Below, one piece after another: positions 1 to 41,000 of a stretch of 41,000 bases of DNA. The stretch is taken from positions 1 through 41,000 of IMG/VR virus record IMGVR_UViG_3300034062_002216. The stretch is one strand, 5' to 3'. Both the position numbers and the translations under genes were made by a program. Within the stretch, counting starts at the first letter, position 1. Every line of letters starts with the position of its first letter. The notes under the pieces were generated by a model that saw nothing but the letters and a program-made list of their open reading frames with translations, had not been told where the DNA came from and did not search any database. Source of the stretch: a virus.

Positions 1-95
1 GTCGAAAACGTGAGGTCTTCGGCGATCTCGAGCAGATCAAGGTCGCCACTCCATAGGCGTCGCAGGGCGCGCTTCTGGTTGGCGGTGAGCTTCAC
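1..95 (-). CDS. Partial gene, N-terminus of a helix-turn-helix-like protein
   Basis: Only the first 31 codons are inside the window; the gene runs off the left edge. It starts with GTG at 95, overlapping the stop of the glycosyltransferase gene upstream as GTGA. The visible peptide, beginning VKLTANQKRALRRLWSGD and continuing with LDLLEIAEDL, has the look of a helix-turn-helix segment (a basic helix followed by LLEIAEDL). That is a pattern impression only. Translational coupling makes it part of the same operon as the glycan genes. Function unknown. Confidence 0.6.
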   Translation of the reverse strand, partial: MKLTANQKRALRRLWSGDLDLLEIAEDLTFS

Positions 96-964
96 GGGCT
101 GGCGATGTTCTCAGGAAGAATGGCGGCATAGCGGCAGCCGGGGTTCAGCCAGAGGCCGTAGCCGGCCGCCGCCATCGACTTGTGGAGAGCAACGTGCTCG
201 CAGTCGCCGCCGGCGTAGTGGACGCCGGGGGCGGTGAACGCCTCCGTCCGGTAGACCGTCAGCCCACCGAATGCGGAGTTCATACGGATGGGCGGCGAGC
301 CGACCGGCGGCAGGAGCATATGGAACCACATGAAACCGCTCTTCTGCCGGCGGTCTTCCCACCAGTTGAGGCGGGCGGCGTAGGCGTCGTAGTGCGCGAA
401 ATCGAGTCCGTCCGGCCGCATCATCACCAGGAGCGAGTAGGACGCCATCGCGCCGACCTCGCAGTCCCGCATGACGCTCGAGCGCAGGTCGCGCATCCAG
501 CCGACGCTGTTCAGCACGCCGTCGACCGAGAAGCCGCCGTGCGGATCGACGTCCAGGACGACGACGTAGTCTGCGTCGGCGGCGTGGTGCTCGACCCACA
601 GCCGGCAGCGGTTGCGGTACTCGGCCAGGGCCACCGTCCGTTCCGCCTCGAAGCCGCGGTAGTCCGGCCGGTGCAGGGTGTCGTGCTCCACCGTCACCCA
701 CGGCCGCGAGGCGGCGAAGGCGTCCAGGACGGTGTCCGTCCCGTCGGTGCTGTCGTTCTCGAAGACGTACATCGCCGCCGCCCGAAACTCGGCGGCCAGC
801 GCATCGACCAGCGGCAGCGTGTTCTCCAGGTGCGGCATGGCGTTCCTGGCGATCGCCACGATGGCAACCTTCGACCGTGCGGCCTCCTCGCGGCCCCAGG
901 CGACCTTCTGGCCGTAGGCCGCCTGGTATTCCTCCTCGACGCTCCAGAAGTCTTCAGGACGCAT
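92..964 (-). CDS. Glycosyltransferase, GT-A fold, CAP59/GT69-like
   Basis: A 290-residue protein expected to transfer a sugar from a nucleotide-sugar donor. Visible features are an N-terminal strand VAIVAIARNAMPHLENTLP, then ENDSTDGTDTVLDAF, a metal-binding DxD within VVVLDVDPHGG, and a late FGGLTVYRTEAF segment. The pattern ENDSxDGT followed by DVD resembles the CAP59 mannosyltransferase-like (GT69) group; the acceptor is unknown. The chosen ATG at 964 overlaps the FkbM-type gene by 11 bases; an in-frame start at 1012 would lie deep inside that gene. With its two upstream neighbours it forms a glycan-modification cluster. Confidence 0.85.
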   Translation of the reverse strand: MRPEDFWSVEEEYQAAYGQKVAWGREEAARSKVAIVAIARNAMPHLENTLPLVDALAAEFRAAAMYVFENDSTDGTDTVLDAFAASRPWVTVEHDTLHRPDYRGFEAERTVALAEYRNRCRLWVEHHAADADYVVVLDVDPHGGFSVDGVLNSVGWMRDLRSSVMRDCEVGAMASYSLLVMMRPDGLDFAHYDAYAARLNWWEDRRQKSGFMWFHMLLPPVGSPPIRMNSAFGGLTVYRTEAFTAPGVHYAGGDCEHVALHKSMAAAGYGLWLNPGCRYAAILPENIASP

Positions 965-1586
965 CTGGAGGCTCCGCGTAGACCCACTTGTGACCAGGAT
1001 GCGCCGCGGCATATGGATGGTTCACGACTTCGATTCCGTCGTACCCCAGAGCCTGAAGGCCGTTGCCGACCTCGACTCGCCGGTCGTGAACCTCAATCAA
1101 CCACGCAGCGTGGCGAAACTCCGGGTCGGTGGCTCCGGCCAGAACGTCGCCCTCCGACCCCTCGACGTCGACCTTGACGAACAGCGTACCCAAGTCGCCG
1201 AATCGCTCACGGGCGACGGCGAGCAGGGAGTCCATCGTCATGCCATCGACAGTCACCGTCTCAAGGATCGGCGCGTCCGACTGATCGCCGGCGCCGATGG
1301 GGTGGTCTATCAAGAGGGACGACTGCACGCTGTGCGGGCGAAGGTGGAAGTCGACGTCGCCCACTTTCGTCGTGATCGCCGCGTGCCGGCACATCACCCT
1401 GCCTGACGCCTGCTTGACCAACTCGGCGAAGGCCCGGTGGTCAGGCTCTGCGGCGATGACGCGGTCGAAGTGCTTGACCAGCACCTCAGTCCACGTTCCG
1501 GCGTTTGCCCCGATGTCCAGGGCCGTCTTCGCCCCGAACGCCTTGGCCTTTTCGATGAATTGCAGAAGCCAGGATTCTTCGATCAC
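954..1586 (-). CDS. FkbM-family SAM-dependent methyltransferase
   Basis: A 210-residue protein of the FkbM methyltransferase type. The SAM-binding motif is ALDIGANAGTWTEVL near residues 22-36, followed by an acidic strand end AAEPDH; later FVKVDVEGSEGDVL is the family's characteristic motif. FkbM-type enzymes generally O-methylate sugars or related hydroxyls. Sitting between two glycosyltransferases, it probably methylates a glycan made by them, but the substrate cannot be read from sequence. The start overlaps the upstream stop as ATGA. Confidence 0.9.
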   Translation of the reverse strand: MIEESWLLQFIEKAKAFGAKTALDIGANAGTWTEVLVKHFDRVIAAEPDHRAFAELVKQASGRVMCRHAAITTKVGDVDFHLRPHSVQSSLLIDHPIGAGDQSDAPILETVTVDGMTMDSLLAVARERFGDLGTLFVKVDVEGSEGDVLAGATDPEFRHAAWLIEVHDRRVEVGNGLQALGYDGIEVVNHPYAAAHPGHKWVYAEPPDAS

Positions 1587-2374
1587 TCTGCAATCTCCTC
1601 GAGGAGCTTGTCATTCAAGCAGCACCGCAGTCTCGCGATCGCCTTGGTCGTTTCGCCGTCGATCCCGCATGAGCGAATCCACTCGACGGCCTTCGTGCCG
1701 AGCGAGTAATACCACTCGGCAGTCCTGGACGAGTCGTATCCATAGCCGCCATCCCGCATGGTGAACGCGCCGCACTTCGCGGGGACGTAGGCTGCTCCAA
1801 AGAGCGCCGCCGCCGTCATCAATCCGACGCTGTCCATCATCGGGCCGAGTGACTGCCATCCAGATGACCACAGCCACATGGCAATGTCCTTTCTGACGGC
1901 CGCGCAGAACCCCGTCTCTGTGCAGTAGTCAGACGATACGAATCGACGCCGAACTTCCTCAGACGTCTTCCTGCCGTAGAAGTGTGAATACTGCGAGTAG
2001 AGATACTTTCCGTCGGCGTCAAAGACGTCGTAGTCCGAGAACGCCACCGGCGAGTCGGCGGCCAGCTTCAGCGACCACACGGCGCCGGGGTAGAGGAAGT
2101 CGTCGGCAGACAGGCCAACAATCTGGTCGCACTTGACGCCGCGCCACACCGGCTCCTGCGCGACGTTGTGGTCTGGGGTCTTCTCAGGGTGCGTCACGAC
2201 CGACACGCACGACCACTCCTCCGCACACAGAGAAGCCACTTCCGCCGTGCCGTCGTCACTGGCGTCGTCCACGATGACGACGCTGTCGGCGCCGCCTTCG
2301 GCCGCCGAGGCGACGGCTCGACGAAGCGTCGTCGCCATGTTTCGCACAGGGATGATGACGGCCAGAGTGCTCAC
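1583..2374 (-). CDS. Family 2 glycosyltransferase
   Basis: A 263-residue GT-A glycosyltransferase. The N-terminus LAVIIPVRNMATTLRRAV and VVIVDDASDDGT are the classic GT2 nucleotide-sugar-binding segments, and the DxD-equivalent is in GLSADDFLYPG near residue 90. The start is GTG at 2374, overlapping the VRR-NUC stop as GTGA; earlier in-frame starts would run over that gene. It is coupled downstream to the FkbM-type methyltransferase. It could modify a phage structural protein or a host surface glycan; nothing here decides between them. Confidence 0.9.
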   Translation of the reverse strand: MSTLAVIIPVRNMATTLRRAVASAAEGGADSVVIVDDASDDGTAEVASLCAEEWSCVSVVTHPEKTPDHNVAQEPVWRGVKCDQIVGLSADDFLYPGAVWSLKLAADSPVAFSDYDVFDADGKYLYSQYSHFYGRKTSEEVRRRFVSSDYCTETGFCAAVRKDIAMWLWSSGWQSLGPMMDSVGLMTAAALFGAAYVPAKCGAFTMRDGGYGYDSSRTAEWYYSLGTKAVEWIRSCGIDGETTKAIARLRCCLNDKLLEEIAE

Positions 2375-2649
2375 CCGATGCTCTCCAGAAAAGCCCGCGC
2401 CTCGCCGGCGCTGGTCACGACGGCCACCGGGCACCCGGCGGCGGCAAGCTCGCGCATGCGGTGCTCCTGAATGCGGGTGGGGGCGTTCCCCGGCACCTTG
2501 CACTCCATCCATGCGGCGCGGCCATCCTTGACCGCCAGGATGTCTGGTAGCCCCGCAAGCGAGTAGGCATTGCCGTGCAGCTTGCAGCACCACCAGTCCA
2601 TCGACCTGGCCGTCGCCATGACTTTGGCGACGACTGTCTTCTCTAGCAT
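2371..2649 (-). CDS. VRR-NUC domain nuclease
   Basis: A 92-residue protein matching the small phage VRR-NUC nucleases (PD-(D/E)XK fold). The metal-binding core is LPDILAVKDGRAAWMECKVP, with the catalytic D in PDI and E-x-K in MECK, followed by a helix ending QEHRMRELAAAGCPVAVV. Phage members are thought to cut branched or damaged DNA during replication or packaging. The ATG at 2649 lies a few bases after a predicted promoter, so the mRNA may be almost leaderless. Confidence 0.9.
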   Translation of the reverse strand: MLEKTVVAKVMATARSMDWWCCKLHGNAYSLAGLPDILAVKDGRAAWMECKVPGNAPTRIQEHRMRELAAAGCPVAVVTSAGEARAFLESIG

Positions 2650-2655
2650 TCCTGC

Positions 2656-2685
2656 ATTGTGTGCGGACGTAGGCTGCGCCGTCAA
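2656..2685 (-). promoter_or_regulatory. Predicted sigma70-type promoter for the VRR-NUC/glycan operon
   Basis: Read on the minus strand: -35 TTGACG (2685-2680), an 18-base spacer and a -10-like CACAAT (2661-2656). The -35 box overlaps the stop codon of the upstream gene. The ATG at 2649 follows six bases after the -10 box. The spacer contains AGCCTAC, a motif that recurs in other intergenic regions here. Confidence 0.4.
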
Positions 2686-3014
2686 TAGCGAAATGCGCAC
2701 TGGCGACCGTCGTAGGCGTAGTCGGCGACCTCGACGCGGCGCGACCCGCCGACGATTCGACGCTCCCGCTCCTCCGGCGACCACCGGCTCCGCTCGATCG
2801 CCGCCCGCTCGACGATCTCCTGTGGCGTCGGGTCGTCGGGCCGCCGCTGCCCGTCGGCCTTGGCGTGCAGCCTGGCGGGCAGGCCGTACTTGCGGGCCAG
2901 CTTCGCCATCGTCGCCCTGACGATCCGCAGCTCAATGCACACCTCGTCGTCGGTGGCGGTGCTAAACCAGAGCCGGAACAAGTCCTTCACCGTGCCGTGG
3001 AATCTAATGTTCAC
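2682..3014 (-). CDS. Small putative DNA-binding protein
   Basis: A 110-residue protein with a helix-turn-helix-like segment around residues 23-46 (DEVCIELRIVRATMAKLA, then a KYGLP turn) and a second segment DPTPQEIVERAAIERSRW followed by SPEERERR. DPTP-EEI-ER plus a W-S-x-E-E tail is a pattern I associate with small phage and bacterial regulatory proteins, but no function is established by sequence alone. It is coupled by ATGA to the gene upstream. It may regulate early phage transcription; that is an inference. Confidence 0.75.
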   Translation of the reverse strand: MNIRFHGTVKDLFRLWFSTATDDEVCIELRIVRATMAKLARKYGLPARLHAKADGQRRPDDPTPQEIVERAAIERSRWSPEERERRIVGGSRRVEVADYAYDGRQCAFRY

Positions 3015-3163
3015 GAGGAACCTCCTTTTCCTGCCTTCTTCTTCGCCTTGTCGGCGATGTCGAGCGCGGCTGCGACGGCCTGCTTCTGGGGCAGGCCGTC
3101 CTTTACCATCTGCGAGATGTTTTTGGCGATGGACTGCTTGCTGTAGCCCTTTTTGATCGGCAT
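3011..3163 (-). CDS. Small basic phage protein
   Basis: A 50-residue lysine-rich protein containing KGYSKQSIAKNISQMVKDG and PQKQAVAAALDIADKAKKK. Short proteins of this type (a lysine-rich start, then I-x-x-N-I and P-K-Q-A-V-A-I-A-L) are common in phage and metagenome contigs and have no assigned function. The ATG at 3163 shares one base with the upstream stop (TGATG), which supports the start. Confidence 0.8.
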   Translation of the reverse strand: MPIKKGYSKQSIAKNISQMVKDGLPQKQAVAAALDIADKAKKKAGKGGSS

Positions 3164-3384
3164 CAGGATCGCCTCCAGTGGGTCGAGTGGATTGCCACGA
3201 GCGCCGTCAGCCACATGGCCTGCGTGAAAGTGATCTCCGGCAGCCCGAAGACGGCCGGCACAGCCCGGTTCCAGCACAGCACCGTCGCCGCCGACAGGAC
3301 GACAACGTGAATGACGGCGACCACGCAGGCCGCCATGAATCCGCCGACCGCACCAGCGACGGCGTCGAGGTCTTTGTCGCTCAT
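3163..3384 (-). CDS. Small two-helix membrane protein
   Basis: A 73-residue protein with two hydrophobic stretches: roughly residues 13-37 (GGFMAACVVAVIHVVVLSAA) and 52-65 (FTQAMWLTALVAIH). The short acidic N-terminus is MSDKDLD. It sits in the inner membrane by prediction. Phage proteins of this size and topology include holin-like and superinfection-exclusion proteins, but no motif decides between them. It is the first gene of a short unit (3163-3011-2682), with a strong promoter just upstream and almost no leader. Confidence 0.8.
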   Translation of the reverse strand: MSDKDLDAVAGAVGGFMAACVVAVIHVVVLSAATVLCWNRAVPAVFGLPEITFTQAMWLTALVAIHSTHWRRS

Positions 3385-3392
3385 GGTGGCGG

Positions 3393-3421
3393 ATTATCTC
3401 CGGGTGTAGGGAAAGCGTCAA
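3393..3421 (-). promoter_or_regulatory. Strong predicted sigma70-type promoter, near-leaderless
   Basis: On the minus strand: -35 TTGACG (3421-3416), exactly 17 bases of spacer, then -10 GATAAT (3398-3393), differing from consensus by one base in each box. The ATG at 3384 begins eight bases after the -10 box. Transcription starting at the usual distance would therefore give an mRNA with little or no 5' leader and no room for a Shine-Dalgarno site. Confidence 0.6.
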
Positions 3422-3468
3422 GGTGACCTTGTGTCGCAGTTTCCTGCCTTATGAAACACGTTCTTGCG

Positions 3469-3510
3469 ACCTGTCGCTGCCGGCGACAGGTGGATATGCG
3501 GTTCCGCATA
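3469..3510 (-). terminator. Two adjacent hairpins in the 3385-3521 intergenic gap
   Basis: Two perfect inverted repeats lie just after the stop of the gene at 3522-3761. One is TATGCGG/CCGCATA with a 2-base loop (3495-3510); the other is ACCTGTCGC/GCGACAGGT with a 5-base loop (3469-3491). Neither is followed by a clear T-run on the minus strand, so this may be a weak terminator or an operator pair rather than a standard intrinsic terminator. Confidence 0.35.
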
Positions 3511-3521
3511 CTCACTGGTTC

Positions 3522-3761
3522 TCAGTCTAGCCGCTTCAGGATGCCGTGAAGCGTGGCTGCGATCTTCGCACATTCCTCGTCGTCGTCGTTGTCGTTGTAC
3601 GCTCCGACCGCTTCTGCAATCGCCTCGCGTTCATCGTCGGTGAGCCTCGCCTTCGCTAGTGCAGCACCAGCATCCTTCAGCATTTGTTCCATGCGAGTTC
3701 CACTGCCGCGATAGCGTTCGTACTGGCAGCGAAGGTCAGCGATAAGTGCGTCGTATTTCAT
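3522..3761 (-). CDS. Small protein with C-terminal LTDEER-type module
   Basis: A 79-residue acidic protein. The N-terminus is helical (MKYDALIADLRCQYERYRG) and the C-terminal half reads RLTDDEREAIAEAVGAY, an acidic NDNDDDEE stretch, then a final helix ending LHGILKRLD. The same end module is seen in three nearby genes (4395-4667, 4664-4987, 5016-5249), so this is one of four local paralogs. No enzymatic motif is visible. The ATG at 3761 lacks a strong Shine-Dalgarno sequence. Confidence 0.8.
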   Translation of the reverse strand: MKYDALIADLRCQYERYRGSGTRMEQMLKDAGAALAKARLTDDEREAIAEAVGAYNDNDDDEECAKIAATLHGILKRLD

Positions 3762-3782
3762 GTCGCTTATTCATGAGAACCA

Positions 3783-3812
3783 CGCGATGCAGCGGACGAG
3801 CCGCTGATCGCG
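3783..3812 (-). terminator. Strong hairpin after the HNH gene
   Basis: A nested stem CGCGAT-CAGCGG / CCGCTG-C-ATCGCG with one bulged base and a 5-base loop starts ten bases past the HNH stop. On the minus strand the downstream bases are TGGTTCTC, so the U-tract is poor. It could end transcription partly or protect the mRNA 3' end. Confidence 0.4.
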
Positions 3813-3822
3813 GGGTTATGGG

Positions 3823-4398
3823 TTACTCGACGGGCGGCCTGGTCCAGTCTGGGTTGTAGAACTTCCGGTCTGCCTTGCTGTGGCACGACGGGCAAAGCGT
3901 TAGCAGGTTGTCCAGGTGGTCCGTCCCGCCCTCCGATCGCTTCATGATGTGGTGAATGTGCAAGTTTGAAGACGCAACGAACCCGCACATCTGGCAGGTG
4001 TAATCGTCCCGTTCGAGCACTTGCTGCCGTATGGCGCTCCAGCGTCGATGGGCCTCGTCCTCTTCTTCTCGCCGTGCTTCGGCATCGGCCCGCTTTTCCC
4101 TCTTCTCGGCCGGGCTCAATCCCGAGTAGTTCCCGTCGAAACTGAACCACAGCCCCTCGGCTTCGTTGTAAACCCACGGCAGCATTTCGTCGTCAACGTC
4201 AACCGCCGCCGGGTTCTCTACCGCGGTCGCCCTGGCCCACTCAGCACGTTCACGCATTCCAGACGACAGCTGGCAAAGCTTCTGGCGTCGAATGAAGTGC
4301 GGACGCCCATAACCAGCCGATGGAGCGGACATCGCCGCAGTGTCTTTGCTCATATCATCGTCCTCCGTGGCGATGCCGCTCATCTTCCGTGTTCTCAT
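3823..4398 (-). CDS. HNH endonuclease
   Basis: A 191-residue protein with a C-terminal HNH nuclease domain: CQMCG (C135, C138), HIHHI (H149-H150), N164 within HLDNLLTLC, and CPSCH (C169, C172, H173). The paired cysteines bind structural zinc and the HH-N-H residues form the metal-dependent nickase/nuclease centre. The middle is a charged, probably coiled-coil helix (PAEKREKRADAEARREEEDE). The start at 4398 overlaps the previous stop as ATGA; an alternative ATG at 4353 has a GGAGG site nine bases upstream. It sits among paralogous small genes, which could reflect homing-type mobility. Confidence 0.9.
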   Translation of the reverse strand: MRTRKMSGIATEDDDMSKDTAAMSAPSAGYGRPHFIRRQKLCQLSSGMRERAEWARATAVENPAAVDVDDEMLPWVYNEAEGLWFSFDGNYSGLSPAEKREKRADAEARREEEDEAHRRWSAIRQQVLERDDYTCQMCGFVASSNLHIHHIMKRSEGGTDHLDNLLTLCPSCHSKADRKFYNPDWTRPPVE

Positions 4399-4667
4399 TT
4401 CAATCGTTTTAGCAGCCCCCTGACCACCCCCTCGGTGTAGCCCGCGCCACGGTACGCTGCGTCATCGGCCACGCGATACAACGCCTCCCGCTCCTCGTCG
4501 GTGAGCGTGGGCCGGTCGCACTCTTTCTCTCTGGCTTCGATGTAGCTGACGATCTTGGCAAAGAACTCTGAAGCAAGGCCGCTTTCCCCGTGAACGTCAA
4601 CAACGCGAACGCCAAGCCTGTCGCACTCGGCCCCCAACTCCTCAAGTATTTGGAATGCGTGCCTCAC
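4395..4667 (-). CDS. Small protein with C-terminal LTDEER-type module
   Basis: A 90-residue protein beginning GTG at 4667 and overlapping the upstream stop as GTGA. The N-terminal half (VRHAFQILEELGAECDRLGV) looks helical. The C-terminal half carries TLTDEEREALYRVADDAA and ends VVRGLLKRLK, matching the shared module of the neighbouring paralogs. Function unknown; tight coupling suggests co-expression with its paralog at 4664-4987. Confidence 0.8.
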   Translation of the reverse strand: MRHAFQILEELGAECDRLGVRVVDVHGESGLASEFFAKIVSYIEAREKECDRPTLTDEEREALYRVADDAAYRGAGYTEGVVRGLLKRLK

Positions 4668-4987
4668 TTTGTCCGCTCCAGTAGCGATTGGAGCGTGGCG
4701 GCCCGAATGTAATCGGGGTTGCCATACCACTCGCCACGCTCTCGCATGATTGCCATCTGGATCGCGTCCCGCTCCTTGCCAGTGAGCGTGAGCTGCGGTT
4801 GAAGGTAGAGCGGCGCAATCGTCACGCCGTGCCTCGCGGACGCCCATTCCATCGCCCGCCCCCTGTCAGGCCACACAAACTCTCCATCGGCATCATGCCC
4901 GTCGAATACGGCAATCCACGCCACCGGCTGAGAACCAGCGGATGCAGGAGACGGTTCGGCCGCGTCCTGCGTGTTGTTGTCGCTCAT
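4664..4987 (-). CDS. Two-part small protein: VAW...PLY segment plus LTDEER-type module
   Basis: A 107-residue protein. The first part contains QPVAWIAVFDGHDADGEF and later VTIAPLYLQPQ, a V-A-W...P-L-Y arrangement seen in small phage proteins. The second part, LTLTGKERDAIQMAIMRERG, ends LQSLLERTK and is the module shared with three neighbours. A good AGGAGCGG ribosome site precedes the ATG. It looks like a domain shuffle in which the common tail is joined to different heads. No known activity. Confidence 0.8.
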   Translation of the reverse strand: MSDNNTQDAAEPSPASAGSQPVAWIAVFDGHDADGEFVWPDRGRAMEWASARHGVTIAPLYLQPQLTLTGKERDAIQMAIMRERGEWYGNPDYIRAATLQSLLERTK

Positions 4988-5015
4988 AGTTCGCCGCTCC
5001 TGATCCTGCGTGTTC

Positions 5016-5249
5016 TCATCCCGTCCGCTCCAGCAAAGCCCTCAACGTGTCGGCAGCCCGGCGGGAGAACGTCGTCGGCATCGACTCGCACTCCACGATC
5101 GCCCATCCAATCGCCGCTCGCTCCTCGTCGGTCAGCCGTAGCCGCTCGATCTCCTCGGACGCCTGCACCAGCATGGCTGCGTCGGCAGGGGACGATTCGT
5201 CGGCGCACATCGACAGGTCGATCAGCCGCTGGACGATGTCCTTGCTCAT
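5016..5249 (-). CDS. Small protein with C-terminal LTDEER-type module
   Basis: A 77-residue protein. MSKDIVQRLIDLSMCADESS is followed by an amphipathic helix and LRLTDEERAAIGWAIVECES, ending ADTLRALLERTG. The ATG at 5249 overlaps the upstream stop as ATGA and has a strong AGGAGG-type site, so it was preferred to the in-frame start at 5285. It is the first of four local paralogs in transcription order. Function unknown. Confidence 0.85.
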   Translation of the reverse strand: MSKDIVQRLIDLSMCADESSPADAAMLVQASEEIERLRLTDEERAAIGWAIVECESMPTTFSRRAADTLRALLERTG

Positions 5250-5446
5250 TTCGCCGCCTCCTTCTTGATAAGAGCCCGCTCGCACTCCGTCGCAAACACC
5301 TCCAAGCTGTCCCGCAGATGGCTGGCGGCCACGGCGAGCCCCAAGTGGCCGTTCTCCCTCGAGTCGTCGATGACGTCGGCCAGCAGCTCCCCGGTGGTCG
5401 CGGCCATCCGTTGCAGTGCCGCCACGCGGGCGGCCAGGAGGATCAT
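5246..5446 (-). CDS. Small helical protein of unknown function
   Basis: A 66-residue protein, predicted mostly helical (MILLAARVAALQRMAATTGE and a charged C-terminal helix ending ERALIKKEAAK). Start and stop both overlap neighbours by four bases (ATGA), so it is expressed with the GNAT-like gene upstream. I do not recognise a family. Confidence 0.75.
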   Translation of the reverse strand: MILLAARVAALQRMAATTGELLADVIDDSRENGHLGLAVAASHLRDSLEVFATECERALIKKEAAK

Positions 5447-5838
5447 TCCCTCGTCCACTCGTCGCCCTCCTTCCTGAAGAGCAGCGGCAGGAGGCCGGCG
5501 TCGGTGGCGATCGGGATCATCGACGAGCGGAAGACTGCTGTGTGGTGCGACTTCTTGAAGACGCCGGCCACGGCCAGCCCCATCGCGCACCACGCTGCCA
5601 GCCGGCGACCGCGGTACGCCGGGGCGACGAAAGCCTCGAGCGTCGGCCAGTCCCTCCACGGCTCCGTCCTCGCCCAGGCGACGATCTCGCCTTGATCCAG
5701 CGCGATGGCGATCGTGCCGGTGGCGGCGTCATTTCGCAGGGCAGTCTGGAAGTCGCTGTTTGCCCGAGTGAGATGCTGGGCAATGAAGTGTCGCTCCGTC
5801 GGACGAAGCATCATCGCGGGGAGGATGAAGCAGTCCAT
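5443..5838 (-). CDS. GNAT-like N-acetyltransferase
   Basis: A 131-residue protein. The central strand GTIAIALDQGEIVAWAR is followed by LEAFVAPAYRGRRLAAWCAM, which matches the GNAT acetyl-CoA-binding motif A (V-x-P-x-x-R-G-x-x-x-A). These enzymes move an acetyl group from acetyl-CoA to an amine; the substrate here is unknown. The ATG at 5838 shares one base with the methyltransferase stop (TAATG). The link with the DNA methyltransferase could be functional (for example in DNA or nucleoprotein modification), but that is inference. Confidence 0.65.
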   Translation of the reverse strand: MDCFILPAMMLRPTERHFIAQHLTRANSDFQTALRNDAATGTIAIALDQGEIVAWARTEPWRDWPTLEAFVAPAYRGRRLAAWCAMGLAVAGVFKKSHHTAVFRSSMIPIATDAGLLPLLFRKEGDEWTRE

Positions 5839-7526
5839 TACTCTGCCTGTGTAGCCTTCTGGATGCGGTAGCCGAGCCACGCCATGCACGGGACGGCCAT
5901 GGAGTTGCCGAGGGCGCGGTACTTCGGCCCGTCGGCGGCGGGCTTCTTGCGGAAGGTGATGTCGCAGTGCTCGTCGGGGAATCCCTGGAGGCGGCAACAT
6001 TCCGTCGGCGTGAGCCGGCGAACTTGCATCGCGTGCCGGACGAACTGGTAACTGTGCTCCGCACTAGTGCGAAGAGCCTGCATCGTCGGGTTCTCGACCT
6101 TACCGCCGCCGGAGGCCCACTGGACTTGCATTTGGGCGCGCTTGGCTTTGGTGAACACAGCCGGGATGATCGGCGTCCCGCGGCCCGTGCCGTCCTCCTC
6201 GACCGCAGCAGCTCGAGTGGTCAGCGCGTGGGTGCGCGGCCCAGTTACGCAGGCCGGCACCTGCGGCCGCGAGAGCGGCCCAGTACCCTCCTCGGTGATG
6301 CCGAGGCCATCATTGGCATCGCCGTAGCCGCCGCCGTTCTGCCAGTTGAAGCCCAGTGACTGCCGCAGGACGAGCGTGTCCTGATCGCCTTTGTCAGCAT
6401 CGGCCGAGAGCGGCGGCACGACTTCGTCAGGCTTTTCGTCCTTGCCGCGAGTGTAGTGCGACGGCTTGAAGGCGACGGCCTCTCCGACAACGAACGTGTC
6501 CTGCGAATCACGCCCGCTTCCGAACACGCCGCCTTTGCTTTGGTTCCCAGCCGACAGCGCGTATGCCGGGTCTGGGTGGCCGCTGGGCGCAATCCACCCG
6601 CCCCTCTGCCCCTTGTTGCAGTTGAGCGTCCCAGCGTGGTCTACCAGCCGCTCTGCGTTGGCCTGGTCGCTCGCGTTCCACATGACTGCGGCCGGCCCAC
6701 GGGCCACCATGCTCGCCGCCACGCCGTCATCGGTGATCTGCGGTTCGTACTGGGCATTCACTCCTTGGTTGAACATGGCTCGGTCAAGGTGGTACGGCTC
6801 ACCACTGCTTGCAGGGCGCTCCGCAGAGCCTCCGGCAACTGCTTGCCGCGCTTCTCCGCGCGTCGGAGGATTCCCGAGCACGCTTTCTCGGAGAGAAAGT
6901 ATCTCTGATGGACAGGCCCGCTCTCCAAGACTTGCGACAAGCTCACAAGGCACGGCAACGAGAAAGACCCGCCGACGCCTTTGAGCCACGGCAAAATACT
7001 GGGCATCGAGGACTCGATAACCCACTCGGACGGTTTCGCTACCGAGAAAGCCTGCTTTAGGCCACTTCCCGTCTTGAGTTTCAATGGTGTCATCGACCCC
7101 AAGGAGGCCGCTGATGAAGCATCCGAAGGCGTTGTCCTTGGTGCTGAGAACTCCTGGGACGTTTTCCCAAAGAGCGATTGCTGGCGGTCTTCCATGACGC
7201 TTCCTCACTTCGTTGATGTGGTGAAACAGATGAACGTAGATCAGCGACAAGTTGCCGCGTTCGTCATCAAGGCTCTTCCGTAAGCCAGCCACGCTGAACG
7301 CTTGGCACGGCGTGCCGCCGACGAGCAGATCGCACTCCGCGAGCAGCTCCTCCGGCCACTCACGGTACTTGCTCATGTCGCCGAGATTCGGCACCGACGG
7401 GTAGCGCTGGGTCAGCACCGCCGACGGGAACGGCTCGATCTCGCTGAACGCCAGCGGCGTCCAGCCGAGGCCGTGCCACGCGGTCGATGCTGCTTCGATG
7501 CCAGAACAGATGCTTATGTATTTCAT
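5838..7526 (-). CDS. DNA cytosine-5 methyltransferase
   Basis: A 562-residue C5-cytosine DNA methyltransferase. Motif I is ICSGIEAAS (residues 6-14), motif IV GGTPCQAFS with the catalytic Cys at 74, motif VI ENVPG (121-125) and motif VIII QRRRRVF (182-188). Motif IX (RRLTPTECCRLQGFPD) and motif X (ALGNSMAV) are near the C-terminus. About 300 residues separate motifs VIII and IX, making a large target-recognition region. No restriction endonuclease is adjacent, so this looks like an orphan phage enzyme protecting phage DNA from host restriction. The start overlaps the previous stop as ATGA. Confidence 0.95.
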   Translation of the reverse strand: MKYISICSGIEAASTAWHGLGWTPLAFSEIEPFPSAVLTQRYPSVPNLGDMSKYREWPEELLAECDLLVGGTPCQAFSVAGLRKSLDDERGNLSLIYVHLFHHINEVRKRHGRPPAIALWENVPGVLSTKDNAFGCFISGLLGVDDTIETQDGKWPKAGFLGSETVRVGYRVLDAQYFAVAQRRRRVFLVAVPCELVASLGERACPSEILSLRESVLGNPPTRGEARQAVAGGSAERPASSGEPYHLDRAMFNQGVNAQYEPQITDDGVAASMVARGPAAVMWNASDQANAERLVDHAGTLNCNKGQRGGWIAPSGHPDPAYALSAGNQSKGGVFGSGRDSQDTFVVGEAVAFKPSHYTRGKDEKPDEVVPPLSADADKGDQDTLVLRQSLGFNWQNGGGYGDANDGLGITEEGTGPLSRPQVPACVTGPRTHALTTRAAAVEEDGTGRGTPIIPAVFTKAKRAQMQVQWASGGGKVENPTMQALRTSAEHSYQFVRHAMQVRRLTPTECCRLQGFPDEHCDITFRKKPAADGPKYRALGNSMAVPCMAWLGYRIQKATQAE

Positions 7527-7723
7527 CCCTTCCCCCTCGCCTCGGCCTGCTCCTTCGCCATCGCCTGCTCCTCGAGCCGACGCATCAACGTGCGGATGAC
7601 CACGGAGACCTGGCCGTACCAGTTCGGGGTGTCGCCGCCGTAGCTGTGGCCGAACTTAGCCAAGTAGTCGAGCCACAGGAGAGCGTCCTGCGTCGTTTCG
7701 ATGTTTCGTGTTGGTTCGGTCAT
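7523..7723 (-). CDS. Small protein of unknown function
   Basis: A 66-residue protein: MTEPTRNIETTQDALLWLDY, then LIRT-type helix segments and a charged C-terminus ending EQAEARGKG. Four-base overlaps on both sides place it in a tight cassette just ahead of the DNA methyltransferase. No recognised domain. Confidence 0.75.
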   Translation of the reverse strand: MTEPTRNIETTQDALLWLDYLAKFGHSYGGDTPNWYGQVSVVIRTLMRRLEEQAMAKEQAEARGKG

Positions 7724-7938
7724 TTCGACCCTCCCACGACGCCAGCCGTCGCGTCGATCGGCGTGACGCCGATTCGCTGCAACTCAGAGAACAGTCGCGA
7801 CCGCGCCGTCGAGTCAGGCTCGTCGGGCTCCGGCCTGCGGAGCCGCTCGAGCATCTCCGGTGTCTCCGCGATGGACAGGAATCCAACGTGAAGGACGGCG
7901 GTCACGAACGGTCTGGCATCTTGTTGTTCAGTACTCAT
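7720..7938 (-). CDS. Small protein of unknown function
   Basis: A 72-residue protein containing FVTAVLHVGFLSIAETPEML and an R/P/E/D-rich centre. It starts at 7938 with an ATGA overlap and ends in an ATGA overlap. I do not recognise a family; it is supported by coupling and coding-like composition only. Confidence 0.7.
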   Translation of the reverse strand: MSTEQQDARPFVTAVLHVGFLSIAETPEMLERLRRPEPDEPDSTARSRLFSELQRIGVTPIDATAGVVGGSK

Positions 7939-8141
7939 CGCTTCGCCCTATGCCACCCGATCGACCACGCCGCCTTCCTCGTCACCTCGTGATCGCCCAG
8001 CCCGTGGGCATCCAGGAGCGTCACGAGCATCGCCAGATGGAATCGCTTGGAGACAAGCTCCTTCTTCGCCTCGTCAAGCCGACGCCGCAGGCGGGCGTTG
8101 CCGCGCACCTGGCCGGTGAGTTCCCGTCGATACGTCTTCAC
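7935..8141 (-). CDS. Small basic protein directly after the tRNA-like RNA
   Basis: A 68-residue basic protein starting with GTG at 8141: VKTYRRELTGQVRGNARLRR, then a helical stretch FHLAMLVTLLDAHGLG. The GTG is five bases from the 3' end of the tRNA-like element; the G-run of that acceptor stem is the only possible Shine-Dalgarno sequence, so translation and RNA folding would compete. A longer in-frame reading to 8246 would run through the whole RNA element and was not preferred. Function unknown. Confidence 0.65.
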   Translation of the reverse strand: MKTYRRELTGQVRGNARLRRRLDEAKKELVSKRFHLAMLVTLLDAHGLGDHEVTRKAAWSIGWHRAKR

Positions 8142-8145
8142 TGAA

Positions 8146-8257
8146 TGCCCCCAGCCGGACTTGAACCGGCATCTCGCCCTGTGGTGCGCTCGTAGAGACG
8201 CGGTGGGCGCGTTTTTTCCGTCCGCGGTGGCTGCCGCCGCGTACAAACTATGGGGGC
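8146..8257 (-). ncRNA. tRNA-like RNA with expanded D and anticodon loops
   Basis: Read on the minus strand, the element has a perfect 7-bp acceptor stem GCCCCCA/TGGGGGC, TA at positions 8-9, a canonical T arm GCCGG-TTCAAGT-CCGGC, and a discriminator A. A 5-bp CGCCC/GGGCG stem sits where the anticodon stem belongs, followed by a 4-base variable loop AGAT. GTTT can pair with AAAC as a D stem. The total is 112 nt because the D loop (about 30 nt) and the anticodon loop (about 25 nt) are oversized, and each contains a small internal hairpin. The start GCCCCCATAGTT resembles tRNA-Arg genes. No anticodon can be assigned and no CCA is encoded. It may be a degenerate tRNA, a tRNA mimic or an att-like fragment. 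Confidence 0.45.
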
Positions 8258-8262
8258 GTTAG

Positions 8263-8487
8263 TCACGACTCCTGCCTCCTCTCGAGCCACTCAGCGGCCT
8301 TGAGCAGCCACTGAGCGGCTCGACGAAGAGCCGCAGGATTCTCCGAATAGTCCGGGTCGTCCTGACCGTGCGGGATGGTGTCCAGGCGAACGTCCACATA
8401 CGGCGCGCCGACGACGTCGTCGTCGATGCACTCCATGTGGAAGGCGTCCTCATCGACCACCAGCGGGGCGGGCTTCCTAGTCGTCAT
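8263..8487 (-). CDS. Small acidic protein of unknown function
   Basis: A 74-residue protein with an acidic middle (VVDEDAFHMECIDDDVVG) and a helical C-terminus (RRAAQWLLKAAEWLERRQES). The ATG at 8487 overlaps the end of the 31-residue membrane peptide gene. No family recognised. Confidence 0.75.
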   Translation of the reverse strand: MTTRKPAPLVVDEDAFHMECIDDDVVGAPYVDVRLDTIPHGQDDPDYSENPAALRRAAQWLLKAAEWLERRQES

Positions 8488-8572
8488 GTCTCGTCATGTA
8501 GGGTAAGAGTGACAAATAGAACGCCGACCCGACCAGCACCAGCATCGCGAACACGTTGAGCCAGATGTCCAT
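8477..8572 (-). CDS. 31-residue single-helix membrane peptide
   Basis: A very short gene encoding MDIWLNVFAMLVLVGSAFYL followed by SLLPYMTRHDD. Almost the whole first two thirds is hydrophobic, giving one membrane-spanning helix with a charged C-terminal end. A GGAGG site lies ten bases before the ATG, and the 3' end overlaps the next gene by 11 bases. Small peptides of this shape occur in phage as lysis regulators or membrane-protein modulators, but no specific role can be assigned. Confidence 0.55.
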   Translation of the reverse strand: MDIWLNVFAMLVLVGSAFYLSLLPYMTRHDD

Positions 8573-8594
8573 CCTTGACATCCTCCGGGGTGGA

Positions 8595-8888
8595 TCACTC
8601 CTCGCGGACGAGCGTCACGCCGAACTGGCCCGGCTGGGCCGGCGGGATCGTGTCGGTCGCCGTGAACTCCGTCGTCGCCGGCTTGCTGCGGTTGCCGGCG
8701 TCGTCGATGTCGACGAGCGACAGCATCACCACCGCATCCTGCGCGACCTTGATCTCGCCCAGGTCGGTGGCCGACCCGTTGAGCGAAGTGGTCGAGAGCG
8801 TCTCGCCGTTGACGACGACCGTCAGCTCGCGAGACGTCACATCCGCATCGACCGGCGGGCCGGCCGTCACCGAATAAACAAGCGCCAT
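8595..8888 (-). CDS. Small beta-rich, Ig-like-fold candidate
   Basis: A 97-residue protein, mostly predicted beta strands: ALVYSVTAGPPVDADVTSRE, ELTVVVNGE, VVMLSLVDIDDAGNRS, ending IPPAQPGQFGVTLVREE. The alternation and the D-D-A-G-N-x-S segment resemble fibronectin/Ig-like repeats, though the match is weak. The ATG at 8888 has a clear AGGAG site. An in-frame GTG at 9035, also with a GGAGGT site, would add 49 mainly helical residues, so a longer product is possible. Confidence 0.7.
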   Translation of the reverse strand: MALVYSVTAGPPVDADVTSRELTVVVNGETLSTTSLNGSATDLGEIKVAQDAVVMLSLVDIDDAGNRSKPATTEFTATDTIPPAQPGQFGVTLVREE

Positions 8889-9061
8889 GTTAGGCTCCTG
8901 GAAAGACAATCGAACCCAAACCAGCGGCTGGCGATTACTCATCGCCAACGCACGAACACTACGGCGAAGCGTCGAAAGCTCGACGGTCAGCCTGGCGATC
9001 TCCGCGTCGATACCACCGAGCAGCCAGCCAAGCACTTACCACCTCCACCACGGCGACTTCC

Positions 9062-9439
9062 TCACGAGACTGCCTCCAGGGTGGCCTTGTGCGGCGGAAT
9101 GAGCCCGTCGGCATCGCCGAGCACGGTGATCTCCCTGCCGTCGCAGTCGTCGGCGAAGGCGAGCCAGCGATGATGGCCCTGCATCGCCGCGACGTCGTCG
9201 GCGTACCGCTCGACGGGGTGAACGCCGCTGGCGTCCAGCAGTGCCGTTTCGTAGGCTAGGCAGTCCCCGGCCCACATCGTGCTGACGACGACGTTGGACT
9301 TCGACTTCGTCCGGCAGACGGTGCGGATGACCTCGTCGTCGCGGCCGTTGGCGAGCATCTCGCGGACGCCGCGGGCCATCGACGGGGCGCCGGCCGCATC
9401 GCAGAGGTTGGCGAGAAGTGTGAGTGTCAGCGCGCTCAT
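9062..9439 (-). CDS. Unknown protein encoded after tatA
   Basis: A 125-residue protein beginning MSALTLTLLANLCDAAGAPS and containing MWAGDCLAYETALLDASG and WLAFADDCDGREITVLG. Its ATG overlaps the tatA stop as ATGA, so it is cotranslated with tatA. It has no signal peptide or membrane helix and I do not recognise a domain. Confidence 0.75.
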   Translation of the reverse strand: MSALTLTLLANLCDAAGAPSMARGVREMLANGRDDEVIRTVCRTKSKSNVVVSTMWAGDCLAYETALLDASGVHPVERYADDVAAMQGHHRWLAFADDCDGREITVLGDADGLIPPHKATLEAVS

Positions 9440-9624
9440 GCCGTCACCTCCTTCTCCATCTCCTGCTCCAGAGCCTTGCACTCACGGTCGACTTCCAGGA
9501 AACCTCGCTTGAACTCCACGATCGATTGGCCGACGCTGCGCGCCACCTTCGGCAGGCGGCCTCCGAACAGCATCACGGCGACGCAGGCGATCAGACCGAC
9601 TTCGATTGTTCCGAGCCCGAACAT
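9436..9624 (-). CDS. tatA: Twin-arginine translocase subunit TatA/E-like protein
   Basis: A 62-residue protein with the full TatA plan: a short N-terminus MFGLG, a membrane helix IEVGLIACVAVMLF, the hinge FGGRLPKVARSVGQS, an amphipathic helix IVEFKRGFLEVDRECKA and a charged tail. The FG motif and the L-P-x-x-A-R-S-x-G hinge are family hallmarks. TatA forms the pore component that exports folded proteins. The ATG has a strong AAGGAGA site and the gene overlaps the upstream gene, whose product has a Tat-like signal, by 34 bases. A phage-borne tatA is unusual; the gene sits in the csrA operon. Confidence 0.88.
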   Translation of the reverse strand: MFGLGTIEVGLIACVAVMLFGGRLPKVARSVGQSIVEFKRGFLEVDRECKALEQEMEKEVTA

Positions 9625-9950
9625 TTCACTTCTCCTTCAGTGATGGGGATGGAAAACACGCTCATGTCGCAGTACGACGGCATGACGATTGCGGGGGCGT
9701 CGGTGAAGCCGTGGAAAGCCATGCCTTCCACGAAGTGCTTCCGTAGGGCGACGAGCCGCTCCTCCGACACTGGCACGTTCACCTTGATGACGAATAGCGG
9801 TCGGCACTTCTGCGCCTCCGTCTCTTTCACCGGCATCATCTCGACGCTTTCGACGCCTACGGCGGCCTCGTCGCCGAGCAGCTTTGCCGCCGGCAGGGCC
9901 ACGCCGGCCAGCGGGAACATCCTCAGAAGGTTTCTGCGATCAGTGATCAC
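9591..9950 (-). CDS. Small protein with a twin-arginine-like signal sequence
   Basis: A 119-residue protein starting GTG at 9950 (GTGA overlap). The N-terminus ITDRRNLLRMFPLAGVALPA has the RR-N-L-L twin-arginine pattern followed by a moderately hydrophobic stretch, as in Tat signal peptides; a cleavage site around PAA is possible. The rest, including PLFVIKVNVPVSEERL and MAFHGFTDAPAIVMPSY, is an unrecognised alpha/beta domain with three cysteines. Its gene is immediately followed by tatA, suggesting a matched substrate and translocase component. Whether it is really exported is not shown. Confidence 0.75.
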   Translation of the reverse strand: MITDRRNLLRMFPLAGVALPAAKLLGDEAAVGVESVEMMPVKETEAQKCRPLFVIKVNVPVSEERLVALRKHFVEGMAFHGFTDAPAIVMPSYCDMSVFSIPITEGEVKCSGSEQSKSV

Positions 9951-10228
9951 TTCTTGACTCCGAAGACCTTGCGAATTTCCTCGGCCACGGCCTGCGTGTC
10001 CTCCGGCCGCTTCCGGTCGCCGACGGCGTACTGCATCTCGACCACGAGGTACGCCGCCATGTCCGTCACCTCCTTCGCCCACTCCTCCGGCCCGCAGACG
10101 CCAGGCTGGCATCGATCCACCGTGGCCTTCGCCAGATCGGTGGCGATGCTGACGAACTCCTGCTTCCAGTCACGCGCAGGTCGGTATGGCTGCCACGGGC
10201 TGCCGTAAATCGGCGTGCGTTCGTTCAC
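9947..10228 (-). CDS. Unknown protein between csrA and the Tat pair
   Basis: A 93-residue soluble protein starting with GTG at 10228, overlapping the csrA stop as GTGA. It contains WKQEFVSIATDLAKATVDRC and EEWAKEVTDMAAYLVVEMQ and ends EEIRKVFGVKK; it is probably mostly helical. I do not recognise a family. The overlap implies that its translation depends on ribosomes finishing csrA. Confidence 0.75.
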   Translation of the reverse strand: MNERTPIYGSPWQPYRPARDWKQEFVSIATDLAKATVDRCQPGVCGPEEWAKEVTDMAAYLVVEMQYAVGDRKRPEDTQAVAEEIRKVFGVKK

Positions 10229-10401
10229 GACTTCGCCTCCTGCGTCCGCATCACCAGCTCCTCGCGGCTGATGCGAATGTGCCGCGGCGCCTTGATGACG
10301 AGCTTCACTGTCTTGCCGACGACGCTGTCGACGATCACCTCGATGCGAGGCCGCTCGAGGACGATCTTCTGGCCGGGGCGTCGAGTCAGAACCAGTGCCA
10401 T
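10225..10401 (-). CDS. csrA: CsrA-like carbon storage regulator (RNA-binding)
   Basis: A 58-residue protein of CsrA size and pattern. The N-terminal strand LVLTRRPGQKIVLE matches the L-I-L-T-R-R-x-G-E-x-I core with the RNA-contacting R-R. It is followed by strands IEVIVDSVVGKTVKLVIKAP and the C-terminal APRHIRISREELVMR, equivalent to A-P-x-x-V-x-V-x-R-x-E-L/I-x-x-R. CsrA dimers bind GGA motifs in mRNA leaders and block or activate translation. The gene has its own predicted promoter and a hairpin with GGA in the loop over its Shine-Dalgarno site. Downstream genes including tatA are coupled to it. Confidence 0.88.
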   Translation of the reverse strand: MALVLTRRPGQKIVLERPRIEVIVDSVVGKTVKLVIKAPRHIRISREELVMRTQEAKS

Positions 10402-10404
10402 CGG

Positions 10405-10420
10405 ACGGAGTCCTTTCCGT
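10405..10420 (-). promoter_or_regulatory. Predicted CsrA-binding hairpin over the csrA ribosome site
   Basis: On the mRNA the leader forms a perfect 5-bp stem ACGGA/TCCGT closing a 6-base loop AAGGAC, three bases before the ATG. The loop holds both a GGA and the Shine-Dalgarno sequence. GGA in an apical hexaloop at the ribosome site is the preferred target of CsrA, so this looks like an autoregulatory site. Confidence 0.6.
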
Positions 10421-10433
10421 TGTGTTGGTGCGT

Positions 10434-10462
10434 AGGCTACAGACCTTTTCCAGCACCGTCAA
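10434..10462 (-). promoter_or_regulatory. Predicted sigma70-type promoter of the csrA-tatA operon
   Basis: On the minus strand: -35 TTGACG (10462-10457), exactly 17 bases, then -10 TAGCCT (10439-10434), followed by AC so that the motif reads GTAGCCTAC. The start codon is 32 bases beyond the -10 box, leaving room for the hairpin leader. Confidence 0.55.
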
Positions 10463-10913
10463 GATGATTTTTCACTGCGTCCCTCACGGCCGGCCGGGGG
10501 TGGTTCTCGGCGGCCCACGCCAGGTAGTCCGGCCCCCGCTGCTCGCGGGCCGCCTCGGCCGGCGTCATGCCGGCGAACCGGCCGTCCCTGAATCGAAACT
10601 CTTCCGGCTTCGGCTCCAGATGGCCGGCGATCGCCTTCACCCACTGCATCGATCCGCAGAAGGCACAGGCGATCAGCCACTCCCTGCCGTCCTCGAGCAG
10701 GATGTCCTGGGCGCCCGCACCGCACCGCGGGTGGGGGCAGGCGTAGGTGTCATCGTCGATTGTGCCGATGACGGCCTCTGGCCGCGGCGACGGCGGCGCG
10801 TACTTCGACGCGACGACATCGCCCTCGTCCACCGGGGCGGGCGCCGCCGCCGGCCTCTTGGACTTCTTCTTCCTCTGCCCTTCGTCGGGGGCGACCTCGA
10901 ACAGGTACTTCAT
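10437..10913 (-). CDS. Zinc-ribbon protein with DUF3820-like tail
   Basis: A 158-residue protein. A lysine- and proline-rich linker (residues about 12-45) leads to a zinc ribbon with CPHPRCG and CAFCG. The C-terminal part has FRFRDGRFAGMTPAEAAREQ and YLAWAAENHP; this G-R/K-F-x-G-x-T...Y-L-x-W-x-A arrangement resembles the DUF3820 segment found near phage replication and exonuclease proteins. It begins seven bases after the UvrD-like helicase gene, suggesting a role in DNA replication or repair. No catalytic residues are evident. Confidence 0.7.
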   Translation of the reverse strand: MKYLFEVAPDEGQRKKKSKRPAAAPAPVDEGDVVASKYAPPSPRPEAVIGTIDDDTYACPHPRCGAGAQDILLEDGREWLIACAFCGSMQWVKAIAGHLEPKPEEFRFRDGRFAGMTPAEAAREQRGPDYLAWAAENHPRPAVRDAVKNHLDGAGKGL

Positions 10914-10920
10914 GTCTGCC

Positions 10921-12564
10921 TCAGTAGGGTAGTGACATCGAATGAGGCTCGTCGGACTCGCAGACGATCAGCCGCTCCTTGGCCCTGGTGACGCCGACGT
11001 ATTCGATCCGGCACTCCTCGTCGTGCGACCGGGGGTCGATCTCCCTGGCGTTCTCGATCTTCCACGACGTCTCGGTGGCGAGGACGACGTCCTGGGCTTC
11101 CATGCCCTTCGACCCGTGGATCGTCGAGAGCCGGACGTTCGGGTTGGTCGCCTGGTCGGCCCCGTGCCGCTTCGCTGCGGCGTACCACTTCTCGCCGCCG
11201 GGGATCAGAGAGGCCCACCGGCCGTCCCTGATCCTGCCGACGAGGTGCTCCGTTGGCCCGAAGTCGCCGATCTCGTCGGGGTGGATGTAGTCGATCCCCT
11301 CCCGCCGGCCGTCCTTCCAGGCGGCCTTGTGGCCCCGGTTGAGGAAGACCTCCTCGCCAAGCCCCTTGGCTGGCGTCAGGGAGATCGCAGCCCGCCACTG
11401 CTCCCCGGAGATGCCCTGGCCGTGCTGGAGCCGCCAGTAGGCGTTGCAGGCCGTCAGGTGGGCTGTGTCGCTGTCCTGGTTGATTCTGGCGTAGGGAATC
11501 TTCCGCTGCTCGAGGATCGTGGCGTACTTTGCCAGCGAGTAGTTGCAGCGGGCCAGCACCAGCGTCGTCCTCGACGGGTCGACGCCTTGGAGAGCCCGCT
11601 CGATCGACGGCTCGCGGATGACGCTGCCCTCGTGGGGGGCCGGGGCGATCCCGCGGTCGAAGTAGCCGGCCTTCATCCGCCGAAGGCACCGCTCCCCCAG
11701 CTCCATGACCGGCCGGGGGCATCGCCACGACTGCGGCATCGTCTTGACCTTGTCGACCTCCCACGACATGAAGTTCGTGTAGTCGGCCCCCCCGAAGCCG
11801 AAGACCGACTGGAAGGGGTCTGCCGCCAGATACGTCCAGATGACATCCGGCCCGTCGGAGAGCCGCCGGCAGGCCAGATCGACCAGTTTCGACGAGTCTT
11901 GGTACTCGTCGAAAATCCAGACCTTCACGCCCGGCGGCAGATCGCCCCGCGGCTCGACCATCTCCGGCCCGTCGAGGCCGAACTCAACCCCGGCGAACCG
12001 GCCGACGATGTCCACGAAGTCGACCTTGTCGTGCAGTCTCTTGGCGTCCTCGTACTTCTTGACGAACCGCTTCACGGCGTCGAACGACGGGACGTCCGAA
12101 CCGACCCTAGATAGTTCGGAGTGGACGGTCGCCAGAGGCACCACACGATTGCGCGAGATGTCCCAGATGTTCAGGGCCGCGGCGGCCTCCTCGTCGCCGA
12201 CGTAGGTCGCGAACCCGCTGTCATCGACGGCCCGGCGAGTCACCGTCACTCGCAGTTGGTCGGCGATCCACCTCGTCGACTTGTCGTCCCCGGAGAGCAA
12301 CTGCTCGCCCCGGATGCCGAGCGACCGATAGCACGTTGAGTGAACCGTCCGAAACCACCCGTGCTTCGACAGGATGCTGGGGTGGACATCGAACTTGTCG
12401 GCCGCCCGGTCGACCATCTCCTCCCTCGCCGCCCTGGTGAACGAGGCGAACCCGATCAGCGACGGGTCGCACTGCAACTTGTCCACCGCGGCCTCCATCG
12501 TCTTGAGCAGCGTGCTCGTCTTGCCCGTCCCGGCCCCGCCGATCAGCTTCGCAGTCTGTTTCAT
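10921..12564 (-). CDS. UvrD/PcrA-like superfamily 1 DNA helicase
   Basis: A 547-residue 3'-5' type SF1 helicase. Walker A is GGAGTGKT (9-16), motif Ia lies in FASFTRAAREEM, Walker B is FDEYQD (218-223) and motif III FGFGGADY. Motif IV is SWRCPRPV, motif V STIHGSKGMEA and motif VI EYVGVTRAKERLI. It is shorter than bacterial UvrD or PcrA (about 700 residues), with reduced 1B/2B subdomains, as in other phage members. It lies beside primase-polymerase and a second helicase, so it is probably part of the phage replication or recombination machinery. Confidence 0.93.
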   Translation of the reverse strand: MKQTAKLIGGAGTGKTSTLLKTMEAAVDKLQCDPSLIGFASFTRAAREEMVDRAADKFDVHPSILSKHGWFRTVHSTCYRSLGIRGEQLLSGDDKSTRWIADQLRVTVTRRAVDDSGFATYVGDEEAAAALNIWDISRNRVVPLATVHSELSRVGSDVPSFDAVKRFVKKYEDAKRLHDKVDFVDIVGRFAGVEFGLDGPEMVEPRGDLPPGVKVWIFDEYQDSSKLVDLACRRLSDGPDVIWTYLAADPFQSVFGFGGADYTNFMSWEVDKVKTMPQSWRCPRPVMELGERCLRRMKAGYFDRGIAPAPHEGSVIREPSIERALQGVDPSRTTLVLARCNYSLAKYATILEQRKIPYARINQDSDTAHLTACNAYWRLQHGQGISGEQWRAAISLTPAKGLGEEVFLNRGHKAAWKDGRREGIDYIHPDEIGDFGPTEHLVGRIRDGRWASLIPGGEKWYAAAKRHGADQATNPNVRLSTIHGSKGMEAQDVVLATETSWKIENAREIDPRSHDEECRIEYVGVTRAKERLIVCESDEPHSMSLPY

Positions 12565-12588
12565 GGCCCACTTTCCGTTGGTGAATGT

Positions 12589-12733
12589 TTTCTGGCCCGG
12601 TTTCTGGCCCAGCGCAAGTGCTTGAAAACAAAGGGCTTACGTCACGTTGGGCCAGAAACCAGCGTTCCCGCGGCACTAATTGTTTTTCCAAATTCAATTC
12701 CCCCCCTAGTAATTAGGGCCGTTTCTTCTGGCC
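12589..12733. repeat. Four copies of TTTCTGGCCCA-type repeat around the primase stop
   Basis: TTTCTGGCCC occurs at 12589-12598, TTTCTGGCCCA at 12601-12611, its exact complement TGGGCCAGAAA at 12648-12658, and TTCTGGCCCA at 12724-12733. Copies two and three form an 11-bp inverted repeat around a less GC-rich 36-base centre spanning the primase stop codon (12642). Clustered short repeats between the two replication genes could be iterons or an operator. Confidence 0.45.
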
Positions 12734-14387
12734 CACTGTCAGGATGGGCAATATTGGTAAGACAGTCGATGTGCTTCTGCGTCCAGACGTAGTACCGGCG
12801 ACGGACGCCGGACTCCGTCCGAACCCGCTCGACGCGGAACTCCTGCTCCCCCATGACGGCCAGGATTCGCCGTTTCAGGGAAATGTTCTCGCCCTCCAAT
12901 AGCTTCACGCGGCGGTTCTTGGTGATGTCCTCGAAGACCCGGTTCCACGAGAAGTAGAGGAGGAACTCGTCATTCGGCCCCCGCACCCAGGCCGGCTTGC
13001 CCGACGGGTTCGGGGTGGTGTCGTCCATGTCGGCGTCCGGCTGGGCGACGTTCGTGAGGGCGTCTAGAAGCCAGCCGGCGACGATGGCGAACCTCTGCTG
13101 CTCTGCGGACGGCCACTCCTCGGCCTTGTCGTCCATGAGCTTGACCTTCAAGCCGCGGACGCGAGTCCACGCCTTCTCGCCCTCCTTCTTGAACGAGTAG
13201 CCGTTCCAGATTTTGGCCCACTCCTTGGGGTTCGGGTCGGTGACGTCGATCGTCCCCGTGGCCTCCAGAATCTTCCTGGCGACGGAGATCGGGCTAGACC
13301 AGTCGCCGCTGGTCAGGGACACATGGACGCAGTCCCCATGGCCGTCGCTGGCGGCCACGACCGGAACGTGGAGCCGAAACTCCTTGGGGTCGCCGTGGAT
13401 CACGGTCAGCCGCCACATGCCCGGCCACCACTCGCCGCCGCGGAACTCGAGGCCGCTGGCGGCGTGGACGTTGGCCGCGCGGGCCTCCTCGACCTTCTGG
13501 TCGGCGTCTGGGTCGGTCGAGGCGACCTTCGTCGCCCCGGCGGCGCGGGCCTTCATGCCCCACCGCAACTGGCCCATCCAGATGTCGCGGAGTTCCTTGT
13601 CTTCCAGCGGACTCGCGCACTGCGTCTGGTTGAGGCTCCGCAGCACGAGCAGGACGTTCTGCTGCTCGACAGGGTCGTGAGGGTCACGCATGCGCATGAT
13701 CTCTGACGAAATCCACGACACGAGGCCGGTGTGCCGCTCGCCCTCGCCGAGCTTCCTGGTGAGGATCGTGTCCTTGGTGATCAGTCCCTCGCCGCCTCCC
13801 GCCCCGCTGGCCTTGGCGATCACAGCCAGCACCAGAGCCTCCGGCATGGGCGCCGGCTCGACGTCGTCCGGCGACCGGCCGTCGTCCCATCGGTATCGCT
13901 TTCCGGTGTGGTGGCGGCTGGGGGGGATGATCGACTGACTGCTCTTCCCGCCGCCGCCGATCCGCACCTCGAGGCCGTCGATGTCGACCTTGGCCCTGGG
14001 CAGCGAGATCAGCCTGGGGTCGAGAAGCCACAGCCGGTGGCCGCCGCGGCTCGACGAATAGCCCGGCGTCGGGACGGAGAGCAGCCCGAACTTCTTGGCG
14101 GTCGCCAGCGCCTTCTCGTTGTCCCACTCGGTGTCTGCCAGCCCACTGGCCGGCCCAAGCGGAAGGCCGATGTTCCACTCCTGGCCGTCATCGAACCACG
14201 AGGCGATCTCGTCCTCGTCCTTCGTGACATGCGCCAGCCAGTCCGTCTGCACAGGGTGCTTGCCGGGGGCGGCGCAGCCGTGGCCGGAGGCGCACATGCA
14301 CCGCTCGCCGTCCATGCCGTAGACCTTGACGATCGGCCAGCCGAACTCTGATGCGTAGTGGGCGGCGGCCTTGAATGTGTCGCTCAT
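12642..14387 (-). CDS. Bifunctional DNA primase/polymerase (Prim-Pol)
   Basis: A 581-residue protein of the archaeo-eukaryotic primase superfamily. The N-terminal domain carries a cysteine motif CMCASGHGCAAPGKHP (30-45), an acidic pair in GLADTEWDNE (D85, E87), SSRGGHRLW with H117, and VDIDGLEVRIGGGGKSS leading to IIPPSRHHTGKRYRW. These are the metal-, nucleotide- and template-binding elements of PF09250-type enzymes. The C-terminal half is less conserved and shows no clear Walker A motif, so the helicase step is probably supplied by the neighbouring SNF2- or UvrD-like proteins. The ATG has a GGAGG site. Confidence 0.88.
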   Translation of the reverse strand: MSDTFKAAAHYASEFGWPIVKVYGMDGERCMCASGHGCAAPGKHPVQTDWLAHVTKDEDEIASWFDDGQEWNIGLPLGPASGLADTEWDNEKALATAKKFGLLSVPTPGYSSSRGGHRLWLLDPRLISLPRAKVDIDGLEVRIGGGGKSSQSIIPPSRHHTGKRYRWDDGRSPDDVEPAPMPEALVLAVIAKASGAGGGEGLITKDTILTRKLGEGERHTGLVSWISSEIMRMRDPHDPVEQQNVLLVLRSLNQTQCASPLEDKELRDIWMGQLRWGMKARAAGATKVASTDPDADQKVEEARAANVHAASGLEFRGGEWWPGMWRLTVIHGDPKEFRLHVPVVAASDGHGDCVHVSLTSGDWSSPISVARKILEATGTIDVTDPNPKEWAKIWNGYSFKKEGEKAWTRVRGLKVKLMDDKAEEWPSAEQQRFAIVAGWLLDALTNVAQPDADMDDTTPNPSGKPAWVRGPNDEFLLYFSWNRVFEDITKNRRVKLLEGENISLKRRILAVMGEQEFRVERVRTESGVRRRYYVWTQKHIDCLTNIAHPDSGPEETALITRGGIEFGKTISAAGTLVSGPT

Positions 14388-14596
14388 GGTGAGCCTCCAT
14401 GCCTTGAGAATGAAAAGCCACCCTCCCGGCCCTGCGTGGAACAGGGCCGGGAGGTGGCAAAAGACGCCCGTCGGCCGTGGCGGAAAGGTGACACCAGAGG
14501 GCTCGACAGACTTCCGGGGGTTACTTCGCCACCAACCGGCTGGGCGACCGGCCCACGAATCTGTGGGTTAAAGGCCGCCGGCCCGAGCCTGTTGGA
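14388..14596 (-). other. Intergenic region with no gene, hairpin leader of the primase
   Basis: This 209-base gap separates the primase from the gene upstream. It contains the strong terminator-like hairpin listed separately and, further upstream, a smaller stem CCCAC/GTGGG. I see no open frame with coding-like features and no convincing promoter. It may act as an attenuating leader that sets how much transcription reaches the primase. Confidence 0.4.
14413..14458 (-). terminator. Intrinsic terminator, minus strand
   Basis: A 17-bp stem (arms at 14417-14434 and 14442-14458, with one bulged base; core CTCCCGGCCCTG/CAGGGCCGGGAG) closes a 7-base loop and is followed on the minus strand by TTTTCATT. 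It lies between the gene at 14597-15376 and the primase, so it should limit or attenuate read-through into the primase and UvrD block. Confidence 0.65.
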
Positions 14597-15376
14597 TCAC
14601 TCCTCCTCGCGGACGACGCTCGAGGCGCCGGCCGGCGGGGCGTTGAACATCGCGGTCAGCGAGTCGTGGTAGACCTTCTTCGCCACCGCACCCTGCTCCT
14701 CGGAGATGACTCCGGCGACGCGGGGGACGATCTGCGAGTAGGGCTGACCGCCGCTCGACTTCACCTTCTGGAGCTTGAGCCCCACGACGCACTCCCACGG
14801 GAACGCTGGCAACCGCTTCTGGAACGGCAGCCAGTTGCGAAGGCTCCCAGGCCCGACGGTGACCAGGATCGGCCACGTTTCGCCCTCACGCAGGATCGCG
14901 AGGATGCGGGCCTCCTTGACCTTCTTGCCGCTGCCGCTCTTGCCGGCCCCGTACCCGAACTCCGGCCCGGTGGAGAGCGCCGCCCAGTCGTAGCGGCGGT
15001 CGCCGATCCGATACCGCTCCAGAGCCGCGGGGTCGATGTCCCCCAGCGACACATCGTCACCGACGCGGTAGCCGACCAGGAGGTCGTGCGACACGAGCAC
15101 CGGCCTCATGTCGGACGGGTCGTCCTTCGGCCACAGCACGCCGCGCTTCCCGACGGCCACCAGGAGGCCGACGATCTCGTCGGTGCTCTCGGTGTTGCCG
15201 TTGCAGTCGATGTTCCAGGTCGTCCCGCCGCCGGCCGGCGTCGGCACCTTCACCAAGTCCATCTCCGTCATCGGCTCGCCGTCCAGGTTCGCGGCGATGA
15301 TCTGCGCCTGCCGACTGTTCGGCGCGAGCGCGGGGTAGTCGATCGTCTTCACGGTCGTCGAAATCGCGGTGCTCAT
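14597..15376 (-). CDS. Phage replication-associated protein of unknown function
   Basis: A 259-residue protein of a type I recognise from replication regions of phages and integrative elements: an N-terminal ARIL/IIAANLDGEPMTEMDLVKV segment, PTPAGGGTTWNID, a middle with LVSHDLLVGYR, and a late WPILVTVGPGSLRNWLPFQK and LKLQKVKSSGGQPYSQIVP. The pattern G-G-T-T-W, then L-P-x-S-L/x-N-W, then K-x-G-x-x-Y-S, is consistent. Its position between helicase and primase would suit a single-strand-binding or recombination role, but no family with known function is established. A good AAGGAGAAACC site precedes the ATG. Confidence 0.8.
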   Translation of the reverse strand: MSTAISTTVKTIDYPALAPNSRQAQIIAANLDGEPMTEMDLVKVPTPAGGGTTWNIDCNGNTESTDEIVGLLVAVGKRGVLWPKDDPSDMRPVLVSHDLLVGYRVGDDVSLGDIDPAALERYRIGDRRYDWAALSTGPEFGYGAGKSGSGKKVKEARILAILREGETWPILVTVGPGSLRNWLPFQKRLPAFPWECVVGLKLQKVKSSGGQPYSQIVPRVAGVISEEQGAVAKKVYHDSLTAMFNAPPAGASSVVREEE

Positions 15377-15458
15377 TGGTTTCTCCTTGAGCTTCCTTCC
15401 GATCCATCAACAAGCCGCATGGGCACACGCCAGGCGGCTACGCTTCTTCTGTAGGCTG

Positions 15459-15908
15459 CTAGCCGGTCGTCAGGTGCCGTAGGACGGGCTGGACGTATTC
15501 GCTGACGATGCCGGCGAACGGCGTCCCCTCGGCCCACGGCTCGCGCGGGTCGCGGCCGGCGTCCTTCGACAACTCCTTGAGCAGGCTCTTCAGCCTGGCG
15601 GTGTTGATGCCGACCAGCCCCTTGTCGACGCCGGCCTTGCGGGCGGCCTCGAGCACCGCATCCTGGGCCTCGCCGCTGGCGCTGATTCGATGCTCCCACT
15701 CGACCCGCCACGAGCGGCCGGCGACGCGGACGCCGTCCAGCCGGCCGCCGGTCATCTCCTCGACGGCGACGTTCGCCATCGCCTCCCGCTTCTTCTTCAG
15801 CTCCTTGACGCGCAGCTCCGCGTCGTCGATCTCACGGTCGATCGCCGTGATCTGCTCCAGCACGCTGGAGAGACTGTTGTCCTCGCCCATAGCCTCTGAG
15901 AATGTCAT
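15459..15908 (-). CDS. Coiled-coil protein overlapping the SNF2-type helicase gene
   Basis: A 149-residue protein with an N-terminal coiled coil (ITAIDREIDDAELRVKELKK) followed by a compact domain containing GVRVAGRSWRVEWEHRISAS. Two ATG starts are possible: 15908 (GAGG site) and 15890. Either gives an unusually long out-of-phase overlap (77 or 59 bases) with the helicase 3' end. It may act with the helicase or as a nucleic-acid-binding accessory; no known family is clear. An 82-base gap without a gene follows and carries an AGCCTAC motif ahead of the next gene. Confidence 0.75.
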   Translation of the reverse strand: MTFSEAMGEDNSLSSVLEQITAIDREIDDAELRVKELKKKREAMANVAVEEMTGGRLDGVRVAGRSWRVEWEHRISASGEAQDAVLEAARKAGVDKGLVGINTARLKSLLKELSKDAGRDPREPWAEGTPFAGIVSEYVQPVLRHLTTG

Positions 15909-17253
15909 CGATAACCTCGCGTCTATTCGACAAAGCCTCGTACACGCGGCCGTCTGCCGTAGGCTTGCCGTGTAGGGTACTGACCAGAGAAAAAAACCGC
16001 GTGTGCTGTGTCTGCCCCGGCCGGTGCAGGCGGGCGATGGCCTGGAGATACTCGGACAGCGAGTGCCCGAGGCTGTAGAAGACGCCCAGGCGGGCGCGGG
16101 TGAGGTCGATGCCGATGCCACCCGATTGAATCTGAGCCACCAGCACCTGCGTCTTCCCTGACTGCCACTCGGCAAGGGAGTCGATTTTACCAGACAGCTC
16201 GCTGTAGGTGGCCCCGTGCTTCTGGCACGCCTCGATCACGCAGTCGATGTCACTGCGAAACCGTGCGAACACCACCAGCGGCTCGCCGGCGTCGATGTCC
16301 TCGAGCATCTCCGCGAACGCCGCCTGCTTCGACGGGTGCTCGTCGATCCGGCGGGCCGCCTCCTCGTCGTCCAGCCGGACATAGCCCTGGCACGACTGGA
16401 GCATCCGCAGGAGGCCAATCATGGCGTTCTTCGGGGTGACGAACTTGCCGGCCTCAACCTCGGCGACGAAGTCCTTCTCGAGCTGCCGGTGGACGTTGGC
16501 CTCCTTGGCCGTCATCTCCACCGGCACCTCGACATGGAGGATCGGCGGCAGATCGAGGACGTCCTCGCTCTTTCGATGGAACGTCGTCGCGGCGATCTTC
16601 TCGCCAAACTGCTTTTGGTTCCGGTATCCAATCACCATGCCGGGGAGGTGCGGATTCGTGATGGCGTAGGTGGCCTTGAACAGGGTGTAGGACGTACCAA
16701 ACGTGGTGCATTCCGGCGACTCGACGGCCCGGTAGATGCCGAAGGCGTCGAGGATCGTCTGGGCCAGGAGCGTCCCTGAGAGGGCGATCCGCTTGGCCGT
16801 CGGGCATCGCTTCGTCTGCTTGGCCGCCCACTTCGACTGGGCGCCTGACGGAGACTTGAGCCGGTGGCACTCGTCGAACACGAAGCAGTCCCACGGCACC
16901 TTGTCGGCCTGCTTCACCCGCCACCACGTTTCGTAGTTGGCGATGATGACCAGTGGTGAGGTGTCGGCGCAGGCGGCGGCTATCTGCTCGCCCTTCTTGG
17001 CCGATGTGCCGCGATCGAGGATGAGCAGGCGGGCCTGCGGCATCCAGAGCGAGAACTGCTTCACCCAGGCGGCGATGACGGCTTTTGGGCACCCCACCAT
17101 CACGCGGCGGGCGCGGCCGGCATCAAGCTCCTGCCGGATGATCTCGATGGCGCACCGGGTCTTGCCGGTTCCCATCCCCATATGAAGAACGGCGTCGCGT
17201 CGGCCTCCGGCCCACGCGATCGCCTCCCTCTGATGACGCCAGAGCCCATCCAT
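15832..17253 (-). CDS. SNF2-type superfamily 2 helicase
   Basis: A 473-residue SF2 helicase. Motif Q-like is LWRHQREAI, Walker A GMGTGKT (26-32), motif Ia MVGCPKAVIAAWVKQF, Walker B FDECH (126-130), motif III LSGT (158-161), motif V QIQSGGIGIDLTRA and motif VI QAIARLHRPGQ. The Q-x-x-x-R-x-x-R-x-G-Q form of motif VI is typical of SNF2-like translocases. It probably remodels or unwinds DNA during phage replication, paired with the primase-polymerase. The ATG has a GGAGGAG site; the 3' end overlaps the next gene. Confidence 0.92.
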   Translation of the reverse strand: MDGLWRHQREAIAWAGGRRDAVLHMGMGTGKTRCAIEIIRQELDAGRARRVMVGCPKAVIAAWVKQFSLWMPQARLLILDRGTSAKKGEQIAAACADTSPLVIIANYETWWRVKQADKVPWDCFVFDECHRLKSPSGAQSKWAAKQTKRCPTAKRIALSGTLLAQTILDAFGIYRAVESPECTTFGTSYTLFKATYAITNPHLPGMVIGYRNQKQFGEKIAATTFHRKSEDVLDLPPILHVEVPVEMTAKEANVHRQLEKDFVAEVEAGKFVTPKNAMIGLLRMLQSCQGYVRLDDEEAARRIDEHPSKQAAFAEMLEDIDAGEPLVVFARFRSDIDCVIEACQKHGATYSELSGKIDSLAEWQSGKTQVLVAQIQSGGIGIDLTRARLGVFYSLGHSLSEYLQAIARLHRPGQTQHTRFFSLVSTLHGKPTADGRVYEALSNRREVIDDILRGYGRGQQSLQRAGADHGDRP

Positions 17254-17298
17254 GTGGCGACTCCTCCATGAGTGCCGCAGAATGTATCGGCAGAATGC

Positions 17299-17859
17299 CT
17301 ACGTTGCAAGAGTAGGCTTTTTGATGCCGCGGCGGGGGCGGCCGATCTTCTGGCCGGCGGCGGTTTCCTTGCGGGCTTTCGCGGCGTTTTGCTCGCACGA
17401 CGCCCTCGAGAAAATCCACACGCGGTCGGCCGCCTTGCCGTCCCGGCCGTTGTGGACAATCCTTCCGACAATCTCGTCGCGGCGGGCTGCCCGCGGGGGC
17501 CATGTCCAGTGGCATCCCATGATCTCGGCGGCCTCGGCGCTGCCGATGGCGTCGTGAAAGTCGATCGGCGTCTTCACCGCCTTGAGGCGGCGAAGCTCGT
17601 CTGGCCGGAGGTCGACGTAGGAACGCGGCCGGCCGGTCTTCCGCTCCCGCCTCGCCTCCTCGTAGTCGGCGTAGTCTTGGTCGCACTCCTGGAGGGAGTA
17701 GACCTGGAACGACCTGGCCTCGCCGCTTCCGCTGACGGCCTTGATCGCGCGGCTGGTCAGCAAACCCTTCCTGACCATCACGGCCGGCTGAGTGAAATGG
17801 ATACCCATCACGGCCGCGGCCTCCCACGATCCAATCGCCTGGTCTTTCACAGTAGGCAT
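17299..17859 (-). CDS. DNA-binding protein with duplicated HTH-like motif
   Basis: A 186-residue protein in which one segment occurs twice: AIGSWEAAAVMGIHFTQPAV (near residue 8) and AIGSAEAAEIMGCHWTWPPR (near residue 105). Each reads as a MerR/excisionase-like helix-turn-helix (A-x-x-L/M-G-x-x-x...). The C-terminus is basic (KIGRPRRGIKKP). The preferred ATG at 17859 has an AAAGGAGA site; an in-frame start at 17919 is less likely. It diverges from the integrase operon across a region with two palindromes, so it may be the regulator acting there. Confidence 0.75.
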   Translation of the reverse strand: MPTVKDQAIGSWEAAAVMGIHFTQPAVMVRKGLLTSRAIKAVSGSGEARSFQVYSLQECDQDYADYEEARRERKTGRPRSYVDLRPDELRRLKAVKTPIDFHDAIGSAEAAEIMGCHWTWPPRAARRDEIVGRIVHNGRDGKAADRVWIFSRASCEQNAAKARKETAAGQKIGRPRRGIKKPTLAT

Positions 17860-18028
17860 TTCGACGTCTCCTTTGGGGACTAGGAAAGATAGGCAAGCCA
17901 GAGTGTCCACATGGGACACGAGGCCCGTGACGCCCCGGCCGCAGACTCCACTTGAAAGTGGAGGATAGGGGATTCAGAATGTGACGGTGCCGAAAGGAAT
18001 CGTACCACCACTGTGAAAGGAGTCTGCC
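17860..18028. promoter_or_regulatory. Divergent control region with two palindromes
   Basis: This gap separates the minus-strand HTH gene from the plus-strand integrase operon. It holds CTCCACTT-GA-AAGTGGAG (17946-17963) and GTGTCC-N5-GGACAC (17903-17919). The first overlaps the -35 box of a plus-strand promoter. The second lies upstream of the HTH gene. Both look like binding sites for a dimeric repressor. Confidence 0.5.
17952..17980 (+). promoter_or_regulatory. Predicted promoter of the integrase operon
   Basis: On the plus strand: -35 TTGAAA (17952-17957), 17 bases, -10 CAGAAT (17975-17980). The -35 box lies inside the 18-base palindrome at 17946-17963, so a protein bound there would block RNA polymerase. 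Confidence 0.45.
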
Positions 18029-18232
18029 GTGCCCTCCAGAAACGTCAGCGTAACCCTCAGTGTTTCCGAAATCCGCAGTCTCTTCGCCGCCGTCAACACC
18101 GCCGGAATGCTTTCAGCCGGCCGCGTGGCCGACCGCGACGCGCTCGAGGGGACGCTCATGTCGGCGCTCGCGAAGCTCGAGGACGCCAGCGGCGTCGAGC
18201 GCGAAACCGTGGACGAATGGGCGATGTGCTGA
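18029..18232 (+). CDS. Small protein upstream of the integrase
   Basis: A 67-residue protein starting GTG with an AAGGAG site seven bases upstream: VPSRNVSVTLSVSEIRSLFA, then NTAGMLSAGRVADRDALEG and a helical C-terminus ending ETVDEWAMC. It shares the integrase strand and probably its transcript (51-base gap). It is not an obvious excisionase, since no HTH or basic helix is clear. Function unknown. Confidence 0.65.
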   Translation: MPSRNVSVTLSVSEIRSLFAAVNTAGMLSAGRVADRDALEGTLMSALAKLEDASGVERETVDEWAMC

Positions 18233-18283
18233 AGGGGGGTTGATGACCGCCATTGGTGTGGCACCTTCCGGGGGAGCACTCCG

Positions 18284-19153
18284 ATGACGCTCCGTAGCTT
18301 TCTTGACGACTACTACGCTCCCATGCGTGGCATCAGCGACCGCACGCTGCGGTTGTACGGATTCACCCTGGCCGCATTCGGCGAGTTCTTGGGCCACGAG
18401 CCGACTCTGGAAGACCTCGACCCGCTGGTGGTCGCCAGGTTCCTCTCGTGGCGCCTCCGCGACCGGGAGCCGGGGACGGCCGCCAAGGATCGGGCGCAGC
18501 TCCGCGCCCTCTGGCAACTGGCCTGGGACGAGGCCATCCCCGGCGTGAAGCGTGGCCCGTCGGCCAGCCTTCGACGAATCGTCGTGCCGGAGCGTGTGCC
18601 GGAGGCGTGGCTGACCGACGAGATGCGGCGGCTGGTGGCGGCGGCCGGCGAGGAGCGCGGCCTCGTCGATGGCGTCGATGCCGCCGGCTATTGGCGGGCG
18701 CTGCTACTGGTCACCTACGACACCGCGGAGCGCATCTCGGCGGTCTTGAGCCTCAAGTTCCGCGACGTCCACGACGGGATGGTTCACTTCCGCGCCGAGG
18801 GCCGCAAAGGCCACCGCAGGGACATCACGCGCTCGATCAAGCCGGAGACTCAAGCCGCGATCGCGGCGATCTCGACGCCTCCTCGAGACGTCGTTTTCCC
18901 GTGGGGGCGGGCCGTCAGCACGCTCTACCACCACCTTGACCGCGTCCTGAAGCGGGCTGGCCTGCCGGTAGATCGCCGCAGCAAGTTCCACCGCATCCGC
19001 CGGACGGCGGCTTCGTACTACGAGGCTGCGGGCGGCGATGCCCAGGAACTGCTCGACCACTCGTCGCCGGCCCTGAAGCGGAAGAGCTACATCGACCCCA
19101 GGATCACCGGGGCCGGCGCCGACGCCGCGGCTAAGATTCCGCGGGTGGGCTGA
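18284..19153 (+). CDS. int: Tyrosine recombinase / phage integrase
   Basis: A 289-residue tyrosine recombinase. The N-terminal half is the SAM-like core-binding domain. The catalytic residues are visible: R150 in TAERISAVLSL, K175 in GRKGHRRD, H236 and R239 in HRIRR, H259 in LLDHSS, and the nucleophile Y269 in KSYIDPR. It cuts and rejoins DNA at att sites through a 3'-phosphotyrosine intermediate. The overall pattern (D-R-R-S-K-F-H-R-I-R-R, then L-L-x-H-S-S) resembles recombinases I associate with planctomycetes. Its presence argues for a temperate phage. It converges on the tail-fibre operon, overlapping that gene's end by 23 bases. Confidence 0.93.
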   Translation: MTLRSFLDDYYAPMRGISDRTLRLYGFTLAAFGEFLGHEPTLEDLDPLVVARFLSWRLRDREPGTAAKDRAQLRALWQLAWDEAIPGVKRGPSASLRRIVVPERVPEAWLTDEMRRLVAAAGEERGLVDGVDAAGYWRALLLVTYDTAERISAVLSLKFRDVHDGMVHFRAEGRKGHRRDITRSIKPETQAAIAAISTPPRDVVFPWGRAVSTLYHHLDRVLKRAGLPVDRRSKFHRIRRTAASYYEAAGGDAQELLDHSSPALKRKSYIDPRITGAGADAAAKIPRVG

Positions 19154-19445
19154 CCACCAACCCCGCCACCTCGCTCATCGGCACCACCTCCACCTGCGCC
19201 ATGATCTCAGGCGTCATGTAGGCGAACGCCTGCGCGAGAATCCCGCCCTCGCCGACCTCCGAGAGAACGTCGCCGCACAGCATCCAGCGACCGTCGCTCA
19301 ACTGCCGACCCGCCGGAACGTGACGCGGATCGCCATGCTCCTCCTGCACGCCGTACAGCGTGACGGCGACCTCGTAGGAGTAGACGAGCGCGAGGTCGCG
19401 GCACTCGGCGTAGGGCAGCGGGAGGGTGAGGTCAGAGAGCCACAT
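19131..19445 (-). CDS. Unknown protein at the end of the late operon
   Basis: A 104-residue protein starting at ATG 19445, which overlaps the tail-fibre stop (TGATG). Segments include MWLSDLTLPLPYAECRDLAL and GGILAQAFAYMTPEIMAQVE. It has no signal peptide and no recognised domain. The position after a tail fibre suggests a fibre chaperone or accessory protein, as inference only. Its 3' end runs into the convergent integrase gene with no space for a terminator between them. Confidence 0.75.
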   Translation of the reverse strand: MWLSDLTLPLPYAECRDLALVYSYEVAVTLYGVQEEHGDPRHVPAGRQLSDGRWMLCGDVLSEVGEGGILAQAFAYMTPEIMAQVEVVPMSEVAGLVVSPPAES

Positions 19446-21136
19446 CACACGTTCCTTGAGAGGGCGGTTTGGAACGCCTGCATGGCGGTTCGGTAGGACG
19501 CCGCCTGCGCGGATGTCAGGCCCAGACCGATTGAATAGGCCGCAATCCATGAGTTATGCCATCTGTCTACTGTGCCATTTCTATTTGCGGCGAAGACAGC
19601 AAAGGCGGCGGTCGAAGTAGCAGGCGTGATCGTAGTCGTATTTGTGGCGACGACGCTGCCGTTGTGATAGTGCGTCAGCGAAGACGCCGACTCTCGCGAC
19701 AAGATTCTGTGCCCTGCGGAGCCATGACCGTTCGCCGCAAGCGACTGCGATGCGCCCTGAAGTCCCCCGTAGTTCCCAATAACATTCGCCGTTGAGAACG
19801 AATCCGTCCCGAGATAGAACCGATTTGACGCTGTTGCGTCGTTCGCACCCATGTAGTAGCGGTTGGCGTCCACGCCGCTGCTCTGCCCGTGATACACAGA
19901 CAGGTGGCCGCTAGAAGCAGTGCCCATGTCGTTCACCGACAGCCCGGTGTTCAGGTACTTGCTCGTCCCGTTCCCGGTCAGCCCGCCGCCTGCCCCCGTC
20001 TCGTTGTAGTCGCCGCTGACGAACGGCCCCACGTTGGTGTCCACCGCGCCGCCGTACTTGATTCCAAGACTCGTCGGCCCGGTGTAGAGCGGAACGAGGC
20101 AGGCATTGAGCCCAGTGCCAGCAAACAGGTTCAAGCGGAAGAACCTGTCGCGGATACCGGCCGCGTCGATAGCGTCGCAGAACGCATTGACCGCGCTCGC
20201 CGTGCTGGCACTCACCGTGCCGCCGTTGCCATAGACGCGGTCGATCCAATCCTGCGCATCTACGTTGCTGACGACCGGCGCACCAGCCAGCGCCACGCTC
20301 CACTTGCGCGCGAGGTAAAGTTCAACCCTTCGCCGCTCCCTGTCAGGAAGGTATCGCGAGTAGGCGATCACCTCTGCGATGCGACCGTTGAGAAAGACGG
20401 TTGGCGAGTTGATTCCCCCTGCCGCTTGGTTGTTTCGCCGCGCACCCAGCGTGATGTTAGACCAGCCGCCGCAGTTGAATCTGTTTGTCCCGGCCATCCC
20501 CCTTCCGCTGGCCCACGCCTGCTTGCGGATCGCTGACGCAGTTGCAGAATGCGACAAGCACTGCGAGGCAACGTGCGGGACGTTCGCAGTGATGTCTCCG
20601 CCTGCACCGGAGCGGCCTTGAAGGTCTACGTTTGTAAACGAACGAGTTGTGTCTGCGGCGTAAGTCGGCAAGCCAGACGCTGCGACTTGAAGGCCAGCGA
20701 TGTTGGCAAAGCCCGTCAGGTTCTGCGCCTGCGCGTTCGTTGTGTCTCCTCCATGGCTGAACTCATAAGTGATTCCGCCGGTCAGTGAGTTTTGCTGATG
20801 CACCGTCAGGATCGACAGGTCGTCCGAAGTCAGTCCCGGCTGTCTCCAGATGTTGTCGTCGGTGCCGTCGAAGTTCAGGCAGGGCTTGGACGAGATGCCG
20901 GTCAGGTTGAGCGTCGGCCTGCTGGCGGCGATGCCTTGCGTGAGGTGTCGTCCGTTCCCACTCTTGTCCCCCCAGTACCCCACCGGATCGCTGGTCGCGG
21001 TGGCGGGAGCTGTGCCGTCGCTGTTCTGGAACAGCGTGGACGAATCGCTCGCGTCCAGCCACAGCGCGAGGCCGCTGATCTGTCGCGGGTTGAATCCGCT
21101 GCTCGCCGGTCGGAGGGTGCGTGGGGAGAGGGGCAT
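19445..21136 (-). CDS. Tail fibre protein with LamG/concanavalin A-like domain
   Basis: A 563-residue protein. Residues about 15-285 form a LamG-like beta-sandwich: ISGLALWLDASDSSTLF, VGYWGDKSGNGRHLTQ, LNFDGTDDNIW, and NGRIAEVIAYSRYLPDRERR near its end. After a linker, a second glycine- and asparagine-rich region (about 300-563) ends with AYSIGLGLTSAQAASYRTAM, a typical end of phage tail proteins. Such domains bind surface glycans, so it probably recognises the host receptor. It is linked by TGATG overlaps to its neighbours. Confidence 0.85.
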   Translation of the reverse strand: MPLSPRTLRPASSGFNPRQISGLALWLDASDSSTLFQNSDGTAPATATSDPVGYWGDKSGNGRHLTQGIAASRPTLNLTGISSKPCLNFDGTDDNIWRQPGLTSDDLSILTVHQQNSLTGGITYEFSHGGDTTNAQAQNLTGFANIAGLQVAASGLPTYAADTTRSFTNVDLQGRSGAGGDITANVPHVASQCLSHSATASAIRKQAWASGRGMAGTNRFNCGGWSNITLGARRNNQAAGGINSPTVFLNGRIAEVIAYSRYLPDRERRRVELYLARKWSVALAGAPVVSNVDAQDWIDRVYGNGGTVSASTASAVNAFCDAIDAAGIRDRFFRLNLFAGTGLNACLVPLYTGPTSLGIKYGGAVDTNVGPFVSGDYNETGAGGGLTGNGTSKYLNTGLSVNDMGTASSGHLSVYHGQSSGVDANRYYMGANDATASNRFYLGTDSFSTANVIGNYGGLQGASQSLAANGHGSAGHRILSRESASSLTHYHNGSVVATNTTTITPATSTAAFAVFAANRNGTVDRWHNSWIAAYSIGLGLTSAQAASYRTAMQAFQTALSRNV

Positions 21137-21408
21137 CAGGAAATCTCGTAGGCAGTGAGTATGCCGTTGGTAAACGTGAGTAGATGCGATGAACCAAGGC
21201 CGTTGTCGAAGATGCTGATGACCCCGGTGTATCCGCCGGGGATGGACTTCACCGACCCGTCCGCCGACTTGTAGAGCATTTTCCCGTCGGCCGAGTTGAG
21301 CGCGACCTCGCCCGTTCGCAGGCCGGCAGCGCCGATCGACTCAAGTGGAGTCGCGGAGTGCTTCAGCCGCACCTTGCCGCCGGTTGTCGAAGAGTCTTTC
21401 CACGGCAT
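21136..21408 (-). CDS. Small tail-fibre associated protein
   Basis: A 90-residue protein. TGEVALNSADGKMLYKSADG is the G-E-x-A-x-N-x-x-D-G-K-x-x-Y-K pattern typical of tail-fibre N-terminal and tropism-determinant segments. The C-terminus, ISIFDNGLGSSHLLTFTNG, is beta-rich. It probably forms part of the distal tail or links the fibre to the tail tip. Confidence 0.75.
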   Translation of the reverse strand: MPWKDSSTTGGKVRLKHSATPLESIGAAGLRTGEVALNSADGKMLYKSADGSVKSIPGGYTGVISIFDNGLGSSHLLTFTNGILTAYEIS

Positions 21409-21411
21409 CGC

Positions 21412-21657
21412 TTAGTTCTCCGGCTTTGCGTGGCTCTTGGGCTGAAGGGCGTACAAGAGCCTCGTCTGCTCGTTGACCGCCTCGGCGATCTCTTTCTGGC
21501 TGTCGGCGATCGTCTTCAGGAACGTCGCGTGCTGGTCAACGAGAGGAACCAAAACGTCCTGCCTCAAGACGTACCCAGCCGCCAGCGCCACAAGGGTCGG
21601 AAAACCCCACCGCTCGATGATGGTCTTGAGCGTCTCGCTCACCTCTGCACCGCTCAT
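21412..21657 (-). CDS. Small protein with one hydrophobic helix and coiled coil
   Basis: An 81-residue protein: a short N-terminal amphipathic part (MSGAEVSETLKTIIERW), a moderately hydrophobic segment FPTLVALAAGYVLRQDVLVP, and a helical tail with DSQKEIAEAVNEQTRLL. The ATG at 21657 follows the upstream stop by two bases. Its layout (one membrane segment plus a coiled coil) and its place next to tail-fibre genes would fit a holin-like or membrane-anchoring protein, but the hydrophobic stretch is short and I do not assign a lysis role with confidence. Confidence 0.6.
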   Translation of the reverse strand: MSGAEVSETLKTIIERWGFPTLVALAAGYVLRQDVLVPLVDQHATFLKTIADSQKEIAEAVNEQTRLLYALQPKSHAKPEN

Positions 21658-21659
21658 CG

Positions 21660-22016
21660 TCAGGTCTTCATCGTCACGATGCACACCGCTGCCGTCGCGG
21701 CGGCCTGACCGGCGACCAGCCGGATCGCGCCGGCGCCATAGCAGGCATCCGGCAGGGCGTAGACCCGCGCCTCAGTCGTGGACGGAGCCAGGGTGATGTC
21801 GGCCGCCGACCCGCTTGAGTCGTACAGACGGCCGAACGTGCCGACCGTGGCGTCGGAGGCCCAGACCTGAATGCTGGTGGCGGCCGTCGAGACGGTGCCC
21901 ATCTCGATCGTCCCGCCGGCAACGTCGTCCCAGCGGAGGGTGGTGGCGGCGGCTACGGCCGTCGAGAGCGTGACGCCGATCGCCTTGAACTTACGTCGAA
22001 TCTTCGGCTCGGACAT
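21660..22016 (-). CDS. Small beta-rich structural protein
   Basis: A 118-residue protein beginning MSEPKIRRKFKAIGVTLSTA and continuing as alternating beta strands (TTLRWDDVAGG, SIQVWASDATVG, ITLAPSTTEARVYALPD). The Ser/Thr/Ala-rich composition resembles small head- and tail-decoration proteins in this genome (27948-28316, 37828-38271). A near-perfect AAGGAGGT site precedes the ATG, suggesting very high expression, as for virion components. Confidence 0.7.
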   Translation of the reverse strand: MSEPKIRRKFKAIGVTLSTAVAAATTLRWDDVAGGTIEMGTVSTAATSIQVWASDATVGTFGRLYDSSGSAADITLAPSTTEARVYALPDACYGAGAIRLVAGQAAATAAVCIVTMKT

Positions 22017-22068
22017 GGCTGCGCACCTCCTTGTGCATTGCGGGCCTCTGGGGGCCACTCGTGGCGTG

Positions 22069-22614
22069 TCACAGGTACTCTTTCATTGTAGCCTTCACGG
22101 CCTCGACGAGTTCGTCCATCTGGTAGGCGTTGACGATCGTCGCATCGACGAGATCGTCGCTGACGCCGGCCTCGCTTGAGTGCCGCATCGTCTCGCCGGC
22201 AACGCACCCCGACGGCCGCACGACTCGGACGATCTTCCCTCCAGCCTCGCGGATCGCCGCCGCCTCGTTGTCGAAGCGGACGTCTGGGACGACGACGCGA
22301 CGAAAGCCTGCCCTCAGATTCACCGCGGCGCGCCGCAGGCAGATTTTGACCCATATGTCCTCGCCGATGACCTGACGGCCCCACTCAGTCCCCAGCGTCT
22401 GGAGGAGCCGGCGGGGAGACTGCCCGACCCAGTCGATCGTCTGCTCCTTCTTGCCGCGGTCGACCAGGTCAGCCTCGGGGATGCCGAACATGGCCGACAG
22501 CGCCTTGTAGAGGGGGTCGGCCAGCGGGATCGTCACCCCCAGCCCGTCGCCGCAGAGGATGTCGGCTACCGTCGTCTTCCCTGCCCCGGCGGGGCCGCAA
22601 ATGCCAATGATCAT
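22069..22614 (-). CDS. Deoxynucleoside monophosphate kinase
   Basis: A 181-residue P-loop kinase of the phage dNMP kinase type. Walker A is GPAGAGKTT (7-15); a lid-like region with SPRRLLQTLGTEWGRQ and the VVVPDVRFDNEAAAIREAGG strand-loop are the recognisable family segments. It phosphorylates dNMPs to dNDPs with ATP to feed phage DNA synthesis. Its ATG overlaps the dCMP deaminase stop, so the two enzymes form a nucleotide-supply pair inside the late operon. Confidence 0.88.
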   Translation of the reverse strand: MIIGICGPAGAGKTTVADILCGDGLGVTIPLADPLYKALSAMFGIPEADLVDRGKKEQTIDWVGQSPRRLLQTLGTEWGRQVIGEDIWVKICLRRAAVNLRAGFRRVVVPDVRFDNEAAAIREAGGKIVRVVRPSGCVAGETMRHSSEAGVSDDLVDATIVNAYQMDELVEAVKATMKEYL

Positions 22615-23093
22615 AGGTGCAAGTCTCTCCCGTCAAAGGTGATCGTCACATCCAGCTTGTCGGCGATCCACCGCGTGTTGACGCCGGCCTCGCGGAGCAT
22701 CCGCTCGCCATCCTCGACGGCCCCCAGCCACCGGGCGGGCGTCGCCTGGCGGGCGTGCAGGCTGCCGACGACGCTCTTGATGCCTGAGCAGATGATCGCC
22801 CTGGCGCAGTCGGGGCAGGCGAACCAGACGACGTACAGCGTGGCGCCGTCCGTCCGCAGCCCGCACCGGCCGGCCTCGTAGATGACGCCGCGTTCGGCGT
22901 GCTCGATGTAGCGGTACTTCGCCGGCGGTTCGAGCCTTTCCCCGCTTGCCCAGCGGCGAATCGGGTAGGCATTCGCCGCAACGACCGTCCCTCGCCTCGC
23001 CACCAGGATGGCGCCGTTCTGCGTCCTGGGGTCTTGGCTCGCCGACTTCGCCGTGCCGGCGGCCACGCGGAGGAAGTGGAGGTCGCTGCTCAT
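22611..23093 (-). CDS. dCMP deaminase
   Basis: A 160-residue zinc-dependent deaminase. The active site is HAERGVIYEA (H65, E67) and ACPDCARAI (C93, C96). It converts dCMP to dUMP, the precursor of dTMP. The start at MSSDLHFLRVA overlaps the phosphoesterase stop as ATGA. It is coupled to the dNMP kinase downstream. With a cytosine methyltransferase elsewhere, the phage appears to control its pyrimidine pool, though no thymidylate synthase is seen in the window. Confidence 0.9.
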   Translation of the reverse strand: MSSDLHFLRVAAGTAKSASQDPRTQNGAILVARRGTVVAANAYPIRRWASGERLEPPAKYRYIEHAERGVIYEAGRCGLRTDGATLYVVWFACPDCARAIICSGIKSVVGSLHARQATPARWLGAVEDGERMLREAGVNTRWIADKLDVTITFDGRDLHL

Positions 23094-24268
23094 GTGATGT
23101 GGGGGTCGGCAACGTGCATCGCCGCCATCCCGCCCTCCTGTCGGTAGATGAAAGTCTCCATGCACTGCCGGGAGCCAATGAAGCCCCCAGCCGAGTGCCA
23201 GTCGTCGGGAGGGCAGATCGTCGGCGCCGTCCTGACGATGACGCCGTCCAGCGTGTCCAGGGGCTTGTTGTTCGCCGCCGCCTGGTGGTGGAGGTGGCCG
23301 GTGTGCCACTCGCGGTAGACGCTTTCGCTCCAGAGCAGCGGCTGCTCGAGCGCCATGATCTGCGGCAGCTTGGCCTTCGCTTTGTGCCCGTGGCAGAAGC
23401 CGAGGAGATTTCTGCCGTGCGTCAGGTACTGCCGGCCGGTGAACTCGCCGTGGATCGTCACGCCCTTGTGGCGGCGGAATCGCTCCATGAGGATTCGCTG
23501 GAAGCCCCAAGTCAGGACTTCGTCGTGGTTGCCGTTGACGATGACGACGTCGGTCGGGGCCGTCTGGGCCGACTGCTCGACGACGCCTAGGAGGACGTCG
23601 GAGGCGACGTTGAGCACCTTTTGCAACCGGCCGTCCCGCTCGAGCGGCGTGCCGGAGGTCGTCGTGCCGGCGGGGGTGTCGAAGTGAAAGAGGTCACCCA
23701 GGAGGGCGATCGTGCGGCGGGCCGGGGCGTAGGTGTCGCCGGCGGCAAGGAGTTGCGTCGCGGCGTCGGTGACGCGGGCCTCGGCGATGCCCAGGTCGTA
23801 GTCGCTGCCGCCGGTCGTCTTCCCCCACGAGTAGGCGCCGAAGTGCGTGTCGGCGACGACGACGACTTGCCAGACGCCTGCCTTCGCTCTCGCCGGCCGC
23901 TTGCCCGCGGGGCGGGCGATGTCCCGGCTGGCCGCGGAAATCATCGCCTGGACGGCCTCGCGGGTGGTCGGCCCGCCGCGCGGCTTCAGGCGAACGAACA
24001 CCCGGTGCAACTCTGTGACCGTCGCGTCGCCGTCCGGTGACGACGTCGCCACCTCCCACTTGGTGGCCTCGCTGGCGGCGACCTCGAATCGCTCGAGGTC
24101 GGCCTTGATGTGGGCCAGGAGGTCTTCGACGGTCTTGATTCGCCTCGAGGTGCTGCGGGCCTCGGTGACGTCGCCTTCGTGCTTGACGGTCACCTGTTCG
24201 GATGAGGCGTCGGGCTTCGGCGGCGGCAGGCTGGCGGCGACCTCGGCGACTAGGGTCTTTCGAGCCAC
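23090..24268 (-). CDS. Calcineurin-like metallophosphoesterase
   Basis: A 392-residue protein whose C-terminal two thirds is a metallophosphoesterase. Motifs in order are VVVADTHFGAY, IALLGDLFHFD, VIVNGNHDEV, GFCHGHKAK and WHTGHLHHQ, giving the full set of Asp/Asn/His ligands for two metals. The N-terminal third is charged and helical (VEDLLAHIKADLERFEVA) and may bind DNA or a partner. Related phage proteins are putative DNA-repair or nuclease-like enzymes. The start is GTG at 24268 with GGAG seven bases upstream, overlapping the previous gene by 19 bases. Confidence 0.9.
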   Translation of the reverse strand: MARKTLVAEVAASLPPPKPDASSEQVTVKHEGDVTEARSTSRRIKTVEDLLAHIKADLERFEVAASEATKWEVATSSPDGDATVTELHRVFVRLKPRGGPTTREAVQAMISAASRDIARPAGKRPARAKAGVWQVVVVADTHFGAYSWGKTTGGSDYDLGIAEARVTDAATQLLAAGDTYAPARRTIALLGDLFHFDTPAGTTTSGTPLERDGRLQKVLNVASDVLLGVVEQSAQTAPTDVVIVNGNHDEVLTWGFQRILMERFRRHKGVTIHGEFTGRQYLTHGRNLLGFCHGHKAKAKLPQIMALEQPLLWSESVYREWHTGHLHHQAAANNKPLDTLDGVIVRTAPTICPPDDWHSAGGFIGSRQCMETFIYRQEGGMAAMHVADPHIT

Positions 24269-24495
24269 GAGATGACTCCAGAGTGGCCGATGTCGACGCC
24301 GCGGGTCTTCAGCACCTTCGCCAGTGCGAAGCCGAGGCCGGTCTTCGTCCCCATCTCGCCAGCGCGGAATGCTGCCTTGATTTGGTCGCACTCACTGCGG
24401 ACGTCATCCGGCAGTCGGTCGTACCAAGTCTGCGGCCCGCGGCTCGTCGGCAGCGCCGACCTCACCTCATCCACCAGGCTCTTCGCCTTCGCCAT
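24250..24495 (-). CDS. Small putative DNA-binding protein
   Basis: An 81-residue protein: MAKAKSLVDEVRSALPTSRG, WYDRLPDDVRSECDQIKAAF, then ALAKVLKTRGVDIGHSGVIS and a final WLERP. The C-terminal part reads as a small helix-turn-helix (A-L-A-x-x-L-x-x-R-G-V-x-I-x-x-S-G-V-x-x-W-L). The ATG shares one base with the upstream stop (TAATG). A regulatory or terminase-small-subunit-like role is possible but unproven. Confidence 0.7.
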   Translation of the reverse strand: MAKAKSLVDEVRSALPTSRGPQTWYDRLPDDVRSECDQIKAAFRAGEMGTKTGLGFALAKVLKTRGVDIGHSGVISWLERP

Positions 24496-24788
24496 TACTC
24501 CTCCGGTAGCTCGCGGAAGTTGAGCTTGAAGAGCACGCGAGCGATGTCCCTGGCGCTCACGGTGATGTGCTCCTCGCTCACGGTCGGAAAACACACATGG
24601 AGCAACTCGTGGATGATCGTCTCGCACTTCGGGCGACCCTTGAGCCGCGAGTCGATCAATAGCTTGCGTTCCAGATGCGGCGTCTTCGGGTCGGGGAGGT
24701 ACGCCCAGCCGGCGGCGCGGCCTTTCAGCCGCGTGAAGCGGAGCAGCCACTTCTGGCCCGCCACGGTGAAATGGTGGTCGTCCGGCAT
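24495..24788 (-). CDS. Small zinc metallopeptidase-like protein
   Basis: A 97-residue protein with a zinc site TIIHELLHVCFPTVSEEHI: H60, E61 and H64 form HExxH and a downstream Glu (72 or 73) may be the third ligand. LERKLLIDSRLKG before it provides the edge strand usual in compact zincins. Phage proteins of this type are annotated as putative metallopeptidases (SprT/ImmA-like shape); the substrate is unknown. It is preceded by a predicted promoter with almost no leader. Confidence 0.75.
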   Translation of the reverse strand: MPDDHHFTVAGQKWLLRFTRLKGRAAGWAYLPDPKTPHLERKLLIDSRLKGRPKCETIIHELLHVCFPTVSEEHITVSARDIARVLFKLNFRELPEE

Positions 24789-24794
24789 CTTCGT

Positions 24795-24823
24795 AGTGTC
24801 GGCCAGTAGGGTTTAGGAGTCAA
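24795..24823 (-). promoter_or_regulatory. Candidate promoter ahead of the metallopeptidase-like gene
   Basis: On the minus strand: -35 TTGACT (24823-24818), 17 bases containing CCCTAC, then a poor -10 GACACT (24800-24795). The ATG follows six bases later at 24788. The layout matches the promoters before 3384 and 2649, but the -10 box is weak. Confidence 0.3.
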
Positions 24824-25154
24824 GGGTGGTTTTGCTGGCATCGCCGCCGCCGTTCGACCCTTCTGGCAGGCCGAGGTACTTGGCCCCCACGGCGTTCAAG
24901 GCTGCCTGCCTCGCCCTGCACCCGCAGTCGCCGCCGACTAGAGCGCTGACTCGATCTTTGGTGATTCCGACCGCCGACAGGCCGGCGGCGACCATGTCGC
25001 CAAGGCCGGGCCGTGGCTGCGGGTAGGCCGGGTGCGTCTCGTCCACCGTGATCGTGTCGCCGTCCTCGCTCACGATGCACGCACGCACGGCGTCGAGCGT
25101 GGTGCCACGCTGGCGGCAGCGGGCTTCAAGATGACGGCGCTTGCAGATGATCAC
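24813..25154 (-). CDS. Small cysteine-motif phage protein
   Basis: A 113-residue protein starting MIICKRRHLEARCRQRGTTL with PAYPQPRPGLGDMVAAGLSA in the middle and GGDCGCRARQAALNAVGAKY near the end. The G-x-C-G-C-x-x-R-Q-x-x-L-N pattern is common in small phage tail-region proteins of unknown role and could bind a metal. It overlaps the upstream gene as ATGA and so belongs to the late operon. Confidence 0.75.
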   Translation of the reverse strand: MIICKRRHLEARCRQRGTTLDAVRACIVSEDGDTITVDETHPAYPQPRPGLGDMVAAGLSAVGITKDRVSALVGGDCGCRARQAALNAVGAKYLGLPEGSNGGGDASKTTLDS

Positions 25155-26467
25155 GGTAGCGGGTTCTCTTCTCGCTCACACCCGAACCCAGGCTGGAGCG
25201 GAGCATAGTACGCCGGCTCGATTTCGATTGCGTTCATGCCGTTTAGGATCATTGTGTAGTACCGAAGTTCGGTTCGTTTCAGTAGTTCGCCCGTCTTGTC
25301 CTGCCAGTTTTCGTCGCAAGGCGTGAACACAAACGCGCGATACTTGTAGACGGTGCCTGTTACGCTTGTGTAGCCGCCATCAATGCCGGTCAAGAAGTCG
25401 CCTATCTGGTTGTCGGCGCCCAAAAACGCGGCGTCTTGCCAGAGAATGATTCTGTACCCATCCTGAACGTACTGCAACGCTCTTTCGTGGTCGGCCCAGT
25501 TACAGTCTGTGCCATTTCCGTTGCAGTCGTCGATGCCGACGGGTATCTCCTCCGTCGTGAATCCCATCAGGCCGTTTGCGGCGATAAACGGGCGAGTGAT
25601 GGACGAACGGGCGCCAATAAACGGAGATGCGCCCGGCGCAAAAAACGCGGCCCCCTCTCCCGCCCTGCTGCCGGTCTGTATTCGAGAAAGCGTTTGGCCG
25701 CCTGACCCCCCAAAAAGCAAAACCCCCTGGTACCCGATGCAATCTGAAAACCACGTTGCGTTGTCGCCTGCATAGCCGGGGTTTTCCTGATCGTGGCACG
25801 GCTCGCTGCATGGCCCCACGCACTCTCCGTCGCAGCAGATTTCGTCGGCCTCGCACGGCGGGTCGTCGCAGCACGGCTCGTCGGCGTCCTGGCAGACCCC
25901 GTTGCAGCACTCTTGGCCCTCAACGCACGGCGGGTTGCACGGCGGCGGCGGCGGCGGCGGCGGCACCGCGCAGCACTCGCACTCTTCCTCGGACTCCGGG
26001 TCTTTGCAGCACCAGCAGATCCGAACCTGCGCAACGCCGTATGGGCCGCCCACCTGCGCGTTCGTCGCCCTGAACGGCACTTTTGCCAGCCAATAGGCGT
26101 CGTCGTTTGGGTCGGTGATGATTTCGATTTCGTCCGTAATGTCGTGGTCGCCTTGGATAAAGCCGAGTTGTCCGCACACGGTTGTCGTAGCAACGCCCGC
26201 AATTGTGCCGAAGTCATCGAGCGCCGAGCCGTCTAGGAGTTTGGCGCGAATCTCGCTCTCGCCCACAACAACCTTGCAGAACCGCTCGATGAGGTGGCCC
26301 TCAAGAACCTGCCCAGCGCAATCCCCGACCGGCTGCCCCTCCCCGCACCCGCCGATGCCAGGGCATTCGTCATACCACTTCGCCGGCGGGACTGAGTCGT
26401 CATATGAATACGACACCGTGCGACAGCAAGGCTTGCAGCAGCACGCGCAGTTTGGAAGCATGATCAT
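25151..26467 (-). CDS. Cysteine-rich distal tail protein
   Basis: A 438-residue protein remarkable for its cysteine content: the N-terminus MIMLPNCACCCKPCC and the central region (about 155-230) with CWCCKDPESEEECECC, a run of eight prolines and repeats such as CCNGVCQDADEPCC, CCDGECVGPC. The repeats CVEGQECCNGVC, CEADEICCDGEC look like tandem small disulfide or metal-binding knots. The C-terminal 200 residues are cysteine-poor, beginning WFSDCIGYQGVLLFGG, and probably form a folded tail domain. The ATGA overlap with the previous gene sets the start. Probably a tail-tip or adsorption protein. Confidence 0.8.
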   Translation of the reverse strand: MIMLPNCACCCKPCCRTVSYSYDDSVPPAKWYDECPGIGGCGEGQPVGDCAGQVLEGHLIERFCKVVVGESEIRAKLLDGSALDDFGTIAGVATTTVCGQLGFIQGDHDITDEIEIITDPNDDAYWLAKVPFRATNAQVGGPYGVAQVRICWCCKDPESEEECECCAVPPPPPPPPCNPPCVEGQECCNGVCQDADEPCCDDPPCEADEICCDGECVGPCSEPCHDQENPGYAGDNATWFSDCIGYQGVLLFGGSGGQTLSRIQTGSRAGEGAAFFAPGASPFIGARSSITRPFIAANGLMGFTTEEIPVGIDDCNGNGTDCNWADHERALQYVQDGYRIILWQDAAFLGADNQIGDFLTGIDGGYTSVTGTVYKYRAFVFTPCDENWQDKTGELLKRTELRYYTMILNGMNAIEIEPAYYAPLQPGFGCEREENPLP

Positions 26468-26835
26468 GCCTCGCTGCACTCCGCTGCGATCAGGTACCAG
26501 TACCCGTTCCCGCCGCGGGCCACGATCACCCACTTCCCCGTCGCGACGTTTGCGAACTTGTTCACGCAGTTTTCCAGGGTGTCCGCCGGCGTCTTCTTCC
26601 CCTCGCTCGGCGGCGTCCCCTCCTCGAAGAGCTCGATCGTCGCGAGCGTGTTTTTGTTCCATGCGGCCGTCGTCTTGCCTAGCTTGACGCGACCAGGCGG
26701 GCTCGGCATCCCCTGCAACCTCGTCGGCACCTCCGCGCCGTTCTCCTTCATCGGAGTGCCTTTGACCAACGAGATCACTTCGTTGATCTCGTTGCGCTTG
26801 TTCGGCCCGACGAAGTAGCGTTCTGGGCGTGCCAT
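26464..26835 (-). CDS. Small tail-region protein
   Basis: A 123-residue protein (MARPERYFVGPNKRNEINEV, then LIST-like basic and Gly/Pro-rich stretches, ending VIVARGGNGYWYLIAAECSE). The beta-rich C-terminus with G-N-G-Y-W-Y-L-I suggests a compact structural domain. Overlaps on both sides (TAATG upstream, ATGA downstream) place it in the tail-tip part of the late operon. No specific family. Confidence 0.75.
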   Translation of the reverse strand: MARPERYFVGPNKRNEINEVISLVKGTPMKENGAEVPTRLQGMPSPPGRVKLGKTTAAWNKNTLATIELFEEGTPPSEGKKTPADTLENCVNKFANVATGKWVIVARGGNGYWYLIAAECSEA

Positions 26836-27944
26836 TAGGTGAGCCGTAGGCCAAGGACTTCTGTGAAGTCAATCTCAGGGGCGACGCGGTAGCGTTCGAT
26901 CAGCACTGGGTAGGCAAACTCGCCGTTGTCACGAACGACCTTCCTGGGCGTGCCGCCGAAGTTGAGCGGGACGGGCTGCGCCGAGGGAATCTGCGATGCG
27001 CCGCCGTTCTCATACTCGAAGACCTTGACCATCGCCCGCACCTTGTCGCCGGCGGCGACGTTGTCGAAGAGCGCCAGGGGCGTCACGATCTTGCCGCCGG
27101 AGTGCTTCAGCGGCTGGCCGAATGCGTCCTCATTGGCTGCGGCGCCTGCGGGGGCGAATGCCCTGACATTGAAGCCCGTCAGCGGCACGGCCATGTCCCA
27201 TCCGATGTCTTGGTCTGTGTATCGCTGGCCGCCGTAGTGGATGTACGGGACTCTGTTTCGCCGGAACGCGAACTCGTAGGATGCCATCCATCCTCGCCAA
27301 ATGCGGTTTCCGAACGCCTCGACATGGGGCTTGGTTTGGACGCCGCGAAACATCACCGACGCCCGCGTACACGACAAGCTGCCAAGTGTGAAGTCGTTGC
27401 TGTTGACTGATCCGGCGTGCATAACGTGCCGCGTTGGATCAAGCGGCTCGTACTGCTCGATGTTAATGGTGACGATCGGCTCGAGCCTGGTGACGCCGTC
27501 GTAGCGGTCGCCGACGGGATTCACGGCCGGGCCGGGGTCGTCCCACGCGGGCGAACCGTCGAAGTTGATCTGATACCACGCATAGACCGGCACCTCCATC
27601 AGCGAGGTGCTGGTCGTCCAGTTGGCCGGCCGGACGTCGGGCATCATGAGGCTGGGCTCCTGCCCGCCGCCCGACGTCTCCTTCGTCCCGTACTGGAACG
27701 TGCAGACGATGACCATGCGGCTTTCGCCTTCGTAGGCCGCCGAGAACGACTGACAGAAGATTTCGGTGTTCGACGGGTGCTGGTCGCCGATCTGGACGCC
27801 GCAGGCTCCCTGGATGTCCAAGGGTTCGCCGGCCTCTGCCATCATTACGCGGAAGACCCGCGTCTGCGAATCGGCGACGACTCCAGGCTGGCCTGACCTG
27901 GAGAACTGCTGGCCGCTTGAGACTTCGCTTACCATCCGGGGCAT
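26835..27944 (-). CDS. Tail protein, distal tail/hub candidate
   Basis: A 369-residue beta-rich protein. Segments include FRVMMAEAGEPLDIQGACGV, QIGDQHPSNTEIFCQSFSAA, YEPLDPTRHVMHAGSVNSND and ending VAPEIDFTEVLGLRLT. It has no enzyme motif. Following the tape measure by one small gene is where distal tail, hub or baseplate proteins are placed in siphoviruses, so this is the likely class; no named family is recognised from sequence. Confidence 0.75.
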   Translation of the reverse strand: MPRMVSEVSSGQQFSRSGQPGVVADSQTRVFRVMMAEAGEPLDIQGACGVQIGDQHPSNTEIFCQSFSAAYEGESRMVIVCTFQYGTKETSGGGQEPSLMMPDVRPANWTTSTSLMEVPVYAWYQINFDGSPAWDDPGPAVNPVGDRYDGVTRLEPIVTINIEQYEPLDPTRHVMHAGSVNSNDFTLGSLSCTRASVMFRGVQTKPHVEAFGNRIWRGWMASYEFAFRRNRVPYIHYGGQRYTDQDIGWDMAVPLTGFNVRAFAPAGAAANEDAFGQPLKHSGGKIVTPLALFDNVAAGDKVRAMVKVFEYENGGASQIPSAQPVPLNFGGTPRKVVRDNGEFAYPVLIERYRVAPEIDFTEVLGLRLT

Positions 27945-27947
27945 TGA

Positions 27948-28316
27948 TCAGCCCTCCGTAATGTCGACGCGGAGGCGGCTGCCGGCCGTGCCGCGGGCTT
28001 GGTATGACGTCCCGCTCGAGAGCCGAAAGACCGCCGGCTCGCCGGCCCGCAGCGTGGCGAAGGAGACGAACGACCCGCCGGCCTCGATGCCGATCTGGAC
28101 GGTCGACGCCGTCGCCGTCGACAGGTTCCGTAGGAACCCCAGCCCGACGCTGCCGAGGTTCGCCGTCGAGATGCTCGAGGCGTTCGTCGTCAGCGTGTAG
28201 GTGTCGCTCCGCAGGCCGGCGAGGGCCATCGCTGCCGTGACGCCGGCGGCGTTGTTGTTGCTCGACAAGAAGCCCTTGTCGACTCTCATCGTCACGCTGT
28301 AGGAGATGTCTGCCAC
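27948..28316 (-). CDS. Small beta-rich protein related to head proteins
   Basis: A 122-residue protein starting GTG at 28316 with a GAGGAG site. The stretch LGFLRNLSTATASTVQIGIE and the C-terminus YQARGTAGSRLRVDITEG resemble the two proteins at 35183-35692 and 35694-36182, which carry IRNTS/VRNLS and a late LR-x-x-G-x-x-G-x-x-YEI strand. This makes it a probable third member of a paralogous structural family, here placed between the tape measure and the distal tail. Possibly a decoration protein. Confidence 0.7.
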   Translation of the reverse strand: MADISYSVTMRVDKGFLSSNNNAAGVTAAMALAGLRSDTYTLTTNASSISTANLGSVGLGFLRNLSTATASTVQIGIEAGGSFVSFATLRAGEPAVFRLSSGTSYQARGTAGSRLRVDITEG

Positions 28317-28331
28317 TGTAGGCTCCTCTTG

Positions 28332-31300
28332 TTAGTCAAACATTCCCGGCAGATTGCCGGTGTTTGCCTTCGCGATGGCGACCAGTTCACTGAGCGACGC
28401 GCTCTGCTTCTGGAGTTCCACGAGGTTCTGGTTGCGGGCCGAGTCGTCGCCCCGCAGGAGGCGGTTGAGTTCCGAGGCTCCCTGAACCGTCGAAACGTCG
28501 GTGGCCTGGAGTGCCGCCCGAGACGGGCCTTGGAGGACGGCGTTCTGCACCTCGTCGGCGAGGTTAAAGATGGCCGGGGCGGTTTGGCGCTGGGCTTCTT
28601 CGACCGCGCGGCGCTGGGCGGGGGCGGCGTTATCTAAGAACTCCCGCGCGCCGCCGTTGAATGTGCGCTGTATGTCGTTAATCGTCCGCGCAAGCTCTTC
28701 GCCGGCTCGCTGGGCTGGAGTCTTCCTGGCTTGAAAGCCTCGCTCTTGCGCCTGCCGGCGCCGCTCCTCGAAGTTGCTGGCGTCACGGGCGTTGCGAACG
28801 GCGGGGTCGTTGTCAACGGCCCGCTGGACGGCGGCGTCATTTTCAGCGCGGAGCCGCTCGCGCTCGGCAATCAAATCGTTCCGCTGGCCTTGATTCAGGA
28901 CATCCTTGCCATTTAGCTGGCTGTCGATTTCAGCAATCCTGCCCTCGCGGCGGCGAATTCCCTCGTCCTGCCTTGCCCGTTCTTCGGCGAGTGCCGTCTC
29001 GCGGCGAACATTGTCCCTTAAAACCCGCTGCGACTCGAGGTCTCGCTCTGCGCGAGCCCGCTCCGGGGACGGGTTACCCCGCGGGACTCTCCTCTCAAGG
29101 TCGTCGCCACGCGCTTGGTCGGCGGCAGCCTGGGCCGACTGGAAGTTGCTCTCGGCCTCCTGTCGAACCCTGTCGAACGCCGACGCGAAGAGTTCGACGG
29201 ATCGTCGAGCGGCGTCGATTGCCTTGATCTCGCGGTCGCGGGCGCTAATGGCGTCAGATACCGCTTTGATTTCTGTCTGCGCCGAAGACTGCGCCGCGTT
29301 CCGCTCTTGTGGGTCTTCGATTTTTGCCGCGTCAACGAGTTGGTCGCGTGCTGCGCGAAGCCTGGCGCCGAGCGAATCAAGGTCGTTCTCCAACTTGCGA
29401 GCCCCTGGGACACCCTGATCAAACGCCTTGGCGGCTTCATTCTGCCCCTTGGCTATAAGCTCGCTCGCATTGTTGATGGACTGGGCTGCGCGGATGAAAG
29501 ACTCGTCATTTAGCTGTGACAGTGATCTGTCGAGAAGCGAAAGCTGGCTTCTCAGCTTCTCAAGTTCGCCAGATAGGTCGATCCTGTCGGATGCCCCGAA
29601 TGGCCCTCGCGGCTGAATGGCGCCGACCGACGACAGCTGGCCTCTTACTATATTGCGGCGCTGTAGGATGTCGCCGAAAGTATCTCCTTCGTTGACCCTC
29701 CTGGCGTCCTGCTCAAGAAGCGTCTGCCGTGCAAGCCGCGACCGATCCCTGAATGGCGACCCTGCCGCAAGCTCGTTGGCTCGGCGCAGCCTGGCCGCCG
29801 TGTCTTGCAGTAGCTGGCGAGTTTGATCCGCCGTTGGCGCTGGCGTGTCGGCGATCGACTTGCGAACCCTGATCCTTGCTGCCTCAAGGTCGCCCAAGGA
29901 GGTTCTCAGGAACTCAGCTCTGGCGCTATTGGTTTCCGTCTTCAATGACTCAGCGACGACTGACTTCCTCGCCTCGACGTCCAACGACCTTGGGTCGGTC
30001 GCAGCCGCTGCGTCGGCTCTTGCTTCAGCGGATTCTCTCCGCAATTTTGCGATTTCTTCGGCGAACTGCCTGGCGTCTCGTCCAGCATTTGAAAAGACGT
30101 CGCCGGCCAGCCCTCTTCCGAGAGACTCCAGGGCAGATCGGAGCCCCTCGGCAACCGTTCGCTGCTTCTCCAGGGCAGAGGTAAGTGCATTTGCTTGAAT
30201 CTCTGTTGTCTTGCCTGAGTTGGCCCACTTGATGTACGCGACGATGAGCTGCCCAGTGATCGCCGCAGATACGCCAGCGATGAGCCCTGTAGTTCCTCCG
30301 AGGACGAAGCCCAACTGGGAGATATTGTTGCCGGCGGCGCGGATTCGCTGGTCAAGGCCGCCCGTGACGCTGAAGAAGTCATCGATGGCGAAGACGGCCT
30401 GCTGGACGCCGAGGCCGATGTTGCCGAAGGCACCGCGGCCGATGTCGCCGGCACGCTGGAATTGGCGATTGAGCCTATCTGGCGAGATGCCCGCGGCAGC
30501 GGCGGCGGCCCGTATGGCGTCTTGGGCAACGCCATTGATCTGACGCCTCGTCTGCTCGAGGTCGATCGTGCCGCTGTCGGCCGCTGTGGCTATCGCCGTG
30601 CGGAGCCTGTTGAAGGCATCCAGCGCAGGCCCTCGCGCCTGCGTCGAGACGCCGGAGAGAGTCCGTTGCAGAACCTGTAGCTGCGCGGTGTACCCTTGCA
30701 GCGACTGAGCCTGAAGTCCGAACTCGAGGCCGCGGCGACCTGCGCCGCCGAACTGCTGTCCGAAGTCAAGCGCCCGCTGCGACCGTGCGACGCGCTGCTC
30801 AAAACGCTCGGCCTCGTTGGCGGCGTTTCTGATCTGGGCGGCCGTGGCCCCGAACCCCTGTCGGGCCAGGGTTGACGCCTGGTCGGTCGCTCTCTGGAGG
30901 GCGGGGATCAATGCCGTCCGCAGCGGGTCGGGGAGCGTGTCGAGTTGCTGGCGAGCGGCGGTGACGCGGTTGATGACGTTGTCGACCTGGCGGCCGACCT
31001 CAAGCTGACCTCCCAAAGGCCCGGCGCCGCCGGGGATGTCGCCGCCCATCCGCGAGCGGGCCTGACGCTCAAGGTCGCCTGCGGTGTCGATTGGCGTGGC
31101 TCGCTGAGAGAAACGGCCCTGGGCCTCGGCGATCTCAGCATCCCGCCGGCGGCGTTCCTCTTCCTGCCTGAGCCTGAGCAGGTCGCCGACCGGCGTGGCC
31201 CGTCTGGAGAACTGGCCTTCTGCGGCAGCGATTTCGGCATCCCGCCGGCGGCGTTCCTCTTCCTGCCTGAGCCTGAGCAGGTCGCCGACCGGAGTGGCTC

Positions 31301-32213
31301 GCCTGGAGAACTGGCCTTCTGCGGCAGCGATTTCGGCGTCTCTTTGTCGGATCGCTTCAGCCGCCGCGGGCGCCGCCACTGCGGCGTCAAGAGACTCCGA
31401 AAGCTCGCCTGACCGCCTGATCAGCCGAGTAAGCCTCTGCTCCGCTGCCGCCGTGTCGATGTTCAGGATGCGGCGACTCTCGATGGTTGCCTGAACACGC
31501 TGGATCAGGTCATCAAGCCTCGCCAATTGCTGAACAGACCGGCCCACAGACCCGTCGTCAAGGACGCTCGCAGCCGCGCCCTGCGCCCGATTTCTTGCCG
31601 CCGCCGAAGCGGCCAGCGAGTCCCTGACTCGCGGGGCGACGAACGCCAGTTCACGCCCCCGCGGCCCGCTGCCTGCGATTGCCGACGCCTCCGCCAGCCT
31701 GTCGGCGGCCTGCGCTGCCTGCTCGGCCTTGAGGCGGATACGCTCAAAGCTCCTCTCGCCAACAGTGCCACCGCGATTCAGCACAGCCGACAAGTTCTCG
31801 GCGCTTCGCTGGGCCGACCTCATGGCGGGCTCGAAGGCCGTCTGGACGCTGGCCGAAAGGCGCTCCACCGTCCTCGCTGCGGCGCCCAGCGGCTGGTTGA
31901 CCTCAGAGGCCGCTCGCTGAATCCTCTTGAACTGCTCGACCGCCTGAGTCAGCGACGCGAAGGTGGATGTGTCGAACCCCTTGAACGACAGCCGCTGCGA
32001 CGCGACAGCCTGAAGGGCGCGTGATACCTTCTGAGACTCGGTGTAGATGCCCCGAAGAGAAGTCGCCGCAGACCGCTCTGCCGACTTGAGCGACGACTCC
32101 ATCGCCGACGCGAACGAGCGAACCTCCTTCGCCGACGCATTCAACTTGCTGTTGAAGTCGGAGGTGTTCGCCGTTACCAGCGCCGAGATTTTGCCGAGAT
32201 ACGCTTTTGCCAT
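28332..32213 (-). CDS. Tail tape measure protein
   Basis: At 1293 residues this is the largest gene of the window. Long Ala/Arg/Glu/Gln-rich helices fill most of it, with a hydrophobic block near residues 620-665 (GFVLGGTTGLIAGVSAAITG, then QLIVAYIKWA), as usual for tape measures that enter the host membrane. A 33-residue unit (RDAEIAAAEGQFSRRATPVG...) is repeated in tandem at nucleotides 31050-31343. The length sets the tail length in this family; 1293 residues suggests a long tail, typical of a siphovirus. It follows the tail chaperone genes exactly as in lambda-like tails. Confidence 0.95.
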   Translation of the reverse strand: MAKAYLGKISALVTANTSDFNSKLNASAKEVRSFASAMESSLKSAERSAATSLRGIYTESQKVSRALQAVASQRLSFKGFDTSTFASLTQAVEQFKRIQRAASEVNQPLGAAARTVERLSASVQTAFEPAMRSAQRSAENLSAVLNRGGTVGERSFERIRLKAEQAAQAADRLAEASAIAGSGPRGRELAFVAPRVRDSLAASAAARNRAQGAAASVLDDGSVGRSVQQLARLDDLIQRVQATIESRRILNIDTAAAEQRLTRLIRRSGELSESLDAAVAAPAAAEAIRQRDAEIAAAEGQFSRRATPVGDLLRLRQEEERRRRDAEIAAAEGQFSRRATPVGDLLRLRQEEERRRRDAEIAEAQGRFSQRATPIDTAGDLERQARSRMGGDIPGGAGPLGGQLEVGRQVDNVINRVTAARQQLDTLPDPLRTALIPALQRATDQASTLARQGFGATAAQIRNAANEAERFEQRVARSQRALDFGQQFGGAGRRGLEFGLQAQSLQGYTAQLQVLQRTLSGVSTQARGPALDAFNRLRTAIATAADSGTIDLEQTRRQINGVAQDAIRAAAAAAGISPDRLNRQFQRAGDIGRGAFGNIGLGVQQAVFAIDDFFSVTGGLDQRIRAAGNNISQLGFVLGGTTGLIAGVSAAITGQLIVAYIKWANSGKTTEIQANALTSALEKQRTVAEGLRSALESLGRGLAGDVFSNAGRDARQFAEEIAKLRRESAEARADAAAATDPRSLDVEARKSVVAESLKTETNSARAEFLRTSLGDLEAARIRVRKSIADTPAPTADQTRQLLQDTAARLRRANELAAGSPFRDRSRLARQTLLEQDARRVNEGDTFGDILQRRNIVRGQLSSVGAIQPRGPFGASDRIDLSGELEKLRSQLSLLDRSLSQLNDESFIRAAQSINNASELIAKGQNEAAKAFDQGVPGARKLENDLDSLGARLRAARDQLVDAAKIEDPQERNAAQSSAQTEIKAVSDAISARDREIKAIDAARRSVELFASAFDRVRQEAESNFQSAQAAADQARGDDLERRVPRGNPSPERARAERDLESQRVLRDNVRRETALAEERARQDEGIRRREGRIAEIDSQLNGKDVLNQGQRNDLIAERERLRAENDAAVQRAVDNDPAVRNARDASNFEERRRQAQERGFQARKTPAQRAGEELARTINDIQRTFNGGAREFLDNAAPAQRRAVEEAQRQTAPAIFNLADEVQNAVLQGPSRAALQATDVSTVQGASELNRLLRGDDSARNQNLVELQKQSASLSELVAIAKANTGNLPGMFD
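31050..31343 (-). repeat. Intragenic tandem repeat, 99-bp period, in the tape measure gene
   Basis: Two almost identical 99-bp copies (about 31343-31245 and 31244-31146) encode RDAEIAAAEGQFSRRATPVG plus DLLRLRQEEERRR. A third degenerate copy follows (RDAEIAEAQGRFSQRATPID). The near-identity of the first two DNA copies indicates a recent duplication. Confidence 0.85.
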
Positions 32214-32217
32214 CGCC

Positions 32218-32532
32218 TCATCCTTGAGGTGCCTGGAGCTTCATCAGCTCGGCGAAAATCTGGTCGTTCGTCTGCTCTGGTTTGATCGCTCGGGGGATGA
32301 ACACCGACTCTTCGGGGATGTCCTTACGCTTGTAGTTGCCGGAGGAGGCCATGATGATCCGGCATATCCTCGCGGTCTGAGCCCAATGGTCGGGGAGTGG
32401 ATACCGCTGGTCGAAGGCGTACCACTCCGCGATCTCTTCGCTGTCAACCTCCTGTAGCAACCTCTTGACCGACATCCCCAGGCACAGGGCCAAGCGGAGG
32501 TAGAACCTCCGCTCGGGCCTGTCGGTCATCAT
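32218..32532 (-). CDS. Tail assembly chaperone, gpT-like partner
   Basis: A 104-residue protein (MMTDRPERRFYLRLALCLGM, SVKRLLQEVDSEEIAEWYAF). The pattern L-A-x-x-L-G-M-S-V-x-x-L-L-x-E-x-x-S-x-E-I-x-E-W-x-A-F is that of phage minor tail T / DUF4035-type proteins. It can start at ATG 32532, overlapping the upstream stop as ATGA, but it is more likely made as the C-terminal part of a fusion by -1 frameshifting at GGGAAAA, as lambda gpGT is. It precedes the tape measure by four bases, as expected for the chaperone. Confidence 0.85.
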   Translation of the reverse strand: MMTDRPERRFYLRLALCLGMSVKRLLQEVDSEEIAEWYAFDQRYPLPDHWAQTARICRIIMASSGNYKRKDIPEESVFIPRAIKPEQTNDQIFAELMKLQAPQG

Positions 32533-32867
32533 TCTTTTCCCAGGTTCTCCACGGCCTCCTGCGTGAAGGCGTTGATCTTCCACGCCGTCTCGAAGACGCG
32601 GTTGAGGACGACGCTCGACTTCTTGCCGAGTTCCTTGGCGTCCTCGTCCTTGAAGAGCCGGTCGCCCTTCTCGTCGCAGAGGCACAGCACGAGGAACCGA
32701 ACGCGGAACGACTTCATCTTCTGTTCCGCGTAGGAGTCCTCGAAGGCGTCGCGGTCGGTGCCGCTGATGATCTTGATGTAGTAGTCGCCGCCCCACTCGG
32801 GGATCGCCACCTTCTCGATCTTGATGTCGTCGGCGGCGAGGATGCGGCTGCGGAGGTCGAGGGCCAT
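32529..32867 (-). CDS. Tail assembly chaperone, gpG-like
   Basis: A 112-residue protein: MALDLRSRILAADDIKIEKV, VAIPEWGGDYYIKIISGTDR, DAFEDSYAEQKMKSFRVRFL, then helical SSVVLNRVFETAWKINAF and AFTQEAVENLGKE. This layout (strand-rich start, then A/E-rich helix ending N-A-F-T-x-x-A-x-E-x-x-x-K) is typical of phage tail assembly chaperones that bind the tape measure before the tube is built. Near its end is the heptamer G GGA AAA (32541-32535), with the stop TGA two codons later. Confidence 0.88.
   Translation of the reverse strand: MALDLRSRILAADDIKIEKVAIPEWGGDYYIKIISGTDRDAFEDSYAEQKMKSFRVRFLVLCLCDEKGDRLFKDEDAKELGKKSSVVLNRVFETAWKINAFTQEAVENLGKE
32535..32541 (-). other. Slippery heptamer for -1 frameshift
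   Basis: On the minus strand the gpG-like gene ends CTG GGA AAA GAA TGA. The heptamer G GGA AAA matches X XXY YYZ in frame. Slippage by -1 continues AGA ATG ATG ACC into the gpT-like frame, which is open upstream and downstream, giving a fusion of about 214 residues. Lambda uses G GGA AAG at the same place. Confidence 0.75.
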
Positions 32868-32885
32868 GCTGCTAGGACTCCAGGG

Positions 32886-33293
32886 TCAGTAGGGGATGTT
32901 GTTCATCACGAAAGTCATTCGGCCGCGCATGAAGTCGCCCGCGGCCAGTTCGGTTCCGGCGCTCTCGAGCACCGCCTCGGACTGCACAACGAACGCCGCA
33001 GAGTTGGCGATCGTCAGCGTCCCCACCTGGCCGCCGCTGCTGCCATTGAAGGTCGTCAGCGGCACAGCACGGGCAAGCTCCGTCGAGTCGCGGAGATACT
33101 CGATCGTGACCTTCGCCGGGGACAGAATGTCCCCCGTGGCGACCATCTTGCGGCCCCCAAGGGGGTCGCCGACCTGGGTCATGTCGACGATCTCCGGCGT
33201 CGCCTCCTCGACGGAGATCGACAGAACCTTCGCGGTGAAGGTTCCGCCGGCATCCTGGAATGCGAACGTCGTCCCTTGCGACGAGATAGCCAC
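32886..33293 (-). CDS. Tail tube protein candidate, copy 2
   Basis: A 135-residue beta-rich protein starting GTG at 33293: AISSQGTTFAFQDAGGTFTA, VLSISVEEATPEIVDMTQVG, then GGRKMVATGDILSPAKVTIE, ending GDFMRGRMTFVMNNIPY. It aligns along its length with the gene upstream (33317-33649), for example in S-x-Q-G-x-T-F-x-F at the start and GDF-x-RG-x-x-TF at the end. Position between tail terminator and chaperone is where the major tail protein lies. The T-F-G-D-P-G-R pattern fits a tail tube. Confidence 0.75.
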   Translation of the reverse strand: MAISSQGTTFAFQDAGGTFTAKVLSISVEEATPEIVDMTQVGDPLGGRKMVATGDILSPAKVTIEYLRDSTELARAVPLTTFNGSSGGQVGTLTIANSAAFVVQSEAVLESAGTELAAGDFMRGRMTFVMNNIPY

Positions 33294-33316
33294 AGACGCC
33301 TCCCGTCAAGCAGACG

Positions 33317-33649
33317 TCAGGAGAGGCGGAACGTGGCCGACCCCCGGATGAAGTCGCCGACAGAGCCGCCCAGCGACGCCTGCGACACCGTCGCATTGCC
33401 GCTGAAAGACATCGGCCCGCTGATCGAGAGGGCGCCGGACGAACCCGCCGAGAGGATGGTCGTGTTGATGTAGTCGATCTGGACTTCGCGCTCGGTCGCG
33501 AACCCGCCGACGAACACCCGCCGGCCGTTGGCGGCGATGCCGAGGTGGGTCGCGTCGAGGAGGTCTTGCGAGTCATTGACCTGAACCGAGGTGACGGTGA
33601 CCGCGGAGCCACCGAACGTGAACGTAAGTCCCTGTGCCGACGTTCCCAT
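33317..33649 (-). CDS. Tail tube protein candidate, copy 1
   Basis: A 110-residue beta-rich protein: MGTSAQGLTFTFGGSAVTVT, LLDATHLGIAANGRRVFVGG, and ending GGSVGDFIRGSATFRLS. The D-A-T-H-L-G...G-R-R-V-F segment is similar to the D-M-T-Q-V-G...G-R-K-M-V of the next gene, showing a tandem duplication. One of the two is presumably the tube protein; the other could be a minor tube or tail decoration subunit. Confidence 0.75.
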   Translation of the reverse strand: MGTSAQGLTFTFGGSAVTVTSVQVNDSQDLLDATHLGIAANGRRVFVGGFATEREVQIDYINTTILSAGSSGALSISGPMSFSGNATVSQASLGGSVGDFIRGSATFRLS

Positions 33650-33670
33650 GTATCGCGCCTCCTTGCGCTA

Positions 33671-34099
33671 CTAAGTGGCAGATTCCTGCCAGGTGACCTG
33701 ATACAGTTGTCTGACCTCGTAGGCTGGGGGCAACTGAGCCCCGGCAACCGTCGGGTCGAGGAAGTCGTCCGTTTCGGACACCAACCTCATATCTTCTATC
33801 GTAGCATTCGCCATCGTGCCGGTGTGACCATCGAGGGCCAGGCGAACCTCGTCAGCCAGCGTGCGGACGGTGTCGTAGGACAGCGCCCACGACGATATCT
33901 GGAGGTTCACGGTCGGCATGAAGATCGGCCCGCCCAGCGACGACTCGCGGGCGATGTTCGCCCGCCGGTAGACGATGAACGGCAGGCTCGCCCCGGTCTT
34001 CGGCACGGCGATGGGGTAGACCTGGAAGCCGACGAGCCGCGCCACGCCGGGGGTCGACACCAGCCGGAGGTAGATGTGCTTTTCTGGTGAGATGAGCAT
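33671..34099 (-). CDS. DUF3168-type tail terminator/completion protein
   Basis: A 142-residue protein. VGFQVYPIAVPKTGASLPFI leading to VYRR, then FMPTVNLQISSWALSYDTVR and LADEVRLALDGHTG, follow the DUF3168 pattern (V-Y-P...P-Y-x-V-Y, v-x-v-x-x-w-x-x-s-y-x-x-a-x-x-l-a-x-x-v). These proteins cap the tail tube and join it to the head connector. The ATG overlaps the upstream stop (TGATG). Its place just before the tail tube genes is the standard one. Confidence 0.85.
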   Translation of the reverse strand: MLISPEKHIYLRLVSTPGVARLVGFQVYPIAVPKTGASLPFIVYRRANIARESSLGGPIFMPTVNLQISSWALSYDTVRTLADEVRLALDGHTGTMANATIEDMRLVSETDDFLDPTVAGAQLPPAYEVRQLYQVTWQESAT

Positions 34100-34869
34100 C
34101 AGGTGTACCTGTTGATCTGGGCCTGGATGGCGGCGAACAGGATGTCCTGCACCTCTTTGTGGTTCGCCGTGATGGTGTCTTCCATCGGATGGTACGCCGG
34201 CATCGGGTCGATGCTTTCGCCGGGGCCGAGGGTGATGGGGTGCTGCTTCCCGTTGCCGTCGAGGGCGAAGTCGTGCGAATACCCCTTGCCGCGGCCGGCC
34301 TGGCGGGTCGGCTCGTTTATGCTCCCCATGAGGAAGTAGTAGCCGCGGCCTTTGCGGGCGAACTCCTCGTCGTTAAGCGTCCCCGTCCGCTTCATCTTCC
34401 CGTTGATGGCCTGGTGGACGTTGACGTAGGTACGGCGGCCCTGCGTGCCCGGCCGCCGCCGGCCCGTTCCGAACTCCACGAGCCAGGCGTGGTTGCCGCT
34501 GCCGTCGCGCTCGTCGGCCCCCTTGTTGCCGGTGCTCTGGGGGCCGGTGATCGACACGCCAACCTGGCCGTCGCGGTAGTCCTTGCTGATCGTCTTCACG
34601 CTCTTGGCGAGGTTGCCGGTCGCGCCGCCGCTCTTCGCAGAAAACGGCCTCGACACCAGAATCTTGTAGTCGTCGCGAATGGGCTTCGACGCCTGGAAGG
34701 TGATCTTCTTCAGGAGGCCGGGCAGCTCGAGGACGCCGGCGACGCGGGCCAGCTCTTGGGCCAGCTCGCGGGCGCCGGCCGTCTGGATGGTGACGAAGCC
34801 GCTGGTCTTCTGGATCGACGACTCGCCGCCGACGACGCGCGGTGCTCCGAGGCCACGTTCGATCGCCAT
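34099..34869 (-). CDS. HK97 gp10-family neck/tail-joining protein
   Basis: A 256-residue protein with KKITFQASKPIRDDYKILVS, LAKSVKTISKDYRDGQVGVS and HAWLVEFGTGRRRPG, followed by M-x-P-x-M-x-x-A-like PMPAYHPMEDTITANHKEVQ near the C-terminus. A-x-x-P-I-R...HA-x-LVEFGT is the HK97 gp10 (PF04883) signature. Usual members are 120-160 residues, so this one has an N-terminal extension and an insert around 150-215. It should complete the tail before joining to the head. It shares one base with the adaptor's stop (TGATG). Confidence 0.85.
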   Translation of the reverse strand: MAIERGLGAPRVVGGESSIQKTSGFVTIQTAGARELAQELARVAGVLELPGLLKKITFQASKPIRDDYKILVSRPFSAKSGGATGNLAKSVKTISKDYRDGQVGVSITGPQSTGNKGADERDGSGNHAWLVEFGTGRRRPGTQGRRTYVNVHQAINGKMKRTGTLNDEEFARKGRGYYFLMGSINEPTRQAGRGKGYSHDFALDGNGKQHPITLGPGESIDPMPAYHPMEDTITANHKEVQDILFAAIQAQINRYT

Positions 34870-35186
34870 CAGATGACCTCCCTGACGAGGAGTTCGGTCA
34901 TCGTGCGATCGATGCGGTCGGTGATGCTCGCCACCTCCATCGTCTTGCCGCGCCACTGCACGCGGTACTGGTAGGTGACGCTCGGCCGGTGGCGGATGCG
35001 GATGCGATGCGTCGCCACGACGTCGGCTTGCTGGGCCTGGAGGATGTCCTTGGCCGCCAGCCCCTCGACCTCGGCCCACACCGTCGCCTCCGCGGTGAAC
35101 GTCAGCGTGGCTTCGCCCATAGGGCTGCGAGACTCGCTCGGAGCCAGGAGGCTGACCCGCTCGTTCATGCGGCCGGCGGAAATCAC
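34869..35186 (-). CDS. Phage head-tail adaptor (head closure) protein
   Basis: A 105-residue protein. AGRMNERVSLLAPSESRSPM, ATVWAEVEGLAAKDILQAQQ, ATHRIRIRHRPSVTYQYRVQ and WRGKTMEVASITDRIDR follow the SPP1 gp16/ HK97 head-tail adaptor family closely (G-x-x-x-x-R-I/V-x-L; W-A-x-V; H-x-I-x-I-R; x-Y-R-V-x-W-x-G-x-x). It seals the connector and forms the tail-joining surface. The start is GTG at 35186, with a GTGA overlap. Confidence 0.88.
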   Translation of the reverse strand: MISAGRMNERVSLLAPSESRSPMGEATLTFTAEATVWAEVEGLAAKDILQAQQADVVATHRIRIRHRPSVTYQYRVQWRGKTMEVASITDRIDRTMTELLVREVI

Positions 35187-35692
35187 GAGACGGTTCCCTC
35201 GCCGATGAGGACGATTTCGTAGGTTGCGCCGGGGGCGCCCGACACCCGCAGCTTGTTGCCCGCGGCCACTGCAATTCCGGCCGCCGACGGGTCGCAGACG
35301 AACACGGCGGCGCCCTTGGATAGCGTGTACCCGCTGTCAAACGATGTTGGGGTTCCCGTCCACGGCGATGACGGTGCCACATCGCCCTGCTGGTCGCGCC
35401 CCAGAGAAATGCCGCCGTCTGCCGCCGAGGTGTTCCTGATGTACAGAGCCTTGATCGACGAGAAGGCGACGGTTCCTCGATCGTCGGCCAATGCGGTCAG
35501 GACGAGGTCGTCGACCTCGCTGACGCCGATGGCCCTGGTGCCGCTCCAGGTGACCTGCGCCTGGTTGGCGGCTGTGCCATTGCTGAAGAACGCCGCGAAC
35601 GTCGCCGGCGTGACCCGCATCTGAGTCGACATTTCGTCGCTGGTCGTCTCGTGCGACACCAGAGACAAGGAAGCCTGCGCTGTCAGCGGCAT
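35183..35692 (-). CDS. Beta-rich structural protein, paralog 1
   Basis: A 169-residue protein. ALYIRNTSAADGGISLGRDQ, FVCDPSAAGIAVAAGNKLRV and the end SGAPGATYEIVLIGEGTVS match segments of the protein encoded just upstream (35694-36182), namely CVRNLSSSNAIGMTAGW and LRIGGPSGTEYEIHIMGN. The two are therefore tandem paralogs. The position within the head-tail connector block suggests decoration or connector-associated roles; no named family. Confidence 0.75.
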   Translation of the reverse strand: MPLTAQASLSLVSHETTSDEMSTQMRVTPATFAAFFSNGTAANQAQVTWSGTRAIGVSEVDDLVLTALADDRGTVAFSSIKALYIRNTSAADGGISLGRDQQGDVAPSSPWTGTPTSFDSGYTLSKGAAVFVCDPSAAGIAVAAGNKLRVSGAPGATYEIVLIGEGTVS

Positions 35693-35693
35693 A

Positions 35694-36182
35694 TCAGTTC
35701 CCCATGATGTGGATTTCGTATTCCGTCCCGCTCGGGCCGCCGATCCGCAGGAGGCTTCCGCCGGTCGTGGTGGCGAACCCCGTCGAGTTTGGGCAGGAGA
35801 GCAGGAACGAACCCAGCGGGCGGATCGGGTAGCCCCGCAGCGACAGCGAGCCGAGGTTGACCATCGGCGAGAAGTTCCACGAGACGACGTCGGTGGCGAA
35901 GTTTCTGAACTCCGCGCCGTTCCATCCTGCGGTCATCCCGATGGCGTTGGACGACGACAGATTCCTGACGCACAGCACCTTGACGTTGGACACGCCGGCC
36001 GCCGACAGGTCGATGTCGTCGTGGCCTTCAGCGCCGCACGCTCTGCGGTCGCTCCACACCACGGTGCAGTCGCCGACGTCCAGCACGAACCGGAGTGGGT
36101 GGTTCTTGATCGACGACGTCAGGCCGCTGGTGACGACTTCCCTGGCGTCGATGTCAACCGCCACCGCGGCCTCGACGCTCAT
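35694..36182 (-). CDS. Beta-rich structural protein, paralog 2
   Basis: A 162-residue protein starting at ATG 36182, overlapping the gp6-like stop as ATGA. It contains FVLDVGDCTVVWSDRRACGA, GHDDIDLSAAG, VLCVRNLSSSNAIGMTAGW and ends GGPSGTEYEIHIMGN. It is a paralog of the next gene downstream. It carries a few cysteines, unlike its neighbour. Probably a virion protein; the exact location is unknown. Confidence 0.75.
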   Translation of the reverse strand: MSVEAAVAVDIDAREVVTSGLTSSIKNHPLRFVLDVGDCTVVWSDRRACGAEGHDDIDLSAAGVSNVKVLCVRNLSSSNAIGMTAGWNGAEFRNFATDVVSWNFSPMVNLGSLSLRGYPIRPLGSFLLSCPNSTGFATTTGGSLLRIGGPSGTEYEIHIMGN

Positions 36183-36832
36183 CTGTACCCGCCCCAGCCG
36201 CTCGCGGCGAGCAGCGTGTCGAAGGTGCCGGGGATGGTGACCATCTGGAGGTTCGCGGCCGTCACCGGCTCCCGGTTGGCGTACCAGTGGGCCACGAGGA
36301 GCAGAATGAGGTGCCGGAGGGTGGCTGGGCAGTTGGCCCCGCTGGCCCCGTAGCCGGCCGTCCAGCGCACGGTGACGCTGTTCTCGTCGCCCCGTACCGC
36401 CGGCCACACGCCGGAGTACAGCGGGTAGATGCGGCCTGGGGTGACGTAGGAGTCGGCCTGGAAGCCGGCCACGCTCGTGATGGTGTTGTTGGTGCCGCCC
36501 TCGTCGCGGTAGATGACGGTGACGGTCTGAGCCGCCATCGGCGGGCGCGGCAGCGTCAGTTCCCACAAGGGAAAGCAGTCGTAGCGAGCCTCCCAGACGG
36601 TCGTGATCATCGAAATGTCGAGGATGTCCTCGACATACAGCCTGGCCGCCGTGATCAGCGTAGACAGGTAGGCATTGTCGTCGTCGATGTCGACGCGGCA
36701 GTGGGCCTTCGCTTCGGCGAGCGTCACGGGCTCGACGGCCGGCTCGGTGAACCGCCGCAAGCTGCGATACGGCGTGATGCCGACGCTCGGCGTCTCAGGC
36801 GTGACGTAGACGATTCCTGCCCCGGTGGTCAT
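36179..36832 (-). CDS. HK97 gp6-like head-tail connector protein
   Basis: A 217-residue protein with PVTLAEAKAHCRVDIDDDNA, YLSTLITAARLYVEDILDIS, then LPRPPMAAQTVTVIYRDEGG and VTVRWTAGYGASGANCPATL, RHLILLLVAHWYANREPV. This is the gp6-like/QLRG connector family: E-A-K-x-H-x-R-x-D, two helices, then P-x-x-x-x-x-A-I-x-x-L-V-x-H-W-Y-x-N-R-E. These proteins form a ring under the portal. The order connector, adaptor, gp10-type, terminator is the classic HK97 order. Confidence 0.9.
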   Translation of the reverse strand: MTTGAGIVYVTPETPSVGITPYRSLRRFTEPAVEPVTLAEAKAHCRVDIDDDNAYLSTLITAARLYVEDILDISMITTVWEARYDCFPLWELTLPRPPMAAQTVTVIYRDEGGTNNTITSVAGFQADSYVTPGRIYPLYSGVWPAVRGDENSVTVRWTAGYGASGANCPATLRHLILLLVAHWYANREPVTAANLQMVTIPGTFDTLLAASGWGGYR

Positions 36833-37026
36833 GGCTGCCTCTTCCTTGGCTTCCTGTCGATCGTTGCCCGTTCAGCCCGCTGCTCGACGGCGGCCGTCTC
36901 GACGACGCGCTCCTCGACCGGGACGACCAGCCCGCGGGCGACGAAGATGCGTGCCGCACCGTCGCCCCACTCGAACTCCTGGCCGACCTTGTAGCCGCCG
37001 AACGCCTTCGCGACGCGAACCTTCAT
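36829..37026 (-). CDS. Small basic protein before the connector gene
   Basis: A 65-residue protein: MKVRVAKAFGGYKVGQEFEW, then GDGAARIFVARGLVVPVEER and a basic tail ending RKPRKRQP. The first half (V-G-x-E-F-E-W-x-x-G-x-A-x-x-F-x-x-R-G-L-V) is a small motif frequently placed next to gp6-like genes in phages. ATG at 37026 overlaps the glycosyltransferase stop as ATGA; the in-frame start at 37041 lies inside that gene. Confidence 0.75.
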   Translation of the reverse strand: MKVRVAKAFGGYKVGQEFEWGDGAARIFVARGLVVPVEERVVETAAVEQRAERATIDRKPRKRQP

Positions 37027-37748
37027 TTTACGATCCCCCATGCCCGCTCATGCGGAGTGCCGCTCGACCAGTAGTCGGTCGTGTGCTGCTGCACCTTGCC
37101 GCCCGCGTCCTGCCTGGACGGCCAGGTGATCATCAACTCGGCGTGGCCGATGCTGATCTGGGTCGCCATGCCCAGCGTGTTGCCGGCCTTCGCCCACGCC
37201 CGCCAGAAGTAGATGTCCTCGTCCACATGGCCGCCCGTCCACTCGCCCTTGTCGTTGGCGTGGGCCAGGAACCACGGCTTCTCGACCTTCTTGAGAGCCG
37301 CCGTGCGGAACAGGGTGCAGCCGAAGTGGGCCGTCTCGACCCGCTGGACGGGCTTCGCGAACCAGTCGTCCTCGACGGAAGTCTTGTCCTCCGGGGCGAC
37401 GCCGGGGAGGGCGAACATCACCGAACTGCTCTCCCGCTTCTGTTGCAGCGGGGCGATGGCGTCCACGCCGGAGAAGTAGAGCAGCGTCATCAGCGCCTCG
37501 ACGGTGCGAGGGGTGAAGACGCTGTCGTAGTCGATCGTCAGGATGACGTCGTAGTCGTCGATGACGCTCTCCATCGACCTCTGGACGCATTGGCCCCAGA
37601 ACGCACCGGAGTGCTTGACGATGGGAATCTTGTGAGGCGTCAGCGCCTGCGAGACGCAGAAGAAGTTGTCAGTGAAGCCGAGGCGAGGGGTGCTCATCAG
37701 AGCAACGACCTTCGCCTCGGCTTCGCACTGACCTACACGCAGCAACAT
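37023..37748 (-). CDS. Glycosyltransferase in the head gene cluster
   Basis: A 241-residue GT-A-type glycosyltransferase. The N-terminus LVALMSTPRLGFTDNFF-type strand (KVVALMSTPRLGFT) precedes DDYDVILTIDYDSVFTPRTV with the metal-binding DYD, then FGCTLFRTAALKKVEKPWF and HVDEDIYFWRAWAKAG. The DED is a plausible acceptor- or base-binding acidic motif. It lies between the small head protein and the connector genes, so its product may glycosylate virion proteins or host glycans; the substrate is unknown. The Shine-Dalgarno site is part of a hairpin (separate entry). Confidence 0.88.
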   Translation of the reverse strand: MLLRVGQCEAEAKVVALMSTPRLGFTDNFFCVSQALTPHKIPIVKHSGAFWGQCVQRSMESVIDDYDVILTIDYDSVFTPRTVEALMTLLYFSGVDAIAPLQQKRESSSVMFALPGVAPEDKTSVEDDWFAKPVQRVETAHFGCTLFRTAALKKVEKPWFLAHANDKGEWTGGHVDEDIYFWRAWAKAGNTLGMATQISIGHAELMITWPSRQDAGGKVQQHTTDYWSSGTPHERAWGIVK

Positions 37749-37752
37749 GGGA

Positions 37753-37770
37753 CGCTCCTTGTGAGGAGCG
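37753..37770 (-). promoter_or_regulatory. Hairpin occluding the glycosyltransferase ribosome site
   Basis: On the mRNA, CGCTCCT-CACA-AGGAGCG forms a perfect 7-bp stem with a 4-base loop, four bases before the ATG at 37748. The 3' arm AGGAGCG is the Shine-Dalgarno sequence itself, so the fold would hide it. Confidence 0.5.
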
Positions 37771-37827
37771 GGCGCGCCTCATGCGCCTTTGTCGGCCGTC
37801 CTTGGCCGTCCCGCATGGAATACGGGA

Positions 37828-38271
37828 TCAGCCTCGAACCAGACCGATGACGTTGGCCTGGGCCGCGTTTTCGGGCGACACCTCGGCGCGACCAAGCCGG
37901 CCGACGATCGCCACGGTGGCAGAGGCACCTGGGGTGTAGGACACCTTCAGGTATCGCTTCTTCGCCTTCGTGTCGATGTCCATCTTGAGGATGGACGCCG
38001 AGCCGGTCGCGGAAACCGCGATCGCGGGGATCGAGAAGCCGCCGCTGCCGCCGCCGACGAGGGCGGTGACGTTGGAGTAGGACGAGTTGTCGTCCGACTC
38101 CTCGACCTTCACCGCGTTGGCGAAGACCGTGCTGGCGTTCGACGCGCGGATGACGGTCACGCTGGCGTGATCGTATCCGAGGGTGTCGATCGTCAGCGTG
38201 GCGGTCGCCGTCGCGCCGACAGCCGCCGTGGGGAGTTCGGCGACGACCCGATGGTTCTGAGCGTGAATCAT
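37828..38271 (-). CDS. Small head protein after the major capsid gene
   Basis: A 147-residue beta-rich protein: MIHAQNHRVVAELPTAAVGA, TIDTLGYDHASVTVIRASNA, then VEESDDNSSYSNVTALVGGG and YLKVSYTPGASATVAIVGRL. L-G-Y-D-x-A-x-V-x-V...x-L-x-E-S-D-D-x-x-x-F/Y-x-x-V-T is a common pattern for small proteins directly after capsid genes in phage. A role as head decoration or cement protein is plausible. An AGGAG site lies upstream of the ATG. Confidence 0.8.
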   Translation of the reverse strand: MIHAQNHRVVAELPTAAVGATATATLTIDTLGYDHASVTVIRASNASTVFANAVKVEESDDNSSYSNVTALVGGGSGGFSIPAIAVSATGSASILKMDIDTKAKKRYLKVSYTPGASATVAIVGRLGRAEVSPENAAQANVIGLVRG

Positions 38272-38292
38272 CTGCTAGGTGCTCCTGTTAGA

Positions 38293-39636
38293 TCACGAGG
38301 CCGCCGACTTGAGGGCGACCACGGGGCCGGCCTCGCTCGTCGAGCCGAGGGTGTGGTGGTTGATGTCGAACCGCATGGTGCCCTGGAGCAGCACCTGATC
38401 GGTGGTGGCGTAGACCTGGTCGTACAGCCGCACCGAGAAGTCACGCCGCTTGGCGTAGATGCTCGAGAGGCCGAGGTTGCCGAAGAGCACCTTGACCTTG
38501 CTGGTGTCAGCGCCGAGGGTGCTGTTCATCACATGCACCATCCGCACCGGGTAGCCGAGGAACGTCTCGCCGGCCGCCGACCCGATCTCGCTGACGGTGT
38601 TGCCACCGGCGGCGTACTTCAGGCGAGCGATGCTGGCGGCGTAGCCGGCGGGGCTGACGTACCAGGCCGCGCCCTGGCGGGCGTAGATCGGCAGCTTGCC
38701 CATCGCACCGAGGAAGTCCTCGAGGTCGAGCGTCTCGAAGCCGGTGTTGCCGCTGGCGGCGGTGTGAACCGACGCCGTGTGGCTGCCGTTGTCGATCTTC
38801 GACACGATGCCGCGGATGCCGCCGAAGCTCGAGCTGCCGTCGCCGATCCACCCGCAGGTGTCGACGGTGTAGGCCAGCGAGGTGCTGAACTCCTGGGCAC
38901 AGGCGTCGGCGATCGACACCACGGCGTCCTCGACGACCTCGGAACTCATCCGGCAGGCCACCGCGAGCTTCTTGGCCGTCAGCGAGACGTTGCCGTAGGT
39001 CGGCTCGCTCTCGGTGATGGCAGAGCCTTCGCCGATGAAGTAGGCCGACGTCCCGGTGAGCCGCTTGGGGATCACCAGGGTGTCACGGGCCATCGACACG
39101 TTCTCGGCGGCGCCGGGGAAGGTGCCGTAGGTTTCGACGAGCCGGATCACGCGGGCGGCGAACTCCTCGGGGACGAGAGCGCCACCGGCCGAGTTGCTGC
39201 CCTCGTTGAGGGCGCGGCCCTCGACGCCGTGGTCACGGCACCACCGGAGGTCGTCGGCGTTTTTGAACACGACGCCGCGAATCCACCGGCCGCAGCGGTA
39301 CGCCTGCTCGACGGCCTCGGGGCTGTCGTTGAAGGCCCGCAGGCTCGTGTGATGCGGGTAGATCGCCCGAATCTCGGTCTTCTTGGGCTGCTCCGGCTCG
39401 ACGGCCACCGGGGTCGGCGCGGGGGCGGCCTTCTCGACCACCGAACGCAGTTCCGCCTCCTTGGCGGCGAGCTTGCCCTCGAACTCGAGGTCGGTCTTGA
39501 CGGTGTCGCACTCGTCGGAGAGCCGACGAAGCTCGGAGGTCTGGTCTTCCGACCGCTCGGCCACAGAGGCCAGTTCGTTCATCCGCGCGGCGATGGCCGC
39601 GGCACGATCCTGAAGACGCTTGAGGTTGCTCGCCAT
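38293..39636 (-). CDS. HK97-type major capsid protein with scaffold domain
   Basis: A 447-residue major capsid protein. The first about 110 residues form a charged coiled coil (LKRLQDRAAAIAARMNELAS, LRRLSDECDTVKTDLEFEGK), the delta/scaffold domain normally removed by the prohead protease. The mature part follows RAL-x-x-G-S-x-S-A-G-G-A-L-V-P-E-E-F-x-x-x-V-I-R-L at about residues 168-190, with ACRMSSEVVEDAVVSIADAC, WIGDGSSSFGGIRGIVSKI, and the C-terminal AKRRDFSVRLYDQVYATTDQ. The ATG at 39636 with a GGAG site is preferred over 39735. Capsid cross-linking residues were not examined. Confidence 0.95.
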   Translation of the reverse strand: MASNLKRLQDRAAAIAARMNELASVAERSEDQTSELRRLSDECDTVKTDLEFEGKLAAKEAELRSVVEKAAPAPTPVAVEPEQPKKTEIRAIYPHHTSLRAFNDSPEAVEQAYRCGRWIRGVVFKNADDLRWCRDHGVEGRALNEGSNSAGGALVPEEFAARVIRLVETYGTFPGAAENVSMARDTLVIPKRLTGTSAYFIGEGSAITESEPTYGNVSLTAKKLAVACRMSSEVVEDAVVSIADACAQEFSTSLAYTVDTCGWIGDGSSSFGGIRGIVSKIDNGSHTASVHTAASGNTGFETLDLEDFLGAMGKLPIYARQGAAWYVSPAGYAASIARLKYAAGGNTVSEIGSAAGETFLGYPVRMVHVMNSTLGADTSKVKVLFGNLGLSSIYAKRRDFSVRLYDQVYATTDQVLLQGTMRFDINHHTLGSTSEAGPVVALKSAAS

Positions 39637-39801
39637 GATGGCCTGCTCCGTATTGAGCCGGCCAGGCGGGCATGGAGATGCGCGACGGCCGGCGGGGTGT
39701 TGATCCCGCAAGCGCGCCGCGCCTTGCATCCGCAAGACACTCGCACTGCTCTCGCGACATCCATCGCGAGCATTGTGTCTACTTGTAGGCTACCGCGTCG
39801 A
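39637..39801 (-). promoter_or_regulatory. Capsid gene leader: promoter and hairpins
   Basis: This 165-base gap between protease and capsid genes has on the minus strand a -35-like TTGCAC (39816-39811, inside the protease 3' end), an 18-base spacer and -10 TAGCCT (39792-39787, in GTAGCCTAC). It is followed by hairpins CTCGCGA/TCGCGAG with a 6-base loop (39751-39770) and CTTGC/GCAAG with a 4-base loop (39723-39736). No convincing gene is present. The layout suggests extra transcription of the capsid gene from a structured leader. Confidence 0.45.
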
Positions 39802-41000
39802 CTACTTGCCGTGCAACGGAGTCGACATGATCGCTGCCTTCAGCGCCGCCGCCTTGCCGATGTAGTCGGTGGTGTCGGCCATCGATCGCGACGCTTCGGC
39901 CTCGAGTTGCTTCACCTTCCTGGCGGCGAAGTTCTTCGCCGGCGTGCCACCCCACAGAAGCCACGCAACGAATCCAGGCTTCTCGGCGCCGGGCGTGTCC
40001 CAGCCCGCGGACTTGCTCGCCGACTCGTGCCGCGAGAACCACGCATTCATCTCGCGAACCCAGTCAGGATTCATCTCTTCGCGGCGGGCGAGGCGGTTCG
40101 CGCGGGCGACCGTCTCGGGCTTCAGCCCGTCGCCGCTCTTGCCCTCTTCGTGCAGCCGCAGGCCGCGCTTCGCCGCCGCGGCCATGCCGGCCGTCGGCTT
40201 GAGGCTGACGGCGCGCTCGTCGTCGTCCATGGGCTCCGAGACGTCGGCGTGGGCCTGGAGGTCGGACATCTTCCGCCCTGTGAACAGGTCGGTTTCCTCC
40301 CATCCGCCGTCTTCCGACTCCCAGATGCGGACGAGGGCCGCTGGATCGTCGGCCGTGGCCTCGAGCGAGTACTCCGATCCCTCGTCGCCCAGGCGCCCCT
40401 CGGTCATAACGTGCTCGACGCGGCCGACGCCGCCGTCCCACGCCACGAAGTCGCCCTCGGCGAAGATGGTCGCCGCGGCCCGAACCTCGGCCGGTTCAGG
40501 CTGCGGCGACTCGGCGGTCTTCGCCATGTCCAGGGCTCGCTTGCTGACGTAAGTCTCCGTCGCCAGGTAGGCGGGGTTGTCCACGGGGCCGGCGTCGCCG
40601 AGGAAGTCGAAGCCCCGGATTTCACGCACCATCCGGCCGCGGTCGTCCTTGTACCAGCGCTCTTTGTCGCCCTTGGTACGGAACGCGAAGCTCGATCCGC
40701 GAACGTCGTTTCTCTCGATCAATTCGACGACGTCAGCGGCCGATCGGGGCGGCGAAATCTCGTACCGCAGGCCGCGGGCGTCGGAGAAGAGCCGCATCGT
40801 GCCGCTGGACGTCCGGCCGATCACGCGCTCGTGGTTGTACTTGCCGAAAACGTCGGGGTTCGACCCCAGGACGTCGTCGAAGGCGCCGGGGAGAATCCGC
40901 TCCACGAAGCCTCCCAAGTCCTGCGAGTCGGAGTTGTAGACGGCCGCGTAGCCGCGAATGACCGTGCGGCCATTCTCGTCTTCCTTGACCTCGAGGCCCG
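39802..41000 (-). CDS. Prohead serine protease (partial) with C-terminal extension
   Basis: The gene is cut by the right edge; about 398 residues are visible. The start of the visible part reads GLEVKEDENGRTVIRGYAAV, then GGFVERILPGAFDDVL, FGKYNHERVIGR and DVVELIERNDVRGSSFAFRT. This is the HK97 prohead protease (U35-type), with H in YNHE and S in RGSSFAF as likely catalytic residues. After about residue 165 come a charged region (FVAWDGGVGRVEHVMTEGRL...GRKMSDLQAH) and a helix-rich domain (MAAAAKRGLRLHEEGKSGDG to FVAWLLWGGTPAKNFAARKV), both found as fused or separate modules in phages. It should trim the capsid scaffold during head maturation. Confidence 0.92.
   Translation of the reverse strand, partial: GLEVKEDENGRTVIRGYAAVYNSDSQDLGGFVERILPGAFDDVLGSNPDVFGKYNHERVIGRTSSGTMRLFSDARGLRYEISPPRSAADVVELIERNDVRGSSFAFRTKGDKERWYKDDRGRMVREIRGFDFLGDAGPVDNPAYLATETYVSKRALDMAKTAESPQPEPAEVRAAATIFAEGDFVAWDGGVGRVEHVMTEGRLGDEGSEYSLEATADDPAALVRIWESEDGGWEETDLFTGRKMSDLQAHADVSEPMDDDERAVSLKPTAGMAAAAKRGLRLHEEGKSGDGLKPETVARANRLARREEMNPDWVREMNAWFSRHESASKSAGWDTPGAEKPGFVAWLLWGGTPAKNFAARKVKQLEAEASRSMADTTDYIGKAAALKAAIMSTPLHGK

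Follow-up and report, generated by a model that had tools for sequence, protein, structure and literature searches.

Why should a tailed phage carry tatA, a gene for a component of the twin-arginine (Tat) translocase, and place it directly behind a gene whose product starts like a Tat substrate? This question is raised by the window, i.e., the whole 41,000-nucleotide stretch of viral DNA analyzed here (Table 1). The window represents a bona fide tailed phage: its integrase, major head protein, head maturation protease, connector, exonuclease, Prim-Pol, and helicase genes bear out the view of the preliminary description that the gene pair belongs to a phage rather than to a host chromosome. The 62-residue TatA that it had described is present, and the protein passes the Pfam TatA_B_E model, the family check that had been proposed, scoring 36.2 bits where 21 are required (E=3.6e-9). 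Its best NCBIfam match is the TatA/TatE subfamily model TIGR01411 at 37.2 bits (E=1.6e-9); since this score lies under the cut-off of 53.9, the protein is filed under the wider TatA/TatB/TatE family, PF02416. The preceding gene overlaps tatA by 34 bases, as had been claimed, and its product, referred to here as the RR protein, does have a twin-arginine-like start (MITDRRNLLR; given at greater length, MITDRRNLLRMFPLAGVALPA), with the arginine pair invariant across the six sequences of its family (family 1). The GTG start assigned to this gene is supported by five homologues that begin at the same position relative to both arginines. The 125-residue gene product encoded directly 3′ of tatA has no match in Pfam or PHROG, a promoter scan gave no signal above chance, and no defence family was found by PADLOC. 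A phage csrA lies beside the cassette and is kept in part of the clade described below.

Table 1. Features of the tatA region, numbered from the first letter of the window
Feature	Position	Strand	Details
125-aa gene, directly 3′ of tatA	9062..9439	-	4-nt overlap with tatA
tatA	9436..9624	-	Glu8; 12-residue membrane helix V9-F20; hinge Gly21; Arg23; amphipathic-helix Gly32; F38-K39; Cys49 in acidic tail, conserved in the clade
RR cargo gene (family 1)	9591..9950	-	119 aa; GTG start; 34-nt overlap with tatA (9591-9624)
Mature cargo, predicted beta-alpha-beta domain	9591..9812	-	AlphaFold2, low confidence (mean pLDDT 58)
Elements of mature cargo			Strand 53-56, helix 63-79, strand 87-90; AlphaFold2 model, low confidence
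Proposed twin-arginine signal, residues 1-24	9879..9950	-	MITDRRNLLRMFPLAGVALPAAKL; proposed from sequence; RR among 4 invariant family columns
Codons of both arginines (CGC AGA)	9933..9938	-	Homologues use other codons, both arginines kept
93-aa gene	9947..10228	-	4-nt overlap with RR gene; cassette member in 4/10 clade phages
csrA, upstream border of accessory slot	10225..10401	-	Pfam CsrA 51 bits; border role from L103/L106

The search of viral records for tatA next to an RR gene, which the preliminary description had suggested, recovered the pair in further related and unrelated phages. At least 15 distinct phage records contain tatA, namely a clade of 10 that comprises the window, G001 (near copy G002), G003, G004, G005, G006 (near copy G007), G008, G009, G010, and G012, and five phages otherwise unlike it. 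In viral scans, the clade members have replication and structural genes in common with the window. The other five (G011, G013, G014, G015, and G017), in which tatA was found by profile and motif scans, show almost no other match to window proteins; they encode terminase, portal, head, or protease proteins, the evidence for these being weak in G013. All 15 TatAs have a glutamate, a hydrophobic stretch of exactly 12 residues with Phe at its end, a hinge glycine, a basic residue, a helix glycine, and an FK motif. The features described as important for TatA activity are a polar residue, a short helix of 12 residues ending in Phe, a hinge glycine, a positive charge, a helix glycine, and the FK motif (PMC9527704, section 7). 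With pN at 0.154 and pS at 0.549 (ratio 0.28) across its 10 phages, clade tatA evolves under purifying selection. The cysteine in the acidic tail (in an E-C context) occurs in all 10 clade TatAs and is missing from those host TatA tails that were inspected. No TatC was found in the 15 tatA-positive phage records, which are fragments, and none of the 50,697 phage records in INPHARED matches the window TatA. A generic TatA query did match Salmonella (annotated TatE), Acinetobacter, Listeria, and comparable records; these hits were taken to be bacterial sequence within phage entries.

Among cellular proteins, the closest TatAs found all come from Planctomycetota, with 40-57% identity across most of the sequence. 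When the phage proteins were placed in a tree with planctomycete TatA, a comparison that had likewise been proposed, the phage clade joined Pirellulaceae TatA (94/82), the alignment being short. TatC is present in 10 of the 11 planctomycete genomes checked, which are those of the nearest cellular TatAs. Because of these three observations the host is probably a planctomycete. Capsid relatives occur in 8 of 294 planctomycete genomes and are distant (27-38% identity). In 7 of the 10 genomes with TatC (G059-G063, G065, G066), the TatC match is split by an insertion, resulting in unusually long TatC frames.

Every one of the 15 phage records has at least one RR gene. In 11 of them an RR gene adjoins tatA (the window, G001, G003, G004, G005, G008, G009, G010, G012, G015, and G011, where it lies downstream), and such neighbors often overlap; elsewhere it is found ~5 kb away (G006), five and nine genes away (G013), ~8 kb away (G014), or eleven genes away (G017). 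Up to four RR genes are present per phage, with unrelated mature domains. Family 1 (window, G001, G003, G004, G005, and G012) is 24-34% identical to the window protein and has as its only invariant columns M1, R5, R6, and one proline, the arginines being encoded by varying codons. Family 2, with 11 sequences, retains two arginines, a phenylalanine, and two prolines throughout. A third kind of cargo, with a capsid-like segment in two cases, is carried by G008-G010, and G011 and G015 have others. In the window RR protein, the twin arginine near the N-terminus is followed by a weakly hydrophobic stretch, as in Tat substrates; no clear A-x-A cleavage site was seen in its signal, and the protein matches nothing in Pfam, PHROG, or NCBIfam, Tat-signal models included. 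Relatives display canonical twin-arginine signals (MNRRSFLKRIGCGVAAG and MDRRGFLQRLASAAAAM), and one of them, L009:6580-7071, passes TIGR01409 (TAT_signal_seq) with 19.7 against a cut-off of 16.7, the other RR proteins staying below the cut-off and the window protein giving no score. Structure models suggest an alpha/beta domain for family 2 (pLDDT 73) and a small beta-alpha-beta domain for family 1 (pLDDT 58); fold searches with the models of both families returned no match. A search of viral sequences that started from the window RR protein retrieved nothing, and one that started from its family two already known loci only, as the cargo evolves too fast for its homologues to be caught in this way.

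Several RR proteins are unusual in themselves. Upstream of tatA, L009 encodes an RR protein (7302-7940) with a segment resembling the HK97 major capsid protein (PF05065, 30 bits), and the corresponding RR protein of L010 (7308-7901) shows a weak similarity to a large protein encoded by that phage; both look like capsid-like fragments fitted with an export signal. A family-2 homologue in a tatA-negative phage (L125, 9889-10341) apparently has no Tat signal (MSNHRRAQQDLLEFL...) and is possibly a signal-less form of the cargo.

Co-occurrence was evaluated in a control set of 80 loci related to the window by their helicase, 9 with and 71 without tatA, in which RR genes were called by a widened pattern rule and curated by eye; GNAT-like proteins (YRRRGVA) caught by the pattern were rejected as false positives. 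After curation, RR genes are present in every tatA-positive locus versus 5 of the 71 tatA-negative ones (L094, L103, L115, L130, and L142), and these five all belong to family 2; family-1 cargo is absent from the tatA-negative loci of this set. Deduplication at 97%, with the window included, leaves 9 loci with both genes, none with tatA alone, 5 with an RR gene alone, and 48 with neither. Fisher's test yields p=1e-7 with phylogeny ignored; with phylogeny considered, ~5 of 6 independent pairs point in the same direction and none in the opposite one (p=0.06). A profile search of the full records of 40 tatA-negative relatives found no TatA, and the same profile finds TatA in 134 of 149 planctomycete genomes as a positive control. 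The five tatA-negative phages with RR cargo suggest that host TatA can sometimes suffice. Since TatA and the twin arginines are conserved across related phages and their pairing recurs in unrelated ones, the pairing exceeds chance. The idea of a translocase component encoded beside its probable substrate has thus gained support from the conserved pairing, the co-occurrence controls, the full set of retained TatA features, and the invariant arginines.

The cassette is mobile. Starred branches of the helicase tree record at least six changes in the tatA state. L106, which has tatA, and L103, which does not, encode nearly identical helicases and share flanks of ~82-96% DNA identity; they differ in a slot that extends from directly downstream of csrA to the next shared gene. 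In L106 this slot holds a gene for a 114-residue protein, an RR gene, and tatA, and in L103 (9331-11591) genes for a PTPS/QueD-like protein, a radical SAM protein, a nucleoside deoxyribosyltransferase, and a 225-residue protein that has no Pfam match and appears DpdA-like by eye, a set which is probably a 7-deazaguanine DNA modification cassette. This swap places the RR-tatA cassette in an accessory slot beside csrA.

How might such a cassette operate? TatA is described to cluster on substrate-engaged TatC and to weaken the membrane so that folded cargo can pass (PMC9527704; PMC6708511). Given a TatC-competent TatA, no phage TatC, and adjacent or overlapping RR genes, export through host TatC is the simplest model, and we regard an accessory Tat-export cassette, in which phage TatA and RR cargo work through host TatC, as the probable explanation, with moderate confidence. 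This would agree with the suggestion in the preliminary description that the phage modifies Tat export. The phage protein would be a working TatA whose Glu8 touches host TatC; it would join the TatC-containing receptor of the host and raise or specialize the export of phage RR proteins, above all of the one translated just upstream of tatA. Upon cargo binding, its short helix and amphipathic helix would thin the membrane. The exported cargo, which is variable, would probably act in the host envelope or periplasm, e.g., in superinfection exclusion or envelope remodeling. A phage may need its own TatA despite that of the host for reasons of dosage, specificity, or host shut-off. Evidence running counter to the export model is that the window signal gives no score with Tat models and shows no clear cleavage site, that five tatA-negative relatives have RR cargo, that the RR gene is not adjacent in G006, G013, G014, and G017, that the cargo models match no fold, that the co-occurrence reaches p=0.06 once phylogeny is considered, and that one further phage group (G362-G364, see below) has tatA with no convincing cargo.

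The same genes could instead interfere with host Tat, with phage TatA and an RR decoy competing for the TatC receptor or diverting TatA, which may alter the export of host Tat proteins such as surface receptors of rival phages. This would agree with the retention of every TatC-contact feature in the phage TatAs, with a small, fast-evolving cargo under a conserved signal, and with TatC in the likely hosts; however, as many as four RR genes with unrelated mature domains in a single phage look like cargo rather than decoys, and RR genes are found without tatA too, so that we judge interference unlikely. A lysis-related use, which the preliminary description had considered conceivable, would have TatA clusters thin and permeabilize the membrane and the RR protein set the timing. 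TatA is laid out like small holins such as TpeE, and clustered TatA destabilizes membranes (PMC9527704). The preliminary remark that the window has no recognizable endolysin or confident holin holds for the ~30 window proteins scanned on this linear-fragment record, and neither TatA nor the RR protein matches PHROG or Pfam holin families. Since the cassette is patchy (missing from 71 of the 80 helicase relatives, with the repeated state changes noted above), adjoins csrA and replication genes including the helicase, and is swapped for an apparent DNA-modification cassette, it is not an essential lysis module; moreover, retention of the Glu, the hinge Gly, and the FK motif suggests that TatA acts together with TatC. 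A lysis role is therefore disfavored for the window clade and on the whole improbable. A separate phage group (G362-G364; loci L211, L214, and L216) has a minimal TatA of 44-45 residues encoded behind structural genes, an arrangement that speaks for lysis; no convincing Tat cargo was found there, the nearby RR protein being Sec-like. The pairing is thus not universal, and a membrane-active or other role of TatA is possible in that group.

It is also conceivable that the RR proteins are not exported at all, being membrane-anchored or carrying misread N-termini, and that their pairing with tatA is incidental. The window signal is indeed the weakest of its kind, but canonical signals in relatives, an arginine pair that stays invariant while its codons change, and the co-occurrence control make this quite improbable. 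Least credible is a host tatA picked up as a chance passenger without function, an idea suggested by the small size of TatA and its planctomycete relatives: purifying selection, conservation across 10 phages, and repeated acquisition along with RR genes largely refute it.

Going beyond the export cassette itself, there is in our estimation an even chance that planctomycete phages and several unrelated ones have repeatedly assembled a portable half-translocase, i.e., a TatA with swappable RR cargo that docks on host TatC and exports folded proteins. If so, such half-translocases would constitute a new class of phage accessory module and open up the envelope side of planctomycete infection; they would also offer natural TatA-cargo pairs for asking whether TatA selects its cargo and make tatA a marker for finding more phage-exported proteins.

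The TatA family is known, and what is new is a TatA in a phage cassette together with its cargo. Literature searches, conducted mostly outside subscription journals and without preprints, found no study of phage tatA and no description of a phage with a Tat translocase component plus Tat cargo. Phages do encode Sec-dependent envelope proteins. Planctomycete TatA/E (PF02416, nearest in Pirellulaceae) has the same domain layout and essential residues as phage TatA, whereas the clade proteins are short (58-67 residues), lack the long variable tail, have the clade-specific Cys49, and are encoded together with cargo and csrA within a phage operon. Small holins of the TpeE/BhlA type (PMC9527704) resemble phage TatA in combining one short membrane helix with a following amphipathic helix, but they are unrelated in sequence and do not have the TatA residues kept in phages. 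A Tat component in a virus is also recorded, as a single annotation in a figure legend of PMC10564846, for a marine circular virus; there, however, it is TatC and not TatA. The 6.9-kb contig L071 (G016), of either viral or cellular origin, combines genes for TatC, TatA, and a 657-residue RR protein with a reverse-transcriptase-like gene and a short repeat-like one. Judged by eye, it resembles a diversity-generating retroelement in which the variable protein bears a Tat signal and is accompanied by Tat genes of its own. Minimal TatA-TatC pairs are encoded beside a dedicated substrate in bacteria, as exemplified by Bacillus TatAdCd with PhoD; the phages likewise place the translocase gene beside the cargo gene, with the difference that they bring TatA and cargo and no TatC.

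Follow-up and report, generated by a model that had tools for sequence, protein, structure and literature searches.

Covarying GGA-hexaloop hairpins over ribosome binding sites suggest a CsrA regulon within the genomes of an uncultured tailed-phage lineage

A family of uncultured tailed phages carries a short hairpin over the ribosome binding site of its own csrA gene, and hairpins of the same kind stand before several other genes of these phages. The structure, its covariation, the geometry of its loop, its recurrence on several genes and its association with csrA-carrying phages are observed directly in the sequences compared. Through these hexaloop hairpins the phage CsrA probably represses translation of its own mRNA and of the other phage genes of a regulon; binding, repression, timing, promoter and coupling are the parts of this account that we infer. 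With somewhat less assurance, we favor the wider view that in this lineage the phage's own CsrA may act as a global translational repressor in the manner of RegA, with csrA as the feedback node, and may be primarily a regulator of phage genes and not only a tool against the host.

CsrA autorepression, Shine-Dalgarno hexaloops and phage-borne csrA are already known. A covarying CsrA-type regulon within phage genomes appears to be new as far as a literature search showed; in this search, for which subscription papers were mostly out of reach, no paper was found on CsrA targets inside a phage genome. A 2025 study (PMC11879866) describes the role of phage csrA in the phage lifecycle as previously untested and, in its available text, cites proposals of action on the host. 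Candidate CsrA targets in the phage genomes themselves, kept by compensatory change, make this a directly testable question.

The csrA gene and its leader

The window, that is, the whole 41-kb stretch of an uncultured virus record that was analysed, contains tailed-phage genes for an HK97-type capsid protein, a prohead protease, a head-tail connector and a phage-type integrase. The integrase gene (18284-19153, plus strand) is a hint of a temperate lifestyle, and a C-5 cytosine DNA methylase gene is located at 5838-7526 on the minus strand. Among cultured phages no close relative turned up, since the capsid and SNF2 matches listed were all at most 32% identical, and two scans of cellular genomes with the CsrA protein found no relative. 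Genes were called with a simple GC3-based caller made for this analysis. The csrA locus comprises the following features.

9947-10228, minus strand: 93-aa gene 3' of csrA, whose GTG overlaps the csrA stop by 4 bases (GTGA, 10225-10228)
10225-10401, minus strand: csrA, encoding a 58-aa CsrA protein (Pfam PF02599, 51.1 bits, cut-off 27)
10401-10399, minus strand: csrA start codon ATG, from the sequence
10402-10404, minus strand: spacer of 3 bases (CCG) between hairpin and csrA start codon
10405-10420, minus strand: csrA leader hairpin, 5-bp stem ACGGA/TCCGT, hexaloop AAGGAC containing the Shine-Dalgarno GGA
10434-10462, minus strand: predicted promoter TTGACG-17-TAGCCT, conserved in relatives

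The 58-aa product matches only CsrA in Pfam and belongs to PHROG 9500, a CsrA-like regulator. Its L5 and R46 align with L4 and R44 of E. coli CsrA, which are described as two critical RNA contacts (PMC7652899), and both are invariant in nine relatives. A monomer model reached a pLDDT of 82.5; the best 15 Foldseek rows obtained with it were all CsrA, RsmA or RsmE, 2JPP included, with weak E-values, 0.022 at best, for this very small protein. Translational coupling from csrA to the 93-aa gene is possible, as predicted from their 4-base stop/GTG overlap. Also downstream of csrA on the minus strand, 9436-9624 and 9591-9950 hold the gene for a TatA-like protein (Pfam TatA_B_E, 36 bits) and an adjoining gene; the N-terminus of the adjoining gene's product is what we take to be a twin-arginine-like signal (DRRNLLRMFPLAGVALPAA). 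In one related locus (L002) the TatA start falls within the csrA 3' end.

Read from 10420 to 10399 on the minus strand, the sequence is ACGGA AAGGAC TCCGT CCG ATG. The leader's GGA, which ends 9 nt ahead of the csrA start codon, serves as the ribosome binding site. The initial annotation had described an ACGGA/TCCGT stem around the loop AAGGAC, with the GGA of the hexaloop as Shine-Dalgarno site three bases from the csrA start; the sequence and the fold of the 16-mer agree, and the CCG spacer at 10402-10404 accounts for the distance. It had given 10402-10420 with no strand, and here the region is right while the stem-loop proper is 10405-10420 on the minus strand. Its appeal to a known CsrA target geometry also holds, since the loop is of the ANGGAN hexaloop type that PMC7652899 describes for RsmE.

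The 16-mer alone folds as claimed, at -4.9 kcal/mol. In a stretch from the predicted transcript start through 36 nt of coding sequence, the hairpin lies within the minimum free energy (MFE) fold with pair probabilities of 0.61-0.66. The suggested folding of the leader thus stands for short stretches but not for folds of 61 and 99 nt, where more upstream sequence brings competing folds and the hairpin is absent from the MFE. The shuffle z-scores are unremarkable (-1.67 for the 16-mer and -1.08 for the 24-mer), and an Rfam search of the window gave 0 matches. Given the weak z-scores and the competing longer folds, a single sequence is unable to prove the csrA hairpin. The same z-scores speak for chance pairing around a strong Shine-Dalgarno sequence, as does the occurrence of GGAAAGGANTCC before ATGGC also 5' of unrelated phage genes, among the matches listed; the motif search with GGAAAGGANTCC...ATGGC, in which the matches listed were mostly unrelated genes, was not counted as evidence. 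Chance nevertheless deserves almost no credence, and a reading as chance or as a plain strong Shine-Dalgarno sequence is refuted by the comparative tests described below, namely the covariation, the loop geometry and the leaders found afterwards.

Between 9000 and 12800 a strict sigma-70 scan gave 0 promoters, and the csrA promoter emerged by comparison only. A TTGACA-like hexamer followed by a 17-base spacer and TANNNT, ending 24-35 nt before the ATG, is present in 25 of 31 distinct upstream regions (0.04 in shuffles). The transcript is predicted to start near 10427, which would give a leader of about 26 nt with little beyond the hairpin.

Covariation and loop geometry in the phage family

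The csrA relatives were gathered by protein search, so that the leader sequence had no part in their selection. The exceptions are L024/L137 and L045/L138, which were met first in the motif search and then recovered by a protein scan whose query alignment contained them. The ten loci L001-L003 and L011-L017 include two near-duplicates, and all of them have GGA-AAGGA[CT]-TCC directly 5' of the start. In the group near to the window (L011, L012, L014-L017, L137) the pair outside GGA/TCC is out of register, and the 5-bp stem is not universal; by eye, and outside all counts, a 1-nt bulge would restore the outer pair in L014, L015, L016, L017 and L137. A scan with an SNF2 helicase alignment led to a broader family, in which a diverged csrA occupies the same neighbourhood, and its hexaloops are closed by the stems CCGA/TCGG, AGCAA/TTGCT, GCTGA/TCAGC, CGCAA/TTGCG, CGG/CCG, GAGG/CCTC, CTGA/TCAG and GCA/TGC.

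A stem-blind rule was applied to these leaders, in which the GGA nearest to the start is taken and a leader is counted as paired when at least 3 Watson-Crick bp surround NNGGAN. By this rule 20 of 24 distinct csrA cores are paired by at least 3 bp (shuffled mean 5.0, maximum 11 in 2000), with seven different 3-bp stems among the paired leaders. Paired cells amount to 75.8% against 53.8% in shuffles, 0 of 500 shuffles being as high, and the covariation score is 0.517 against 0.157, again with 0 of 500 shuffles as high; slid structures score at most 0.19. All five stem pairs have changes on both sides. Two measures are weaker, as 31 of 500 shuffles reach the number of both-side-changed pairs and 77 of 500 that of further pair types. 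Four csrA leaders reached later via the tail gene (L358-L361) fit without exception, their stems having 4-5 bp. The hairpin is missing from the csrA leaders of L200, L201, L203 and L205, and also from L218, which was left out of the 24; by eye, and outside all counts, CGGC/GCCG around a 7-nt loop is possible in L201, L203 and L208.

In the csrA leaders, therefore, the stem covaries and the loop is constant in the ANGGAN geometry of CsrA/RsmE. Covariation in relatives is the strongest evidence on the csrA leader hairpin and, at the level of sequence comparison, confirms it as real. Stem conservation in relatives had been named beforehand as the refuting test, and pairing is kept via two-sided changes around a constant GGA hexaloop. 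The interpretation of the csrA leader as a probable autoregulatory site, as proposed in the initial annotation, is supported by this comparison.

The loop size is equally specific. Twelve records of csrA phages, made up of the window and 11 relatives, contain 143 unique AAGGA sites before starts, and 25.2% of these are flanked by at least 3 bp at the hexaloop geometry. The next geometries in the same records are 3/2 with 12.6% and nested 1/0 with 8.4%, all others giving 0-5%; as background, 7.2% of all AAGGA sites, start sites included, pair at the hexaloop geometry. The maximum is found exactly at NNGGAN, and other loop sizes are not enriched. In a control of unrelated viral loci, taken from the motif search with the motif sites removed before the count, 8 of 157 sites are paired. 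This geometry also bears on the possibility that the hairpins work with no protein, their own stability tuning how accessible the Shine-Dalgarno site is, for instance in response to temperature. The stems do close right around that site, with -5 to -9 kcal/mol in short stretches. The GGA, however, is left unpaired in a loop fixed at six, whereas in a masking hairpin the GGA would more probably be paired, with no need of a fixed loop or a nearby phage csrA, and such protein-free tuning is highly improbable.

Recurrence on other phage genes and association with csrA

The initial annotation was confined to csrA and overlooked four further window genes with the same kind of hairpin. Among the 241 ANGGA sites on both strands of the window, only seven have a hexaloop closed by 4 bp or more, and five of these seven coincide with Shine-Dalgarno sites located 7-11 nt ahead of a gene start. 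The one of csrA has 5 bp; the other four are listed here.

17260-17273, minus strand: hairpin ACTC-ATGGAG-GAGT before the SNF2 helicase gene (15832-17253); the family covaries
22023-22036, minus strand: hairpin GCAC-AAGGAG-GTGC before a conserved gene (21660-22016, MSEPKIRRKF...)
32216-32229, minus strand: hairpin CCTC-AAGGAT-GAGG before a 1293-aa tape-measure-like gene (28332-32213)
33655-33668, minus strand: hairpin GCGC-AAGGAG-GCGC before a 110-aa putative tail gene (33317-33649)

The remaining two ANGGAN hexaloops (11094-11107 and 37793-37808, minus strand, stems of 4-5 bp) are away from called gene starts.

The gene families were tested one by one, with a stem-blind choice of ANGGA sites and shuffles within each family; this choice was made because the nearest-GGA rule misses the SNF2 site of the window, which has two GGAs. 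The csrA family is paired above chance (16 of 18), and so are the families of the SNF2 helicase (9 of 25, expected 1.2), of a small VIDWxDG-type gene (8 of 15, expected 1.2), of the UvrD helicase (5 of 18, expected 1.3) and of Prim-Pol (4 of 27, expected 0.8). The SNF2 stems differ by record (ACCT/AGGT, GCA/TGC, GCT/AGC, CAC/GTG, ACTC/GAGT), and even the nearest-GGA rule counts 8 paired cores among the 30 distinct ones of SNF2 (shuffled mean 0.8). In the MSEPKIRRKF family 7 of 7 distinct sites are paired with an invariant stem; in the tape-measure family 4 of 7 are paired with few stem types (p 0.25). The tail gene relatives, for which 80 of 312 matches were kept for analysis, have the hairpin in 21 of 22 distinct leaders as GCGC/GCGC or GCGT/ACGC, and here too the stem types are few (p 0.066). 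Relatives of the window's 158-aa gene, a neighbouring family, are paired in 0 of 11 cases, and pairing is thus not general to ribosome sites. The shuffles and Fisher tests ignore shared ancestry, and how many different stems occur is a better guide. The csrA-type sequence GGAAAGGAGTCC also precedes a 117-aa gene located upstream of csrA, as well as the UvrD helicase gene (G008 position 11769, G011 position 35325), as if leaders had been copied or had converged.

The hairpin is associated with the csrA gene itself. ANGGA sites fit in 43 of 241 cases in csrA-carrying relatives versus 4 of 213 in csrA-less, SNF2-carrying records (p 4.6e-9), and in 32 of 230 versus 4 of 213 when the paired csrA leaders are set aside (p 2e-6); this comparison is between phage lineages, so that host and ancestry are confounded. 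Of these csrA-less records, 28 were searched whole and gave 0 matches to CsrA. Among 18 tail-gene records searched whole, csrA is present in all 8 longer than 38 kb, and the 10 records that do not contain it are fragments shorter than 32 kb. From its presence in all eight long records it follows that the hairpin site and the csrA gene travel together.

These data weigh on the question of which CsrA reads the sites. The main reader may be the CsrA of the host, phage genes being tied in this way to host physiology while the phage CsrA is a competitor of the host protein or targets mRNAs of the host. ANGGAN is described as a general CsrA site (PMC7652899), and host CsrA would be expected to bind as well; moreover, host manipulation is among the proposals for phage CsrA given in PMC11879866. 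Against a host reader stand the joint travel of site and csrA, the background level in csrA-less SNF2-carrying phages, though these are other lineages, and the csrA leader, which keeps the site in most of the family and is most simply understood as feedback. We regard the host CsrA as an unlikely main reader and prefer the phage protein in that role.

The hairpin signature does not extend to the other csrA phages compared. Their csrA leaders have the hexaloop hairpin in 0 of 13 cases (eleven named phages and two unclassified records), and in 40-kb stretches the GGA sites before annotated starts fit in 1 of 40 cases for PTXU04 and 0 of 34 for BcepMigl. On these counts, the signature is that of this phage family and not of phage CsrA at large.

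Proposed regulation and comparison with known systems

In the mechanism that we propose, the csrA mRNA would start at its own predicted promoter, a few bases 5' of the 16-nt hairpin. A dimer of the phage CsrA would bind the GGA hexaloop and exclude the 30S subunit, so that translation of csrA, and perhaps of the overlapping downstream gene, would be limited and the protein held at a set level. A higher CsrA level would shut down the other hairpin-bearing genes. The SNF2 and UvrD helicases, Prim-Pol and the tail genes would come under the same CsrA, a phage-wide translational regulator sensing its own level. Ribosome exclusion is a common mode of CsrA repression, and the RsmE target is an ANGGAN hexaloop hairpin, as described in PMC7652899. 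The opposite outcome, in which CsrA binds and activates or stabilises the mRNAs, has precedents in ymdA and flhDC (PMC7652899). In the activation cited there, CsrA either exposes a ribosome site that was masked or shields the 5' end of the mRNA, whereas the loop to be bound here is the ribosome site itself, 7-11 nt before the start in the window, a layout cited for repression. Activation is accordingly quite improbable, and repression is the preferred outcome.

The nearest known counterpart is RsmE/RsmA on the Shine-Dalgarno site of hcnA (PDB 2JPP; PMC7366521, PMC7652899), where likewise one ANGGAN hexaloop hairpin presents a GGA that is the ribosome site. The hcnA gene is a bacterial metabolic gene, neither csrA nor part of a phage regulon, and binding is proven there but predicted here. 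The csrA gene of E. coli is autoregulated by translational inhibition (PMC7652899), as is proposed for the phage gene; it has five promoters and four CsrA sites, whereas a single promoter and a single hairpin, in a leader of about 26 nt, are predicted in the phage.

On the phage side, the analogue is RegA of T4, which acts on about 30 mRNAs (PMC3014915). Like RegA, the phage CsrA is small, phage-encoded and predicted to be a competitor of ribosomes on many phage mRNAs, those of DNA-replication genes included. RegA is an unrelated protein whose operators are described as A+U rich and without structure (PMC3014915), while the phage csrA sites are GGA hairpins. Membership of the RegA type was considered and rejected on the same grounds, as the protein has CsrA as its sole Pfam match and its sites are GGA hairpins; RegA is an analogue only. 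If the proposal is true, these phages have solved in a second, unrelated way the problem for which T4 uses RegA, and covarying hexaloops at ribosome sites may serve as a sequence signature for regulons of uncultured phages.

Phage-borne csrA has been reported in 30 of 2517 phages (PMC7366521). The csrA genes of cultured phages, that is, rsmM/bci of Pseudomonas phages and those of PTXU04 and BcepMigl (PMC7366521, PMC7546807, PMC11879866), likewise encode a phage-borne CsrA. In the available text of these three sources, host functions are indicated rather than phage genes. Knockdown of the PTXU04 csrA leads to smaller plaques (PMC11879866). In Escherichia phage PTXU04 (L353, 19763-20189) csrA and the end of the holin gene overlap, with a predicted terminator directly after csrA, and in Burkholderia phage BcepMigl (L354, 19980-21364) csrA is placed directly 5' of the major head gene.
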